Shown here one piece after another: positions 1 to 64,000 of a stretch of 64,000 nt of DNA. Positions within the stretch are counted from its first letter, which is position 1. Each line of letters opens with the position of its first letter. Made by a program: the position numbers and the translations under genes. The notes below the pieces were generated by a model. It saw only the letters and a program-made list of their open reading frames with translations, did not search any database and had not been told where the DNA came from. Source of the DNA: Bacteroidota bacterium. Lineage in GTDB: Bacteria > Bacteroidota > Bacteroidia > B-17B0 > Aurantibacillaceae. The DNA lies in the NCBI GenBank assembly GCA_947450025.1, contig CANFTW010000005.1, positions 124,001 to 188,000 of the forward strand. The letters run 5' to 3'.

Positions 1-413
1 TTCTTAGCTTCTTTTTTGGATACTTTTTGATGTAAAATAATAGCCTCCATAACTTGGCTCCCACAAGTATAAACAGGGTTTAAACTTGTCATAGGTTCCT
101 GAAAAATCATAGCAATTTCATTACCTCTAAATGAACGCATTTCTTCAGAAGATAAATTACGCAAATTAACAACCCCTTTGTGTTTTGAATGATACAAAAG
201 CTCGCCACCAAATATACGCCCCGGAGGATTTGGAATTAACTGCATAATCGATAAAGAGGTTACTGATTTACCTGAGCCACTCTCTCCAACAATACCAATT
301 GTTTCACCTTTATGCAAGGTAAACGAGACATCGTTGACTGCCTTTACAAACTCACCATCTGATTTAAACTCAGTAACTAAATTTTTAACTTCTAGTAATA
401 CCTCTTTTTGCAT
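1..413 (-). CDS. Oligopeptide/dipeptide ABC transporter ATP-binding protein (3' part cut by window edge)
   Basis: This is the first ~137 residues of an ABC ATPase of the DppD/OppD type, which drives peptide uptake from the inner face of the cytoplasmic membrane. Reading back from the ATG at 411-413 I see a Walker A motif GESGSGKS at residues 43-50 and a Q-loop [10 protein letters not shown] at about 104-113, the form typical of the Opp/Dpp subfamily. The Walker B and signature motifs lie beyond the window. It is separated from the upstream hydrolase-like gene by a probable terminator. The substrate cannot be read from the sequence; nickel and other Dpp-like importers share these motifs. Confidence 0.9.
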
Positions 414-445
414 AATAATCACTACGAATATAGGGAATTTGAATT

Positions 446-479
446 AAAAACAACGCTTTTAATTAAACAGAAAAGCATT
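446..479 (-). terminator. Probable intrinsic terminator after the NatA/NatB-hydrolase unit
   Basis: Arms at 471-479 and 452-460 pair over 9 bp (one U-G pair) around an 11-nt loop. On the minus strand they are followed by a GUUUUU tract. The stem is AU-rich, so strength is uncertain. Confidence 0.5.
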
Positions 480-500
480 TTTTGAACCACCTGACATTGC

Positions 501-1313
501 TTATGGCTCTAAGCCGCAATCGGTATTTTTTTTATCAAAAACATCGTATATAAAAGGCTCTTTCCTGACATAAGACGAGAAATTGCCATTTTTAAAAAAA
601 TTCAAAATTTCAGGACCTATATTACTGAATTGAAAATACATTTCATCATGATTAATACATTCATATAGGTAATCATCACAAGGCTGTTTTAAGGAATCTT
701 TACTAAAGTTAAATTCACCTAGCATTAATGCCGTTTTTTTATGTTTAAGAATTAGTTGTGTGGGTTTATTCTCAATAATAATTCCAATATTTTTTGAATC
801 ATTAGCGTTTGTTGGATATAATGTTAGAGAAAAATCATACATGATTTTACCGACCACTAATTTGATTAATAAAGGCTTATCCTTCACTAACACATAGGGT
901 GCTCTCTCTTGAAAAGGGCTACGGTCATAAACAATGGAGGCAATATTATTAACTGAATGTTTTTGCAACCACATATTTAGTAACCAAGAGCCAGCAATAT
1001 AACTAAACACATGCAGTTTCTTGTAATTTAGTAAATGATGCTTTTCAATAAATATATTTAAATTGAACACGCACTGTTGTAGAGAATCTCTGCCAATGTA
1101 ATGAGGTATATAAACATCATACCCTTTATGAATAAAAAAATCTCTAATATCCTTGACTCCATGTATTTTAGAACCAAATCCTGGCAATATTAAGATGGCT
1201 TCTTTTTGAGATAGAGGAATACTTGTATCTTCTATCACAATAATATCTTTACGGTGAGCAAAACAGGTGGTTACATATAAAAACAAAACTGTTAAAGCAA
1301 ATTTCAACGGCAT
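501..1313 (-). CDS. Secreted alpha/beta-hydrolase-like protein without a clear nucleophile elbow
   Basis: This is a 270-residue protein with an N-terminal signal peptide (cleavage near residue 19-20). A strand followed by LILPGFGSKIHG resembles the oxyanion-loop region of lipase-like alpha/beta hydrolases, and the next segments alternate strands and helices as in that fold. The position where GxSxG is expected reads VFSYI, so both glycines are absent and activity is doubtful. It starts 1 bp after the stop of the upstream NatB-like permease gene runs on the same strand and is probably co-transcribed with it. I cannot name a substrate. A non-catalytic or remote family member is equally possible. 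Confidence 0.55.
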   Translation of the reverse strand: MPLKFALTVLFLYVTTCFAHRKDIIVIEDTSIPLSQKEAILILPGFGSKIHGVKDIRDFFIHKGYDVYIPHYIGRDSLQQCVFNLNIFIEKHHLLNYKKLHVFSYIAGSWLLNMWLQKHSVNNIASIVYDRSPFQERAPYVLVKDKPLLIKLVVGKIMYDFSLTLYPTNANDSKNIGIIIENKPTQLILKHKKTALMLGEFNFSKDSLKQPCDDYLYECINHDEMYFQFSNIGPEILNFFKNGNFSSYVRKEPFIYDVFDKKNTDCGLEP

Positions 1314-1314
1314 A

Positions 1315-2658
1315 TTATCCCTTATAAAACAACCATTTTCCTAGTTCCTTCCAAGTAGTTTTTTTACCATACATTAAAATACCCGTACGATAAATCTTTC
1401 CGGCTAACCATGTAAAAAATAAGAAACCAACCACCAACATTACCATTGATAAAGCTAACTCCCAAGTCGGAACTCCAAACGGTAAGCGCACCATCATTAC
1501 AATAGGTGATGTGAGAGGAAATATAGAGAAAAACTGAGCTAAACCACTATCAGGGTCTGAAGCAACACCTTGTGCAATCGCAAAACTAATAATCAATGGC
1601 GCGGTAACAGGAATCATAAATTGCTGTGTATCGGCTTCGCTGTCAACCGCTGAGCCAATTGCTGCAAAAAGAGCCGCATATAATAAATAACCCAATAAAA
1701 AATAAAAAGCAAACACAAGAATAACATGTGACACATCAATTTTTGATAAATTATCTAGGACATCTATCGCTTCATTAGGTGTTTTTACCTTTTCCATTTT
1801 GTCAGAATGAGATGTAATATCATCCTTCATGACTTTTGAAATTTGTTGCTCTTGTTTAATTTTGTCAGCAATTTGATCTTTGAACAAAACGCCTGTTACA
1901 AAAGTGCTTATAGCAAAAGTTAAAATAATCCACAAAACAAATTGGGTTAAGCCTACCATGGCTACGCCAATAATTTTACCAAGCATTAATTGAAATGGCT
2001 TCACTGAAGATACAATCACTTCAACAATACGATTTGTTTTTTCTTCTATGACTCCTCGCATAACTTGAGCGCCATATAAAAAAATCATCATATAAATAGC
2101 AACTGCCAATGAAAACCCAACAATCATATTTGTTTCAGCACTCGTCTTTTTCTCGAAACCATCTTCAGACACTTTAATTGTTTTTACTTCAACTGGTCTT
2201 CGTGCTCTTTCAATTTTACCAACATCTATGCTATCTCCTTGTAATCGATAATCAAATAATATATTTTCCATCGTATTACTGATATACTGTTGAGTACTAA
2301 TACCAGGTTCTTTTTTATAGTATAAATGAGGAGTTGTTTTGTCATTGTTAATCGCCTCAATATCAATTTCCATGACCATATCAAAGGGACCATTTTTTAA
2401 TTTAGCCTTTGCAGAATCGATAGTTCCAACACCGTAGGTGAATTTAATTTCTTTTGTGTTAGGGATTTTATCAATAAATAAACCACTATGATCCAACACA
2501 AACACTTGATGTTCTGTTTTATCACGCATGGCAAGCCAAACTGGAACAATCATAACTCCAGCCATTAATAATGGCCCTAAAATGGTCATTAACAAAAAAG
2601 ATTTTTTCTTAACCCGTGAAAAATATTCTCGTTGAATGATTAATAATAATTTATTCAT
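1315..2658 (-). CDS. ABC-2 type exporter permease, NatB-like
   Basis: The protein is 447 residues. It has one membrane helix near residues 20-45, a large extracytoplasmic part to about 180, and then a block of at least five hydrophobic helices to the C-terminus. This is the layout of the ABC-2/NatB (COG1668) permeases. The short N-terminal stretch with REYFSRVKKKSF is typical of the family. The gene follows the ATPase gene by 33 bp, so the two probably form one exporter. In Bacillus, NatAB extrudes sodium, but many relatives have unknown cargo and the cargo here is not evident. Confidence 0.85.
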   Translation of the reverse strand: MNKLLLIIQREYFSRVKKKSFLLMTILGPLLMAGVMIVPVWLAMRDKTEHQVFVLDHSGLFIDKIPNTKEIKFTYGVGTIDSAKAKLKNGPFDMVMEIDIEAINNDKTTPHLYYKKEPGISTQQYISNTMENILFDYRLQGDSIDVGKIERARRPVEVKTIKVSEDGFEKKTSAETNMIVGFSLAVAIYMMIFLYGAQVMRGVIEEKTNRIVEVIVSSVKPFQLMLGKIIGVAMVGLTQFVLWIILTFAISTFVTGVLFKDQIADKIKQEQQISKVMKDDITSHSDKMEKVKTPNEAIDVLDNLSKIDVSHVILVFAFYFLLGYLLYAALFAAIGSAVDSEADTQQFMIPVTAPLIISFAIAQGVASDPDSGLAQFFSIFPLTSPIVMMVRLPFGVPTWELALSMVMLVVGFLFFTWLAGKIYRTGILMYGKKTTWKELGKWLFYKG

Positions 2659-2691
2659 TGTATATAAAATGAAACGTTTATAATAAAAAGA

Positions 2692-3642
2692 TTATTCTGT
2701 AAAAGTACTTTGAGTATTTAATTCAGTTTTATTTTCAACCACTGAAATAAAAATATCATTCATTGAAGGAACAACTTCTTGAAAAGATAGAATTTCAGCA
2801 TGATTTAAAACTGCCTGCAATAAATCGTTTGGTTTATTTTGACGTAATAACTTTACCGTTACTGAGTGAACATCATCATCCGATTTTTTATCTAACAATT
2901 CAGCACCTGCCCATAAAGCATTAGTGAATCCCATTAAATTACCTTTAAACGTAATGTGGTAGATGTTACTTTTATAGTTTTTACGTATTTCTTTAACAGA
3001 CCCATCTAATAATTTTTCTGACTTATTGATTAAAGCAATATGGTCACATAACTCTTCAACACTTCCCATATTATGTGTTGAGAAAATAATAGTAGCGCCC
3101 TTTTCTCTTAATTCTAAAATTTCATTTTTAATTAATTGAGCATTAATCGGATCAAAACCGCTAAAGGGTTCATCGAGTATTAACAACTTTGGCTCATGCA
3201 ATACCGTTACAATAAACTGAACCTTTTGCTGCATTCCTTTACTTAGTTCCTCAATTTTTTTATCCCACCAATTTTCAATTTCAAATTTTTTAAACCAATT
3301 TTGTAATTTTATTTTAGCATCATCTTTTTTCAATCCCTTTAGCTGCGCTAAATACATGACCTGCTCCCCTACCGACATTTTTTTATATAACCCTCTCTCT
3401 TCAGGCAGATAACCAATAAAATCAACATGCTTAGGAGCTAATCGCTCCCCATTAAATAAAACCTCCCCACTATCCGGGCCCGTAATTTGATTAATAATTC
3501 GAATTAAAGATGTTTTACCAGCTCCATTTGGTCCTAATAAACCAAATATTTTTTTAGGCTCCACAACTAAACTCACATCTCTTAAAGCAACGTGATTAGC
3601 GTAATTTTTATGGATGTTTTTGACTTCTAATATTGGTGTCAT
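2692..3642 (-). CDS. ABC transporter ATP-binding protein, NatA-like
   Basis: This 316-residue ATPase subunit carries Walker A GPNGAGKT (37-44), signature LSKGMQ (133-138) and Walker B LLILDEP (153-159). The segment GYLPEERGLY after the Q-loop region and the ~80-residue C-terminal extension fit the NatA/YhaQ-like subgroup. It pairs with the permease gene 33 bp downstream. Bacteroidota gliding ATPase GldA is related and of similar size, but the partner here is a NatB-type permease, not GldF, so I do not call it gldA. Confidence 0.88.
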   Translation of the reverse strand: MTPILEVKNIHKNYANHVALRDVSLVVEPKKIFGLLGPNGAGKTSLIRIINQITGPDSGEVLFNGERLAPKHVDFIGYLPEERGLYKKMSVGEQVMYLAQLKGLKKDDAKIKLQNWFKKFEIENWWDKKIEELSKGMQQKVQFIVTVLHEPKLLILDEPFSGFDPINAQLIKNEILELREKGATIIFSTHNMGSVEELCDHIALINKSEKLLDGSVKEIRKNYKSNIYHITFKGNLMGFTNALWAGAELLDKKSDDDVHSVTVKLLRQNKPNDLLQAVLNHAEILSFQEVVPSMNDIFISVVENKTELNTQSTFTE

Positions 3643-3739
3643 ATACTAATTTGATTTACGAATTTAGTCAATAAATTTTATTTTAAGTTTCATCAATACC
3701 AATTGAAATAATGATACAAGAGCGGCAAAAATAAAGACA

Positions 3740-4534
3740 CTATTTAGTTTCAACGAATTCTTGAGACTTCATAATTTCATCGTAAACGCCGTTCCATAAG
3801 CCAATTCGCTTTTGCAATGATTCAACCGTAGCATCTTCTACTTCTTTCCATTTAGAAGCATCCTCTCCGCACAAATTAGCGGTCATTTGTAAAGCCAAAT
3901 GACTATGATGATCACCATCCACCTCTATATGACGTTCTAAATAATATTTGAAAATAGAAATATCTTGAGGAAAATTTTTATGAATATCATTGATAATTGA
4001 TAGAAACATATTTGGAATTAAATCCTCACGCCCAAATGTAAAAATAGCCGACTGTAAATAATCTTTTTGACTATTAATAATTTTAAAAGTAAAGATCACG
4101 AATTCCTTAGCAGATTCAGGTGTTTGTGAATTAGAAAAAGCTAAATTAAAATCCTTAGTTTCTTGAAGGACAGAAATAAATTGATGCATTTGTGAAACAT
4201 TAGCACCACATTGTTTCATAGCATCTAAATATAATTCAAAATGGCTTTTTCTATTTCCATCTAAATCTAAATCAGATTCTTCTCCAACAACTATTTCATT
4301 AATTAAAAAACGTGTTTCAGCATCTCCTTTTGGATACCATGGGATAGTTGTACAAGTTAAATTTTGCTGTAATGATTTTAAAATAGACATAAAATCCCAA
4401 ACCGCATAAATATGAAATTGCATAAACATCTTCAAGTCATCAATATCACGAATCACAGAATACACTTTATGATTCATAATTTCTTGGCGCAGTGGCTCAA
4501 TAGTTGTTCTTATTTTTTCTATATATGGATTCAT
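3740..4534 (-). CDS. DUF3050 family protein, heme-oxygenase-like fold
   Basis: The 264-residue all-helical protein matches the DUF3050 family by overall pattern, including an N-terminal FHIYAVWDFMS segment (His41) and EIVVGEES (Glu85/Glu86). Near the end, YYLERHIEVDGDHHSH gives a cluster of possible metal ligands (Glu200, His202, Asp206, Asp208, His210, His212). This family is predicted to share the heme-oxygenase-like fold, in which some members are di-iron oxidases; the ligand pattern is compatible, but I infer this and no substrate is known. The gene starts 11 bp after the stop of rlmI and is probably transcribed with it. Confidence 0.75.
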   Translation of the reverse strand: MNPYIEKIRTTIEPLRQEIMNHKVYSVIRDIDDLKMFMQFHIYAVWDFMSILKSLQQNLTCTTIPWYPKGDAETRFLINEIVVGEESDLDLDGNRKSHFELYLDAMKQCGANVSQMHQFISVLQETKDFNLAFSNSQTPESAKEFVIFTFKIINSQKDYLQSAIFTFGREDLIPNMFLSIINDIHKNFPQDISIFKYYLERHIEVDGDHHSHLALQMTANLCGEDASKWKEVEDATVESLQKRIGLWNGVYDEIMKSQEFVETK

Positions 4535-4545
4535 ATTACTATAGT

Positions 4546-5730
4546 TTATTCGACATAAAATGCTAAACCTTTTAAATATTCGCCTTCTGGAAAATTAGGA
4601 GTAATCACATGATCTGCAGGCTGAGAAAGCGTATGCAATAACTTCATATTTCTGCGAGACTCAATAGCAGCAGCAGTAACCGTATTATAAAATAATTTTT
4701 TATCGATGACTCCTGAGCAAGAAAAGGTAAATAAAATTCCTCCTTTTTTAATGTTTTGTAAAGCCATTTGATTTAAGCGCTTATAACCAATAACGGCATT
4801 ATGAGATACATCTCTGCTCTTGGCAAATGCTGGCGGATCTAATATAATTATATCATAATTTTTACCATGATCTTTTAAATAATCAAAGGTATCAACCGCA
4901 AAACCTTCATGATTAGTGGCATTATTTAATATTGCATTTTTATTACATAAGTCAATAGCTTTAGCACTCGAATCAACAGAATGAATAATTTCGCAGCCGC
5001 TGTTAGCAGCATACATAGAAAATCCCCCTGTGTATGAGAATGTATTTAATACACGTTTATCTTTACTATATTTTCCAAGTAATTCTCGGTTTTCTCTTTG
5101 ATCAATAAAAAAGCCTGTTTTTTGTCCGTTGATAAAATCAATGTAAAATTTTACATCGTTCTCAATAACAATTAACTCTTCATTGCAAGAACCGTATAAA
5201 AATTCATTTTTTAATCCGGCTGAATAATTGTTTGGAAGGGTTTCAGAACTTTTATCATAAACACTTTTTAATTGAGTACCATAAACTATTTTTAAAGCTT
5301 CTGCAATATCTAAGCGACACTTATGCATACCGATGCTATGCGCCTGAAAAACAACATGACCATTATAAAAATCCATAATTAAACCTGGACATCCATCTCC
5401 CTCTCCAAATACTAAACGATAGACATTGGTATGAGGGTTATTGGCTAAATTTAAAAACTGACGATACAAAAATGCTTTTTCAATTTTTTTTACCCAAAAG
5501 TCAGTATTAATTTGTTGTTTGCTAAAGGAAATAATTCGACCAGTAATACTTCCTTTTTGATACTGAGCCATTCCTAAAAATTGTTGTTTAGCAGAATATA
5601 CTTCAACAACATCACCATCAGCGATATTTGAATCTTGTGTTTTAATTGCCCCCGAAAAAATCCATGGGTGAAAACGAAGAACTGGCAATTCTTTGCCATT
5701 ATGTAAGATTAATCTTGGATATTCTATCAT
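4546..5730 (-). CDS. rlmI: RlmI-like 23S rRNA (cytosine-C5) methyltransferase
   Basis: At 394 residues it matches the length of E. coli RlmI (396), which methylates C1962 of 23S rRNA using S-adenosylmethionine. An N-terminal PUA-like part carries HPWIFSGAI. The Rossmann methyltransferase half shows motif I TFSYTGGFSMYAA near 230-243 and the catalytic-loop motif ILDPPAFAKS near 295-305. It leads a probable two-gene unit with the DUF3050 gene. The target base is taken from the family and not shown here. Confidence 0.87.
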   Translation of the reverse strand: MIEYPRLILHNGKELPVLRFHPWIFSGAIKTQDSNIADGDVVEVYSAKQQFLGMAQYQKGSITGRIISFSKQQINTDFWVKKIEKAFLYRQFLNLANNPHTNVYRLVFGEGDGCPGLIMDFYNGHVVFQAHSIGMHKCRLDIAEALKIVYGTQLKSVYDKSSETLPNNYSAGLKNEFLYGSCNEELIVIENDVKFYIDFINGQKTGFFIDQRENRELLGKYSKDKRVLNTFSYTGGFSMYAANSGCEIIHSVDSSAKAIDLCNKNAILNNATNHEGFAVDTFDYLKDHGKNYDIIILDPPAFAKSRDVSHNAVIGYKRLNQMALQNIKKGGILFTFSCSGVIDKKLFYNTVTAAAIESRRNMKLLHTLSQPADHVITPNFPEGEYLKGLAFYVE

Positions 5731-5890
5731 ATTACAAATGTATCTTATTATGGCTTATTTTTAGGTTTATAAAGCAAATATTTTAACTAAATTTGAGTTT
5801 TTAATACTAATTTAATACGACTTCTTCTAGACATTTCATTATTCAAATAAAACGAAATGAATAAACTCGACAAGTACAAAAAACATTAAT

Positions 5891-6220
5891 ATGACAACAT
5901 CTGAAATAAAATTAAAAATCACTGTTGATGAAAATCAATTACCTCATAAAATTGAATGGGAAGCACCAGATGCTAACGAAGGTAGTGCTTGTAAAAGCAT
6001 GATGTTAGCCCTTTGGGACGAAAAAGAAAATAATACCATGCGTATTGATTTATGGACAAAAGATATGAGTGTTGATGAGATGAAGAAATTTTTTCACCAA
6101 AATATCACAACATTAACCGATACATACCTCAGAGCCACCAATGATGAAACCACTGTTAAAGAATTGCGTGAATTCATGAGTGAACTAGGAAAAAGAATGG
6201 GTGTTTTAGCTAGTAACTAA
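5891..6220 (+). CDS. gldC: Gliding motility protein GldC
   Basis: This 109-residue soluble protein resembles GldC of Flavobacterium (about 111 residues). Recognisable parts are the opening TSEIKLKITVDENQLP, the IEWEAPDA segment, and the WTKDMSVDEMKKFF helix. GldC is needed for efficient gliding in Flavobacterium johnsoniae, but its molecular action is unclear, and it occurs in many Bacteroidota that do not glide. It is followed after 16 bp by an S41 peptidase gene on the same strand. Confidence 0.85.
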   Translation: MTTSEIKLKITVDENQLPHKIEWEAPDANEGSACKSMMLALWDEKENNTMRIDLWTKDMSVDEMKKFFHQNITTLTDTYLRATNDETTVKELREFMSELGKRMGVLASN

Positions 6221-6236
6221 TTCAAACGACGACTTT

Positions 6237-7676
6237 ATGAGAAAAAGCTGTTTGAGTATATTATTAATTATAATTTATTCATATAGCTTTTCTCAATCAA
6301 AATCCTTTGATATTCATAAAAAATATTCAGTTGTTCAAATTTTTCAGGACATTGATTACACTGAAAAATATCTGACTAAATTTCATCCGGATCCATTTAA
6401 ATATATCAGTCAGGATTCTTTACACGCCTTTATTTTAAGTCTAAAATCTAGGATAGATTCTCCACTAACCGAAATGCAGATTCGGTTTTACATTAAACAA
6501 ATTATTGCTAAAATAGGATGTGGTCATAATGATGCGGGAGCATCTAAACACTATGCAAAAACCATTGCCAAAACCAATAGGCCAATTATTCCACTCAATA
6601 CATTTATCACAGATTCAAATCATTTATACATCCTAAATAATTTATCAAAAGATAGTTCCATTAAGGCTGGTGATGAAATTTTAAGTATTAATAATCATTC
6701 CACTCAAAGTATTCTTCATACTATTTTTTCTGTTTCAACCTCAGACGGGTACAACATTACTTATAAAAAGCAAGGGGCTAGATATCAATGGTTTAAATAT
6801 TATTATTCTTTTTGTTATGGTTTTAAATCGAGTTATAATATAAGTATCAAGCATAAAAATCAAACGATTACAAATTATAATTTACCCTCAATTTCTTCCT
6901 TAAAAGACACTATTATCTTTCCGAAAAAAGATTCTGTTCATTATATAAATACTACTAAAACCTGCCATTATTCAATATTACAGAACAATAAACCCATAGC
7001 GATTATTGATATTGATGGATTTAAAGGAAGACATTGGTATTCTTTTTTTAGAAAAACATTTAGGGATATTAAACGAAAGAATATAGAGCATTTAGTTATA
7101 GACTTAAGAGACAATGGTGGTGGTCAAATCAATGATGGCTTAAATGTCTTATCTTATTTAATTCATAAAAAAACTTATTTACCATTTGACAGAAAACCAA
7201 ATTTAATGATGTTGAATCCAAAATATAAAATGAATATTGGCTCAAGAATCACTCCATTTATATTTTGTACGATGATGCCCCAATGGCCAAAAAACAAACG
7301 ATTGAGACATTACTTTATAGCTTTACCAAAAAGAAAAAATGCTTATCATGGCAATATGTATGTGCTTGTTAATGGAAAATCATTTTCGATGAGTGGCGTT
7401 GTGGCAAGTTACTTAAAATACCAAGCTCATGCAATCATCATTGGTGAAGAAACAGGAGGAAATGTTGCAGGAAGCAATGCGGTTATTAGTGGCAAAATTA
7501 TTCTACCTAATACTCGTATACAAGTATTTATTCCAATGTACCATATCTATCACGATATTGAAGTAAAAAATGATGGACATGGGCTGATACCAGATTACCC
7601 TACACAATACAGTAAAGATGATATTTTAAATGGTGTTGATATCGATTTAATTAAAGTATCGTCATTGGTAAACTAA
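6237..7676 (+). CDS. Secreted S41 family (C-terminal processing type) peptidase
   Basis: The 479-residue protein has a signal peptide ending near SFSQS (residue ~20). A PDZ-like segment, IKAGDEILSINNHST, lies near 140-155. The S41 catalytic core shows LRDNGGGQINDG, then NGKSFSMSG, where the first serine after Phe is the expected nucleophile, then GEETGGN. In many S41 enzymes a Glu follows the nucleophile region (SASE-like); here it is Gly, as in some Bacteroidota paralogues. The likely role is cleavage of envelope or imported peptides in the periplasm. It shares strand and close spacing with gldC. Confidence 0.85.
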   Translation: MRKSCLSILLIIIYSYSFSQSKSFDIHKKYSVVQIFQDIDYTEKYLTKFHPDPFKYISQDSLHAFILSLKSRIDSPLTEMQIRFYIKQIIAKIGCGHNDAGASKHYAKTIAKTNRPIIPLNTFITDSNHLYILNNLSKDSSIKAGDEILSINNHSTQSILHTIFSVSTSDGYNITYKKQGARYQWFKYYYSFCYGFKSSYNISIKHKNQTITNYNLPSISSLKDTIIFPKKDSVHYINTTKTCHYSILQNNKPIAIIDIDGFKGRHWYSFFRKTFRDIKRKNIEHLVIDLRDNGGGQINDGLNVLSYLIHKKTYLPFDRKPNLMMLNPKYKMNIGSRITPFIFCTMMPQWPKNKRLRHYFIALPKRKNAYHGNMYVLVNGKSFSMSGVVASYLKYQAHAIIIGEETGGNVAGSNAVISGKIILPNTRIQVFIPMYHIYHDIEVKNDGHGLIPDYPTQYSKDDILNGVDIDLIKVSSLVN

Positions 7677-7707
7677 TACTTGAACATTTTATGAAAAACC
7701 TGTCTTA

Positions 7708-7947
7708 CTAACTAATACTATTTCTCACACGCTGACTAAAATCCCTTAAAGCTTGATTAAAGGCTGTTCCTTGCTCTATTTTTTGTTTAATATGTATTGA
7801 GGCTAAAACATGCGTTAAACATTCACCTTCGTCTTTACCCTCCACCTCAATAGCTGGCTTTTGTTCTTCCATCATGGCAGCCTCTGCTTCTTGGAGTTGA
7901 CTTAAGGAGTATTGTTCTACTAATTTTTTAATAACTGGTATTTGCAT
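7708..7947 (-). CDS. Small conserved Bacteroidota protein (DUF6952-like)
   Basis: This is an acidic 79-residue protein with no signal peptide or membrane segment. It looks like the short conserved family often found next to a thioredoxin in Bacteroidota (DUF6952, from memory). Notable are an EAEAAMMEEQ helix and one cysteine in GECLTHVLA. It starts 2 bp after the stop of the thioredoxin gene, so co-expression is likely. Function is unknown; a link to redox work of the thioredoxin is only an inference from position. Confidence 0.7.
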   Translation of the reverse strand: MQIPVIKKLVEQYSLSQLQEAEAAMMEEQKPAIEVEGKDEGECLTHVLASIHIKQKIEQGTAFNQALRDFSQRVRNSIS

Positions 7948-7949
7948 AA

Positions 7950-8267
7950 TTATTTCCTTAAATCATCAATCATTTTTTGTAAATACTCTTCTTTACTAGT
8001 TGCCGTGCCTTCCAATAATACTCCATTTTTAAAACTTGCCAAATAAGGTAAATTATCTACGCCACCTAACTTACGAGCTTTTTCATTTTCTTCAGCATTC
8101 ACTTCTAAAAATAAAATGTCTGTATTAGCTTCATCATTTGAATGACGTTTAAATTTTGGTGCAAATAATTTACATGAGCCACACCAATCGGCATAATATT
8201 TTACAATAACTTGTTTATTGTTATTTAATAAATCTTCAAAATCGATATCTGTGCTAAGTTGTACCAT
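7950..8267 (-). CDS. Thioredoxin family protein
   Basis: The 105-residue single-domain protein has the active site WCGSC at residues 28-32 within YADWCGSCKLFAPKF, and the cis-proline loop NLPYLASF near residue 78. There is no signal peptide, so it should act in the cytoplasm as a thiol-disulfide oxidoreductase. The Gly-Ser dipeptide between the cysteines differs from the Gly-Pro of classic thioredoxin and would change the redox potential. It forms a two-gene unit with the small protein downstream. Confidence 0.88.
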   Translation of the reverse strand: MVQLSTDIDFEDLLNNNKQVIVKYYADWCGSCKLFAPKFKRHSNDEANTDILFLEVNAEENEKARKLGGVDNLPYLASFKNGVLLEGTATSKEEYLQKMIDDLRK

Positions 8268-8342
8268 TATAGTTATTTTAATATTTAAACTATAAACTTA
8301 ACAATTAAAACTAAGAATAGTTTGACAAAATATCCACTATTT

Positions 8343-8382
8343 AAAAACAAAAAAAGCCCCTTCAAAATTGAAGAGGCTTTCT
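8343..8382 (-). terminator. Intrinsic terminator of the Ig-repeat protein gene
   Basis: Arms at 8369-8380 and 8355-8366 form a 12-bp stem with one G-U pair. On the minus strand the stem is followed by a long U tract. It lies 21 bp past the stop of the 837-residue gene. Confidence 0.8.
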
Positions 8383-8403
8383 TATAATAAATAAACAAAA
8401 AAA

Positions 8404-10917
8404 TTATTTAGTAATAACTATTTTTTGTTTTGTTGATTTACCAATTACAAAATAAATTCCACTTGCTAAATTACTTACTTGGCAAGTGTATTGATTACTT
8501 TGATTCAATTCAATGGTTTTAATAATTTGTCCTAGTTCATTTGAAATAGAAATCACTTCTAATTTTTGAGATTGAATTGTAACATCTCCATTACTTGGGT
8601 TTGGAAACAAAACAACGGAAGTGAATGAATTAAGCTCTTCAATACCGGTGCAAGGGGAAACGATAACACTAACAGTTGCTGTTGCAGAACATCCATTCCC
8701 ATCAGTTCCTGTCACTGAATATACATTAGTGGCAGATGGAGTAAAAGCAACTCCATTTGTTACACTATTAGTCCATACATATGATGATGCCCCAGTACCT
8801 GATAATGTAACCGCATTACCAACACAAACTGCTGATGCTGTTGTATTAGCTAAAACTGTAGGCAAACTATTTACAGTTACCGAAACAACTGCTGAATTTG
8901 AACATGTTCCTGCTGTTCCAATAACAGTGTAGGTATTAGTTGATGATGGTGCAAAAGCAACACCATTCGTAACACCACCTGTCCATACATAAGAAGTTGC
9001 TCCACTACCTGTTAAAGTAACATTAGAACCATAACAAATTGATGATGATGTGGTGTTTGCACTCACGATCAATGAATTACTCACCGTTACGGTAACAACT
9101 GCAGAGTTTGTACAAGTTCCTGATGTACCTATAACCGTATATGTTCCAGTTGATGAGGGGATAAATGATACTCCATCCGTAATACCTCCTGTCCACACAT
9201 AAGATGAAGCTCCACCTCCTGTTAAGGTAACTGATGAGCCAGGACAAATGGTAGGAGCAGATGAATTTGCTGTGACTGATGGATTCGGATTAACTACCAC
9301 AGAGGCAACAGCCGAATTTGAGCAACCATTAGCATCTGTGCCATTAACCGTATAATTTAATGATGCCGATGGTGTAAATGAAACTCCATTTGCCACACCA
9401 CCAGTCCAAATATAAGAAGAGGCGCCTCCACCATTTAAGGTAATAGAAGTTCCATTACAAACCGCTGTAGAAGATGGCGAAGCTGTTACTGTTGGTAAAT
9501 TATTTACTGTTACCGAAACAACCCCTGTATTTGAACAACTTCCAGTCGTTCCTGTTACAGTATAAGTATTAGTTGCTGGCGGAGCAAATGCAACACCATT
9601 CGTTGCTCCTCCAGTCCATATATAAGAAGTTGCTCCACTACCTGTTAATGTCACATTTGTTCCAGCACAAACTGTATTTGTACTTGTATTTGCCGTTACA
9701 GTTGGAGTAGGATTTACAACAACAGAAGCCACTGCTGTATTTGAACAACCATTTACTGCTGTTCCTGTGACACTATAATTTAAACTTGATGATGGTGTAA
9801 AACTAGTTCCATTTGTAACACCACCAGTCCAAACATAAGATGATGCTCCACCACCTGTTAAGGTAATACTTGTTCCACTACACACTGTGGTTGATGAAGG
9901 AGTAGCAGTCACTACGGGTTTAGGCTTAACAGTCACAGTGCTTTGTGCGCCAGCCAAAGAACCGCAGGCATCAGATACAATTAATAATGTAGTATAAGTA
10001 CCGGCAGCTGAATAAGTCGCTGATGCAGTTGCGCCGGCAGCTGTAGGTGTAGCAATGGCGCCAAAACTCCACTGATAGGTTCCTGCAGTTGAACCTGCGG
10101 AATTATAACTCACACTTTGTCCTTCACAAATCGTACTTCCTGAAGTCGTATATGTTGCAACCATAGGAGCTTGAGTTAAAAATGGATGAATTAATAAAGA
10201 AATATTTAAACTCCATGAGTTAACGGCATCTGCATAATTATACCAAGTATTATTAGATTGCTTTTCCCAAGCTGGTGTTGGAACAGTTTGTCCACTTTGA
10301 TTACTAACAATACTCAATGAATCTTTAACTCCTACTGCTGGCCACTGTAATCCTGACACATCAACACTAGTGAAAAATTTCTTAGAAGCAGGTAAATTAA
10401 TTGGCGTAGGAAAAATAACTAATGAATAACGATTTGCTGTCACATCAGACATAATCGTTCCCATGGTAATAGTTGATGTTCCTAAAGCTGCTCCAACTGT
10501 GCCACCTGTTCCGTCATAAATCTTGATAGCAACGGTTTTACTTGGTGTAGCTGAATAGGCAATATCAAAACCAACATACACTTGAGTAATCATTGTGTTT
10601 GCAGTAGCAGATGCATCAAAATACATAGCCTTTTCTTTATCACCATAAGTGTTTGGACCATTTACAAAACCATTTGAAAAAATAGGTGTTCCTGTGCCAT
10701 AATTAGTTAATGTCCAAGTTGCTGGCACAGGCAAATTAATTGACATACATGTGCTAGTAGTTGTAGTTGGAAGAGGTTGAATGACTGCAGATTTATAATT
10801 TGCGTGAGTTGAAAACGCATGAGAACCAAATGTTGTATAATTATTCTGCTTACTAATTTGAGCAAAACCAACATTAAAAATTAATAGTAAAATAAAACTG
10901 AGTAGTTGTTTTTTCAT
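8404..10917 (-). CDS. Large secreted protein with PKD and six Ig-like repeats, T9SS substrate
   Basis: An 837-residue protein with a signal peptide (~1-19), an N-terminal beta-rich region (~25-245) and a PKD-like domain (~250-330). Six tandem Ig-like repeats of ~71 residues follow (~331-755), and the C-terminus is a type A T9SS sorting domain opening with VVLFPNPSNGDV. Each repeat has one early cysteine (VCxG-type), a SYVWTGG motif and a late cysteine (GCSN or TCSN), consistent with one disulfide per domain. The protein should be exported by T9SS and anchored on, or released from, the cell surface. An adhesive or structural role is inferred. It has its own terminator. Confidence 0.85.
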   Translation of the reverse strand: MKKQLLSFILLLIFNVGFAQISKQNNYTTFGSHAFSTHANYKSAVIQPLPTTTTSTCMSINLPVPATWTLTNYGTGTPIFSNGFVNGPNTYGDKEKAMYFDASATANTMITQVYVGFDIAYSATPSKTVAIKIYDGTGGTVGAALGTSTITMGTIMSDVTANRYSLVIFPTPINLPASKKFFTSVDVSGLQWPAVGVKDSLSIVSNQSGQTVPTPAWEKQSNNTWYNYADAVNSWSLNISLLIHPFLTQAPMVATYTTSGSTICEGQSVSYNSAGSTAGTYQWSFGAIATPTAAGATASATYSAAGTYTTLLIVSDACGSLAGAQSTVTVKPKPVVTATPSSTTVCSGTSITLTGGGASSYVWTGGVTNGTSFTPSSSLNYSVTGTAVNGCSNTAVASVVVNPTPTVTANTSTNTVCAGTNVTLTGSGATSYIWTGGATNGVAFAPPATNTYTVTGTTGSCSNTGVVSVTVNNLPTVTASPSSTAVCNGTSITLNGGGASSYIWTGGVANGVSFTPSASLNYTVNGTDANGCSNSAVASVVVNPNPSVTANSSAPTICPGSSVTLTGGGASSYVWTGGITDGVSFIPSSTGTYTVIGTSGTCTNSAVVTVTVSNSLIVSANTTSSSICYGSNVTLTGSGATSYVWTGGVTNGVAFAPSSTNTYTVIGTAGTCSNSAVVSVTVNSLPTVLANTTASAVCVGNAVTLSGTGASSYVWTNSVTNGVAFTPSATNVYSVTGTDGNGCSATATVSVIVSPCTGIEELNSFTSVVLFPNPSNGDVTIQSQKLEVISISNELGQIIKTIELNQSNQYTCQVSNLASGIYFVIGKSTKQKIVITK
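8653..9927 (-). repeat. Six in-frame ~213-bp repeats encoding Ig-like domains
   Basis: The coding sequence for residues ~331-755 repeats a ~210-216 bp unit six times. Units 1, 3 and 6 end in an NGCS-type strand, and units 2, 4 and 5 in a TCSN or SCSN-type strand, giving an A-B-A-B-B-A order. Similar spacing and wording (SYVWTGG) in all units points to internal duplication. Confidence 0.8.
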
Positions 10918-11017
10918 GTTTTTTTATGTTTTAAATATTTAGACGAATGTACGGATTTTATTGCCTAAAATACAAAATAAACTAACCAATACCGAAAAAC
11001 ATAAAACATCTAAGGCA

Positions 11018-13381
11018 TTAAAAAGTAAGCCTGTATTGAGGAATTACAAAAAATTTCAACTGATAATCTGTTTTAATAGTATGAGTGTTTAAATCATACT
11101 GTTGTTGAAAGATGTTATTATGCTTTGTGAAATTTTGAATATCAATACTTATCTCATGAGTAAAGCGTTTCGTATTTAATTTATAAGAAGGCTTCACATC
11201 AATTCTGAAATAAGGGTCATACTGAGGATTATAAGCAACAGACCCATCTCTGATTTCAGCGTTATACATGACGGATTTAGCAATATCAATTGGCACATAT
11301 CTTTTCCCTCCAGCATAGGTGACTTTTATATCTAGTGCTATGATATGTTTTTCTTTTATTTTAAATTCTTTACCTGCCAAAGCATTAAATACATAATTTC
11401 CATTAAAAGCAGTATTTCTGTAAACTCCATCACTGCCGGTATACTTACTTTCGAATAATGAAGCGGTTACTAAAAAATAATACCCCTTACTATAAAACTT
11501 CTCTAAGGTTAATTCAATGCCATAATTTTCTCCTGTTCCATGATTGACTAAACTATCAACATTAGGACTATTAAAATCGGCACCTAAATTAACTGTACTA
11601 AAATAATCTTTCCTAATTTTTACAGGAACACTATATAAATACTGATAATACAATTCTGTTTTAATACGAACACTATTAAACAAGTTTACATCATAGGCTA
11701 AAATAGCATGCGCTGCTTTAGTAAAATCCAATTGACGATTGGTTTCAACCACACGACCATTGCCAAAATTAGCAGTTGCAAAATAAACATATAACGGCTG
11801 TACTTGACTGTGAAGTCCTGCGCCGAAACTTAATGATTGCTTTTTATTAATTTCATACCTTAATCCTAATCGTGGTTCGGGCGACTGAGAATGATTGAGT
11901 AATAAATATTGATAGGTGAATCCAGTATTTAAGGAGAATTTTTCACTAAAATGATGTTTCCATTGAATAAATCCACGCATTAAAGCAGTTTGACCCGAAT
12001 AGTTTCTAAGTGTCACAAATCCTGCTCCATCATTATCAATACTATCCACAAAAGTTGTATTATAGGAGTCAATATAAAATCCTGCATTAATAAAATTTCG
12101 AGAATTAAATTTTTTATTATAAGTTGTATTTGCTGAATACCTGGTTGTATAAGAAATATTTCGATATTCTGGTCTCACTGTCTCGGGAGTTGTACTCGTA
12201 TCTACACGATCTGCTGTAATTAAATTATACTGTCCTGAAACCCCAACATTTGTTTTAATATAAGATGTTGAATTAATTAAATAAGTATGAGAAACACCCC
12301 CTGCACCAACATTTGATCTGAAGAACATATTTCGACCACTATAGCCATATAAATTATTATCCTTTGATTGTTGACTTTGCAGCAGTTCAGCATAACTTAA
12401 GCCTCCAATACCCCATACTGAAAATTTACCAACTTTTTTTGTCGGTAAATCTATTTTAAATGAGAGATCTTGATATTGAGGAACAGCACTGCCTGTTCCA
12501 AAATCCAATCCTAAATATTTAAATACCGACAAAGTGGAGTAACGGTAGTTTACCATGAACGATGCGTTTTTCTTTTTTTTAGAAAACGGTCCTTCTGCTC
12601 CTAATTCAAATCCATTAAAACCAACCATTCCCAAAAATTCATACTTTTCATTATTTCCAGTTCTCATTTTTAAATCAAATACACCTGCGGTTGCATTGCC
12701 ATAGTCTGCAGGAAAAGCGCCTGTCATAAAATCTGAATTATCAAGCGTATTGTTATTTAAAATACTAATTGGACCACCAGACGAACCCATACTTCCAAAA
12801 TGATTAGGGTTTGGAATATCTAATCCATTTAAACGCCACAAAATACCCAAGGGTGAATTCCCTCTAATAATAATATCATTTCTACTATCATTTGCTCCAC
12901 TTACTCCAGCAAAATTGGCTGCCATACGTGCTGGATCTCCTCTACTACCAGCATAACGACCCGCTTCTTCAGTGCTAAATACCCGAGAGCTAACTGTCGC
13001 CATTTTGTTATTCGTTTTTGTTTTATCCACATCCGCAGTCACTATTATTTCTTGTCCCTGCACCGCCGACTCTTCTAGTTCAATATTCAATACAGTTTCT
13101 TTACCTGTTGTAAGAACTACTGTTTGAGTTTTTTCTTTATAGGATATTAAAGCAATTTTCAGTTGCTTTCTTCCTAGTAAAATTTGATCGAAGCGAAATT
13201 TTCCATTTTCATCGGTTATAGTAGCCTTGGGTGGCTCCGAATTTAATATGCTTACCACAGCACCAGGTAATGGGCTTTGGGTTTGTTTATCAATAACAGT
13301 ACCTCGGATTGTTTGAGATAATTCTTGCGAAAAAACAATTTGAAAAACAGAAACACTTATTATTAAAAAAAAATATTTCAT
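11018..13381 (-). CDS. TonB-dependent outer membrane receptor with carboxypeptidase-regulatory N-terminal domain
   Basis: The 787-residue protein has a signal peptide (~1-18), a CarboxypepD_reg-like domain (~22-105, with GTVIDKQTQSPLPGA), a plug domain (~130-235, with DIIIRGNSPLGILWRLNG) and a beta-barrel ending in Phe. It should take up a ligand across the outer membrane using TonB energy. It is shorter than SusC (~1000 residues) and no SusD-like gene is near, so a polysaccharide-utilisation role is unlikely. Its ATG directly follows the TAA of the upstream small secreted protein gene. The ligand is unknown. Confidence 0.88.
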   Translation of the reverse strand: MKYFFLIISVSVFQIVFSQELSQTIRGTVIDKQTQSPLPGAVVSILNSEPPKATITDENGKFRFDQILLGRKQLKIALISYKEKTQTVVLTTGKETVLNIELEESAVQGQEIIVTADVDKTKTNNKMATVSSRVFSTEEAGRYAGSRGDPARMAANFAGVSGANDSRNDIIIRGNSPLGILWRLNGLDIPNPNHFGSMGSSGGPISILNNNTLDNSDFMTGAFPADYGNATAGVFDLKMRTGNNEKYEFLGMVGFNGFELGAEGPFSKKKKNASFMVNYRYSTLSVFKYLGLDFGTGSAVPQYQDLSFKIDLPTKKVGKFSVWGIGGLSYAELLQSQQSKDNNLYGYSGRNMFFRSNVGAGGVSHTYLINSTSYIKTNVGVSGQYNLITADRVDTSTTPETVRPEYRNISYTTRYSANTTYNKKFNSRNFINAGFYIDSYNTTFVDSIDNDGAGFVTLRNYSGQTALMRGFIQWKHHFSEKFSLNTGFTYQYLLLNHSQSPEPRLGLRYEINKKQSLSFGAGLHSQVQPLYVYFATANFGNGRVVETNRQLDFTKAAHAILAYDVNLFNSVRIKTELYYQYLYSVPVKIRKDYFSTVNLGADFNSPNVDSLVNHGTGENYGIELTLEKFYSKGYYFLVTASLFESKYTGSDGVYRNTAFNGNYVFNALAGKEFKIKEKHIIALDIKVTYAGGKRYVPIDIAKSVMYNAEIRDGSVAYNPQYDPYFRIDVKPSYKLNTKRFTHEISIDIQNFTKHNNIFQQQYDLNTHTIKTDYQLKFFVIPQYRLTF

Positions 13382-13852
13382 TTACTGAGGCAAATACTTT
13401 TTAATTAAACAAGGAAATTGATAGGGGCACTTGATAAAAATAATATTGTTAGCAACAGTAATAGTTTTTTTTGATACCACAATTTTTAAATCTTCTTTTT
13501 CCCATTCTTCTTTTAAACAATCCATGTTAACGTTATCAGGATTTTGTCCTGAAGGAATTTTTTTATAAAATTTCCAAGGCTCAAATAAAAGATAGGTTCC
13601 ATAAGCCCAAGTTGTTTTTATATAACCAGATTTATCTGTTGTGATAGTATCAATTTCTTGATGCTCATTTATAATAATTAATTTTTTGTTTGCATATAGA
13701 GTGCCTTTGTTAGGATTATTTTCTAAATCTTTATTTGGCTTCATACCCCCGCAATATGGTAAATATTGAACTAATTTTAGTCTAACTTTCTTTGTTTGAG
13801 AAAATGAATAAAATCCAATGATTAATAAAAAGCATAATGATAATCCTTTCAT
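13382..13852 (-). CDS. Small secreted protein of unknown function coupled to the TonB receptor
   Basis: I do not recognise this 156-residue protein. It has a signal peptide ending near YSFSQT (residue ~19). The mature part is about 137 residues, basic, and has cysteines in LPYCGG, DCLKEE, IKCPYQ and FPCLI, which could form two disulfides. A segment DTITTDKSGYIKTTW looks like a beta-strand pair from a carboxypeptidase-regulatory-like fold. Its stop codon abuts the ATG of the receptor gene (TAAATG), and its ATG is 3 bp past the SDR stop, so translation of all three is likely coupled. Confidence 0.7.
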   Translation of the reverse strand: MKGLSLCFLLIIGFYSFSQTKKVRLKLVQYLPYCGGMKPNKDLENNPNKGTLYANKKLIIINEHQEIDTITTDKSGYIKTTWAYGTYLLFEPWKFYKKIPSGQNPDNVNMDCLKEEWEKEDLKIVVSKKTITVANNIIFIKCPYQFPCLIKKYLPQ

Positions 13853-13855
13853 AGT

Positions 13856-14539
13856 CTATGGTGTAGAGGATGATACCGGAAGTATTTTTCCATTATAATA
13901 TAAATGACCTTTTGTTGCAAAATCAAAAATATATTCAGCCATTTGATTAGGGGTTAAAGGTGCTTGGTAACCAGGAAATGCTTCGGCAAGCATTTCGGTT
14001 TGAACCGCTCCAATGGCTAAACAATTTACAGAAATATTTTTTTCTTTTAATTCTTCCGCTAAACATTCTGTTAATCCAGCAATGGCAGCTTTTGAAGAAC
14101 TATAGGCAGATAGTCCTGAAAATTTGGAACTGCCTTGAAAACCTCCCATACTACTGATATTGAGTACATGAGATTTTTTTTCTTTTCCTAACAATGGCAA
14201 TAATTGCTGTGTTAAATAATATGGGGCAAATACATTTACCTGATATACTTTTTGCAACTCATCGTAAGTTATGGATTCATATGGTTTGTTAACCAATGAA
14301 CCTGCATTATGAATCATACAATCTATATGAGTAACTTCATTTTTAATAGATGTAATAGCAGAATTCATGCTCTCACGAGAACTTAAATCAGTTGAAATTG
14401 ATTTAAGATTTGAATGTGCTAATGTTTTCAAAGGTTCTAAATTCCTAGTCAAACAAAAAACAACATGACCAGAATTAAGAAACTGCTTCACTAGTTCAAA
14501 TCCAATCCCTCTGCTTGCGCCTGTAATAATAATATTCAT
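13856..14539 (-). CDS. Short-chain dehydrogenase/reductase (SDR)
   Basis: A 227-residue classical SDR with the NAD(P)-binding motif TGASRGIG at residues ~6-13, NAG in HNAGSL, the catalytic Ser in NISSMGG, and YSSSK supplying Tyr and Lys. A longer reading from a TTG at 14560 would overlap mqnC by 14 bp; I chose the ATG at 14537-14539, which leaves a 7-bp gap and puts the Rossmann strand at the usual distance from the start. The substrate is unknown. Its place behind mqnC and ahead of the TonB receptor unit does not settle the role. Confidence 0.85.
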   Translation of the reverse strand: MNIIITGASRGIGFELVKQFLNSGHVVFCLTRNLEPLKTLAHSNLKSISTDLSSRESMNSAITSIKNEVTHIDCMIHNAGSLVNKPYESITYDELQKVYQVNVFAPYYLTQQLLPLLGKEKKSHVLNISSMGGFQGSSKFSGLSAYSSSKAAIAGLTECLAEELKEKNISVNCLAIGAVQTEMLAEAFPGYQAPLTPNQMAEYIFDFATKGHLYYNGKILPVSSSTP

Positions 14540-14546
14540 AGACCTA

Positions 14547-15674
14547 CTAATAATTGACAACTTGCTCTAAAATTCCTTGTGGTAATTCTCTTTCACCATA
14601 TTGTTGATTTCTCAACTGTGGCTCAAAACCTGCTTCTTTAATAGCATCTTGAATAGTTTTATAAGTAAAACGATGAGGTGCACCTGCAGCGCTGACCACA
14701 TTTTCTTCAATCATAATACTACCAAAATCATTGGCTCCTCCATGTAAACAAATTTGTGCTGTTTGTTTACCAACGGTTAACCACGACGCTTGAATATTTT
14801 CAATATTTGGCAACATGATTCTACTTAAAGCAACCATTCTAATATATTCATCTGCACTAACATTATTGGTAATACCTTTGACGCGTCTCAATAAAGTTCC
14901 ATCATCTTGAAAAGGCCAAGCGATGAATGCTAAGAAACCTTTAGCATCGGCAGGTTTTTCAGATTGAACATCTCGAATCCAAACTAGATGTTCAAAACGC
15001 TCGAAAATTGTTTCAATATGGCCAAACATCATGGTTGCTGATGTTGTAATGTTTAATTGATGACAAGCCCGCATTACATCTAACCATTCTCGTCCAGTAC
15101 ATTTTCCTTTTGAAATTAATCGACGTACTCGATCATTTAATATTTCAGCACCTGCCCCTGGCAAACTATCTAAACCAGCCTCAACTAATGCTTTTAAAAC
15201 TTCAGTATGTGATAGCTTTTCTAATTTTGCAATATGAGCAATTTCTGGCGGCCCCAAAGAATGTAATTTTATAGAGGGATATAATGATTTTAATTCCTTG
15301 AATAAATTCACATAAAAACTTAATCCTAAATCAGGATGATGCCCACCTTGCAACAATAATTGGTCTCCACCATATTTAATCGTTTCGTCAATTTTTTTCT
15401 TGTAGGTTTCTATATCCGTAATATAAGCTTCTGCATGACCAGGTATTCTGTAGAAATTACAAAACTTACAATTGGCTATACACACATTAGTGGTATTTAA
15501 ATTACGGTCAATTTGCCAAGTAACTTTATTGGAATTATGTTTTTTAATATTTCGTATTTCATTCGCTACAAACATTAATTCTGATGTAGCTGCATGTTCG
15601 TATAAAAAAATACCATCTTCTATGGATAAAAATTCAAGATTTTGAGCACGCTGTAATAGTGACTGAACATTCAT
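14547..15674 (-). CDS. mqnC: Cyclic dehypoxanthine futalosine synthase MqnC
   Basis: This 375-residue radical SAM enzyme binds its 4Fe-4S cluster by CIANCKFC (Cys65, Cys69, Cys72). It converts dehypoxanthine futalosine into the cyclic product in futalosine-type menaquinone synthesis. The segments QLLLQGGHHPDL, TTSATMMFGHIET and NDFGSIMIEENVVSAAG match MqnC rather than its relative MqnE. The gene heads a tight unit with an SDR, a small secreted protein and a TonB receptor. The next enzyme, MqnD, and the preceding one, MqnB, are encoded about 6 kb away in the same orientation. Confidence 0.92.
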   Translation of the reverse strand: MNVQSLLQRAQNLEFLSIEDGIFLYEHAATSELMFVANEIRNIKKHNSNKVTWQIDRNLNTTNVCIANCKFCNFYRIPGHAEAYITDIETYKKKIDETIKYGGDQLLLQGGHHPDLGLSFYVNLFKELKSLYPSIKLHSLGPPEIAHIAKLEKLSHTEVLKALVEAGLDSLPGAGAEILNDRVRRLISKGKCTGREWLDVMRACHQLNITTSATMMFGHIETIFERFEHLVWIRDVQSEKPADAKGFLAFIAWPFQDDGTLLRRVKGITNNVSADEYIRMVALSRIMLPNIENIQASWLTVGKQTAQICLHGGANDFGSIMIEENVVSAAGAPHRFTYKTIQDAIKEAGFEPQLRNQQYGERELPQGILEQVVNY

Positions 15675-15720
15675 TAGTTTAAAGATTTTACAAAGTAAAA
15701 GTACGTTTTATATAGAGAAA

Positions 15721-15752
15721 CAAAAAGCCCTTTTTAATGTTTAAAAAGGGCT
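15721..15752 (-). terminator. Intrinsic terminator of the arginase-like gene
   Basis: Arms at 15742-15752 and 15726-15736 form an 11-bp stem with a 5-nt loop. On the minus strand a U run follows. It sits just past the stop at 15797 and before the mqnC start. Confidence 0.8.
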
Positions 15753-15796
15753 AAAAGTTATAAAAAAACTTCTCTTCAGCTCAACCTAATAAAGGA

Positions 15797-16963
15797 TTAA
15801 GCTAGTTTCTGATAGGTTTGCCACCAACGGTCAGGCATTTCATTATTCACCGCCATTTCATAATCTTTATAAGAACATGGTAAAAGCGTATGGCGCTCAA
15901 ATTTTAAGCCTTTACTTGGAGGGTAAGGAATTTCCATCCACCAACGATCACTTTTTTTGCTTTTAAAAAAATTGATTTCATGTTTTTCTTCTTGTAACAC
16001 AACATGAAACTTCACATAATCTGGACTTGTTCTAGAAGGAAAATCACTTTTACGATTATAGAAACCATCCATAAAACACCAAATCATTTGTGCGGCAAGA
16101 TTAGCTGTTTTTCCGTGCGTATCAAATTCTGGATTAATCTCATAAATACCAATTGATGATAGTTTATCATTCATCCCTGCATAACGCATCATTTGACAAG
16201 CTTCTTCGGAATAAAATCCATTTGGTGAGGCATTTGGATTTGCAGGCGCATCACTATGTTTAATTGCTGTAATATCAAAGCTTAGCATGTCTGCATGACG
16301 AATAATTGGTTCTGCTTCCTCAATAGCGTCGCGCACTTGGCCTAATCGATAGGTATCAAAATACAAACGACTCATCATATTTAAACTCGTTTGATCAACT
16401 AAATATGTTTGGTAACCTATATTACTAAAATTAAATAAATAGTTAGGCTGATGTAAAATTATTTTACCTAAATAAGCCGTGTTGGTTGTATCATCATCTG
16501 GATTGCCTAAATCAAATCTAGAATCGATTGATACTACATTAATTGTTTGTTCAAGTTTTTCATAACCTAAAAACTGAGCGTAAGTTAAATCCTGACTACC
16601 TCCAATGATAACAGGAATAACATTATTTCTAATTAAATAATCAACCGTAGTTTTTAATGCAAAGTATGTATCATCTACTTCATGACCTGGATGAATATTT
16701 CCTAAATCAGCAATTTGAGGTCTGAAGCTTCCTGGATATAAGGTATAAAAATAATCCCTCACTTTATCAGGAGCTAAAGCGCATCCTAAATTTGAGTTAG
16801 CTCTTCTATCTTCGCAAACACCAACAATTGCCATATCAATTCCCTCTAATTCTGGAAAGTCAGAATCTTGAGTATAAGCTACAATTGTTTTACCAATTTG
16901 ATTTTCAGAAAATGAATCGGCGTTTAAAATAATTGGTTGAAAAAAATGTTGGATATCGCTCAT
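15797..16963 (-). CDS. Arginase-superfamily protein with degenerate manganese site
   Basis: A 388-residue protein with the ureohydrolase fold, usually labelled formimidoylglutamase or arginase family in Bacteroidota. The canonical ligand motifs GGDHS, DAHxD and SxDxD are here GGSQD (Gln124), DSRFD (Asp147, Arg149, Asp151) and SFDIT (Asp230, Thr232). Three of six manganese ligands (two His and one Asp) are thus replaced, so classical binuclear Mn hydrolysis is unlikely. A loop of about 80 residues extends the usual length (~300-320). It is a single-gene unit with its own terminator. It may be a regulator or bind another ligand. Confidence 0.75.
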   Translation of the reverse strand: MSDIQHFFQPIILNADSFSENQIGKTIVAYTQDSDFPELEGIDMAIVGVCEDRRANSNLGCALAPDKVRDYFYTLYPGSFRPQIADLGNIHPGHEVDDTYFALKTTVDYLIRNNVIPVIIGGSQDLTYAQFLGYEKLEQTINVVSIDSRFDLGNPDDDTTNTAYLGKIILHQPNYLFNFSNIGYQTYLVDQTSLNMMSRLYFDTYRLGQVRDAIEEAEPIIRHADMLSFDITAIKHSDAPANPNASPNGFYSEEACQMMRYAGMNDKLSSIGIYEINPEFDTHGKTANLAAQMIWCFMDGFYNRKSDFPSRTSPDYVKFHVVLQEEKHEINFFKSKKSDRWWMEIPYPPSKGLKFERHTLLPCSYKDYEMAVNNEMPDRWWQTYQKLA

Positions 16964-17090
16964 TATAAGTTATTCTATCAATATTTGTAATAGATTAAAT
17001 TTATTTATAATGATTTCTCATCTTAAATAAATAAAGCAAACTTATTAACTAACTTGGGTTAGTATAACGATCTTAATATTAAACAAAAAC

Positions 17091-19316
17091 TTACTCTCCT
17101 TTTATTATTCTAAAATTTTTGATTGATGTTTCGCCTTTTACTTGCAAAAAATAAAGGCCTGCAGATAAATTATATTTACTAAAATTCCAATTGAAACCAA
17201 ATTCATCTTTTTCAAAATAATCTTTAGTTAATATAGTAATCAATTTCCCTTGAGCATCATAAAGGGCAATTTGATAGTTCTCTCCTTTTGGAATATTTAA
17301 TTCAAAATGGATATTATTGATAAAAGGATTTGGATAAATATAGGCATTGATTTCAGAATTTTTATCTTCAACATCTGTTACTATAGGAACACTGCAAGGA
17401 CCGGTTCCATACATATTTGAATCCATCCACAACAAACGATTATATATCCATGTTTTCATCGATCGAATTTCGGCGTTAAATGAAGCAGGATAAGGGGCAG
17501 GGTTTGGCCAAACATAAACACCTAAAATTGGGAATTTCCCGAAATGTCTAGCTTGCGCTTCATTTACCTCTGAGGCCATTGAATCAATCTTGGCAAAAAG
17601 AACAAGTGTATCGAGTAAATTAGTTCGTAAATCAGTGTATTTACAGTATAGCTTACTAGAAAACGAACTATCTGCAACTAATTTATCCCACCAAAATGGC
17701 ACTACCCAATTATCATTTGGACAAATGTTGTTAAAATTATAAGCCCAGCCAGATGTGTCTGAACCATTACAATAATTAGCATTATTTAATCCTAAATTAA
17801 AATCCCAAACAGGTCCGGCTTTAATTTGGCCACCTTTACTATTTCTATCTTTATGCAAAAATGTACTTAATCTGTAGCCATCAACATTTCGTGTTACCTC
17901 ATTAATAATAAAAAAATCGACAAATGATTTCACTACTGCAAATTTTCGATAACCTATTAAAGGATCTTGAAAATTTGAAGAGTTTAAAGCTATTTCAAAA
18001 CTATCAACATATGATTTTAGATAATTTTTTTGTTGTGTAGTAGCATCAACCAAATCAGGATATTGAATTGTAAATCCAACTTGTTTACCAGAAATAGGGC
18101 TTCCTAAAGAATTAGGGGCAATACTTGAATACCATGTTGGTGTATCTTTATCAATATTAAAAATATATCCACCTGTCAGTGAATCACCAGAGTTATAGAG
18201 GTTGGTCATTTTTTTTACATCTACTCGAGCTGAATCACGTTTGATTTTTTCCATAAAAACATAAACCCCGCGATATTCTCCATTAATTGTCACTTCACAA
18301 AACCTAGTTTTGGCTGCCCATCTTCCCATATCTCTAGCTAACTGATACGTGAGAACATTTCGCATTAAAGTTTTATCATTATAAGGTGCATATAATACCC
18401 AGTCATTTTCAGCTGACATTCCAAAAATAGATACGTTTAAATTATTTCCTAAAACATCTCTTGTTTCAACATTATACTGTTGTTGAGGGAACCCAGCAGA
18501 AGATTGTCCTCTTATTTCAATCCCAATTTTACCATTGTAGTGATTTTTAGGATCAGCTACATAATTTCGAACTCCAAAGCCATTATAAATAATCCCCATA
18601 TCTGCAGTAATTTTAGTGCCATTAATAATAGTTTGAGTACCAGTATTTATAGCTATAATTGGGAGATTAGAAGAAACGAAATCAACTGGCCCATTAAACC
18701 AAGAAGGAGGTTGCCCGAAATAAACTAAATTATTTTTTATTCCTAAACTTAACCAAAAACGTGAAGATAAATCAGAAGATGTTGCAGTAACATTATGTAT
18801 TTGTATAGCTAAAACATTTGTTCCATTTCTAAGACAACTATGAAGTGAAGATGATGTTATATTAAAATAATCAGGATTTCCTCCGTTATAAATAACTGCC
18901 TCGTGACTAGAGGAAGCAAGCGTATTATAAGGAGGATGCACAGTTGTAGGCATATTTGAACGAGCTATTTCAGTATTATTTAGATATGCTACAAAGCCAT
19001 CATCATAATCTGCATTTAGAATTGCCTTAGATATTTTAGACGTATCTGAAACATTAAATACTATGCGAATATAAACAGAGGTAGCTTGTGATATTATTGT
19101 ATTGTCATCAGTATCTCCAAAACCAAATCCTCCCTGACCACTTAACCAAGTAGATGAAACAAAAGTTGGCTTTCTCCAATTTGTATCAGGCTCAGATGTT
19201 GGAACAACATAATTCCATGTGTTGTTTTCATAAACAACTGTTTCCCAGTGATCAGTTTGTGCTGTTGCTAAAAGTGTAATAGAAATTAAAATTATAATCT
19301 GAAAAATTTTTCTCAT
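17091..19316 (-). CDS. CotH kinase family secreted protein, T9SS substrate
   Basis: A 741-residue protein with a signal peptide (~1-19), a beta-sandwich-like N-terminal region (~25-200) and a CotH-like domain (~220-620) with IRGQSSAGFPQQQYN, GVYVFMEKIKRD, and GGQIKAGPVWDFN. It ends in a type A T9SS sorting domain with IYPNPFINNI near residue 660. CotH of Bacillus is an atypical protein kinase of the spore coat; many Bacteroidota carry secreted CotH proteins with unknown targets. The N-terminal region resembles beta-domains of secreted glycan-active proteins. It should be delivered to the cell surface. Confidence 0.87.
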   Translation of the reverse strand: MRKIFQIIILISITLLATAQTDHWETVVYENNTWNYVVPTSEPDTNWRKPTFVSSTWLSGQGGFGFGDTDDNTIISQATSVYIRIVFNVSDTSKISKAILNADYDDGFVAYLNNTEIARSNMPTTVHPPYNTLASSSHEAVIYNGGNPDYFNITSSSLHSCLRNGTNVLAIQIHNVTATSSDLSSRFWLSLGIKNNLVYFGQPPSWFNGPVDFVSSNLPIIAINTGTQTIINGTKITADMGIIYNGFGVRNYVADPKNHYNGKIGIEIRGQSSAGFPQQQYNVETRDVLGNNLNVSIFGMSAENDWVLYAPYNDKTLMRNVLTYQLARDMGRWAAKTRFCEVTINGEYRGVYVFMEKIKRDSARVDVKKMTNLYNSGDSLTGGYIFNIDKDTPTWYSSIAPNSLGSPISGKQVGFTIQYPDLVDATTQQKNYLKSYVDSFEIALNSSNFQDPLIGYRKFAVVKSFVDFFIINEVTRNVDGYRLSTFLHKDRNSKGGQIKAGPVWDFNLGLNNANYCNGSDTSGWAYNFNNICPNDNWVVPFWWDKLVADSSFSSKLYCKYTDLRTNLLDTLVLFAKIDSMASEVNEAQARHFGKFPILGVYVWPNPAPYPASFNAEIRSMKTWIYNRLLWMDSNMYGTGPCSVPIVTDVEDKNSEINAYIYPNPFINNIHFELNIPKGENYQIALYDAQGKLITILTKDYFEKDEFGFNWNFSKYNLSAGLYFLQVKGETSIKNFRIIKGE

Positions 19317-19409
19317 AATGGATAATATAATTTATAAATCTATTTACAATAGCTCAATTTATAGCGATTGCAATAAAAAAATCCGAATTTTGAAATTTAA
19401 AAAAATCCT

Positions 19410-21425
19410 CTACCAAATATTAACTCTTTTAGCAGCTGGTCTATACATACCGTCACCTTCTTTTACACCAAAGGCATCGTAAAATTCTTGCATATTACTT
19501 AATGGGCCAATAGCTCTAAAATTTCCTGGTGCATGCGGGTTAGTAGCAATTTGCTGTTTCAAAGAGGCATCTCTCATCAATGTTTTCCAACCTTGTACCC
19601 AAGCTAAAAAGAAAATTTGTTCGCCAGTAAATCCTGAAATGACAGGAGATTTCTTTCCATTTAATGATTTTTGATAGGCATAATAAGCCATGGTTAAACC
19701 ACCTAAATCTGCAATGTTTTCACCTTGGGTTAATTCACCATTCACACGCAAAGTATCAATTGCTACATAGCTATTAAATTGCTCAATAATTAAATTTGTT
19801 TTATCTGTAAAGTTTTTATAATCAGATTCTGTCCACCACATTTTTAAATTTCCATCTGCATCAAACTGAGAACCTTGATCATCAAAACCATGTGTTAACT
19901 CATGACCAATAATAGCACCCATAATACCATAATTAAAAGCATCATTTGCTTTTGCATCAAAAAACGGAACTTGCATGATACCTGCTGGGAAAGCAATTTC
20001 ATTAGATGTTGGATTGTAATAGGCATTAACTGTTGGAGGCGTCATACCCCACTCCGTTCTGTCAACAGGTTTTCCTATTTTATCTAGCATTCGTTTATAC
20101 TGGAATTGACGGCCAGCAGACACATTTTTCCAATACGACTCTTTTCCAATAACTAAAGTTTTATAGTCAATCCATGTATCAGGAAAACCTAATTTTTTGA
20201 TCACCTTATCTAACTTTAATTGTGCTTGTGCTTTAGTTTCTGGACTCATCCAATCTCTAGAATTAATTCTTACTCGATAAGCTGCAATTAAATTATCAAC
20301 CATCTCATTTACTTTCTTTTTAGAATTGGAATCAAAATATTTGTCAACATACAACTTACCTAAAGCTTCTCCTAAAGCTTCATCTGTTGCGCCTTGAACT
20401 CTTTTGTAACGAGGTTTCATCTCTTTTTTACCAGCTAACACAGTTCCATTAAATCTGAAACTTTCTTTTACAAATTTACTTGATAAATAAGGGGCTGCTG
20501 CATCAACTAATTTCCATTTTAAATAGACTTTCCATTCATCTAAAGAAATAGATGACATGATTATATTTAAACCTTCATAAAATTTTGGTTGGTTTAAAAT
20601 AATCACTTCAGGTGTTTTAATTCCGATACTCGTAAAATAAATATCCCAATTTACATTCGATGTTAATTTAACAAGTTCTGCTTTTTTAAATGGATTATAC
20701 TGTTTTTGAGGGTCTCTTTGCTCAACTGCGTTTTGAGAAACTTTAGCCAATTCAGTTTCAATTTTCATAATCGTAGCAGAATGAGCTCTAGCTTGTTCTG
20801 TTGTATTCCCTAAACATTCGAACATGCGCTCAATATGTTCCATGTATTCTTTTTTCACGGTTTCATACTGTGGTTCAAAATAAAAATCTTTATCTGGTAA
20901 CCCTAAACCAGACTGACCTAAATAACTAATATTAGCGTTACTATTTTTGAAATCAGAATATACATAAAAACCAATCATGGCATTAACGCCTTTCTTTCCT
21001 AATACAGCTGTTAGTTTTAATAATTCATTTTTAGATTTTACTAAATCAATCAATTTTAAATCGGCGCTAATTGGTTTGATGCCATCTTTATCTATTTTAA
21101 CAGAATCCATTGCCGTTAAATAAAAATCACGTAATTTTTGATTGTTACTACCAGGTAATGCTTGACTGTCTTTTGAAACTTCAATCATTAAAGCTCTTAA
21201 GTTCGCTACATTTCGCTCGTTAATTTCATTAAAACTGCCCCAACTTCCATCGCTTGCGGGAATTTGTTGAGTATTTAACCATTTACCATTTGCGAATTTG
21301 TAAATGTCATTTCTAGGATTAACTGTTGAGTCAATGTATGACAAATTAATACCAGGATTTAAAGTTTGTGCAAACATATGAGATCCACAAAATAAAGTAG
21401 ATGCAACGAATAGAATTTTTTTCAT
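19410..21425 (-). CDS. M13 family zinc metallopeptidase (neprilysin/PepO-like)
   Basis: The 671-residue protein has a signal peptide (~1-19) and the zinc site HELTH at 508-512, with the third ligand Glu569 in GENIADLGG. NAYYNP supplies the substrate-binding Asn-Ala-Tyr of M13 enzymes. Length fits the family (~630-700). It likely cleaves peptides in the periplasm or at the cell surface. In many Bacteroidota M13 enzymes are lipoproteins; here I see no lipobox Cys at the cleavage site. It stands alone with 87 bp to mqnD. Confidence 0.9.
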   Translation of the reverse strand: MKKILFVASTLFCGSHMFAQTLNPGINLSYIDSTVNPRNDIYKFANGKWLNTQQIPASDGSWGSFNEINERNVANLRALMIEVSKDSQALPGSNNQKLRDFYLTAMDSVKIDKDGIKPISADLKLIDLVKSKNELLKLTAVLGKKGVNAMIGFYVYSDFKNSNANISYLGQSGLGLPDKDFYFEPQYETVKKEYMEHIERMFECLGNTTEQARAHSATIMKIETELAKVSQNAVEQRDPQKQYNPFKKAELVKLTSNVNWDIYFTSIGIKTPEVIILNQPKFYEGLNIIMSSISLDEWKVYLKWKLVDAAAPYLSSKFVKESFRFNGTVLAGKKEMKPRYKRVQGATDEALGEALGKLYVDKYFDSNSKKKVNEMVDNLIAAYRVRINSRDWMSPETKAQAQLKLDKVIKKLGFPDTWIDYKTLVIGKESYWKNVSAGRQFQYKRMLDKIGKPVDRTEWGMTPPTVNAYYNPTSNEIAFPAGIMQVPFFDAKANDAFNYGIMGAIIGHELTHGFDDQGSQFDADGNLKMWWTESDYKNFTDKTNLIIEQFNSYVAIDTLRVNGELTQGENIADLGGLTMAYYAYQKSLNGKKSPVISGFTGEQIFFLAWVQGWKTLMRDASLKQQIATNPHAPGNFRAIGPLSNMQEFYDAFGVKEGDGMYRPAAKRVNIW

Positions 21426-21512
21426 GAAAAATATTTTTTTATAAATATATAAGGAATTTGAATAGCTTAAATCAATTTTTATATAAACAGCTTGTAAAAA
21501 TGATAAACGGAA

Positions 21513-22343
21513 CTATTTTACAAAAATTTGAGGTGCTAGACCCTCAACTAATTTGGTTTCGATGGCTTTATCAAATAATAATTGAATGGCATTTTTACCA
21601 ATAATTCCTAAATCTATAGAAAATTCATTCACGTATAAAGCAATGTGTTTTTTCATCACATCATCGCTCATCTCCTGAGCATGTTCTCTTACAAACGACA
21701 TGCAACTTTCTGGATTAGCAAAAGCATACTCCACACTTTGTTTTACTAAATGATCGATGGTTTTTTGAATACCTATATCTATATTTTTATTGACTACAAT
21801 CCCACCTAAGGGAATTGGTGCATGAATTAAACTTTCCCAAAACTCGCCTAAATCAATGATTTTTTCTAAACCTTTTTGCTCATATGTAAATCTATTTTCA
21901 TGAATTAACAGACCAGCATCCACTTGATGAGACTTCACTGCTCTTTCAATATCACTAAACAATAACTCCTTTTTATTTTTAGCATTAGGAAATGCTAGAG
22001 TTAACAAAAAATTTGCAGTCGTGTATTTTCCAGGAATAGCAATTCTTGCAACATTAATATCCTTAATATCGTACCCTGAATCCTTAACCAATAGAGGCCC
22101 GCAATTAAATCCTAATGCACTTCCACTATTTAAAAGCGCATAGTAATGAGTTAAATATAAAAATGCATGATAACTTAATTTAGTAACATCTAGTTCTTGT
22201 TTAAATGCTTTATGATTAAGTGCCTCGACATCTTCCATGACTAAAGTAAAATCAATTCCTTGTGTATCAATTTTTTTATGCACTAAAGCGTCAAAAATGA
22301 AACAATCGTTAGGGCAAGGAGAAAAACCAAGTGATACATTCAT
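21513..22343 (-). CDS. mqnD: 1,4-dihydroxy-6-naphthoate synthase MqnD
   Basis: A 276-residue periplasmic-binding-protein-fold enzyme of the MqnA/MqnD family. The opening LGFSPCPNDCFIFDALV and the segments SYHAFLYL and IPLGGIVVNKNI are typical of MqnD, which splits cyclic dehypoxanthine futalosine to 1,4-dihydroxy-6-naphthoate. The gene begins 3 bp after the mqnB stop, so the two are surely co-translated. Despite the fold, there is no signal peptide, as expected for a cytoplasmic enzyme. Confidence 0.92.
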   Translation of the reverse strand: MNVSLGFSPCPNDCFIFDALVHKKIDTQGIDFTLVMEDVEALNHKAFKQELDVTKLSYHAFLYLTHYYALLNSGSALGFNCGPLLVKDSGYDIKDINVARIAIPGKYTTANFLLTLAFPNAKNKKELLFSDIERAVKSHQVDAGLLIHENRFTYEQKGLEKIIDLGEFWESLIHAPIPLGGIVVNKNIDIGIQKTIDHLVKQSVEYAFANPESCMSFVREHAQEMSDDVMKKHIALYVNEFSIDLGIIGKNAIQLLFDKAIETKLVEGLAPQIFVK

Positions 22344-22346
22344 ACA

Positions 22347-23009
22347 TTAATTTTTTGAGTTGATAAAATTAATTAAAAAATCATTTAAATTTTTAATAGC
22401 CAAAGGCATTTGCCACTTAGACTTGTCTCGCTTTTCAACGTAATTTGATATCGCTCTAATCTGAATGCAATCACCACCAGCTCTCATGCAACAGGCAAAA
22501 AAAGCTGCCCCTTCCATACTCTCAACGTCAGGCTGATACAATTCTTCTACTTTTTTAATAGCGACATCATTTCCATGAATTGTATTGACAGTAACTCCTT
22601 TCACTTTTTCTAGCACATCTATTAATGGATTAGATAGACTATAAATTTCAGAAAAATGATGCTTTCCTGGAAGATTTAGTTGATCATAGGTTAAAAATTC
22701 ATCGCCATCTTCAGCCCCCATTTCACTTAAAACATCTGATGATACATGAACTAATTGACCTAATTTTAAATTTCTATTAAATGCACCACAAACACCAACA
22801 TTGATAACCACATCATACAAACTATTGATATATCTACCCATCATAAAAGCCGTATTAACCATACCAACACCTGTAATTAATACTTGAATATCTTTATCTT
22901 CAAAATCAATATTACTATTATTTATAGCTATTTCAGGTATTGTTATATCCAAAAAATCTAACAAAGGTTTGACCTCAAAATGTGTTGCTGAGACGATTAG
23001 AATCTTCAT
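22347..23009 (-). CDS. mqnB: Futalosine hydrolase MqnB
   Basis: A 220-residue member of the nucleoside phosphorylase superfamily. NVGVCGAFN near residue 90 and VESMEGAAFF near 165 are the phosphorylase-family nucleoside-binding motifs, the latter with the ribose-binding Met-Glu. It releases hypoxanthine from futalosine in menaquinone synthesis. Relatives include MTA/SAH nucleosidase, but the operon with mqnD supports MqnB. Its promoter must lie in the short region shared with the divergent queD gene (35 bp between starts). Confidence 0.9.
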   Translation of the reverse strand: MKILIVSATHFEVKPLLDFLDITIPEIAINNSNIDFEDKDIQVLITGVGMVNTAFMMGRYINSLYDVVINVGVCGAFNRNLKLGQLVHVSSDVLSEMGAEDGDEFLTYDQLNLPGKHHFSEIYSLSNPLIDVLEKVKGVTVNTIHGNDVAIKKVEELYQPDVESMEGAAFFACCMRAGGDCIQIRAISNYVEKRDKSKWQMPLAIKNLNDFLINFINSKN

Positions 23010-23043
23010 TTATAATTAGTATTTTTACAACCGTTAATTTACT

Positions 23044-23454
23044 ATGATTTATATTACCCGCAAAGAACATTTTAACGCCGCACACAAATTATTTAATCCG
23101 GCGTGGAGTGAAGAACTAAATAATGCCACTTTTGGCAAATGTGCTAACAAAAATTGGCATGGTCATAATTATGACTTATATGTGACAGTTAAAGGAGAAA
23201 TTAATCCAGATACAGGGTTTGTGGTGAATTTAAAAGACTTAAGTACAACGATTAGAAAAGATATCTGTGATATTTTAGATCACAAAAATTTAAATCTAGA
23301 TGTTAAAGGAATGCCAATTATGCCCTCTACTGAAAATGTTGCTATCTTTATTTGGGCTATCTTAGCTCCGAAAATTAAAAACATGGGAGCAATCCTACAT
23401 TGCATTAAACTTTTTGAAACAGACAGTAATTACGTTGAATATTTTGGAGAATAA
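23044..23454 (+). CDS. queD: 6-carboxytetrahydropterin synthase QueD / PTPS family
   Basis: The 136-residue enzyme has zinc ligands His14, His39 and His41 (HFNAAHKL and NWHGHNY) and the catalytic Cys33 in GKCANKN. This family converts dihydroneopterin triphosphate to 6-carboxytetrahydropterin on the way to queuosine, or to pyruvoyl-tetrahydropterin in biopterin synthesis. The GTP cyclohydrolase I gene follows by 41 bp and makes the substrate, so the two form a pathway unit. No other queuosine genes are in the window, so either end product is possible. Confidence 0.87.
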   Translation: MIYITRKEHFNAAHKLFNPAWSEELNNATFGKCANKNWHGHNYDLYVTVKGEINPDTGFVVNLKDLSTTIRKDICDILDHKNLNLDVKGMPIMPSTENVAIFIWAILAPKIKNMGAILHCIKLFETDSNYVEYFGE

Positions 23455-23495
23455 ACCTTTATTCATTTTTGTTGTTATACTAAGAAAATAAAAGC

Positions 23496-24122
23496 ATGCT
23501 AAACGAAGAATTTGAACACGAAATAACTGGCTATAAAAAAATCGATCAATATAACGACAAATTAGTTGATTCGATTTCTGATATGTATAAAAACATTTTG
23601 GATGACGTTGGCGAAAATCCTGCAAGAGAAGGCTTATTAAAAACACCTGTAAGAGCTGCTAAAGCCATGCAATTTTTAACTCAAGGTTATGATTTAAATC
23701 CTGCTGAAATTTTACGTTCAGCAATGTTTAAAGAAGAATATAGCCAAATGGTCATTGTTAAAGATATTGAAGTATATAGTTTATGTGAGCACCATTTGTT
23801 ACCTTTTTTCGGAAAAGCTCATATTGCTTACATACCAAATGGCCATATTGTTGGTTTAAGTAAATTACCTCGTATTGTTGATGCCTTTGCAAGAAGACTT
23901 CAAGTACAAGAGCGCTTAACTAACGAAATCAGAGATTGTTTACAAGAAACATTAAATCCATTAGGAGTGGCCATTGTGATGGAATGCTCTCATTTATGTA
24001 TGCAAATGCGTGGTGTTCAAAAACAAAATAGCGCCACAACGACTTCTGCCTTTACCGGCGAATTTTTAAAAGATGCCACTCGAAAAGAATTTATCAGCTT
24101 AATTGCTTCTAACCTTCACTAA
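23496..24122 (+). CDS. folE: GTP cyclohydrolase I FolE
   Basis: The 208-residue enzyme converts GTP to 7,8-dihydroneopterin triphosphate, the shared precursor of folate, queuosine and biopterin. The zinc and active-site motif [18 protein letters not shown], the [19 protein letters not shown] segment, and [12 protein letters not shown] with the second zinc Cys are all present. Length is usual for the type IA enzyme. It follows queD and is closed by a strong terminator. Confidence 0.95.
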
Positions 24123-24131
24123 AACACCTTT

Positions 24132-24158
24132 AAAGCTCTTGATAAACAAGAGCTTTTT
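24132..24158 (+). terminator. Intrinsic terminator of queD-folE
   Basis: Arms 24132-24141 and 24147-24156 form a perfect 10-bp stem with loop ATAAA, followed by a T tract. It lies 10 bp after the folE stop. Confidence 0.88.
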
Positions 24159-24220
24159 GTTTATCCAAAAATCGAACTATTATTTTTATTGATGAAGTGT
24201 TCAATAATGAATATTTATTT

Positions 24221-24228
24221 TATATTTG
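24221..24228 (+). promoter_or_regulatory. Possible -7 promoter box for the PAS-SpoIIE gene
   Basis: TATATTTG is an exact match to the Bacteroidota -7 consensus TAnnTTTG and lies after the folE terminator. I see no good TTTG at the right distance upstream, so the call rests on this one box. Transcription from here would start near 24235 and give a leader of about 120 nt. Confidence 0.4.
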
Positions 24229-24249
24229 CGACGTGAAAAACACATTTAG

Positions 24250-24316
24250 ACATACAAATCATTGTAATAGATATTGCCGAATTCCTATGTGGCATATCTG
24301 TATGTGCTAATTACAA
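24250..24316 (+). ncRNA. Candidate structured leader RNA with pseudoknot topology
   Basis: Three helices can be drawn. P1 pairs 24250-24255 with 24300-24305 (6 bp). P2 pairs 24269-24278 with 24291-24299 (9 bp, one bulged U) and stacks directly on P1. P3 pairs 24262-24268 with 24310-24316 (7 bp) and crosses P1, giving a pseudoknot. It lies between the likely start of transcription and the ATG at 24356. I do not recognise it as a known riboswitch class. Confidence 0.35.
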
Positions 24317-24355
24317 ACTTTCGTTTCTCGTTTTTTCATTTTCAATTTTTTTCAA

Positions 24356-25516
24356 ATGTTCGCCATTGATATTCAGGATCAAATCCTTGATAAACTAAAT
24401 ACACTCATTGTTGTTTTAAGTAAAAACGGCACAATAGAGTATGTTAGTAAATCTGCTCAACAACTTTTAGGATACAACCCACAAGATTTATTAGGAAATG
24501 CTTGGTGGGAAGTAATACGTTTCTCAAAACCAGAAGGCGAAGAAGTGAAACATAAAATTTTATCAAGTTTCAAAAACCCTTCCATCACCTCTCAAAGTTT
24601 TGAAAACAAATTAAGAACTTCTGCTGGAGGAACGAAATGGGTACGTTGGAATGTATCATACTTAAACCAAGAACAGCTTATTGGCATAGGTTACGATATT
24701 ACAGATAATAAATTAAACGAAAAACGTTTAATAGATAATAATAAACAACTATTAGAACAAAATAAAGACATAACAGATAGTATTTATTATGCTAAAAGAA
24801 TTCAACAATCTATTTTACAAACCCAAGAACAATTAAGGACTCATTTTGAGAATTCATTTTTATTGTACAAACCAAAAGACATTGTTAGTGGAGATTATTA
24901 TTGGTTTTATGAAGATAAATCATATAAATATATTGCTGCAATAGATTGTACTGGCCATGGTGTGCCAGGCGCTATGATGAGCATGGTAGCTAATTCAATG
25001 TTTAAAGAAGTCTTTATAAATAGAAACATTTCCAACCCATCTGATATCCTTAGTGCATTAGATGAAGAATTAGAAAAATCAATTAATAAAAATCAAGATG
25101 CTTCATTTAATGATGGAATGGATGTTTCTTTAATTCGAATAAATAAAATAAATCATGAACTCGCATTTGCTGGGGCATTTCGCTCTATTTTAATATCACG
25201 TGGCCATGAAATTATTGAATTAAAAGGTAGTAGATATCCCATTGGATTTTACTCTGGAATTGAGAAACAATTTGACACGCAATTTTTTTCATTACAAAAA
25301 AATGATAGCGTGTATTTATATACGGATGGATTTATCGATCAATTTGGTGGCGAGAAAAATAAAAAACTGAATAAATCTAATTTCAAAGATTTAATTGGTA
25401 CAATTCAAGACATGGAAATGAATGAACAAGAAGCTTTTTTGGATTACTCTTTTAATAACTGGAAACAAAACAACGACCAAACTGATGATGTACTCGTTAT
25501 TGGAATAAAAATTTAA
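24356..25516 (+). CDS. PAS domain protein with SpoIIE/PP2C phosphatase domain
   Basis: The 386-residue protein has a PAS domain (~8-115), a coiled-coil linker (~118-160), and a SpoIIE-type PP2C phosphatase domain (~165-386). Metal-binding aspartates appear as VSGDYYW (Asp180), AAIDCTGHGVPGAMM (Asp197), YLYTDGFID and DDVLVIGI. Such proteins dephosphorylate partner-switch regulators in response to a signal sensed by PAS. There is no membrane segment, so it acts in the cytoplasm. A SiaB-like kinase gene, a plausible opponent, lies 4 kb away. The leader may form a pseudoknot. Its stop overlaps that of wbqC in TTAA. Confidence 0.9.
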   Translation: MFAIDIQDQILDKLNTLIVVLSKNGTIEYVSKSAQQLLGYNPQDLLGNAWWEVIRFSKPEGEEVKHKILSSFKNPSITSQSFENKLRTSAGGTKWVRWNVSYLNQEQLIGIGYDITDNKLNEKRLIDNNKQLLEQNKDITDSIYYAKRIQQSILQTQEQLRTHFENSFLLYKPKDIVSGDYYWFYEDKSYKYIAAIDCTGHGVPGAMMSMVANSMFKEVFINRNISNPSDILSALDEELEKSINKNQDASFNDGMDVSLIRINKINHELAFAGAFRSILISRGHEIIELKGSRYPIGFYSGIEKQFDTQFFSLQKNDSVYLYTDGFIDQFGGEKNKKLNKSNFKDLIGTIQDMEMNEQEAFLDYSFNNWKQNNDQTDDVLVIGIKI

Positions 25517-26115
25517 ACTTTTAATAGTTTAGTTTCTAAACCAATATTAAATAAAGCATCTAAGCAACTTAAATTTGGGGTAAAGCCTATCCTATCAGAA
25601 AATACCTGATAATATGGCTTTACCTCATTAAAACTAATCTTTGCTTTATCTGAAAAATTTCTTGAATCAACAATTTCATTAGGATTTAACTCAAATTGAG
25701 TAGTGAAATTAATTTGCTTTTTTACTCTTAAAACATGAAGGATTGTATGTAATATTTGAGTATTGTAATCCAATAAATATTCAAACTGTGTTTCATAAAA
25801 TGGTTTAAAATCATCTTCAAAAAACTCGAAATATGGTGAATTTTTGTAGGCACTTGTCATTGCTCGCCAATGCTGTTTTTGCCAATCTTCAGCATATGAA
25901 ATTTTTTTTTCGCTAATGATTTCTTTATCCGCTTGCTTAATTAAAGGAATACTCAAACTTAATTTCCCATTAGCTGTTACTATTTCGCAACGGTTTCGAA
26001 AAGTTTGCTTTACAAAATATTCATGCTGTTCAATAAATATCTGCTCATGATTAAGAATTTGTGACAAATAAGCGATATTTGGTAAATAAGCGCTAGATAA
26101 AAGAATAGATTTCAT
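25513..26115 (-). CDS. WbqC-like family protein
   Basis: A 200-residue protein of the WbqC family, found in surface polysaccharide clusters and, in Bacteroidota, commonly beside lepB. Recognisable parts are the opening SSAYLPNIAY, the QTFRNRCEI segment and the WQKQHWRAMTSAYKNSPYFEFF block. I start at the ATG at 26113-26115, which leaves 1 bp to the lepB stop; a reading from 26226 would overlap lepB by 110 bp and lose the family's start. Biochemical function is unproven; a role in sugar modification is suggested for relatives. Confidence 0.85.
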   Translation of the reverse strand: MKSILLSSAYLPNIAYLSQILNHEQIFIEQHEYFVKQTFRNRCEIVTANGKLSLSIPLIKQADKEIISEKKISYAEDWQKQHWRAMTSAYKNSPYFEFFEDDFKPFYETQFEYLLDYNTQILHTILHVLRVKKQINFTTQFELNPNEIVDSRNFSDKAKISFNEVKPYYQVFSDRIGFTPNLSCLDALFNIGLETKLLKV

Positions 26116-26116
26116 C

Positions 26117-27157
26117 TTACTTGATTTTTTCAAATATTCTATTCCATCGAATGCCTGTATGATGCATTTTATCATTAGAAAAAACGATTCTGGTTGCTTT
26201 TCCAATAATATGATCTTCAGGGACAAAGCCCCAATGCCTGCTATCTTGAGAATTGTGACGATTATCCCCCATCATGAAATAATAATTTTGTTTAAGTGTG
26301 TATGATGTCTTATACTCCCCATTAATAAAAATACTATCGCTTTTTAATTCTAGTGTATTGCCTTCGTAAGCCGTAATGATTCTTTCGAAAAAACAAAGGT
26401 TTATCGTGTCTAATTGAACCACATCGCCTTTAGCCGGAATTTTTAGAGCTCCATAATTATCTACATTCCACTTATAATGAATATTAAAAGGGAAAACAAA
26501 TTCATCCCACATATCCTTTTTTTCATTATTTTTTTCTATTCCTAAAATAAAACTTTTACTTTTTAAAGTATCGGCCAATACTTTACTTAAAGTATATGAA
26601 TAATCATTGTTATCTGAAATTTTTCCTCCTTCGGCAATGTTATAATGTTTTACAAATAAAGAATCTAAAATCTTTTCTGACTTTAAATGATAATTAAATT
26701 GAAGATTACTTTCATCATCGGTTAGTTTATTATTAATATATACTAATCCATCAATAATTTTCAAACTATCCCCTGGTAAAGCGACACAACGCTTAACAAA
26801 ATAAGTTCGATGATCAACGGGATGCTCATCTTCTTGAGGGAAATTAAAAACAACTATATCATTCCTTTCTACATCAGGAGATCCAAATAAACGCATGTAG
26901 GGCAAAGACACCACATCTGAGTAATATCTTTGATTAATAAAAGGAATACTGAAGAGCGTTTTTAATAATCTTGGTCCATAAGATACTTTATTAATAAACA
27001 TGTAATCCCCTGTTAACAATGATTTTTCCATGGATGGTGAACTCACAGATGAAATTTCAAATAGGAAAGAACGAATCATTAAAACGCAAAAAAAAGAAAT
27101 ACAAATGGCTTTTAACCATTCTTTAATTGACTGTTTTTTTGGTATAAATCGTTTCAT
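26117..27157 (-). CDS. lepB: Signal peptidase I LepB
   Basis: A 346-residue type I leader peptidase with one N-terminal membrane helix (~15-33). The catalytic Ser42 lies in SPSMEKSLLTGD, and Lys122 in VKRCVALPGD. The C-terminal box MMGDNRHNSQDSRHWGFVP is complete. It is longer than the minimal enzyme because of an insert of ~90 residues between the Lys box and the last box, common in Bacteroidota. It removes signal peptides from exported proteins, including the T9SS substrates here. It sits between rlmN (5 bp) and wbqC (1 bp). Confidence 0.93.
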   Translation of the reverse strand: MKRFIPKKQSIKEWLKAICISFFCVLMIRSFLFEISSVSSPSMEKSLLTGDYMFINKVSYGPRLLKTLFSIPFINQRYYSDVVSLPYMRLFGSPDVERNDIVVFNFPQEDEHPVDHRTYFVKRCVALPGDSLKIIDGLVYINNKLTDDESNLQFNYHLKSEKILDSLFVKHYNIAEGGKISDNNDYSYTLSKVLADTLKSKSFILGIEKNNEKKDMWDEFVFPFNIHYKWNVDNYGALKIPAKGDVVQLDTINLCFFERIITAYEGNTLELKSDSIFINGEYKTSYTLKQNYYFMMGDNRHNSQDSRHWGFVPEDHIIGKATRIVFSNDKMHHTGIRWNRIFEKIK

Positions 27158-27162
27158 CTTCT

Positions 27163-28227
27163 TTATGATTTAAAAACTTGCACGGTCGATTTATTTTTAT
27201 TCACCAATTGTCCACATGCGGCGTCAATGTCTTTTCCTCTGCTCCTTCTAACATTCACAATAACTCCCCTTCCTTCTAAATGGCGAACAAAAGCCTCTAA
27301 ACGTTCAGGACTTGTTTGTTTAAACTCTCCATCGTCAATAGGATTATACTCAATGATATTAACCTTCGCAGTGGTTTTTTTGCAAAAATCCCCTAATTCG
27401 CGAGCATCTTGAATGCCGTCATTAAAATCTTTAAAAACAATGTATTCGAATGTAACACGAGAACCCGTTTTTTCATAAAAATAATTAAGAGCTTCCTCCA
27501 AATTATCTAATGAATTGGTTTCATTAATAGGCATGATGTGATTTCGTTTTTCATCATTTGCGGCATGAAGCGATAAGGCTAAATTAAATTTCACTTGATC
27601 ATCACCTAACTTCATAATCATTTTAGCAATGCCAGCCGTACTAACCGTAATACGTGAAGGACTCATACCTAAGCCATCTGGTGAAGTAATTCGATCCACC
27701 GAACGAATCATTTCGGCATAATTTAATAAAGGTTCGCCCATACCCATATACACAATATTGGTAAGCGTTTGATTATATTTTGTTTCAGCTAAATTTTTAA
27801 CTAAAGCCACCTGATCATAAATTTCATCGGCATTTAAATTCCGTAAACGTTTTAATTTACCAGTAGCACAAAACTTACATGTTAAACTACATCCAACTTG
27901 TGATGAAATACAAGCTGTCATGCGGGTTTTTGTAGGAATTAAAACACTTTCAACAACATTAGCATCCGCTAATTTCATTGCACATTTAATGGTTTTATCA
28001 CTACTTACTTGCATATCACTTATCTGAACCGCATTAATAGTAAATGTTTCTTTTAACCAATCTCTTAAAGGCTTTGATAAATTAGACATATCATCAAAAT
28101 TATGAGCTGTTTTTTTCCAAAGCCACTCATAAATTTGTTTAGCGCGAAATTTAGGTTCTCCCTTTTCTTTGAGAATCTCCACAATTTGTGCTTCACTTAA
28201 TGCTCGTATATCTTTCTTTGTTGACAT
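27163..28227 (-). CDS. rlmN: Dual-specificity RNA methyltransferase RlmN
   Basis: A 354-residue radical SAM enzyme with CSLTCKFC (Cys113, Cys117, Cys120) for the cluster. VYMGMGEPLLNY and the C-terminal AACGQL with the catalytic cysteine mark the RlmN/Cfr family. It methylates C2 of A2503 in 23S rRNA and A37 of some tRNAs. It starts the rlmN-lepB-wbqC unit. RlmN is far more likely than the resistance enzyme Cfr given the housekeeping context. Confidence 0.94.
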   Translation of the reverse strand: MSTKKDIRALSEAQIVEILKEKGEPKFRAKQIYEWLWKKTAHNFDDMSNLSKPLRDWLKETFTINAVQISDMQVSSDKTIKCAMKLADANVVESVLIPTKTRMTACISSQVGCSLTCKFCATGKLKRLRNLNADEIYDQVALVKNLAETKYNQTLTNIVYMGMGEPLLNYAEMIRSVDRITSPDGLGMSPSRITVSTAGIAKMIMKLGDDQVKFNLALSLHAANDEKRNHIMPINETNSLDNLEEALNYFYEKTGSRVTFEYIVFKDFNDGIQDARELGDFCKKTTAKVNIIEYNPIDDGEFKQTSPERLEAFVRHLEGRGVIVNVRRSRGKDIDAACGQLVNKNKSTVQVFKS

Positions 28228-28277
28228 GCTATCTTACAAAGTTATCTATAAATACTGAAATAGACACATCATTTTCG

Positions 28278-29462
28278 ATGAATAAGTTCTTAAATTTGAA
28301 CATGCGATATATTTCTGCTGATCATATTTTTTCGGGCAAAGAATTTTTACCAACTAATTCTGTTTTAGTATTAAACCACCATGGAATGATTAGTGATATT
28401 ATTCCTCAAGAAGCTACAGAATTCAGTAATATTGAACGTTTTGAAGGGATTATTTCTCCTGGCTTTATTAATAGTCATTGTCATTTAGAGTTAAGTCATT
28501 TAAAAAACATCATTAAACAGCATACTGGTATTATCGATTTTGGATTAGGAGTCATGAAACATCGTGATGATGTAAGCATAGAGATTCAACAAGAGGCTAT
28601 GCGGCAAGCTGATCAAGAAATGCAAAGACAAGGCATTGTTGCTGTTGGCGACATCAGTAATTCAAGCAGTTCCATTCAGGTAAAACAAAATTCTACTCTT
28701 CATTATCATACTTTTGTTGAACTGATTGCGCTAAATCCTGAGCGTGCTAATTTAGTTTTTGGTTCAGGTAAAGAACTATTAGCTGAATTCCACAAAGCAA
28801 AACTATCAGCATCACTAGTAGCTCATGCCCCATATAGTGTTTCATTAGAATTAATAAAAAAAATAACCGATAACTGTCATGATTCGGATCAGCCGACAAG
28901 TATCCATAATCAAGAAAGTAATGAGGAGAATAATTTCTTTAAATTTAAATCAGGTGATTATTTAAGGTTATATGACACAATCAATGTACCTATTAATTAT
29001 TTTAAAGCAACGGGCAAAAGCAGTTTACAAACTATCATATCATCGCTTCATACAGAGGTTAATACACTTTTAGTTCATAATACATTTAGTAACAAAGAGG
29101 ATATTGAAAAGGCAGAACAATTACACTCAAAATTATTTTGGTGTTTATGCCCAAATGCTAATTTATATATTGAGAACACCTTGCCTAACATTAATTTACT
29201 TTATTCACAAAACTGTCATTTAACCATCGGCACAGATAGTTTAGCTAGTAACAAAGGATTATCAATCATTGAAGAGATTAATAGTATTATAAAATTACAG
29301 CCGCATATTCCACTCGAAATCTTATTATCAGCGGCAACCCATCAAGGTGCTAAATTTTTAAAATTAGAAAACTCTTTTGGAATGATTGAAAAAGCAAAAA
29401 TACCAGGAATTAATCACATCTCAGGCAATGCTGGTAACTATAAGGTAGTTAAACTATATTAA
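28278..29462 (+). CDS. Amidohydrolase, probable aminofutalosine deaminase
   Basis: A 395-residue metal-dependent hydrolase of the cytosine deaminase/ATZ-TRZ group. Metal ligands appear in SPGFINSHCHLELSHL (His67, His69), VAHAPYS, TSIHNQES, and an Asp in TIGTDSLASN. HCHLELSHL is the form I associate with aminofutalosine deaminases of the futalosine pathway, and mqnB, mqnC and mqnD are nearby, so this would supply futalosine to MqnB. I chose the ATG at 28278; a reading from 28188 would overlap rlmN on the other strand. Other amine substrates cannot be excluded. Confidence 0.75.
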   Translation: MNKFLNLNMRYISADHIFSGKEFLPTNSVLVLNHHGMISDIIPQEATEFSNIERFEGIISPGFINSHCHLELSHLKNIIKQHTGIIDFGLGVMKHRDDVSIEIQQEAMRQADQEMQRQGIVAVGDISNSSSSIQVKQNSTLHYHTFVELIALNPERANLVFGSGKELLAEFHKAKLSASLVAHAPYSVSLELIKKITDNCHDSDQPTSIHNQESNEENNFFKFKSGDYLRLYDTINVPINYFKATGKSSLQTIISSLHTEVNTLLVHNTFSNKEDIEKAEQLHSKLFWCLCPNANLYIENTLPNINLLYSQNCHLTIGTDSLASNKGLSIIEEINSIIKLQPHIPLEILLSAATHQGAKFLKLENSFGMIEKAKIPGINHISGNAGNYKVVKLY

Positions 29463-30027
29463 TTGAAGAAATTAAAGTGAACAATGAATAATGATCATTA
29501 ATTTTTTTAAATTCCATTTTTAATTTATTGCCACTTTTCATTCCAATCGTTATAAATCCTAATCCCGCTCCGCCTTTTTCGCTAATGGAATTATTTTCTA
29601 AATGCTCTAAATAATACGCTTTCAATTCCTTTTCATCATCAAATTCATTAATGTCAGTAATTTGTTTTTGTATAACAGATATAGATGAATTAGAAACTAA
29701 ATTTGAGGAAATAACATCAATTAAAGAGCCATTTTTTGAAAGAATAAAAAAATTGTGCTGTTCGCCTTTTCCATTTCTTTTACCATGCAAAAGCATGTTT
29801 TGCAAAGTCTCAACACTAATAAAAAATATTTTTTTTACAGATGCTTTTGCTAAATCTAAGGTCGTGATTTTACTCTCAATAGCATTTTCTAATTCAGAAA
29901 TAACTGTTTGAGATAAAGGTCCATAATGAGACACCAAAAGCAATTCGTCTTTTTGATGAATGCTAAGAACTTGCTCATACTCTGCCTGAACAAATTCTTT
30001 TTCATTATGTAGATTATGATCGCTCAA
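29449..30027 (-). CDS. SiaB-like protein kinase (DUF6272)
   Basis: A 192-residue protein resembling SiaB-type kinases, anti-sigma-like GHKL relatives. An N-box-like helix LQNMLLHG (Asn77) and a glycine loop GGAGLGF (152-158) are where ATP would bind. In Pseudomonas, SiaB phosphorylates SiaC and the PP2C protein SiaA reverses it. Here a SpoIIE-type phosphatase lies ~4 kb away, but no SiaC (DUF1987) gene is in the window. The gene overlaps the amidohydrolase 3' end by 14 bp and follows the deoxynucleoside kinase gene by 6 bp. Confidence 0.75.
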   Translation of the reverse strand: MSDHNLHNEKEFVQAEYEQVLSIHQKDELLLVSHYGPLSQTVISELENAIESKITTLDLAKASVKKIFFISVETLQNMLLHGKRNGKGEQHNFFILSKNGSLIDVISSNLVSNSSISVIQKQITDINEFDDEKELKAYYLEHLENNSISEKGGAGLGFITIGMKSGNKLKMEFKKINDHYSLFTLISSINIV

Positions 30028-30033
30028 TAGAGT

Positions 30034-30651
30034 TTATTTAAATAATCCGTTCACTTCTGCATCAATCATTCTAATTACTTTTCCTAAATCTTCTTTACTT
30101 TCAGAAAAATTAATTTCATCAATATCTACGATTAAAAGTTTACCACCTTCATAAGTTGTAATCCAAGCTTCATATCTTTCATTTAGTCGTTTTAAATAAT
30201 CTAAACGAATAGAATTTTCATAATCTCTACCACGTTTTTGAATTTGCTTAACTAAAGTTGGCACGGATGCTCTTAAATAAATGATTAAATCTGGCGCTTT
30301 CACTAGGCTATCCATCAATTTAAACAATGTAAAATAATTTTCGTAATCACGAGTGGTCATCAAACCCATCGCATGTAAATTTGGAGCAAAAATATAAGCA
30401 TCTTCATAAATAGTTCGATCTTGAACTACTTTTTGTTTGCCTTGTCTGATTTCTTGAACTTGACCAAAACGAGAGTTCAAGAAATAAACTTGTAAGTTAA
30501 ACGACCAACGCTGCATATCATCGTAAAAATCATTTAAATAGGGATTATCATCTGCGTCCTCGTAATGCGGAGTCCATTTATAGTGCTTTGCTAATAATGA
30601 TGTTAATGTGGTTTTTCCTGACCCGATATTGCCGGCAATTGCTATATGCAT
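30034..30651 (-). CDS. Deoxynucleoside kinase
   Basis: A 205-residue kinase with P-loop GNIGSGKT (residues 7-14), the DRTIYEDAYIF segment matching the DRS/ERS motif, and an arginine-rich LID region IQKRGRDYENSI. It phosphorylates deoxynucleosides in salvage; Bacteroidota relatives prefer deoxyadenosine or deoxyguanosine, but specificity is not clear from sequence. Its gene lies upstream of the SiaB-like gene with a 6-bp gap, a shared transcript being likely. No functional tie between the two is known to me. Confidence 0.9.
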   Translation of the reverse strand: MHIAIAGNIGSGKTTLTSLLAKHYKWTPHYEDADDNPYLNDFYDDMQRWSFNLQVYFLNSRFGQVQEIRQGKQKVVQDRTIYEDAYIFAPNLHAMGLMTTRDYENYFTLFKLMDSLVKAPDLIIYLRASVPTLVKQIQKRGRDYENSIRLDYLKRLNERYEAWITTYEGGKLLIVDIDEINFSESKEDLGKVIRMIDAEVNGLFK

Positions 30652-30759
30652 AAACTCTTCTTTCTAAAAATATCCTTAATTTATAATATACTAAGATACA
30701 GTTTTCTGTAATTATACAAAACTTTTTTTCGCTTTTTTTAAAGAATTCTAAAAAACAGT

Positions 30760-31986
30760 TTATTTCGCTATTCTTAGGTTTAATGAAGGATTATCCTTCG
30801 TTAAAATCAACTTAGTATCATCAAATGCTTCTTGCATTTTTTGTTGGTGTGATTTGGATAAAAACGTAGGTAATTTTGTTGAATCCAAGGCCCATTGTGA
30901 TGGAAATAAAACATGCATCTTTTTAGTCCCATCACCTCTGTAAACCCATGTTGGTAGATAACTAGCTTGTTTAAAATTAACCTTATGATTCGTGTGATTT
31001 TTCTGGATTGCCAATTGTAAAATCACTCCAGCATCTGTGTACCTCCAATATTGATTGGATAAAAAATTACCTAAAGAATATGCTACAAAAGCGGTGTCTG
31101 CAATTGCTTTAGAGTAAATCTGTTGACTTGGTCCAATCATATGTGGATGAGATCCAATGACTATAGAAGCACCTGCTTCGAGAGCAAATCTCACCGCATC
31201 TTTTTGCGACTGAATTGGCCCAGTAACATTTTCTATACCCATATGATAAAACACTAAAATAATTTCTGCTCCTTTGGTTTTAGCTTTTTGTATAGCATTG
31301 AAAATATCAGCAGAATCAATGACATTTAGCATATAGCGATGGTCTGTGATAGGATAGGAACCATTGGTTCCGTATGTATAATTTAAAATACCAAGTTTTA
31401 TTCCTTTTATGTTTAATATCCTAATTGAATCATGGTCGCGCTGACTAGAATATGTGCCTGCATATCCTAATTGATGCTGTTTTATAACATCTAATGTTCT
31501 TAATAAACCAGATTCTCGTGTATCCATACTATGATTATTAGCTGTTACTAAAAAATCAAAGCCTGCATTTTTAATAGCCGTGCAATAAGCATCTGGCGAG
31601 TTAAATGCTGGATAACCTGCATAAGGTTGAGTAGTTCCTGCAAAAGTTGTTTCTAGGTTTCCTATTGTTAAATCGGCATCTTGTAAATAAGGTTTAACAT
31701 ATTCAAAGCTTGGATTAAAATCATAATCTCCATTACTCAATTTAGCATTATTGGTTTGTGGTAAATGACACATTAAATCACCCACTAAATTAATTGTAAT
31801 TTGAGAAATGGAATCTTCTGGAGGAGGCAAATAGGTTATACTAGAAGCAATTTGGTATTCTTTTTTTATTTCTTGGATTTCGGCTTTAGGAATTTGTTTA
31901 ACTTGAGATTCTTTTGTCGTTTTACAAGTACTGAATAGCAAAAGTATTGAACAAAAAGCAATAAAAATATATCCGTATTTAGACAT
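30760..31986 (-). CDS. CapA family lipoprotein (calcineurin-like metallophosphatase fold)
   Basis: A 408-residue protein with a lipoprotein signal ending LLFSTC (Cys ~21). The CapA domain shows VGDLMCH, IGNLETTFAG, TANNHSMD and GSHPHMIGP, the metal-ligand motifs of the family. CapA proteins take part in poly-gamma-glutamate capsule export in Bacillus; many Bacteroidota relatives have unknown roles and there is no capBC here. It starts with a 1-nt overlap with the epimerase stop (TAATG). Likely placed in the periplasm by a lipid anchor. Confidence 0.87.
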   Translation of the reverse strand: MSKYGYIFIAFCSILLLFSTCKTTKESQVKQIPKAEIQEIKKEYQIASSITYLPPPEDSISQITINLVGDLMCHLPQTNNAKLSNGDYDFNPSFEYVKPYLQDADLTIGNLETTFAGTTQPYAGYPAFNSPDAYCTAIKNAGFDFLVTANNHSMDTRESGLLRTLDVIKQHQLGYAGTYSSQRDHDSIRILNIKGIKLGILNYTYGTNGSYPITDHRYMLNVIDSADIFNAIQKAKTKGAEIILVFYHMGIENVTGPIQSQKDAVRFALEAGASIVIGSHPHMIGPSQQIYSKAIADTAFVAYSLGNFLSNQYWRYTDAGVILQLAIQKNHTNHKVNFKQASYLPTWVYRGDGTKKMHVLFPSQWALDSTKLPTFLSKSHQQKMQEAFDDTKLILTKDNPSLNLRIAK

Positions 31987-33005
31987 TACTCTGTTTTTTT
32001 TAAATCACTTAAATAACATTGGGAGACAAACTTTATAGTTTCATGAAATGGGGGAAAATTATACCCTATTATTTTTTTTATCAAATCATTTTTATAAGTC
32101 GCTTGTTCTAAACTTGAAATAACGGTTTCCTTGGTAATCATTTGCTCTGAACCTGTTAAAAAACTTCTAATCCCATCTAGTCGTCTACCTATATTCAAAC
32201 CAATTCTTCCCACTTCAATGTTAGGTAACTTTTTATTGAATGATTGGTGCAATCGAGATAAAATGTCTTTAAAAGAATAATTACCTTCGATTAAAATAAA
32301 ACGTTTATTGAAATGTTTTTGCTCTATTAATTGAATCATACAAGCAGCTAAATCTTTAGCATCAATAAAGGCACTTGATCCTTTAGTATAAAAAGCGTTT
32401 CCTTTAAAACAAGTTTGAATCAATTTGCCTGAACTTTGATTCCAAAAACCTGGGCCTAAAATAATACCAGGATTAACAATCACTGCATTTAGTCCTTCTT
32501 CAATACCTCTCCACACTTCCCTTTCTCCATTGTATTTAGTGATTGCATAATTGCTAGCTTGTGGAGATGATTTCCAATAAACAGTTTCATCAATTAATTT
32601 TGTAATATCTGGATTTTGAAGAGTTGCAATTGAACTTACATGACAAAATGTTTTAATGTTTTTTTCTAAACAAGCGTTTACCATATTAGCAGTTCCTTCT
32701 ACATTAATGCGATGCATTTGCTTGATATTTTTAGAATTAAAAGAAACCAATCCTGCACAATGATAAACATTATCAATTCCTGCTAAAGCATCAAGTAATG
32801 AATAAATGTCGCAAACATCAGCCTCAATCCATTTTATTTTTTGAAATAATGTATCTGCCTCTGAGGTATAATAAGAAAATAAATTTTTAGTTTTTGAAAC
32901 ATCACTTTCATGGCGTTTTATAGCCACCACAGGTTTATGCTGCTGTAATAGTTGAAAAGCGACATGCGCTCCGACTAATCCTGTTGCTCCGGTGACTAAG
33001 TTCAT
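31986..33005 (-). CDS. NAD-dependent epimerase/dehydratase family protein
   Basis: A 339-residue extended SDR with the cofactor motif GATGLVGAHV near the start, and YAITKYNGE giving the catalytic Tyr and Lys. VSSIATLQ carries the Ser/Thr position. Relatives include dihydroflavonol reductase-like and 3-beta-hydroxysteroid-like enzymes as well as nucleotide-sugar epimerases; the C-terminal half does not allow a choice. It is flanked by a PAP2-like membrane protein gene (14 bp) and capA (1-nt overlap), suggesting work on a lipid or surface glycan. Confidence 0.82.
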   Translation of the reverse strand: MNLVTGATGLVGAHVAFQLLQQHKPVVAIKRHESDVSKTKNLFSYYTSEADTLFQKIKWIEADVCDIYSLLDALAGIDNVYHCAGLVSFNSKNIKQMHRINVEGTANMVNACLEKNIKTFCHVSSIATLQNPDITKLIDETVYWKSSPQASNYAITKYNGEREVWRGIEEGLNAVIVNPGIILGPGFWNQSSGKLIQTCFKGNAFYTKGSSAFIDAKDLAACMIQLIEQKHFNKRFILIEGNYSFKDILSRLHQSFNKKLPNIEVGRIGLNIGRRLDGIRSFLTGSEQMITKETVISSLEQATYKNDLIKKIIGYNFPPFHETIKFVSQCYLSDLKKTE

Positions 33006-33019
33006 TTAATTTTTTTATT

Positions 33020-33652
33020 CTAAACAAATGTAAGACTTTGCGCTATAAAAAATAGAGAAAACTGAACTATTGCTCCAAAAACAAATCCAACATAAACCTG
33101 ACTTGGAGTATGAGCATTTAATAATAAGCGAGCAAACCCAATAATACCTGCAATTAAAACACAGAATGTAATCGCATAAAAAAATGGAATTTGCATAAAA
33201 AAACTAATGGCTAATAAAACACCAAATAAGCCTCCTATTCCAATCATATGAGCACTAATTTGCCACCAAATATTAATAATAGCAGCAAATAAAATACATA
33301 ACCCACCTCCTAAAATAAACATTTTAATTGCTGGCCAAATATTAAAATCATAGATCATATAATACAAACCGAAATAACATAGCGAAGTAACAATTAAAGG
33401 AAACGTTCGCTCATTTCGATTTTCTATTTTTAAAGATGAAACGTAGTTAAATTTGTATAATATTAATAGATTTAATGCTGGTAATAAGAACGTAAACGCG
33501 AATACAGTTATTGTTAACACCAATTTTGTACTAATCGGGGTAAATACATAATAAATTGTATTGGTTAAACCAAAAAACACTAGCAAACAAACATATGTAG
33601 CCATTAGTAAAGGATGAAATAAATAAGATATAAAATTTGCTATGTTCCTCAT
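33020..33652 (-). CDS. Multi-pass membrane protein, PAP2-like
   Basis: A 210-residue protein with about six hydrophobic helices. Pieces of the PAP2 phosphatase signature are visible: KIENRNERTFP for the first motif, ISAHMIGIGG for PSGH, and ARLLLNAHTPSQV for SRxxxxxHxxxD. The proline of the second motif is missing and the last Asp is Gln. This may be a lipid phosphatase relative with altered or lost activity. It starts the three-gene unit with the epimerase and CapA genes. Confidence 0.65.
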   Translation of the reverse strand: MRNIANFISYLFHPLLMATYVCLLVFFGLTNTIYYVFTPISTKLVLTITVFAFTFLLPALNLLILYKFNYVSSLKIENRNERTFPLIVTSLCYFGLYYMIYDFNIWPAIKMFILGGGLCILFAAIINIWWQISAHMIGIGGLFGVLLAISFFMQIPFFYAITFCVLIAGIIGFARLLLNAHTPSQVYVGFVFGAIVQFSLFFIAQSLTFV

Positions 33653-33745
33653 ATGAATATAAAAATGCTAAATTACATTAAAATAAATCGAGTTGACATA
33701 AGATAATAGTATATTTTAAAATCTATTGCTATTTTTGGTTTCTGT

Positions 33746-34486
33746 ATGATTACCTTATTAATTAAAGAAATACGAAGTTTTTTAAGCTCATTAATTGGCT
33801 ATATTGCCATAGGCGTTTTTATAACGGGTATTGGAACATTTATGTGGCTTGTGCCAACTGAAAGTGCGGGTTCAAATGTACTTGAAAATGGATTTGCAAA
33901 TATAGACCCCCTGTTTATTTTAGCGCCATGGGTTTATCTATTTTTGATTCCTGCCATAACGATGCGAAGCTTTTCGGAGGAAAAGAAAACTGGTACAATT
34001 GAACTTTTACTTACACGCCCTTTAACCGAATTACAAATTGTTTTAGCAAAATACTTTGCTGGTGTTGTATTGGTTATCGTATCCTTATTACCAACTTTAA
34101 TTTATTATTATTCAGTTCATCAATTAGGATACCCAAAAGGAAATATTGATACTGGAGGCATGTGGGGTTCTTATGTTGGTTTATTATTTTTAGGTGCTGG
34201 CTTTGTTGCTGTTGGCACTTTTGCTTCTGCTATTTCAGAAAACCAAGTCATTGCCTTTATTATGGCGTTATTACTTTGTTTTATAACCTATGTAGGATTT
34301 GATTTTATTGCTTCTTCAGGAGTATTTGGAAAATATGATGCTTTTGTCAAAGGACTTGGAATGAATGATCATTACATTAGCATGAGCCGCGGAGTAATTG
34401 ATACACGCGATGTTATTTACTTTATAAGTATTATTGCTTTATTTAATTTATTATCAAAACTCGTTTTAGAAAGCCGAAAGTGGTAA
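33746..34486 (+). CDS. gldF: Gliding motility-associated ABC transporter permease GldF
   Basis: The 246-residue protein has six membrane helices and the ABC-2 permease pattern, including SFSEEKKTGTIELLLTRP after the second helix, a coupling segment typical of GldF. With GldA and GldG it forms an ABC transporter needed for gliding in Flavobacterium johnsoniae. gldG follows after 1 bp. No gldA is in the window. As in other Bacteroidota, presence does not prove motility. Confidence 0.92.
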   Translation: MITLLIKEIRSFLSSLIGYIAIGVFITGIGTFMWLVPTESAGSNVLENGFANIDPLFILAPWVYLFLIPAITMRSFSEEKKTGTIELLLTRPLTELQIVLAKYFAGVVLVIVSLLPTLIYYYSVHQLGYPKGNIDTGGMWGSYVGLLFLGAGFVAVGTFASAISENQVIAFIMALLLCFITYVGFDFIASSGVFGKYDAFVKGLGMNDHYISMSRGVIDTRDVIYFISIIALFNLLSKLVLESRKW

Positions 34487-34487
34487 T

Positions 34488-36185
34488 ATGACTCAAAAAA
34501 AATCTATACGTAAAAGAAAAGATATTGCCATACTATTGGCTGTTATCGCAATTGTTATTCTAATAAATTTTGTTGGCTCATTTTTATTTCATCGTTTCGA
34601 CTTAACTTCCGAAAAAAGATATACACTTTCCGAATCTTCAAGAAAATTATTAAAAAATTTAGATGATGTGGTATATATAAAAGTATACTTGCAAGGAGAC
34701 TTTAATCCAAATTTCACGCGTTTAAAAAATGAAACTAAGGAACTGTTAGATGAATTTAGAGCTTATTCAAATGGTAATTTAGAATATGAATTAATTAATC
34801 CACTTGATAATCCAAGTAAAGAAGAAACTGATAAAATTGAAAAACAACTTTATGATAAAGGCATTATGCCAGAACAAATAGTTGACAGAAGTAATCAAAA
34901 AGTTTCCGAAACTTTTATCTGGCCAGGAGCAATTATTTCTTATAAAGGTAAAGAAAGTGTTTGGCAAATATACAAACGCCAACTTGGCTTTGAAGCTGAA
35001 CAAAGTATTAATAATTCGGTTCAAGAATTGGAGTATGGCTTAACAAATGCCATTCGAAAAACAACTTTAATTAAAAAACCCGAAGTTTTATTTATTGAAG
35101 GACACGACGAATTAGATACAATAAGAGGTGCGGATTTTATGCGCTCAGTTGCTGAATACTATAACGTCTCTAGAGTAAACATTAATCACAAATTATATGC
35201 ACTAAAAGGTGCTGATGCCATAGTCATTGCACAACCAGACTCTGCATTTGACGAAAAAGATAAATATATTATTGATCAATTTATCATGCATGGAGGCAAA
35301 GCTTTGTGGTTAATAGATCCGGTTTATGTGAATAGAGATACTTTAACAACAAGAGGCTATTCATTAGGCTTTAAAAATGACTTGAACTTAGATGATATTT
35401 TATTTAAGTATGGCGTTCGTTTAAATCCGGTTTTAGTTCAAGATTTACAATCAGCCCAAGTGCCAGTTAATGTTGGATTTAAAATGGGACAGCCTGATTT
35501 TAAACCATTTTATTGGAATTATTACCCCCTTTTACTCCCTTCTTCTAATCATCCTATCGTTAAAAATTTAGATTTAATTCGTACCGAGTATATTGGAACA
35601 TTAGATACAATTTTCACTAAAGATGTAACCAAAACAATCTTACTACAAACTTCAAGATATACAAAAACTCAACCAACTCCTGTTCGTATTTTAGCAGCTC
35701 AAGTAAAATTAAAACCGCAAGAAAGTCAATACAACAATTCGTTTCAAAATGTAGCTTGCTTATTAGAAGGCAGATTTGAATCGAATTACAAAAACCGAAT
35801 CACTTCGGCTATTTTAAATGATAGTTTATTTGATTTTAAAGAAAAAAGTAAACCAACTAAAATGATTGTTGTTGCCGATGGTGACATTGCTAAAAACGAA
35901 TATCAGAGATCTACAGCGATGATATATCCTGTTGGATATGATATGTATACAAAACAACAATTTGCAAATAAAACCTTCCTGCTGAACTGTATGAATTATT
36001 TACTAGATGACGAAGGTTTATTACAATTAAGATCTCGTGAAGTAAAACTAAGACTATTAGATAAAAAGAAAACAACTACGCAAGTGTCTAAATGGAAATT
36101 CACAAACGTTGGGTTACCTTTAATCATCATTATTTGTTTTGGATTAATTCAATTTTATATTCGAAAGAAAAAATACAGTAGTTAA
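34488..36185 (+). CDS. gldG: Gliding motility-associated ABC transporter component GldG
   Basis: The 565-residue protein is anchored by an N-terminal helix (~14-36) and a C-terminal helix (~540-558), with a large extracytoplasmic domain between. HRFDLTSEKRYTLSE after the first helix and VLFIEGHDELD near 195-205 are typical of GldG and ABC auxiliary (IFT52/GldG-like) proteins. It probably acts with GldF as the substrate-handling part of the transporter. It is joined to gldF (1 bp) and to an unknown gene 18 bp downstream. Confidence 0.92.
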   Translation: MTQKKSIRKRKDIAILLAVIAIVILINFVGSFLFHRFDLTSEKRYTLSESSRKLLKNLDDVVYIKVYLQGDFNPNFTRLKNETKELLDEFRAYSNGNLEYELINPLDNPSKEETDKIEKQLYDKGIMPEQIVDRSNQKVSETFIWPGAIISYKGKESVWQIYKRQLGFEAEQSINNSVQELEYGLTNAIRKTTLIKKPEVLFIEGHDELDTIRGADFMRSVAEYYNVSRVNINHKLYALKGADAIVIAQPDSAFDEKDKYIIDQFIMHGGKALWLIDPVYVNRDTLTTRGYSLGFKNDLNLDDILFKYGVRLNPVLVQDLQSAQVPVNVGFKMGQPDFKPFYWNYYPLLLPSSNHPIVKNLDLIRTEYIGTLDTIFTKDVTKTILLQTSRYTKTQPTPVRILAAQVKLKPQESQYNNSFQNVACLLEGRFESNYKNRITSAILNDSLFDFKEKSKPTKMIVVADGDIAKNEYQRSTAMIYPVGYDMYTKQQFANKTFLLNCMNYLLDDEGLLQLRSREVKLRLLDKKKTTTQVSKWKFTNVGLPLIIIICFGLIQFYIRKKKYSS

Positions 36186-36203
36186 CCTCAGAATTATTTT
36201 CAA

Positions 36204-37229
36204 ATGAAAAAATCAACAATTATTCTTCTCTCTATTCTTATAGCTCTTGCTGGCTTCTCTATTTATATTTACAAAAATAAATCTAAAACGTCAACAATTG
36301 ATAAAGAAGCGAGTGATTTTAAATATAAAGATACTGCCTCGATTGATAAAATATTTTTAGCAGACAAAGAAGGAAAACAAATTCTTGTTGAAAGAAAAGC
36401 AGAAGGATGGCTTTTAGATGGAAAATATCATGTGAGACCAGACGTAATTGATTTATTACTTTATACAATTAGATCTGTAGAAGTTAAATCTCCAGTATCA
36501 AAAAACGGAAGAACTTCTGTTATTAAAATAATGGCAGCTAAATCAACAAAGGTTGAATTGTACAGTAAAGGAGAAAAAGTAAAACAATATTATGTTGGGC
36601 ATGCTACTCAAGATAATACAGGAACCTACATGATTTTAACAAATTTAGAAAATGGAGAGAATTACGAAGAGCCATTTATTACCCATATTCCTGGATTTGA
36701 TGGTTTTTTATCTACGCGATATATAACAGATGCTATTGATTGGAGAGATCGATTATTAATTAATTACAGACCACCTCAAATCAAACAAATTAAACTTGAA
36801 TTACATGAAGCTCTAGATTCTTCATTTGTTATTGATTTATACAGTATGCAACGCTTTGGATTAAAAACCTTAAAAGGTAAATTTATTCCTTTTCAAGAAG
36901 ATCAAATGAAGCAATATATTGCCTATTTCCAGAATGTAAACTGCGAAATTGTTTTGGATAAAAAAGACAGACTAGTTGACTCATTAAGTAAATCAGCTAT
37001 GCCATTTGCAACATTAACCATAACAGATAGAAATAATGAGAATAGTGTTTGCGAATTTTTTCATAAACAACCTAGTGCCTTAAAAAATGAAGAATACGGT
37101 ATAAATTATAAATATGACCCAGATAGGCTATTTGTAAAATACAACAATGGAAAAGATTTTGGAGTAGCTCAGTTTTATGTTTTTGGTAAAATTTTACAAA
37201 CCTACCAATACTTTTTACCCCGGAAATAA
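36204..37229 (+). CDS. Conserved membrane-anchored protein co-encoded with GldFG (DUF4340-like)
   Basis: A 341-residue protein with one N-terminal membrane helix (~5-22) and a soluble part outside the membrane. Segments such as SIDKIFLADKEGKQILVERK and GWLLDGKYHVRPDVIDLLL resemble the DUF4340-type repeats found next to GldG-like genes. It lies 18 bp after gldG and 86 bp ahead of dnaN. Its tight place suggests a part in the GldFG transporter, but this is inference; no function is recognised. Confidence 0.7.
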   Translation: MKKSTIILLSILIALAGFSIYIYKNKSKTSTIDKEASDFKYKDTASIDKIFLADKEGKQILVERKAEGWLLDGKYHVRPDVIDLLLYTIRSVEVKSPVSKNGRTSVIKIMAAKSTKVELYSKGEKVKQYYVGHATQDNTGTYMILTNLENGENYEEPFITHIPGFDGFLSTRYITDAIDWRDRLLINYRPPQIKQIKLELHEALDSSFVIDLYSMQRFGLKTLKGKFIPFQEDQMKQYIAYFQNVNCEIVLDKKDRLVDSLSKSAMPFATLTITDRNNENSVCEFFHKQPSALKNEEYGINYKYDPDRLFVKYNNGKDFGVAQFYVFGKILQTYQYFLPRK

Positions 37230-37315
37230 TGTTAAAAAGTAGTTTATAAATACATCATCATTTTAACTACAAACGGATTTCATATCGCTAAATTTATAGA
37301 TTAAAAACTATTAAT

Positions 37316-38437
37316 ATGAACTTTGTCGTATCATCATCTACTTTATTAAAACACTTAAAATCCATTAGCGGAGTATTGAACTCTAGTAATACTATACCCA
37401 TTTTAGATTGCTTTTTATTTGAATTAAATAATGGCATGTTGACACTTTTTGCAAGTGATATGGAAACGACTATCACGACAAGTATAAAAGTGGAATCATC
37501 TGAAAATGGTAATATTGCTATTCCTGCTAAAACTTTATTAGAAGCTTTAAGTAATTTACCAGAGCAACCAATCTCATTTATTATTGACAATAAAAAATTT
37601 AGCGCAAAACTAAAAACTGAGACAGGTGATTATACTTTAACAGGTCATAATGGTGATGAATATCCGAAATTACCAAAAGTAGAATCTGCTTCTTCTGTGA
37701 TTATAAAAAGTGATGTATTAGGTAATGCCATAAACAAAACCATTTTTGCTACAGGTAACGACGATTTACGCCCTGTCATGAGTGGTGTGTTTTGTCAGTT
37801 CAATGATGAGAACTCTATTTTCGTAGCTACAGATGCCCACAAATTAGTTCGCTACACTCGTAATGATGCAAAGGCTGGCGCTTCAGCATCCTTTATTATG
37901 CCAAAAAAACCTTTAAATGTTTTAAAAAATTTATTGGCAGGTATTGATGATGCTGTTAAAGTTGAATTCAATAAAACAAATGCTTATTTCAGTTTTGGTA
38001 ATATTAATTTAGTTTGCCGTTTAATTGATGGGAAATACCCAAATTATGAAGCGGTTATTCCAAAACAAAATCCAAATAAATTAACCGTTGATAGAACTTC
38101 TTTCTTAGGTGCTATTCGTCGTGTAAGTGTATTTGCTAATAAAGCTACTCACCAAATTCGTTTAAAAATTGCAGGCAGTCAATTAACTATTTCTGCTGAA
38201 GATTTAGATTTTGCTAATGAAGGGCACGAAACATTAATGTGTACTTATATTGGCGAAGATATGGAAATAGGATTCAACTCTAAGTTTGTATTAGAAATGT
38301 TAACTAATTTAGAAAGTGACGAAATAACTATCGAAATGAGTGCTCCTAATCGTGCAGGTATTATTGTTCCAACTCAAAAAGCAAATCCTGCTGAGGATGT
38401 ATTAATGTTGGTAATGCCTGTGATGTTAAACAACTAA
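37316..38437 (+). CDS. dnaN: DNA polymerase III beta sliding clamp
   Basis: The 373-residue protein has three repeated clamp domains: opening NFVVSSSTLLKHLKSISGV, middle FATGNDDLRPVMSGVFCQF, and end VLMLVMPVMLNN, which matches the family C-terminus. It tethers the replicative polymerase to DNA. In this phylum dnaN often follows gldFG rather than dnaA, and that order is kept here. A strong terminator shared with the convergent gene follows. Confidence 0.96.
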   Translation: MNFVVSSSTLLKHLKSISGVLNSSNTIPILDCFLFELNNGMLTLFASDMETTITTSIKVESSENGNIAIPAKTLLEALSNLPEQPISFIIDNKKFSAKLKTETGDYTLTGHNGDEYPKLPKVESASSVIIKSDVLGNAINKTIFATGNDDLRPVMSGVFCQFNDENSIFVATDAHKLVRYTRNDAKAGASASFIMPKKPLNVLKNLLAGIDDAVKVEFNKTNAYFSFGNINLVCRLIDGKYPNYEAVIPKQNPNKLTVDRTSFLGAIRRVSVFANKATHQIRLKIAGSQLTISAEDLDFANEGHETLMCTYIGEDMEIGFNSKFVLEMLTNLESDEITIEMSAPNRAGIIVPTQKANPAEDVLMLVMPVMLNN

Positions 38438-38459
38438 CCGTAAAACAAAAAACATATCC

Positions 38460-38498
38460 AACAAAAAAGGTGTTTCAAAATGAAACACCTTTTTTGTT
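38460..38498. terminator. Bidirectional terminator between dnaN and the PorE-like gene
   Basis: Perfect 18-bp arms (38460-38477 and 38481-38498) around a 3-nt loop, with A and T runs on the outer sides so it can work for both convergent genes. Confidence 0.92.
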
Positions 38499-38512
38499 AT
38501 TTGGATTCTTTA

Positions 38513-40636
38513 TTAATTTATTGATTTATTTTTGAAATTAACTAAAATCAATTCTTCTAATGTAAAACGTTTTCCGTCAATAAATGCCGTTATCCATGCG
38601 TCTTTTTGTCCTTTTGCTATGATTTTTCGTCTTGCCTCTTCTGCATCTTTAATATTTGAAAAACTCATCTGCGTAAAACGTGAAATGCCATCGGGATAAT
38701 TTACTATTTCAGGTTTACCAAATTCTTGTAAATGATTATATTCGTAATTATCGGGTTTTCTGTATGCAGCAATTTGCACTTTAAAAACTAAGCCATCTGC
38801 ACAAAAAGAACCAGCAATACTTAAAAATTGTTTATAGATATTCTCATCGTTTAAGGACTTCCCTTTTATTTGGGAAAAATCAGGAATTACAGAGCCGTTG
38901 CAAGGAACCACACTAGTTGTTTTAACAGATTCCTCCTTAATAGTAGTTGATACTTTATTAGCATCATTTTTAAATGAATCTGCATTTACAAGTGGGTTTA
39001 TTAAACTATCCAATATTGACTTAACAGAAATTTGAGTTTTTTTACTTTCAAAACCGGCAGTATATAAATAAAAATCTTTTTTTATCTCCACAAATTTTTG
39101 AAGTTTTTCAACGTCAATCTCTTCTTCAACAGGATCAATACCATTCACGGTAATTTTAATTTTATAACCACTTCCAGGTGAAATAGCCATTAAATATTTA
39201 CCGGTTTTTGAATTAGCGTAATATGGTCCAATTTCAGTATTGGTTTCTTTTTTAATAACTTCAATTTTAGCTTCTGAAACTTTATCATTCACAAAAACAA
39301 TTCCTTTTAACAACGCTAAAATTGGTTTATCTCCTAAAATACCAGGAGTTACCATGTATATGTCTTGTTCTCCCTTACCTCCTACACCACCTCTATTTGA
39401 AGAAAAATAACCAACATCTCCTTTTGCATTTATTACATAATACCTATCATCTTCAGTCGTATTTAATGGAATTCCCATACTAATTGGCTCTATCCAATTG
39501 TTTTCTTTTAATATAGAGAACATAATATCATACCCTCCAATACTTTTATGTCCCTGCGAACTAAAGAAAAGAGTGATCCCATCTGGGTGAATAAAAGGGG
39601 CATCTTCATTATATTTAGTATTTATAGATGGCCCTAAATTAATAGCAGGGCCCCAATCGCCATCTAAATTCATAGATACATAAAGATCTCTTCCACCCAA
39701 TCCACCAGGTCGCTCGGAAGCGAAATATAAAAATCTACCGTCAGAGGTAATAGAACAACTGCCCTCCCAATATTCTGAATTTATATTTTTATTTAGTTTC
39801 GCAGGTTCACTCCACTGAGTCCCTTCTAAGTTACTGATATATATATCTCCAGGATTTTTCACATCACTTAAAAACGTAAATAAGGTATGTCCGTCAGGAG
39901 ATAATGCAATAGCAGCATCATTACCACTTGTGTTAAGAGAATGAATCCCTATAGGATTACTCCAAGTGGAATCAGATGTACTGTTAGAGATAAAAATATC
40001 TTCATGATAATTACCATTAGCTTTATCTTCTTTTAAGTTATCATCCAATAAACCACCTGTACTCTTTTTTCCAACATAAGTGTAAATCATCACCGATTCA
40101 TCAGCTGAAATAATTGGAACACCTTCTGTTTCTTCAGTATTGATTGGCGAACTAATATTTTTGATATCAGCTACTACTTTTTTGGCCATCAACTCTTTTC
40201 CATTTCTTGAGTTAGCTAACCCTAATATAGCATCCTCAACTAAATCTTTATCTTCATTTTTGATTTTTGTTCCTTTGGCATTAATAAATGCTTCATAATA
40301 CTGAGTGGCATCATCGAATTTGTAATTAATATGATATGCTTTGGCTAAATAATAATCGACATCCGAAGATTTATCAACTTTTTTTATCTCCTCAAATAAT
40401 TCAATTGCTCTAACTTTTTTTTCTGGGTAAAATAAAGAGCAAAAGCCTAATCTAAACTGATACTCTGTGTTTTTAGGATTTTGGCCGTATAAGGTGTTAT
40501 ACAACTCATATGATTTTTTAAAATCTTTATTGTCAAAATAATCTGCGGCATCCTCTATCATTTGCTTATTTTGGGCATCAATAGTTCCTGAAATAAATAA
40601 AATTAATAGCGAAAAAATAATTTTAATATTTTTCAT
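38513..40636 (-). CDS. PorE-like envelope protein with TPR, PD40 propeller, carboxypeptidase-regulatory and SPOR-like domains
   Basis: The 707-residue protein has a signal peptide (~1-21), TPR-like repeats (~25-150), a PD40/WD40-like propeller (~170-425, repeated LSPDGHTLF, SDGRFLYFASERPGG, HPDGITLFFSS), a carboxypeptidase-regulatory-like domain (~440-530), and a C-terminal SPOR-like domain (~615-690, with VFKVQIAAY). T9SS protein PorE has the same order but ends with an OmpA domain. Both end modules bind peptidoglycan in their families. A role in T9SS or gliding is an inference from architecture. Confidence 0.78.
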   Translation of the reverse strand: MKNIKIIFSLLILFISGTIDAQNKQMIEDAADYFDNKDFKKSYELYNTLYGQNPKNTEYQFRLGFCSLFYPEKKVRAIELFEEIKKVDKSSDVDYYLAKAYHINYKFDDATQYYEAFINAKGTKIKNEDKDLVEDAILGLANSRNGKELMAKKVVADIKNISSPINTEETEGVPIISADESVMIYTYVGKKSTGGLLDDNLKEDKANGNYHEDIFISNSTSDSTWSNPIGIHSLNTSGNDAAIALSPDGHTLFTFLSDVKNPGDIYISNLEGTQWSEPAKLNKNINSEYWEGSCSITSDGRFLYFASERPGGLGGRDLYVSMNLDGDWGPAINLGPSINTKYNEDAPFIHPDGITLFFSSQGHKSIGGYDIMFSILKENNWIEPISMGIPLNTTEDDRYYVINAKGDVGYFSSNRGGVGGKGEQDIYMVTPGILGDKPILALLKGIVFVNDKVSEAKIEVIKKETNTEIGPYYANSKTGKYLMAISPGSGYKIKITVNGIDPVEEEIDVEKLQKFVEIKKDFYLYTAGFESKKTQISVKSILDSLINPLVNADSFKNDANKVSTTIKEESVKTTSVVPCNGSVIPDFSQIKGKSLNDENIYKQFLSIAGSFCADGLVFKVQIAAYRKPDNYEYNHLQEFGKPEIVNYPDGISRFTQMSFSNIKDAEEARRKIIAKGQKDAWITAFIDGKRFTLEELILVNFKNKSIN

Positions 40637-40746
40637 AGTTTAACTTTGTTTTTGCGTAATCGATTCAATTATGAATCTCTTCAAAGTTGATGTTTTTTAT
40701 TGGGCATGATTTGATAATAACAAAATCATTATCAACACAACCGCGT

Positions 40747-40792
40747 TAAAATTAAAAAAGCTGAACGATATCGTTCAGCTTTTTTAATTTTA
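40747..40792 (-). terminator. Intrinsic terminator of the uppS-bamA-skp-skp unit
   Basis: A perfect 46-bp palindrome (23-bp arms) with the GC core GCTGAACGAT/ATCGTTCAGC and A/T flanks. It lies 14 bp past the second skp stop. Confidence 0.88.
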
Positions 40793-40805
40793 TTAAATAT
40801 ATCTA

Positions 40806-41405
40806 TTATTTACCTGCTGGCTTTGGATTTCCAGTTGCAGGTTTTGGAGAAACAGGAGCTGGTTTTGTTTGCAGAGCTCCTGGAATTTGTGCTGCTGGCA
40901 TAGTGTCTAATTTTTTCAATACTAATGGTAAAATATCATCAGCTGATTCAGAATACAACACATTTCCTGCACTTGTATCCAAAACATACTTGTATCCGTT
41001 TTCTTTAGCAACTAAATCAATTGCTTTTTTAGCTTTATCGTAAATTGGTTTTGACAACTCACCATACTTACGTTGGTAATCTTGTTGAGCTTGTGCTTTA
41101 AAATCTTCAATACGTTTATTTAAATCTTGTAACTCTGTTTCTTTTGTATTTGCAACTAATGCAGAGTAAGAATCTTTATTTTTCATATAATCCGCGTATT
41201 TAGTTTGCAACTCATTGTCCATACTAGCAACTTGAGTTTCTAAATCTTTTAAATATTTTTGTGCTACCTCTTGAGCAGTTTTACTTTCTGCCATCGATGT
41301 AATTAAAGAATCTAAACTAATGTGTGCAATTTTTTGAGCTTTTGCTAATGTAATAGTTCCTACCATGAAGGCAACAATTGCAACTGATTTTAATAAATTT
41401 TTCAT
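40806..41405 (-). CDS. OmpH/Skp family periplasmic chaperone (second copy)
   Basis: A 199-residue protein with a signal peptide (~1-23), then a long helical, coiled-coil region rich in Lys, Glu and Gln, and the Skp ending KENGYKYVLDTSAG. A Pro/Lys-rich tail (KPAPVSPKPATGNPKPAGK) of about 25 residues is added at the C-terminus. Skp trimers hold unfolded outer membrane proteins for BamA. It follows a first skp-like gene by 22 bp; paired copies are common in this phylum. Confidence 0.9.
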   Translation of the reverse strand: MKNLLKSVAIVAFMVGTITLAKAQKIAHISLDSLITSMAESKTAQEVAQKYLKDLETQVASMDNELQTKYADYMKNKDSYSALVANTKETELQDLNKRIEDFKAQAQQDYQRKYGELSKPIYDKAKKAIDLVAKENGYKYVLDTSAGNVLYSESADDILPLVLKKLDTMPAAQIPGALQTKPAPVSPKPATGNPKPAGK

Positions 41406-41427
41406 TGTGTTTTTTGTTGATTTGCGT

Positions 41428-41952
41428 TTATTTTTTTGTTTTGTTATATCCTAAGAAGTTTAATACGTCTTCGCTTTTATCATATTTACTATTTGAGTAA
41501 AGTAAAGAAACTTGTCCTGCTTTATCGAAAATGAATGCTAATCCACCTCTTTCGGCTACTTGTTTTACAGCATTGTATACCTTATCTTGAATAGGCTTTA
41601 CTAATTCCATACGTTTTGTAAATAATTCCCCATCAACACCAAAGCGTTGCTTTTGTAAATCTTTTACCTCTTTCTCTTTATTAATAATTTCATTTTCACG
41701 TTTCTTCTTCATATCATCTGTTAACAAGACAGATTCAGCTTGATAAATTTTATAAAGTTTATCAATTTCTGCATATTTAGCTTCAATTTCTTTTTGCCAA
41801 TCAACAGATATCTTATCTATTTCGGCTTGTGCTGCTTTATATTCAGGAATATTAGATAAAATATAATCTGAATCAACATAACCGATCTTTTGAGCAAATG
41901 CAAATGTTGTTGTTAAAACAATTGCTACGAGTGATAATATTAACTTTTTCAT
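41428..41952 (-). CDS. OmpH/Skp family periplasmic chaperone (first copy)
   Basis: A 174-residue protein with a signal peptide (~1-20) opening into KIGYVDSDYILSNIPEYKAAQ, the standard Skp start. A central coiled coil spans ~40-120, and the end RGGLAFIFDKAGQVSLLYSN is typical. It lacks the Pro-rich tail of its neighbour. It carries outer membrane proteins across the periplasm to BamA, whose gene lies 79 bp upstream. Confidence 0.92.
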   Translation of the reverse strand: MKKLILSLVAIVLTTTFAFAQKIGYVDSDYILSNIPEYKAAQAEIDKISVDWQKEIEAKYAEIDKLYKIYQAESVLLTDDMKKKRENEIINKEKEVKDLQKQRFGVDGELFTKRMELVKPIQDKVYNAVKQVAERGGLAFIFDKAGQVSLLYSNSKYDKSEDVLNFLGYNKTKK

Positions 41953-42031
41953 ACAATTTTTATTATGGTTTTATAATTAATCATAACGTGTGCCAAGATA
42001 CATTTATTTTAGTAATTAACATTTTTTTGCC

Positions 42032-44602
42032 TTACAATTCTCCTAACTGCGCTCCTAAAGTAAAATGGAATTGCCCTTTACCATTTCCTGAATTAGGATT
42101 GCCCGGGATATTATCAAAGCCCCATCCATAATCCAATCCTAACAATCCAAACATGGGTAAAAACACTCTTAAACCAAACCCAGCGCTACGTTTAACTTGA
42201 AATGGATTAAAATCTTTATACTTAGCCCATGTATTACCAGCCTCTGCAAATCCTAAAACAAAAATAGTTGCTTGAGGATTTAATGAAATCGGATACCTTA
42301 ATTCCATGGTATATCTCGCACAAATAGGATCTCCATTTGAACTAGATAATGAGTTATCAGTATATCCTCTTAAGGCAATAATTTCTCGAGCAACAAAATT
42401 CTGATATCCACTTAAACCACTTCCACCCATATAATAACGCTCAAATGGTGACACCCCCACTTTACTGTTATACATTCCCAAGATACCATATCCGATTTTC
42501 GTTCTTAATACCAAATTCCTTGCTTCTTTTCCTTCACCAGCTTTTTTATTAGTTAACTGGGTAAACCATTCTGCAGTGAATTTATACTTTTGATATTCAA
42601 TAAATTTATATTTTTCGGCAGCTGGTAAGTTTGAATAATCCTTACCATTAAATAATGAATATGGCGGCGTAAATTGGCCTAATAAGGTAAAGTTAGATCC
42701 ATTTTTTGGGAAAATAGGACCGTCCACACTATTTCTTGAAATATTAATTTTTCCATTAAAATCATTAGCATAACCGTTTGCTAAAATAAAATATGGATAA
42801 TTGGTTAATTCATAATAGTTATAACTCGCTTCCGTGTAAATTGAGAAAAAGTCATCTGGCTTCTTTAAACGTTTACCAAAACCTACAGAACCTCCAATAA
42901 TTTTCATGGTGCTTCTATTTGGATTTAAAACTTTATTCCCCTCAGCATCATTCACGTATTTTTTAGCGCCTGTTGTATTAAACATGGAATAGAATGCCGA
43001 AACACTTAACGAATTAGGTTTTTTTCCTCCTAACCAAGGCTCTGTAAATGACATGTTATAAGACTGATAATAAATACCATTTGTTTGTGCTCTAATACTA
43101 AATTTTTGACCATCACCTGTAGGAAGAGGGCTCCAAGACGAAGGTTTAAAAATATTTTTCATTGAGAAGTTATTAAATGACAACCCGAGTGTACCTACAA
43201 CACGGCCACCGCCCCATCCACCAGACAACTCTACCTGATCTGATGGTTTTTCTTCGACTCTATATTCTATATCGACCGTACCATCTGCTGGATTTGGTGT
43301 TGGAGTAACTCCCAATTTTTCAGGATCAAAATATCCCAACTGACTTAATTCTCTTTGTGTTCGGATGATATCTGAACGACGAAATAATTGCCCAGGTCGT
43401 GTTCTAATTTCACGATAAATTACATGATCATTAGTTTTGGTATTACCCATTACAGTTACTTTATTAATGGTAGCTTGTTTTCCTTCGTACATATGAATAT
43501 CTAAATCAATTGTATCATTATGCACATTAACTTCTTGAGGAGTGACATTAAAAAATAAATATCCATCATCCATATATAAAGATGAAATATCATACCCATT
43601 AGGATTCATAAATAATTTTTGATCAAGGTAAGACTGGTCGAACACTTCCCCTTTCTTGATGTTTAAAATTGTATCTAACTGGCCGCTCCGGTATTTTGAA
43701 TTTCCAAACCATTTAATTTCACCAAAATAATATTTATGTCCTTCATCAATAGTGATATCTATATTAACTCGATTTTTCTTTACAAAATACACGGTGTCTT
43801 TACTAATACGAGCATCACGGTAACCTTTACTATTATATTTTGAAATAATAGATGGTAAATCTTTTTCTAAATTATCTTCTAAGTATTTACCTGAGTTCCA
43901 AAAGGTATATAATCTAAATGGCTTACTATCACTCATTTTTCTTTGTAACTTCCAATCAGCAACTACCGTATTTCCATTAATATTTAAGTTTTGTATACGA
44001 ACTTTTTTTCCTTTGTTGACATTTATGTATACAATCACATGAGGCGTTTTTGCTGTTTTATCAACCTCTGTGGTCATCTCAACCTGCGCATGATAATATC
44101 CTTTATTGACATAGAAATCTTTAACGATATTTTTTATATAACCTAAAGTATAATCTGTAACGACTTTTTCTCTAACTAATCTGATTTTCCCTCTAATTTC
44201 GTCAGCATCATTTTTTTTCACTTTTCCTCTGAACGAAAATTTAGATAAGCGTGGTTTTTCTATTACTACAATTTTTAAAAATACCTTATCACCAATAATT
44301 TTAACTAAATAAATTTTTACATCTTCAAACAAACTTTGTTTCCATAAATTTTTTATTGCTTCTGAAATTTTATCCCCTGGTATCTGAACCTTGTCTCCAA
44401 TCGATATACCGGATAATAGTCGAATAATGTTTTTATCAGTATACTCAGAACACTCTACTTCAATACCTCCTACCGAATATTCTTTTGGTTTTGCCCAATC
44501 TAACGTCACCTCAGATGTTGACTCAACGGCAATATTTTGCGCAAAATTTAATTTACATATTGCTAATAAAAATATTAAAATAGAATATTTGAAAAAAGTC
44601 AT
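42032..44602 (-). CDS. bamA: Outer membrane protein assembly factor BamA
   Basis: The 856-residue Omp85 protein has a signal peptide (~1-21), POTRA repeats (about five, ~45-440), and a 16-stranded barrel (~460-856). The barrel contains the loop-6 motif LRGYTD, a variant of VRGF. Segments such as GNTKTNDHVIYREIRTRPG in the last POTRA are well conserved. It folds and inserts beta-barrel proteins. It follows uppS directly and precedes two skp genes. Confidence 0.95.
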   Translation of the reverse strand: MTFFKYSILIFLLAICKLNFAQNIAVESTSEVTLDWAKPKEYSVGGIEVECSEYTDKNIIRLLSGISIGDKVQIPGDKISEAIKNLWKQSLFEDVKIYLVKIIGDKVFLKIVVIEKPRLSKFSFRGKVKKNDADEIRGKIRLVREKVVTDYTLGYIKNIVKDFYVNKGYYHAQVEMTTEVDKTAKTPHVIVYINVNKGKKVRIQNLNINGNTVVADWKLQRKMSDSKPFRLYTFWNSGKYLEDNLEKDLPSIISKYNSKGYRDARISKDTVYFVKKNRVNIDITIDEGHKYYFGEIKWFGNSKYRSGQLDTILNIKKGEVFDQSYLDQKLFMNPNGYDISSLYMDDGYLFFNVTPQEVNVHNDTIDLDIHMYEGKQATINKVTVMGNTKTNDHVIYREIRTRPGQLFRRSDIIRTQRELSQLGYFDPEKLGVTPTPNPADGTVDIEYRVEEKPSDQVELSGGWGGGRVVGTLGLSFNNFSMKNIFKPSSWSPLPTGDGQKFSIRAQTNGIYYQSYNMSFTEPWLGGKKPNSLSVSAFYSMFNTTGAKKYVNDAEGNKVLNPNRSTMKIIGGSVGFGKRLKKPDDFFSIYTEASYNYYELTNYPYFILANGYANDFNGKINISRNSVDGPIFPKNGSNFTLLGQFTPPYSLFNGKDYSNLPAAEKYKFIEYQKYKFTAEWFTQLTNKKAGEGKEARNLVLRTKIGYGILGMYNSKVGVSPFERYYMGGSGLSGYQNFVAREIIALRGYTDNSLSSSNGDPICARYTMELRYPISLNPQATIFVLGFAEAGNTWAKYKDFNPFQVKRSAGFGLRVFLPMFGLLGLDYGWGFDNIPGNPNSGNGKGQFHFTLGAQLGEL

Positions 44603-45352
44603 TTATTTAGTTTGAGTTAATTGTTCGCTTGTTTTACCGAAACGACGCTCACGGTTTTGAAAATTAAGTATAGCTTCAAATAAATCTTCTTTACGAAAAT
44701 CTGGCCATAATTTTTCAGTAAAATAAAATTCGGCATAAGCCAATTGCCATAACAAGAAATTACTAATTCGGTGTTCTCCGCTAGTACGGATCATTAACTC
44801 TGGATCAGGAATGTTTTTAGTACACAAATATTTTTCAATATGTTTTTCAGAAATATCTTCAATATTAAGTGTTCCGTTTTTATTATCAGCAACGATATGT
44901 TTAACAGCATCTATTAATTCCCATTTAGAAGAATAACTTAAGGCTAATACCAATGTTAAACCTGTATTTTTAGAAGTTAAGTCTATTGATTCATTTAATT
45001 CTAGCAAACATGCTGGAGGTAAACTATTTAAATTGCCAATCGCTTGTAGACGAACATTTTTTTTATTTAATTGTGGGGTTTCTGCACTAATTGTTGACAC
45101 TAATAATTCCATTAAGGCATCCACTTCCTCTTTTGGACGATTCCAATTTTCTGTACTAAAAGCGTAAAGTGTTATAAACTTTACATTTATCTCACCTGCA
45201 GCCTCTACAACGTCTCGAACAGAGTTCACACCTTCATAATGACCATAAATACGATTTTCGCCTTGCTGTTTTGCCCAACGACCATTTCCATCCATAATGA
45301 TAGCAATATGTTGTGGAACGTTATTTAAATCTATATTATTTTTTAGGCTCAT
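44603..45352 (-). CDS. uppS: Isoprenyl transferase (undecaprenyl diphosphate synthase)
   Basis: A 249-residue cis-prenyltransferase with HIAIIMDGNGRWA holding the catalytic Asp, STENWNRP, and the C-terminal RTSGEHRISNFLLWQLAYAE. It makes the C55 lipid carrier for peptidoglycan and surface glycans. I start at the ATG at 45350-45352; a GTG at 45367 would add five residues. The gene abuts bamA (stop at 44603, bamA ATG at 44602). Confidence 0.95.
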   Translation of the reverse strand: MSLKNNIDLNNVPQHIAIIMDGNGRWAKQQGENRIYGHYEGVNSVRDVVEAAGEINVKFITLYAFSTENWNRPKEEVDALMELLVSTISAETPQLNKKNVRLQAIGNLNSLPPACLLELNESIDLTSKNTGLTLVLALSYSSKWELIDAVKHIVADNKNGTLNIEDISEKHIEKYLCTKNIPDPELMIRTSGEHRISNFLLWQLAYAEFYFTEKLWPDFRKEDLFEAILNFQNRERRFGKTSEQLTQTK

Positions 45353-45449
45353 TCTTATAAGAACCACGAATTTACACTTTTACATGAAATAGCGCAAATA
45401 TTAGGTGTTTTTAGTCTTAAAAGGTGTTAAATATAAAATCAGTAAAAAC

Positions 45450-45482
45450 AAAAAACGCTAAGTAATATACTTAGCGTTTTTT
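45450..45482 (-). terminator. Intrinsic terminator of rimP-nusA-infB
   Basis: Arms of 15 bp (45468-45482 and 45450-45464) around a 3-nt loop, followed on the minus strand by a U-rich tract. It lies 19 bp past the infB stop. Confidence 0.88.
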
Positions 45483-45500
45483 CAATCATTAAAAGTTGAA

Positions 45501-48365
45501 TTATAGCTTTGCTTTAATTTCAACCATGTCATATCCTTCAATAATATCGTCAACTTTAATATCATTAAAGCCATCAATATTTAAACCACATTCATAATTA
45601 GCTGTTACCTCTTTTACATCATCTTTGAAACGTTTTAATGAACCTAAAGAACCAGTGTGAATAACAATACCATCACGAATAACACGCACCTTAGTATTAC
45701 GCATTACTTTTCCATCTAATACATATGCTCCTGCAATTGTACCAACTTTAGTAATATTAAATACTTCACGAACAACAATGTTACAAACGATTTTTTCTTC
45801 AAATTCTGGCGCTAACATTCCTTCCATGGCTGCTTTAACCTCATTAATTGCATCGTAAATAATTGAATATAAACGGATATCAATTTCTTCAGTTTCAGCT
45901 AATTTACGAGCTGTAACCGATGGACGAACTTGGAAACCAACAATAATAGCATTTGATGCGCTTGCTAACATAACATCTGTTTCGCTGATAGCACCAACTG
46001 ATTTATGTATAATATTCACTTGAATTTTCTCAGTAGATAATTTCAATAATGAATCAGATAAAGCTTCAATAGAACCATCCACATCACCTTTCACAATAAC
46101 ATTTAATTCTTTGAAATCACCAATTGCTAAACGACGACCAATCTCATCCAAGGTAATATGTTTTTGAGTACGAATACCTTGTTCGCGCTGTAATTGTAAA
46201 CGTTTGTTTGCTAATTCACGCGCTTCACGTTCATCGCTCATGACGTTAAATTTATCACCTGCCGTAGGTGCACCATTTAAACCTAATAATTGAACAGGCA
46301 TTGATGGACCAGCCTCCTTCACATTTAACCCGAGTTCATTTGTCATCGCTTTTACTCTTCCACTATAACAACCTGCTACAACGATATCTCCCACTCTCAT
46401 TGTTCCTTTTTGAACAATAATATCAACTACATGACCACGACCTTTATCTAATTTTGCCTCAATTACTGAACCAGAAGCCTTTGCTTTTGGATTAGCTTTT
46501 AATTCTAAAATCTCAGCTTCTAATACAACTTTTTCTAATAATAAGTCAATGTTTTTACCCATTTTAGCAGATATCTCTTGGCATTGGACTTTACCGCCCC
46601 ACTCTTCTACTAAGATATTCATAGCTGATAAGGCTTCGCGAATTTTATCTGGATTTGCGCCTGGCTTATCAATTTTATTGATAGCAATAATCATTGGCAC
46701 ACCTGCTGCTTGAGCATGATTAATTGCTTCTTTAGTTTGAGGCATCACGCTATCATCAGCTGCCACCACAATAATAACAACATCCGTTACTTTAGCACCA
46801 CGAGCACGCATCGCCGTAAAAGCCTCGTGACCTGGAGTATCTAAAAACGTAATTGATTTACCGTTTTCCATTTTCACATTGTAACTTCCAATATGCTGAG
46901 TAATACCACCAGCTTCTCCTGCAATTACATTAGATTTTCGAATATAATCTAATAATGATGTTTTACCATGATCAACGTGACCCATGATGGTCACAATTGG
47001 TGGACGCTCTATTAAATCATTAGGATCTTCGGCTTCTTGTTCTTCAATTGCTTCTTGAACCTCAACACTAACAAATTCCGTTTTATACCCAAACTCTTCA
47101 GCAACTATGGCTAAAGTTTCAGCATCTAAACGTTGGTTAATGGATACAAACATTCCCAAACTCATACAAGTAGAAATAATTTGAGTAACAGATACATTCA
47201 TCATTTGTGCTAACTGGTTAGCTGAAACGAATTCTGTTACTTTTAATGTTTTCTTTTCTAAGTCTGACTGCTCTTGTTCATCAGCCATTTTTTCCCTCAC
47301 ATCATCACGTTTATCGCGGCGATATTTAGAAGCTTTTGATTTAGAACCCTTATTACTTAAACGTGCTAATGTTTCTTTGATTTGAGCTTGAATTTCAACA
47401 TCTGTTAAGGCTGGTCGGGCTTCACGAGCAGCAGGCTTCTTTGCACGAGGATCACCATATTTTTCTTTGGCTCTATCTTTTGCTATTTGAGCTTGTTCTG
47501 TGCCAACTTTTTTAATTTCTTCTTGGCTCAATCCACCTTTACGAATACGTTTACGCTTCTTCTTATCTGCTGCATTTGCAGCAGTATTAGAAGTATTAGA
47601 TTTTTTAGGATCCTTAGCCACAGGTAGTTCTATTTTACCCATGATTTTAGGACCTTCTAATTTTTGATAAACTGTCTCATGAAACACTTCTTTTTGTTCT
47701 TCTGCAGGAATATCAACTTCCACATCAGCCGATTCAACAATAATAGGCTTCGCTAATTCGATCGCCTCGTCCTCTTCTTTTTTCTTTTTGGCTTTAGTCG
47801 CTTTTTCAACTTTCTCCTCTGCAGCTTTTTCCTCCTCTTTTTCCTTCTTCGTTTTTTTATCTGGTTTTGTTTTTTGATTTAAGGTGCTTAAATCTAATTT
47901 ACCAAGAACTTTAGGTCCTGATAATATAGATGTTGTGTCTGTAACTTCAGCCACTTCAGGTGTAACAACAGTTTCTTTAGCCGCTTTTTCTAATTCTTCA
48001 GATTTCAATTTAGCGTCTTCAGCTTTGCGCTTTTCTTCTTCAGCTTTAGCAGTAGCTGCTGCTAAAATTTCTCTCTCTTTCTGCTCTTCAAGTTCTTTAG
48101 CTTTAATTGCTTTTGTATCTTCTACAACAATTGATTCGCGTTTTAATTTGCTAAGGTTTAACCCAACATGTTGAGCCTCTTCTTTAGCAGATTTATCCCC
48201 AGAAAACTCTTTTGACAATAAAGAATATTCTTCATCGCCAATTTTAGCATTGGGGTTATTTTCTACTGGGCGACCTTTAGCAGCTAAGAATTCCGTTATT
48301 TTACCCAAAGATAAATTGAATTCTTTAGCTACTTTACTTAATCGCATTGTTTTTGCGTCTGACAT
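45501..48365 (-). CDS. infB: Translation initiation factor IF-2
   Basis: A 954-residue GTPase. An N-terminal IF2_N helix region ([20 protein letters not shown]), a long charged Lys/Glu/Ala-rich linker to about 380, a second IF2_N-like segment ([14 protein letters not shown]), and then the G domain with [17 protein letters not shown] and NKID. Domains II-IV follow to the end. It brings initiator tRNA to the ribosome. I chose the ATG at 48363-48365; the upstream TTG at 48398 lies outside the conserved start. Confidence 0.95.
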
Positions 48366-48463
48366 ATTATAATATTTCCTTGTCTTGTATGTATTCAAAT
48401 TTTACTTTTTTATTTTTTAAAAGAAAGCTAACTTTTAAACTTAACGATAAGTTAATGATTCGA

Positions 48464-49726
48464 TTAATCTTCGAATTCAGACTGAAGCACAGCTTTTACA
48501 TCTTCAATAACATCTTCAGTTAATCCAGTTCTTCTTACTAAATCAGTAACATCTAATTCTAAAACAGATTTAGCTGTATCACAACCAATCGCTTGTAAGG
48601 CATTAATGACTGATTCTTCAATTTCATCAGAGAATTCGATTAAGTCTACATCTTCTATATCAGCAGTCGCTTCATCATTATCGCGGAAGACATCAATTTC
48701 GTAGCCTGTTAATTTACCCGCTAACTTAATATTATAACCACCTTTACCAATTGCTAAAGAGATTTGGTCTGGTTTTAAAAATACCTCTGCACGCTTAGTA
48801 TCTTCATTTAACTTCACTGAAGTTACTTTTGCAGGACTTAATGCGCGTTGAATTAATAATTGTGCATTTGAAGTATAATTAATCACATCAATATTCTCGT
48901 TTTTCAATTCACGAACGATTCCATGAATACGAGAACCTTTCATACCCACACATGCTCCAACTGGATCGATACGATCATCATATGATTCAACAGCAACTTT
49001 AGCTCTTTCACCTGGTTCACGAACAATTTTCTTAATCGTAATTAAACCATCAAAAACCTCAGGAACCTCCATTTCAAATAAACGCTCTAAGAAAGTTGGT
49101 GCGGTACGAGACATAATTACAGAAGGTGTTCCGTTTTTTAATTCTACTTTATAAACAACCGCTTTAACTGAATCTCCTTTTTTGAAGAAATCAGAAGGGA
49201 TTTGTTCAGTTTTAGGTAATAATAATTCATTCCCTTCATCATCCAACAACATAATTTCTTTTTTCCAAACTTGGTAAACCTCAGCATTGATAATATCTCC
49301 AACACGCTCTTTGTATTTATTGTAAATACCGGTTTTTTCTAATTCAAGAATTTTTTGAACTAAGTTTTGACGCACTGATAATACATTACGACGACCAATC
49401 TCATCCAACTTTACTAATTCGGTTACCTCTTCTCCAATTTCAAAATCAGGTTCAATTTTATGAGCATCAGTTAAGCTAATATGTTTATTTGGATCATAAT
49501 CAAACGAATCTTCAGCAAACTCATCATCGACAATTGTTCTGTTTTTATAAATTTCGATATCTCCTTTATCAGGATTTACAATAATATCGAAGTTTTTATC
49601 GGAACCGTATTTTTTGATTAACATGGTACGAAATACATCTTCGATGATGCTCATTAACGTTGCGCGATCAATGTTTTTGTCTTCTTTAAATAACGAGAAT
49701 GATTCAATTAAATTTACACTTTCCAT
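48464..49726 (-). CDS. nusA: Transcription termination/antitermination protein NusA
   Basis: A 420-residue protein with the NusA N-terminal domain binding RNA polymerase, an S1 domain (~135-200), and two KH domains (~205-345, including GACVGMKGSRI and SLAIGKGGYNIKLA). A short helical C-terminal domain (~360-420) follows. It lies between rimP (12 bp) and infB, the usual order. NusA controls pausing and termination, which is relevant to the terminator-like hairpin in the operon's own leader. Confidence 0.95.
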   Translation of the reverse strand: MESVNLIESFSLFKEDKNIDRATLMSIIEDVFRTMLIKKYGSDKNFDIIVNPDKGDIEIYKNRTIVDDEFAEDSFDYDPNKHISLTDAHKIEPDFEIGEEVTELVKLDEIGRRNVLSVRQNLVQKILELEKTGIYNKYKERVGDIINAEVYQVWKKEIMLLDDEGNELLLPKTEQIPSDFFKKGDSVKAVVYKVELKNGTPSVIMSRTAPTFLERLFEMEVPEVFDGLITIKKIVREPGERAKVAVESYDDRIDPVGACVGMKGSRIHGIVRELKNENIDVINYTSNAQLLIQRALSPAKVTSVKLNEDTKRAEVFLKPDQISLAIGKGGYNIKLAGKLTGYEIDVFRDNDEATADIEDVDLIEFSDEIEESVINALQAIGCDTAKSVLELDVTDLVRRTGLTEDVIEDVKAVLQSEFED

Positions 49727-49738
49727 TGTTTTGTTTTT

Positions 49739-50203
49739 TTAAAATGGTAATACTGATTTTGTTTCTTTTACTTGATTATATGTTAGGGTTATATTTTCAA
49801 CAACTGTATGGTTTCCTTTGCCAACTGTTTTCTTTTCTCTTCTCGTTTCATCGATCACAAATTCATTTTCATTGGCACTTTTTAAGATTCCTTCATGCTT
49901 CGAACCCTCTTTTGTTACTACTTTTACCTTAGTGCCAATGTATTTTTTATATTGGTGTAATACTTTGAATGATTCAGTTGCTCCTGGAGAAGACACTTGT
50001 AATTCAAAATCTTCTTTTTCCCGATCTAAACTGCTTTCAATATGTCTGCTTAGAGCCACACAATCAGCAATTACAACATGATTTGGAGCATCAATATAAA
50101 CTTCTATTTTATTCCCAGTTAATACTTTTACATCAACAATAAACTTGTCGGTGCCTGCAAAATGCGCTTCAATTAAATCTAATATTGTTTGTTTTTTTAT
50201 CAT
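49739..50203 (-). CDS. rimP: Ribosome maturation factor RimP
   Basis: A 154-residue protein with the RimP N-terminal alpha/beta domain (DCVALSRHIESSLD, ELQVSSPGATE) and the C-terminal SH3-like domain from about 85. It helps 30S subunit maturation. It heads rimP-nusA-infB and has a well-matched promoter plus a 55-nt leader holding a terminator-like hairpin. Confidence 0.92.
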   Translation of the reverse strand: MIKKQTILDLIEAHFAGTDKFIVDVKVLTGNKIEVYIDAPNHVVIADCVALSRHIESSLDREKEDFELQVSSPGATESFKVLHQYKKYIGTKVKVVTKEGSKHEGILKSANENEFVIDETRREKKTVGKGNHTVVENITLTYNQVKETKSVLPF

Positions 50204-50215
50204 TTTTATAAAATA

Positions 50216-50239
50216 AAAAAGGGACTTTTCGGTCCCTTA
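50216..50239 (-). promoter_or_regulatory. Terminator-like hairpin in the rimP-nusA-infB leader (candidate attenuator)
   Basis: On the minus strand the leader forms AAGGGAC-loop-GUCCCUU (7-8 bp, 6-nt loop CGAAAA) followed at once by UUUUUUAUUUU. It stands about 13 nt before the rimP ATG and about 20 nt after the predicted transcription start. No minus-strand gene lies upstream that would need a terminator here. Confidence 0.6.
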
Positions 50240-50265
50240 TTTTTCTATCATCTTATTTTCGGTCA

Positions 50266-50297
50266 CAAATGTAAACATAAATTAGTTAAAAAACAAA
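50266..50297 (-). promoter_or_regulatory. Promoter of rimP-nusA-infB
   Basis: On the minus strand, TTTG (50297-50294), a 20-bp spacer, and TACATTTG (50273-50266) match the Bacteroidota consensus TTTG-N19-21-TAnnTTTG exactly. Transcription would start near 50258, giving a leader of about 55 nt. Confidence 0.75.
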
Positions 50298-50431
50298 TAA
50301 ATTTTATACAACTAGTTATAAAATAAAGTTTTAAATTAGCAGAAGAGCCCCCAAAACATCATGTTTAACCGTTTTTTACTTCCTGTATTTCATTTTTTCG
50401 TCAAGGAATAAAAGACACAATATTTAAAATC

Positions 50432-50728
50432 ATGGAAACTTTTAAAAAATCTTCAAAGGGTGGTACTTTATTCTCAATTCTCTTCATGCTTTATTCTATA
50501 GCTGGACAAGCACAAGCAAACGGCAAATTCCTAAACGAAAAGCCTAAAGATCTGATTATTAGTGCCTATATTGTAGGAGGTGTGATGCTGGTTGGCATTT
50601 TAACTTTTGCTATTGCTAAAATTGCAGCAAAATACTCGAAAGAGGAGGATGGAAATGAGAGAAAAATAAGCCGAACATTATCCCACCGTCATCGCCATCA
50701 CAATAGAGTGATAAAAAAGAGCAGCTAA
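50432..50728 (+). CDS. Small membrane protein with His/Arg-rich tail, unknown function
   Basis: I do not recognise this 98-residue protein. It has a first hydrophobic stretch (~12-30) ending AGQAQA that may be a signal peptide, a second, clear membrane helix (~42-64), and a basic tail with SHRHRHHNRVIKKSS. If the first segment is cut, the tail would be cytoplasmic; if not, the protein is a two-helix hairpin. The gene lies alone between the divergent rimP promoter and acpP. The His cluster could bind metal or nucleic acid, but that is a guess. Confidence 0.6.
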   Translation: METFKKSSKGGTLFSILFMLYSIAGQAQANGKFLNEKPKDLIISAYIVGGVMLVGILTFAIAKIAAKYSKEEDGNERKISRTLSHRHRHHNRVIKKSS

Positions 50729-50841
50729 AAAATTGGTAAAATTCCATTTTTTTGGCCTTATTTTAAGTTTATATATTATTAAAAAAAATCGTTTTTTAAT
50801 TAAATGTTTGATAAACAGTTAATTACTTACGGTCTTTTTTT

Positions 50842-50871
50842 TTTGATATTTGTTTCATAGCATTATCTTTG
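50842..50871 (+). promoter_or_regulatory. Promoter of acpP-fabF-rnc
   Basis: TTTG (50842-50845), an 18-bp spacer, and TATCTTTG (50864-50871) match the Bacteroidota promoter form. Transcription would start near 50878, about 19 nt before the acpP ATG. Confidence 0.7.
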
Positions 50872-50896
50872 TCACGAATTTTAAAACCAAAACACA

Positions 50897-51136
50897 ATGT
50901 CAGACATTTCATCAAAAGTAAAATCTATTATCGTAGATAAATTAGGTGTAGAAGAAAAAGAAGTAACTCCAACAGCAAGTTTCACAAATGACTTAGGAGC
51001 TGATTCTTTAGATACAGTAGAATTAATTATGGAATTCGAAAAAGAATTCAATATTGCTATTCCAGACGATCAAGCAGAAAAAATTGCAACTGTAGGAGAT
51101 GCTATCTCTTATATTGAAGCTAATGCTAAAAACTAA
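50897..51136 (+). CDS. acpP: Acyl carrier protein
   Basis: A 79-residue acidic four-helix protein with [15 protein letters not shown], in which Ser37 accepts phosphopantetheine. It carries the growing chain in fatty acid synthesis. fabF follows by 27 bp, as in most Bacteroidota. Confidence 0.97.
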
Positions 51137-51163
51137 GAACTAACTTTTTTAAAATCATTCTTT

Positions 51164-52417
51164 ATGCAATTTAAGCGCGTAGTAGTTACGGGACTTGGGG
51201 CTGTTACACCTTTGGGCAGTAATGTTAACGATTATTGGACAAATTTAATTAATGGCGTAAGTGGTGCCGGACCTATTACACGTTTTGATGCATCAAAATT
51301 TAAAACCAAATTCGCTTGCGAAGTAAAAGGATTTAAAGTAGAGGATTATTTTGATAGAAAAGAAGCTCAACGTTTAGATGCTTTCTCTCATTATGGTATT
51401 GCAGCTTCTGTTCAAGCAGTAGCCGATGCAGGAATAGATAAAGCAGGTATTGATAAAAATGAAATTGGTGTTATTTGGGGATCAGGTATTGGTGGTTTAG
51501 ACACTTTCCAAACTGAAACTTTCAACTTTGCTAAAGGTGATGGTAATCCCCGCTTTAACCCGTTCTTTATTCCAAAAATGATTGCTGATATCTGTTCAGG
51601 ACATATATCAATGCGTTTTGGATTTAGAGGTCCTAACTTCACAACCGTATCGGCTTGTGCGTCTTCAACTTCTGCTTTAATTGATGCTTTTACTTATATT
51701 AAATTAGGTAAGGCTAATGCTATTGTTGCTGGAGGCTCAGAAGCAGCTATTAACGAAAGTGGTATTGGTGGATTTAATGCTTGCCAGGCCATGAGTACTA
51801 GAAATGAAAGTCCTGAAACAGCTTCTCGCCCTTACGATGTAAATCGTGACGGTTTTGTCTTAGGCGAAGGTGGCGTTGCTTTAATATTAGAAGAATTGGA
51901 TCACGCCCTTGCAAGAGGCGCAAAAATTTATGCAGAAATTATTGGTGGTGGCATGAGTGCAGATGCTCATCATATTACAGCGCCTCATCCAGAAGGTTTG
52001 GGCGCAACTTTAGTTATGCAACGTGCACTAAAAGACGCTGGAATTGGTCCTGAGGTAGTTGACTATATTAACACTCATGGGACAAGTACACCACTTGGTG
52101 ATTTAGCTGAATTAAAAGCAATTACGACAGTATTTGGTGAACAAGCATTTAAAATGAATATTAGTTCTACGAAATCAATGACTGGGCATTTGCTTGGTGC
52201 AGCTGGCGCTATTGAAGCAATGGCAACTGTATTAGCTGTTCAAAACGATATTGTACCTCCTACAATCAACAACGTAAACCCTGATCCAGAATTAGATGCT
52301 AGATTAAACCTAACATTTAATAAAGCTCAAAAACGCACTATTAATTATGCGATTAGTAATACGTTTGGTTTTGGTGGTCATAATGCAGCAGTTGTTGTAA
52401 AAAAATACATAGCTTAA
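51164..52417 (+). CDS. fabF: 3-oxoacyl-[acyl-carrier-protein] synthase II FabF
   Basis: A 417-residue thiolase-fold condensing enzyme with the nucleophile Cys165 in VSACASST, and catalytic His residues in NTHGTSTPLGD and TGHLLGAAGA. It elongates acyl-ACP with malonyl-ACP. Its stop is 9 bp before the TTG start of rnc, and acpP is directly upstream. Confidence 0.97.
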   Translation: MQFKRVVVTGLGAVTPLGSNVNDYWTNLINGVSGAGPITRFDASKFKTKFACEVKGFKVEDYFDRKEAQRLDAFSHYGIAASVQAVADAGIDKAGIDKNEIGVIWGSGIGGLDTFQTETFNFAKGDGNPRFNPFFIPKMIADICSGHISMRFGFRGPNFTTVSACASSTSALIDAFTYIKLGKANAIVAGGSEAAINESGIGGFNACQAMSTRNESPETASRPYDVNRDGFVLGEGGVALILEELDHALARGAKIYAEIIGGGMSADAHHITAPHPEGLGATLVMQRALKDAGIGPEVVDYINTHGTSTPLGDLAELKAITTVFGEQAFKMNISSTKSMTGHLLGAAGAIEAMATVLAVQNDIVPPTINNVNPDPELDARLNLTFNKAQKRTINYAISNTFGFGGHNAAVVVKKYIA

Positions 52418-52426
52418 TATTCTGCT

Positions 52427-53158
52427 TTGATAAAAATTTTATCAGCATTAACACCACTCTCCAAACAAGACAAAGAGTTTAAACAAAAACTTAAAAATAT
52501 TTTAGGATTTAGTCCTATTAATGTCGCTTTATATAAACAAGCTTTTAGGCACAGTTCTTCATCCAAAGAAATTACAGAGCACTTACAAAGTAATGAACGT
52601 TTAGAGTTCCTGGGAGACGCTATTTTAGGAGCCGTTATTGCTGAATATCTATTTAAATTATTTCCAAAAAAAGACGAAGGCTTTTTAACCCAAATGCGAA
52701 GCCGTATTGTAAATGGTCAAAATTTATTTATACTTGCCAAAAAATTTGGCTTTGACGTATTATTAAATTCTCGATTAACCAAAAAAGAAAAAGTAAGTTC
52801 TAGTGCTTATGGTGATGCGTTTGAAGCCTTTATTGGCGCTGTTTTTATGGATAAAGGTTTTGATGTTACTAAAAAATTTATTTTAAATCGAATTGTAAAA
52901 ACTCATTTAGATCTTAATGAATTGCTGGAAAATGATACGGATTACAAATCTCAATTTCAGATATTAATGCAGCGTCAAAAAAAGCAATTTGAATATGCTA
53001 TTTTAAAGGAAGATTACCAGGGAAAAGAAAAAACCTATACGATTCAATTATCTATTGATGGATTTGAACAAGGTACTTTTGAACATAAATCGAAAAAAGT
53101 CGCCGAGCAAAAAGTAGCACAACTGGTCTTAGAAAAACTTACCAATAAGCTCGAATGA
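52427..53158 (+). CDS. rnc: Ribonuclease III
   Basis: A 243-residue RNase III with the signature NERLEFLGDAILGAV and the second acidic motif DAFEAFIGAVFMDKG, then a C-terminal double-stranded RNA-binding domain (~170-240). It processes rRNA precursors and other duplex RNA. The start is a TTG at 52427, 9 bp after fabF; no ATG in frame precedes the catalytic domain, the next Met being inside it. The acpP-fabF-rnc order is conserved widely. Confidence 0.93.
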   Translation: MIKILSALTPLSKQDKEFKQKLKNILGFSPINVALYKQAFRHSSSSKEITEHLQSNERLEFLGDAILGAVIAEYLFKLFPKKDEGFLTQMRSRIVNGQNLFILAKKFGFDVLLNSRLTKKEKVSSSAYGDAFEAFIGAVFMDKGFDVTKKFILNRIVKTHLDLNELLENDTDYKSQFQILMQRQKKQFEYAILKEDYQGKEKTYTIQLSIDGFEQGTFEHKSKKVAEQKVAQLVLEKLTNKLE

Positions 53159-53169
53159 GCATTCAAAAA

Positions 53170-53195
53170 AAAGCCCTTTCAATTGAAAGGGCTTT
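53170..53195. terminator. Bidirectional terminator between rnc and ettA
   Basis: A perfect 26-bp palindrome (13-bp arms centred on AATT) with a GGGC core and an A run on the left side, between convergent genes. It serves ettA on the minus strand best. Confidence 0.85.
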
Positions 53196-53199
53196 AAAA

Positions 53200-54888
53200 T
53201 TAAATAGCTAGTTTTTTATAACGAGGACGTTTTGGTTCTACATTACCTAAACGTTTTTTGCGATTTTCTTCATATTCACTATATCCCCCTTCAAACCAGT
53301 AAACCGAACTATCACCTTCAAAAGCTAAGATATGTGTACATACACGATCTAAAAACCATCTATCGTGACTAATAATTACGGCGCAACCTGCAAAATTCTC
53401 CAAACCTTCTTCTAGTGCACGCAATGTATTAACATCTAAATCATTGGTAGGCTCATCTAATAACAAGACGTTACCTTCATTTTTTAAAGCCATTGCTAAA
53501 TGCAAACGATTACGCTCTCCACCCGATAATACAGATACTTTTTTTCCTTGATCGCTTCCGCCAAAATTAAAACGAGAAATGTAAGCCCTAGCATTCATAG
53601 GTTTACCACCTAAAGTAATATTATCTAAACCACCACTTAATACATCGTATACCGTTTTATTAGGATCTAACTCTTTATGATTTTGATCGACGTAAGAAAT
53701 TTTCACAGTTGGCCCTACTTTAAATTCACCTGAGTTAGGGCTTTCTTCACCCATAATCATACGGAACAATGTTGTTTTACCAGCACCGTTTGGCCCAATA
53801 ATTCCAACGATTCCAGCAGGTGGTAATTTAAAATTTAAATGTTCATATAATAATCTATCTCCAAATCCTTTTGCAACTTCTGTTGCTTCAATAACTTCGT
53901 TACCTAAACGCGGACCATTAGGAATGAAGATTTCTAATTTCTCTTCTTTATCCTTAATGTCTTCGTTCATCATTTTATCGTAGTTATTCAAACGGGCTTT
54001 TTGTTTCACTCCACGTCCTTTTACCCCTTGACGAACCCAGTCTAACTCACGCGCCAATGTTTTTTGACGTTTAGATTCCGTTTTCTCTTCTTGTTTTAAA
54101 CGATTACCTTTTTGCTCTAACCAAGATGAATAGTTTCCTTTCCAAGGAATCCCTTCTCCACGATCTAACTCTAAAATCCAACCAGCTACGTTATCTAGGA
54201 AATAACGATCATGGGTTACCGCAATAACAGTTCCTTTGTATTGTTGTAAATGTTGCTCTAACCAATCAACCGATTCAGCATCTAAGTGGTTGGTAGGCTC
54301 ATCTAATAATAAAATATCTGGTTCTTGTAATAACAAACGGCATAACGCCACACGACGACGCTCACCACCTGATAATATTTTAATTGGCGTATCGCTTTCT
54401 GCACAGCGTAATGCATCCATGGCGCGCTCTAAACGAGAATCTAAATTCCATAAATCATGTTGATCAATTAAATCTTGTAATTGCGCTTGACGATTAATTA
54501 ACTTATCCATTTTATCTGGATCGTTTAATATTTCTTCGTCCATGAATTTATTGTTTACCTCTTCAAATTCATTTAAAATATCTACATGTTTTTGGGCACC
54601 TTCACGAACCACTTCAATAACAGTTTTATTTTCATCTAAGTTTGGTTCTTGTTCTAATAAGCCAATGCTATATCCTGGTGATTGGTGAATTTCTCCCAAG
54701 TAATCTTTATCAATACCCGCCATAATACGTAATAATGATGATTTACCAGAACCATTTAAACCTAAAACACCAATTTTAGCTCCATAATAAAAAGAGATAT
54801 AGATGTCTTTTAATACTTGTTTTTGCGGTGGATGTATCTTTGATACATTTACCATACTGTAAATAATTTGTCTTCCTACTTCTGACAT
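53200..54888 (-). CDS. ettA: Energy-dependent translational throttle protein EttA
   Basis: A 562-residue ABC-F protein with two ATPase domains: Walker A GLNGSGKSS and GPNGAGKTT, signatures LSGGERRRVAL and LSGGERNRLHLA, and Walker B LLLDEPTNHLD and LLLDEPTNDLD. The EttA arm lies in the first domain, and a ~75-residue linker with many Lys and Glu residues joins the two. No membrane part. EttA binds the ribosomal E site and couples translation to ATP level. It is a single gene. Confidence 0.95.
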   Translation of the reverse strand: MSEVGRQIIYSMVNVSKIHPPQKQVLKDIYISFYYGAKIGVLGLNGSGKSSLLRIMAGIDKDYLGEIHQSPGYSIGLLEQEPNLDENKTVIEVVREGAQKHVDILNEFEEVNNKFMDEEILNDPDKMDKLINRQAQLQDLIDQHDLWNLDSRLERAMDALRCAESDTPIKILSGGERRRVALCRLLLQEPDILLLDEPTNHLDAESVDWLEQHLQQYKGTVIAVTHDRYFLDNVAGWILELDRGEGIPWKGNYSSWLEQKGNRLKQEEKTESKRQKTLARELDWVRQGVKGRGVKQKARLNNYDKMMNEDIKDKEEKLEIFIPNGPRLGNEVIEATEVAKGFGDRLLYEHLNFKLPPAGIVGIIGPNGAGKTTLFRMIMGEESPNSGEFKVGPTVKISYVDQNHKELDPNKTVYDVLSGGLDNITLGGKPMNARAYISRFNFGGSDQGKKVSVLSGGERNRLHLAMALKNEGNVLLLDEPTNDLDVNTLRALEEGLENFAGCAVIISHDRWFLDRVCTHILAFEGDSSVYWFEGGYSEYEENRKKRLGNVEPKRPRYKKLAI

Positions 54889-55026
54889 AATAAAAAATTT
54901 GAGGTTATAAAGTTAGTAGAAAAACCCAATCAATTAAGGGAAAAAACAAAAAAGGCATAAAATATTACAGCTTTTGCATAAGCGGTTTTCCACTTTTATG
55001 AAATATGACTGCTGAAAATTGAAGTA

Positions 55027-55677
55027 TTAATTCTTCGGAAAATAAACCGAATGCTTTTCATTATACATTCTTATATATTTTGTAGCAGATTCTTTACGCT
55101 TCTTTTTATTAAGAGACATGAATTCTTTATAAACTATATCATCCCGTTTTAAAAATTCTTCTAAATTTTCTAAATTGAACTCCACAATTTCTCCTGTATA
55201 AAAATCAAATAAAAACTGTCTAATTTCTCTCGTTTTGCGAGAGGTACTATTTATTGGAGTATTCATAAATGGGTCATATCCAGGAGAATAACTATATACT
55301 TCTACGGTTCCAATAAAATTACTAATGGCTCCAAAAACAGGAATTCGATAAAAATTTTTATCCTGATTAATGAAAATTATATTGTTTTGGCAATAACCCC
55401 AAACTTGTTCGGATTTTACTTTTGCAACAGATCCATCTCTTTCTGTATACTCTATAACATCTTCTTCAATCAATTTCGAATAAAAATCAAGTTGATCTTT
55501 ATTAATCGAAGTAATTATCTTTTCCTTTGGAATTGGCCAATTATATCTAAAATCTTGATACGATAAATAAAGTCCTTCGTAAAGCCTAAAATCTCTTGTA
55601 TAAGCTACTGAATCTTGAGATTGACAACTCCCAATTCCTATAAAACTTATTATAAATAACATCAAGTGATACCGCAT
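55027..55677 (-). CDS. Putative lipoprotein of unknown function
   Basis: A 216-residue protein with a short N-terminal hydrophobic stretch ending IGIGSC, a fair lipobox with Cys18. The mature part is mixed alpha/beta and includes VWGYCQNNIIFINQDKNFYRIP and a Lys-rich C-terminal helix. I do not recognise a domain. It stands alone, 50 bp from the divergent subtilisin-like gene. The pattern (short strands after a YEGLYLSYQDF opening) is common in small Bacteroidota lipoproteins. Confidence 0.65.
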   Translation of the reverse strand: MRYHLMLFIISFIGIGSCQSQDSVAYTRDFRLYEGLYLSYQDFRYNWPIPKEKIITSINKDQLDFYSKLIEEDVIEYTERDGSVAKVKSEQVWGYCQNNIIFINQDKNFYRIPVFGAISNFIGTVEVYSYSPGYDPFMNTPINSTSRKTREIRQFLFDFYTGEIVEFNLENLEEFLKRDDIVYKEFMSLNKKKRKESATKYIRMYNEKHSVYFPKN

Positions 55678-55727
55678 GATGTAAATATCTAAATTATTTG
55701 TAATTTAATGCTATAATTTTTAATGAT

Positions 55728-57836
55728 ATGAAATTGTATTTTGCATTTTTTAGTACACTATTTTTTTTTCAATTACAGGCTCAGTCTGTTTTTAATGTTG
55801 AACTTATTAAAAAAATAGAATATAGTTTGCCTTCTGAAAAAATTAATGTATTGGTGCTAACAAAACCAACATCTAAAATCAATTTTTCAGACTTTAATGC
55901 TGTAAATGTAAATTACCAAGCAGGTAACATCTATTCAATTACTTCCAATCTTTCAACGATTCAGAAAATAGGAAAATTAAAAGAGGTGATTAGAATAGAA
56001 TATTCGCAAAAACATCTTCAATTAATGAGTGACACTTGTATGGTTCGTAATAGGATTAAAGAGATTAAATTAGGCATGTCTCCGCTTTTTCAGGCTTATG
56101 ATGGTTCTGGAGTTATTATTGGGATTATAGATACAGGAACAGATTTTAATCACCCTGATTTCAAAGACATCAATGGTCATTCTAGAATAAAATATCTTTG
56201 GGATATGACAAAACCTAACTCTGTTAGCACTCCTACTGCTTTTGGATATGGACAAGAATGGACCAATGCAGATATAGATATGGGACTTTGTACACATACT
56301 GATTTAGTTCATTACGGTCATGGCACAAACAGTTCAGGGATAGCCGCAGGAAATGGATACTCAATTAATAAGTATGAAGGAATAGCTCCTAAAGCTGATT
56401 TGATAGTTGTGGCAATCGATTTTAACCGACCTGGATTTACTATTGCTGATGCCCTTCAATATATTATTAATAAATCGCTTACTCTTAATAAACCTTTAGT
56501 TGTAAACGCCAGTTTAGGTGATTATTATGGCAGCCATGATGGAACAGATTTAGAAACTCAAATGATTAACAATTTAATTTCCGGGATTCCTGGAAGAGCA
56601 CTTATCGCTTCTGCTGGAAATGGAGGTAACATAAATTTCCATGTAGGTTATAATATCGTACCATCTGATACAGGTTATACATGGATTAGCAATAGCACTC
56701 ATACTATTGAAGTGTCTGAATATGCAGATACTTTGCAGATAAAAAATGTCAAATATAGTATTAGTGTTACTAACACTGGACTAACTGATTTGGGTAATAC
56801 ATCTTATCATTTCTACAATTATGCATTAGGCACTTTAAAAAGAGATACTATCTATAACAATAACCATCGAATAGGGATTATAGAAAGTATTGCTAGTATT
56901 AATCCATTTGGAGTTTACGAATTAAACCTAACAATTAAGGCAGATAGTGCTGGATATTTATGGGGAATAAAACATGCGGGTAATGGTAGAATTGATTCAT
57001 GGAATTTTGACTACATCGATGGAAATTTGCCAACTATGTTAAACTATCCAAATATTATTCATTACAAAATACCTGATAATCATCAGACAATTGTCAGTAA
57101 TTTTCAATGCAGTAATGAAGTGATTACTGTAGGAAACTATGTTAATAGAAATCAATATTTTGATGTCAATAATACTTTACAAACTACTACTGAAGTTCCG
57201 GGACAATTGCATGCGACAAGTAGTTTAGGTCCAACAAGAGATAATAGAATAAAGCCAGATATTACAGCTACTGGAGGAACAATATTAGCTAGTTCACCGC
57301 TAGCTCATATTTTAAATTTAAAGATAAATGCCCCCTATTTAGTTGCACAAGGAGGTTTTCATGTCACAGCAGGAGGAACTTCTGCATCCAGCCCAGTTGT
57401 TGCTGGATTAGCAGCTTTATATTTTCAAAGGCATCCAAATGCAACTAACCAAGACCTAAAACAAGCGATTCTTAACTGTGCCTATACGGATGCTTTCACA
57501 GGAAGTTCATTACCTAACAATCAATGGGGATATGGAAAACTGGATGGTTTTGCGACCATGTGGTGTGGTGAAAATTTAACCAATATCAAAACTTATTCTG
57601 ATAAAGGACAAATACAAGTCTATCCAAATCCATTTACCAACGAAACCAACATTCAGTTTATGGATAACACTAAAAAAATCATCAAATTATATAATACGGC
57701 AGGTGAATTAGTTTTTAATGATGAGTGCAATAGCAGCTCCTATGTCTTGAAAAAAGATCATTTATCAGCTGGATTATACTTGTTATGGAGTGAAGAGAAA
57801 AATATAACTTATAAAATTAAAATCGTTATTTTGTAG
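55728..57836 (+). CDS. Subtilisin-like S8 family serine peptidase, T9SS substrate
   Basis: The 702-residue protein has a signal peptide (~1-18), an N-terminal inhibitor-like region (to ~100), and a peptidase S8 domain. The catalytic Asp is in GIIDTGTDFNHPDF, His in HYGHGTNSSGIAAG, and Ser in GGTSASSPVVAG. A beta-rich insert of roughly 200 residues lies between His and Ser. The protein ends in a type A T9SS sorting domain starting VYPNPFTNET. It should be a cell-surface or secreted protease. Confidence 0.92.
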   Translation: MKLYFAFFSTLFFFQLQAQSVFNVELIKKIEYSLPSEKINVLVLTKPTSKINFSDFNAVNVNYQAGNIYSITSNLSTIQKIGKLKEVIRIEYSQKHLQLMSDTCMVRNRIKEIKLGMSPLFQAYDGSGVIIGIIDTGTDFNHPDFKDINGHSRIKYLWDMTKPNSVSTPTAFGYGQEWTNADIDMGLCTHTDLVHYGHGTNSSGIAAGNGYSINKYEGIAPKADLIVVAIDFNRPGFTIADALQYIINKSLTLNKPLVVNASLGDYYGSHDGTDLETQMINNLISGIPGRALIASAGNGGNINFHVGYNIVPSDTGYTWISNSTHTIEVSEYADTLQIKNVKYSISVTNTGLTDLGNTSYHFYNYALGTLKRDTIYNNNHRIGIIESIASINPFGVYELNLTIKADSAGYLWGIKHAGNGRIDSWNFDYIDGNLPTMLNYPNIIHYKIPDNHQTIVSNFQCSNEVITVGNYVNRNQYFDVNNTLQTTTEVPGQLHATSSLGPTRDNRIKPDITATGGTILASSPLAHILNLKINAPYLVAQGGFHVTAGGTSASSPVVAGLAALYFQRHPNATNQDLKQAILNCAYTDAFTGSSLPNNQWGYGKLDGFATMWCGENLTNIKTYSDKGQIQVYPNPFTNETNIQFMDNTKKIIKLYNTAGELVFNDECNSSSYVLKKDHLSAGLYLLWSEEKNITYKIKIVIL

Positions 57837-57890
57837 CAGAAATTTAATTATCAAATACTATTTTTAAAGTAATAACGTTATAAGCATTAA

Positions 57891-58709
57891 ATGAAATTTA
57901 TTTTTTACATATTTATCACTTTACTAATCTTTACTCATTCTGTTCATTCGCAAACCAAGAGAAGAAACTTTAAACAACATGAAGTAGGCATTTTGATTGG
58001 TGGGTCATATTACATCGGTGATTTAAATCCACGCAAACAGTTTTTTTTAACACAACCTGCCATTGGTGCATTTTATAGATATACTCCAAACTACAGATAT
58101 GCTTTTAGAGCTGGGTTTAATTTTGGAACTATTATGGGAGATGATTCCCAAACTGAGGATGCTGATCAATTGCAGCGCAATTTGAATTTTAAATCACAAA
58201 TCATTGAAGCTCATTTTTTAACTGAATTTAATTTTTTAGAATATCGGATTAGTAATGATAAATATAAATTCACCACTTTTTTATTTTTAGGATTAGATGT
58301 ATTTAAATTTAAACCATTAGCGAATGTTGGCAGTTATTGGGTTCCACTGCAACCTCTTCATACAGAAGGACAGAGTAAAGGTTATAAATTAATACAAGTT
58401 GCCATTCCTTTTGGAATTGGAGCGAAAATAAATGTTTCGAAAAAAGTAGGAATTGGAATTGAATGGGGACCTCGTAAAACCTTCACGGATTATTTAGATG
58501 ATGTAAGCGGCACCTATCCAGATGCCAGTATTATTCCATTTACTAAAAATCACGCCGCTGAGTTATCAGATCGATCAAAAAATGCTGGCAATAATGTAAA
58601 TAAACAACGAGGGAATCCAAGAACTAAAGATTGGTACTTCTTTTTTGGAGTTACCTTAAATATCAAATTAAATATGAAGGCCCCTCCTTGTCACGCCTAT
58701 AATCACTAA
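57891..58709 (+). CDS. DUF6089 family outer membrane beta-barrel protein
   Basis: A 272-residue protein with a signal peptide (~1-20) and repeated beta-strands (HEVGILIGGSYYIGDLNP, AIGAFYRYTPNYRYAFRAG), as in the DUF6089 group of Bacteroidota. The C-terminus DWYFFFGVTLNIKLN is a barrel-like strand, followed by a short tail with Cys and His. Function is unknown. It follows the S8 peptidase gene by 54 bp and overlaps the 3' end of the convergent carbonic-anhydrase-like gene by 4 bp. Confidence 0.78.
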   Translation: MKFIFYIFITLLIFTHSVHSQTKRRNFKQHEVGILIGGSYYIGDLNPRKQFFLTQPAIGAFYRYTPNYRYAFRAGFNFGTIMGDDSQTEDADQLQRNLNFKSQIIEAHFLTEFNFLEYRISNDKYKFTTFLFLGLDVFKFKPLANVGSYWVPLQPLHTEGQSKGYKLIQVAIPFGIGAKINVSKKVGIGIEWGPRKTFTDYLDDVSGTYPDASIIPFTKNHAAELSDRSKNAGNNVNKQRGNPRTKDWYFFFGVTLNIKLNMKAPPCHAYNH

Positions 58710-59320
58710 TTTTTATTCTTTTTTACTTTTACCTCGTTCCATGTTTTATATTCATTTTGTTGCTCTGGTCTAAAAGCTGGCATTCTTCTTAAAGGTTCAC
58801 AAGGTTTTAATGAAGCATAACAATCTGCTGGTAACTGCTGGTATAAAGTTGTTCCTTTTGTTTTCCAAGAAATCATTTCATCACTCACGTCTTTAACTAT
58901 CTTAGCTGGATTTCCAACCACAACTTTTCTATCTTCTATAATAGTATCAGCAGGGACAAAACATAACGCCCCAATAATACAATTATCGCCAATGACACAA
59001 TTATCCATAACGACGGCATTCATTCCCACTAATACATTTTTACCAATAGTTCCTCCATGAATAATGGCGCCATGCCCAATATGTGCCGCTTCTTTTAATA
59101 ATACCGTTGTTCCTGGAAACATATGAATGGTACAATTCTCTTGCACATTACAACCATCTTCAATAATAATTTGCCCCCAATCGCCACGAATAGCGGCACC
59201 CGGACCAACGTATACATTTTTACCTATAATTACATTACCAGTAACAGTGGCGTTTGGATGAATAAAAGATGATTTATCTATAACTGGTTTATAACCGTTG
59301 AATTCGAAAATGTTTGCCAT
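58706..59320 (-). CDS. Gamma carbonic anhydrase-like / PaaY-type hexapeptide protein
   Basis: A 204-residue left-handed beta-helix protein with hexapeptide repeats (~10-150). His residues in TIHMFPG and GHGAIIHGG are placed like the zinc ligands of gamma-class carbonic anhydrases. The C-terminal part (CYASLKPCEPL) resembles PaaY and CaiE. PaaY is a thioesterase in phenylacetate breakdown, but no such genes are nearby, so either activity is possible. Confidence 0.85.
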   Translation of the reverse strand: MANIFEFNGYKPVIDKSSFIHPNATVTGNVIIGKNVYVGPGAAIRGDWGQIIIEDGCNVQENCTIHMFPGTTVLLKEAAHIGHGAIIHGGTIGKNVLVGMNAVVMDNCVIGDNCIIGALCFVPADTIIEDRKVVVGNPAKIVKDVSDEMISWKTKGTTLYQQLPADCYASLKPCEPLRRMPAFRPEQQNEYKTWNEVKVKKNKN

Positions 59321-59383
59321 TGTGTTTGTTGTTTATTGAACGCTGATGACGCAGATTGTTTATGATTTAATAAGATTTTAAAT

Positions 59384-59602
59384 TTATTTTATTTCGCAAT
59401 AGCCTCCGTTTACATAATCACTTGAATTTTCATAATCATTCTTACATTTAGTTAGTGCTGCATCTTTTTTTCTTTCTTTGTATGAATCAGAAAATTGCTC
59501 AACGATGTAGCCTCTTCTGTCTGAATAGCATTTACAGATATACTCTTTTTTACAAGAGACGCATAAGCTGATGAAATAAAAAATAAAAAATAAATTTTTC
59601 AT
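59384..59602 (-). CDS. Small Cys-rich putative lipoprotein
   Basis: A 72-residue protein with a lipoprotein signal ending LCVSC (Cys17). The mature part has CKC, KCKND and YCEIK cysteines, which may form disulfides. No family is recognised. The ATG is 16 bp after the prfC stop, so the two are probably on one transcript. Small lipoproteins of this kind are common in the phylum and seldom characterised. Confidence 0.6.
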   Translation of the reverse strand: MKNLFFIFYFISLCVSCKKEYICKCYSDRRGYIVEQFSDSYKERKKDAALTKCKNDYENSSDYVNGGYCEIK

Positions 59603-59618
59603 AGTATAAATTTACAAA

Positions 59619-61202
59619 TTAAAACTCACTCTTTAAATGAAATTTAATTTCCGGAAATTTAGTTTGTGCCATCTCAAGTAGCCAAGCAGATTCAGCTAAA
59701 AACACTAAACGATTTTCTTTATCATAGGCAATATGATTAGACTTATCAATTAAAAATTCATCTAATTTTTTCTTATCACTACATTCGATCCAAAGTGCCT
59801 TATATAAATTCACGGAATCATATCCACAAGAGGCATTGTACTCTGCCTTTAATCGATGCTGTATAACCTCAAATTGTAAAGCCCCAACAGTACCAACCAC
59901 TTTTCGACCATCTGCTTTTTTAGTAAATAACTGAGCAACACCTTCGTCGGTTAGTTGTTCTAAGCCTTTTTGTAATTGCTTCGTTTTCATTGGATCCAAG
60001 TTGGTAACATATTTAAACAACTCTGGAGAGAAACTTGGGATGCCTTTGAAATTAAACTTAGCGCCTTCGGTTAAGGTATCTCCAATTTTAAAATTACCTG
60101 CATCATACAAACCAATGACATCACCTGGAAATGATTCATCAATGACCGATTTTTGTTGAGCCATAAATGCTGTTGGATTGCTAAAGCGCATGTCTTTTCC
60201 TTCACGCACATTGTAATAATATTTATTACGTTCGAACTTACCGGATACAATTCGTAAAAATGCAATTCTATCTCTGTGTTTAGGATCTAGGTTAGCATGA
60301 ATCTTAAATACAAAACCACTAAATTTTTGTGTTTCTGGTTCAATATGACCTGCAGCATCTGTATCTCTACCTTGAGGTGTCGGTGCAATTTCAACAAAAC
60401 AATCCAACAATTCTTTGATTCCAAAATTATTAACTGCACTTCCAAAAAACACAGGACTGACATTAGCTTTTAGGTATTCTTGTTTGTCAAAATCATCATA
60501 TACCCCATCAATTAATGTAATATCATCGCGTAATTGATTGGCAAAATCTTCACTAATATATTTTTCAATTTCAGAATCATTGACATTATCTAACACTACG
60601 CTTTCTTCAACCGTCGTCTTGCTATCGCCTTGAAATAATGACAATTTTTTTTCATATAAATTATAGACTCCTTTAAAGGACTTGCCAATACCTATTGGCC
60701 AAGTTAAAGGGCGTACTCTAATTTTTAATTCTTTTTCAATCTCATCTAATAAATCAAATGCATTTTGCCCTTCACGATCCATTTTATTAACAAACACAAT
60801 AACGGGTGTGTTACGCATACGACATACTTCTAATAACTTACGAGTTTGAGGCTCTACTCCTTTTACACAGTCAATGACCATAATAACGCTGTCAACTGCA
60901 GACAAGGTGCGATAAGTGTCTTCCGCAAAATCTTCGTGACCAGGAGTATCTAAAATATTAACCTTAAAATCGCGGTAATCAAACGCCATCACGGAAGTAG
61001 AAACAGAGATACCACGTTGTTTCTCAATTTCCATGAAATCGGAAGTCGTTGATTTTTTAATTTTATTTGACTTTACGGCACCCGCAGACTGGATAGCTCC
61101 TCCAAATAGTAATAATTTTTCTGTTAGAGTTGTTTTACCAGCATCAGGGTGAGCAATAATGGCAAACGTTTTTCTTTTATGTAATTCTTCTGTAAAACTC
61201 AT
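59619..61202 (-). CDS. prfC: Peptide chain release factor 3
   Basis: A 527-residue translational GTPase with [15 protein letters not shown] (P-loop), the [14 protein letters not shown] switch and NKMDREG motifs. Domains II and III follow, with [20 protein letters not shown] close to the end. The length and HPDAGKT spelling separate it from EF-G. It recycles RF1 and RF2 from the ribosome. Confidence 0.95.
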
Positions 61203-61261
61203 GTATTTAAAATAAGGGTATAAAGATAGCTTTTTTTTAAGAGACAGGAATCTCTTGATTT

Positions 61262-63811
61262 TTAGAAAGGATAACCAATACCAAAACTTAGTACAGGATA
61301 TTTTAGTGGCTGTTTATCAAATGTCCATCGATTATTTTCAGCATACTCAGGATCTCTTAACTTAACTGCTGCATCTAGTCTTAAGATAAAAAAGCTAAAA
61401 TCATAACGTAAACCGAAACCGGATCCGATAGCAATTTCCTTATAGAATTTATCTGTTTTAAATTGTCCTTTAGGCTTGCTTGGGTCATTGTAGGATAACC
61501 AAATATTTCCAGCATCTAAAAACCAAGCGCCAAAAAAAGACTTAAAAATATGAAAACGATATTCTAGGTTACTTTCTATTTGTACGTTACCAATTTTATC
61601 ATATCTAGCAGTAGATGTTCCCGGATCATATCCTCCAGGCCCTAAAGTTCTTGCCCTCCATGCTCTTATACCATTTGGTCCTCCACTAAAAAAACTTTGT
61701 TCGTATGGTAACACCGAAAGATTTGATAATGGTTTACCAAATCCACCAGCAATTCGGTATACTAATTTACTTAATTTACGAATCTTAAAATAAACACGAT
61801 AATCTACATCAATTTTTACAAATTGTGAAAAAGGTACCCCCTGAATAATGTAACGGCCAAGCGAGTCCTTTTGTTCATTAGAAGCATTTAAAATACTTCG
61901 CAATAAATTACCTGATGAACTTAATTTCACTTTTAAGTACATTAAATTTCGTTTATTTTTTAAGGACTGATTACTATACGTGGCTGATACTTTAGATAAT
62001 GTGGTGATGTGATTTTGAAATGAATTTAATAAAAACAAATTATTTAAGGATTCTAATTCTGATTTGTAGGAAGGGGATAATTTAGCTTTGACAACATAGG
62101 CCTCTAATGGTATTATCTCATACATTAATAAACTCTTACTATTTGTAAACTTAAAACCATAAGAGATATTAGCGATTGTTCGATTAAAATTCTGACTAGA
62201 CTGATAGTTTAATGATAAATTTAAAATAGTTTTAGGTTGAAAAAAATAGCGTTTTTCAGCCTGATCTTTTTTGTAATAAAACAAAGTAAATGGAAAAAGC
62301 GGTTTAGGAAAATAGATATTCAATTCTGGTCCAAATTGAAATGTGTTAAATAATCGTTGAATATCACTTACCTGATCAACATTTTGAGGTGTTTCCAAGG
62401 TAGTGTTTAAAGCCTTTTGAGAGGTTAATGATCCTTTTAATTTTAATTCAACTAGTTCAGCACCTTTAAATGCATTTTTATTCTGAAACACAATGCTACC
62501 TGCAACACCGTAATTATCAGATGTTTTTGTTCCTTCTGCTTCAATGGTAATTGATTGTTTAATAACTGGTTGACATACTATATAACAATCTAGTTTATCA
62601 AGATCATTTGGGTTTTTTAAATATTGTATGTATACCGATTTAAAAACCCTTAAGGCACTTAAGCCTTTATAGGTATCTTCAGAAAAATCTTGCTGGTAAA
62701 GTTGTCCTGGTAAAATAGAAATATTCCTTGTCAAATCTTTCCTTCTAAACTTTAAAGGATTATTATGCAGAATCTTTAAACCATTATACTCTATCGTATC
62801 TTTCATATAAACAGACTCCGATTTTCCTTTAAAATCGGGAATGTTTTCAGGAATAACATAAACATTTTCAATAGAAAAACGCGGGTGATTAATAAAAACT
62901 AAAGAGTCATTTGTTTCACTAAATGGTCTTGAAAACATTTTGACGCCTATTGTAAGATTAACGTTTCGTCCTATTAAATTAGTGTCAGCTAAATAATACA
63001 CGTATTCAGGAGCAAAATAATAGTAACCATTGTTTAATAAACTTTCGGTGATACGTCCTCTCTCTTTTTGAAAAATCTCTTCATCATAAATCATGTGTCT
63101 TTTAATTAAAGAAGTGGCGGTGTCATTATATATAAAATATTCAATTAAAGGATCTTCAATTTTATAATTAATATTTTGTATGGCATAAGGTTTAGTATTT
63201 GAAATAAAATAAAAAATCTTTGCTCTTTTGTTCTTAAAATCTAATGACAAACTATCGGTTACTTTAGCATCAAAATAACCTTTAGAAAAAACAAATTTTT
63301 GTAATTGATTTTTAGTGATTTTCGTTAAAAACGTATCTAGCAAAACAGGCGGTTCACCTGCCTCCATGATACTTTCGCGAAAAGTTGGTTTTTCTTTATT
63401 TTTTAAATTTGGTTGCTTTTTAGGCTTACCTTTAGCTAATCGTTTCGTGTTGCGCTCAGCATTTTTTCTTATTCGTTTTGTATTTATTCTATCGTATCTT
63501 AAATCTCTTTTAGCTTTTTTTTCAAGCATTTTTTGTTGATCAACTTGATTATAAAGCCATAAATTGAATCGTACTAATTTTAAAATTTTCCTATTGGGTT
63601 TTTGTCTAATAAAAGCTTCTAATTCTGCATGATCAATGAGTGTTCCGTTATGCTTAATAGTGTTTTTACTAAGCAATAATTCATTTTCTTTCAAATGTTT
63701 GTTAACGTTACAAGAAACTAAAAAAATAGAAAACACCAACACCCCCATAAAAACGCTTGTTATTTTACGGGTATGCTTTAAAATACTTTTAATATCGTTA
63801 AGATAGGTCAA
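61262..63811 (-). CDS. tamL: TamL-like Omp85 outer membrane lipoprotein
   Basis: An 849-residue BamA/TamA-family protein. Unlike BamA it begins with a lipoprotein signal ending FLVSC (Cys ~34), then a basic stretch with many Lys and Arg (~95-140), POTRA-like repeats (~190-440), and a C-terminal barrel. The loop-6 motif reads GIRAW, in place of VRGF, within [17 protein letters not shown]. This lipidated form is the TamL of Bacteroidota, partner of TamB. It sits head-to-head with a TrmH-type gene, 43 bp apart. Confidence 0.87.
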
Positions 63812-63854
63812 ATGGTTTACTTACATTTATAGACTACTAATTTAAGTTTAAAAT

Positions 63855-64000
63855 ATGATTAGTAAAAATCAGATAAAACATATTCAATCTTTACACTCTA
63901 AAAAAAATAGAGAGGAAGAATCGTTATTTATTGTAGAAGGCGTTAAAATGGTCACCGAGTTCATTAGACACCAAAAATTTGTAATTAAAGAAGTCTATGC
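63855..64000 (+). CDS. TrmH/SpoU-type RNA methyltransferase (5' part, cut by window edge)
   Basis: Only the first 48 residues are in the window: an N-terminal helix with IKHIQSLHSKKNR, then a strand with SLFIVEGVKMVTEF. This matches the substrate-binding domain that opens TrmH-family enzymes such as RlmB-like ribose methyltransferases. The catalytic knot domain lies beyond the edge. Its ATG at 63855 is divergent from the tamL-like gene. Confidence 0.75.
   Translation, partial: MISKNQIKHIQSLHSKKNREEESLFIVEGVKMVTEFIRHQKFVIKEVY

Follow-up and report, generated by a model that had tools for sequence, protein, structure and literature searches.

We suggest that the short hairpin and U-tract lying between the promoter and the start codon of rimP probably constitute a transcription attenuator of the rimP-nusA-infB operon, at which NusA would drive termination and thereby exert feedback on its own operon; the termination, the drive by NusA and the feedback are all predictions from sequence. 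The window, i.e. the whole 64,000 nt stretch of DNA analysed, encodes on its minus strand rimP (49739-50203, ATG at 50203), then nusA (48464-49726) and then infB (45501-48398). The gene identities come from Pfam: RimP_N and DUF150_C for rimP, NusA_N and KH_5 for nusA, the proposed source of the feedback factor, and IF-2, GTP_EFTU and IF2_N for infB, which encodes IF2.

The promoter named in a preliminary description of this DNA, TTTG-N20-TACATTTG, can be read directly on the minus strand at 50297-50266 and fits the Bacteroidota promoter consensus, TTTG / TAnnTTTG, quoted in PMC7366714. It consists of a -33 element, TTTG (50294-50297), and a -7 element of the form TAnnTTTG, TACATTTG (50266-50273). 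The spacing of the -33 element is kept in many leaders of the class: 64 of 129 have TTTG at the expected position, against a mean of 2.25 at control offsets, and this element played no part in selecting the leaders. Assuming a start site approximately 5 nt past the TACATTTG box, the predicted transcribed leader is approximately 58 nt long (50204-50261, minus strand). The preliminary description gave it as 55 nt with the hairpin at its centre; the hairpin stands, and its position is corrected to the 3' half of the leader, with a gap of 27 nt between box and hairpin.

The terminator hairpin, AAGGGAC-CGAAAA-GUCCCUU, has 7 bp and occupies 50219-50238 on the minus strand, as supported by folding, conservation and the hairpin model R1. 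The U-tract UUUUUUAUUUU (50210-50220, minus strand) would form the 3' end of a leader RNA of approximately 45-50 nt. In brief, the tract is composed of U6 at 50220-50215, two U's of which belong to the stem, plus U4 at 50213-50210; the hairpin ends 15 nt before the rimP ATG. The leader folds with -13.1 kcal/mol (z = -3.84) and none of 200 shuffles was equally stable, which together with the sequence itself bears out the earlier claim of a terminator-shaped GGGAC/GTCCC hairpin with a U tract ahead of the rimP ATG. Model R1, trained on 16 loci chosen by hand, all with a loop of 5, gives the minus-strand hairpin 26.2 bits, with E 6e-4 over the window, and the plus-strand reading 16.1 bits. Using the same caller on the 26 window ORFs that have at least 60 nt of intergenic DNA upstream (from 51 ORFs of at least 100 codons), the combination of box, hairpin and U-tract was found in front of one only, rimP, whereas the TAnnTTTG box occurs in front of seven.

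The closest ORF upstream of rimP (50432-50728) is divergent and on the plus strand, and the terminator is thus not needed by any nearby minus-strand gene, in agreement with the preliminary description. Read on the plus strand, the window hairpin also has a U-tract, so that it is formally bidirectional and might be taken for a terminator of antisense transcription through rimP. This we regard as extremely improbable, since the hairpin sits downstream of a conserved minus-strand promoter and the T's following the stem outnumber the A's preceding it in 94 of 130 class loci, against 27 with the opposite bias.

Absence of the hairpin from close relatives was among the refutations listed in the preliminary description; we found the hairpin in all 18 rimP leaders of the same genus, 17 of them with the exact box; two further genomes of the genus gave no rimP match. 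In the class Bacteroidia, 130 of 140 rimP leaders have box, hairpin and U-tract, while 20 rounds of dinucleotide shuffling of those 130 left the combination in 0.9 leaders on average and never in more than 2. It should be noted that the 140 loci come from 139 genomes (G046 is counted twice) and were gathered in two parts. The first holds 50 of 56 matches, leaving out a second piece of G019 as well as G022, G037, G050, G052 and G053, of which G050 and G052 entered the set later through a second profile search. The second holds 90 of 181 matches, mainly better-scoring ones not already included, with unsystematic omissions (e.g. G084, G105, G121, G140, G175, G196 and the second copy in G198).

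The position of the hairpin in these leaders bears on whether it acts on transcription or on the message. A translational or mRNA-stability hairpin, working on the rimP start codon or the 5' end, would suit the 15 nt that precede the ATG in the window, which is also the median in the class. Over 124 class loci, however, this distance varies from 4 to 42 nt (5th-95th percentile) and the U-tract is kept, whereas the hairpin start lies within a narrower range from the promoter box (median 22 nt, 5-95% 11-28, the caller having demanded that the hairpin lie no more than 60 nt from the box). We consider such a role very improbable.

A second set of class leaders was anchored on nusA. Five of its 80 loci were dropped for too little upstream DNA, and 71 of the 75 usable leaders have box and hairpin, one of these calls (L220) being poor and probably spurious; in the other four a hairpin is seen by eye and no pair of box and hairpin was accepted by the caller. 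The stem GGGAC/GUCCC is present in 56 of the 71. This set includes Bacteroidetes and Bacteroidia bins, Fluviicola, Crocinitomix, Sphingobacteriaceae and others; it shares some genomes with the rimP set, several contigs being of identical length in both, and is an alternative route to the same element, not a fully separate sample. Two of its loci, L187 and L215, are titled Saccharibacteria and Actinomyces and have a nusA 68-76% identical to the Bacteroidota nusA of the window; they are probably mislabelled bins.

NusA is the classical enhancer of hairpin termination. As we envisage the attenuator, RNA polymerase would start approximately 5 nt past the TACATTTG box and make the hairpin and then the U's within about 50 nt. 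Part of the complexes would terminate, freeing a leader RNA of approximately 45-50 nt, and the remainder would read into rimP-nusA-infB. NusA on the elongating polymerase would favour termination at the hairpin, and high NusA would thus lead to less NusA synthesis. We found no sign of an antiterminator in the form of excess pairing between the pre-hairpin RNA and the 5' arm, a run of at least 6 nt being present in 3.1% of leaders and 3.3% of shuffles. Because only approximately 6-23 nt are transcribed ahead of the hairpin, there is little room for an aptamer or a leader peptide. A protein on the polymerase would be the simplest regulator, and NusA is encoded downstream.

Operons without rimP help to tell apart the possible sensors. 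A RimP_N match is missing in 17 of 197 class genomes. One of these (G059) has no nusA match either, and in three (G120, G187 and G197) a diverged rimP is nonetheless present, preceded by the usual box and hairpin. In 13 genomes no rimP was seen ahead of nusA, the upstream DNA of one (G143) being only 420 nt. Nine of the 13 have box, hairpin and U-tract 5' of nusA itself, followed by infB; they come from three families, six from f16, one from f25 and two from f61 (loci L300-L306, L313 and L314), and in one of them (G125) the hairpin lies approximately 140 nt ahead of the nusA start. In f44, folding shows a hairpin with a poor U-tract in two genomes (G079 and G115), neither of which has a called box and hairpin; in a third (G143) the hairpin is boxless and lies 293 nt before its nusA match, and in G061, a 0.5-Mb genome, no hairpin was found ahead of nusA. 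A genome of another class (G317), likewise without a RimP_N match, has a small GGGC/GCCC hairpin and U6 before nusA. Because RimP_N misses divergent RimP, as in the three genomes above, some of the 13 could carry a rimP at another place. A search with PF17384 in 12 of them (G061 excluded) gave no clear rimP, five having sub-threshold matches and seven none. Where both genes were compared by coordinates, rimP and nusA are adjacent in 115 of 115 genomes; a suspected split of the two in G210 and G123 was rejected, as both proved adjacent.

The element would thus go with nusA-infB rather than with rimP, and the presence of box and hairpin before nusA in nine of the 13 operons without rimP makes NusA a likelier sensor than RimP. 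The same argument does not favour NusA over IF2, because IF2 is also encoded downstream. The attenuator could accordingly answer another product of the operon, either IF2 (or translation status) or RimP binding to the hairpin, and the stem GGGAC/GUCCC, conserved in 90 of 130 class hairpins, could be read as a binding site. RimP is however not needed in the nine operons that keep the element without it, and the sequence and G/C polarity of the stem differ between classes, which argues against one fixed binding site. We hold control by either product to be quite unlikely.

The differences in the stem are as follows. Within the class, other hairpins carry matched changes, such as GGGAAC/GUUCCC, GGGGAU/AUCCCC, GGGGUC/GACCCC and GGGAG/CUCCC. 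Double-sided changes were found at seven of nine pairs in alignment A3, more than in any of 500 shuffles or any slid version; as A3 was fitted to the model and holds antisense rows of some loci, the test is lenient and the counts are inflated. An alignment of 104 hairpins by sequence (A1) was set aside in favour of A3, its 5' arm being misregistered owing to variable loops. Outside the class, 61 of 66 rimP leaders from the phylum (92%) have a terminator-like hairpin, compared with 47 of 198 shuffles (24%). These 66 were taken from 110 matches, favouring better-scoring ones, and a few of the 61 hairpins are doubtful on account of a weak stem or poor U-tract (e.g. L292 and L294). The stems are clade-specific, with GUCCCGC/GCGGGAC, UCGCCC/GGGCGA, AAAGUGGGG/CCCCACUUU and GUGAG.GUC/GGC.CUCAC as examples. 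The 5' arm is richer in G in 35 of the 61 and richer in C or equal in 26. Since these stems differ from clade to clade, the terminator shape is kept while the sequence changes. This fits a terminator more readily than a protein-binding site of fixed sequence, even though variation inside each clade is unusually low.

We also speculate, and regard it as rather unlikely, that in Bacteroidota the whole control takes place in the first approximately 50 nt of the transcript, where the polymerase would reach the terminator directly after escaping from the promoter; the element would then read whether NusA has already taken the place of the phylum's unusual primary sigma factor. In that case the class-wide GGGGAC/GUCCCC stem would be adapted to Bacteroidia NusA or recognised by it, and each class of the phylum would have a matched stem of its own.

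The 22 top matches of model R1 in the 197 genomes all lie 5' of rimP, and 13 of them were training members. Lower-scoring matches are mixed: of 12 that were inspected because no rimP match adjoined them, four are rimP leaders (L148, L149, L151 and L152) and eight lie elsewhere. A regulon common to the hairpin was rejected, as the ORFs following these eight have no evident shared gene among them. It should be noted that R1 is insensitive genome-wide, scoring being limited to 33 candidates per genome; a match at E up to 0.01 was obtained in 92 of 197 genomes, and the genome of the window is without one.

Some lineages have no such element. Six genomes of families f42 and f50 (G077, G113, G142; G094, G127, G155) keep rimP-nusA with no box and hairpin, and the boxless hairpins called in three of them fall inside the rimP frame; the element thus seems dispensable in some lineages. 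Ten of the 140 loci of the class set are without a called box and hairpin. Four (L012, L043, L105 and L111) have a hairpin by a looser caller without the exact box, in L044 a hairpin is seen by eye only, and none was found in L107, L112, L120, L127 and L133. L107, L120 and L127 (f50) and L133 (f42) belong to genomes of approximately 2 Mb, in which rimP-nusA is kept and the leader is very short. Loss of the attenuator in these genomes is possible.

That some families do without the element, and that neither a sensor nor an antiterminator fold is visible, would fit a constitutive partial terminator, which sets a fixed low output from a strong promoter without feedback. A weaker promoter would however lower the output equally, the terminator has long been conserved ahead of the gene for a termination factor, and feedback by NusA is reported at the same place in Bacillus subtilis (PMC12288461). 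We find a purely constitutive terminator unlikely and prefer the NusA-driven attenuator, a reading already offered in the preliminary description and strengthened here by conservation in the class, by the nine nusA-led operons and by literature on other phyla; the role of NusA in this phylum is inferred.

The element is real and belongs to the known rimP-leader kind, described by Naville and Gautheret 2010 (PMC2965389) as an attenuator in bacteria generally with NusA as the proposed regulator, and ranked first among attenuated genes in their survey of 302 species. As there, a terminator hairpin and U-stretch lie just ahead of rimP in rimP-nusA-infB, and window and class share the G-rich 5' arm, the C-rich 3' arm and the conserved GGG...CCC stem. 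The general form has no antiterminator, as in our pairing test, and its hairpin lies 4-130 nt from the start, a range with which the window is compatible. The stem signature is described as specific to rimP leaders, which holds for our 22 top R1 matches and is mixed for the lower ones. In contrast, the published stem is GGGc/gCCC whereas that of the class is GGGGAC/GUCCCC, with an A-U replacing the fourth pair in the window, and the G-rich 5' arm differs from the 26 of 61 C-rich or equal arms in other classes of Bacteroidota. The main text of that paper (PMC2965389) contains neither 'Bacteroid' nor 'Flavobacter'.

Comparable leaders are reported from Firmicutes. In Streptococcus agalactiae, RNA-seq of gbs0413-0418 (rimP-nusA-infB-rbfA) showed that short and long RNAs share a start site, with termination 31 nt downstream of it, and NusA feedback was proposed (PMC4448216). 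In the window the terminator likewise follows the predicted start site by some tens of nt, and the end is predicted at approximately +45 to +50, whereas termination at +31 was observed in S. agalactiae. For the B. subtilis nusA operon, autoregulation via NusA-stimulated intrinsic termination in the leader is stated as established in a review (PMC12288461); that leader is approximately 180 nt long (PMC2965389) versus the approximately 58 nt predicted here. Within the phylum, a structured transcribed 5' element upstream of rimP, conserved in other Flavobacteriaceae and without an Rfam hit, is reported for Flavobacterium psychrophilum (PMC9723704). It concerns the same phylum and gene and is only listed there, the entry giving no motif, mechanism or link to the rimP leader. 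Rfam gave no hit over the window at the gathering threshold and nothing credible at a permissive one. The Gammaproteobacteria rimP leader, RF01770 (rimP), is of the same gene and kind; membership was rejected, as the window reaches 17.5 of the 47 bits that the cut-off requires, and does so on the plus (wrong) strand. Among the top-ranked matches in mainly open-access literature we found no prior description of a phylum-wide motif or of the operons without rimP.

NusA control in Bacteroidota would carry a prominent example of transcription-factor autoregulation into a phylum whose sigma factor and promoters are atypical. Most of the operons seen without rimP, where the hairpin still leads nusA, provide a natural experiment that separates NusA from RimP as the likely sensor, and the leader of approximately 58 nt offers a compact target for testing NusA-dependent termination in Bacteroidota.

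The divergent plus-strand ORF at 50432-50728 encodes 98 aa, including a hydrophobic stretch and a C-terminus rich in His, and has no Pfam match; similar-looking short ORFs lie divergently 5' of rimP in L149 and L152, which belong to other families. Elsewhere on the minus strand of the window, ordinary strong terminator-like hairpins adjoin ORF ends at 53170-53195 and 45450-45482.
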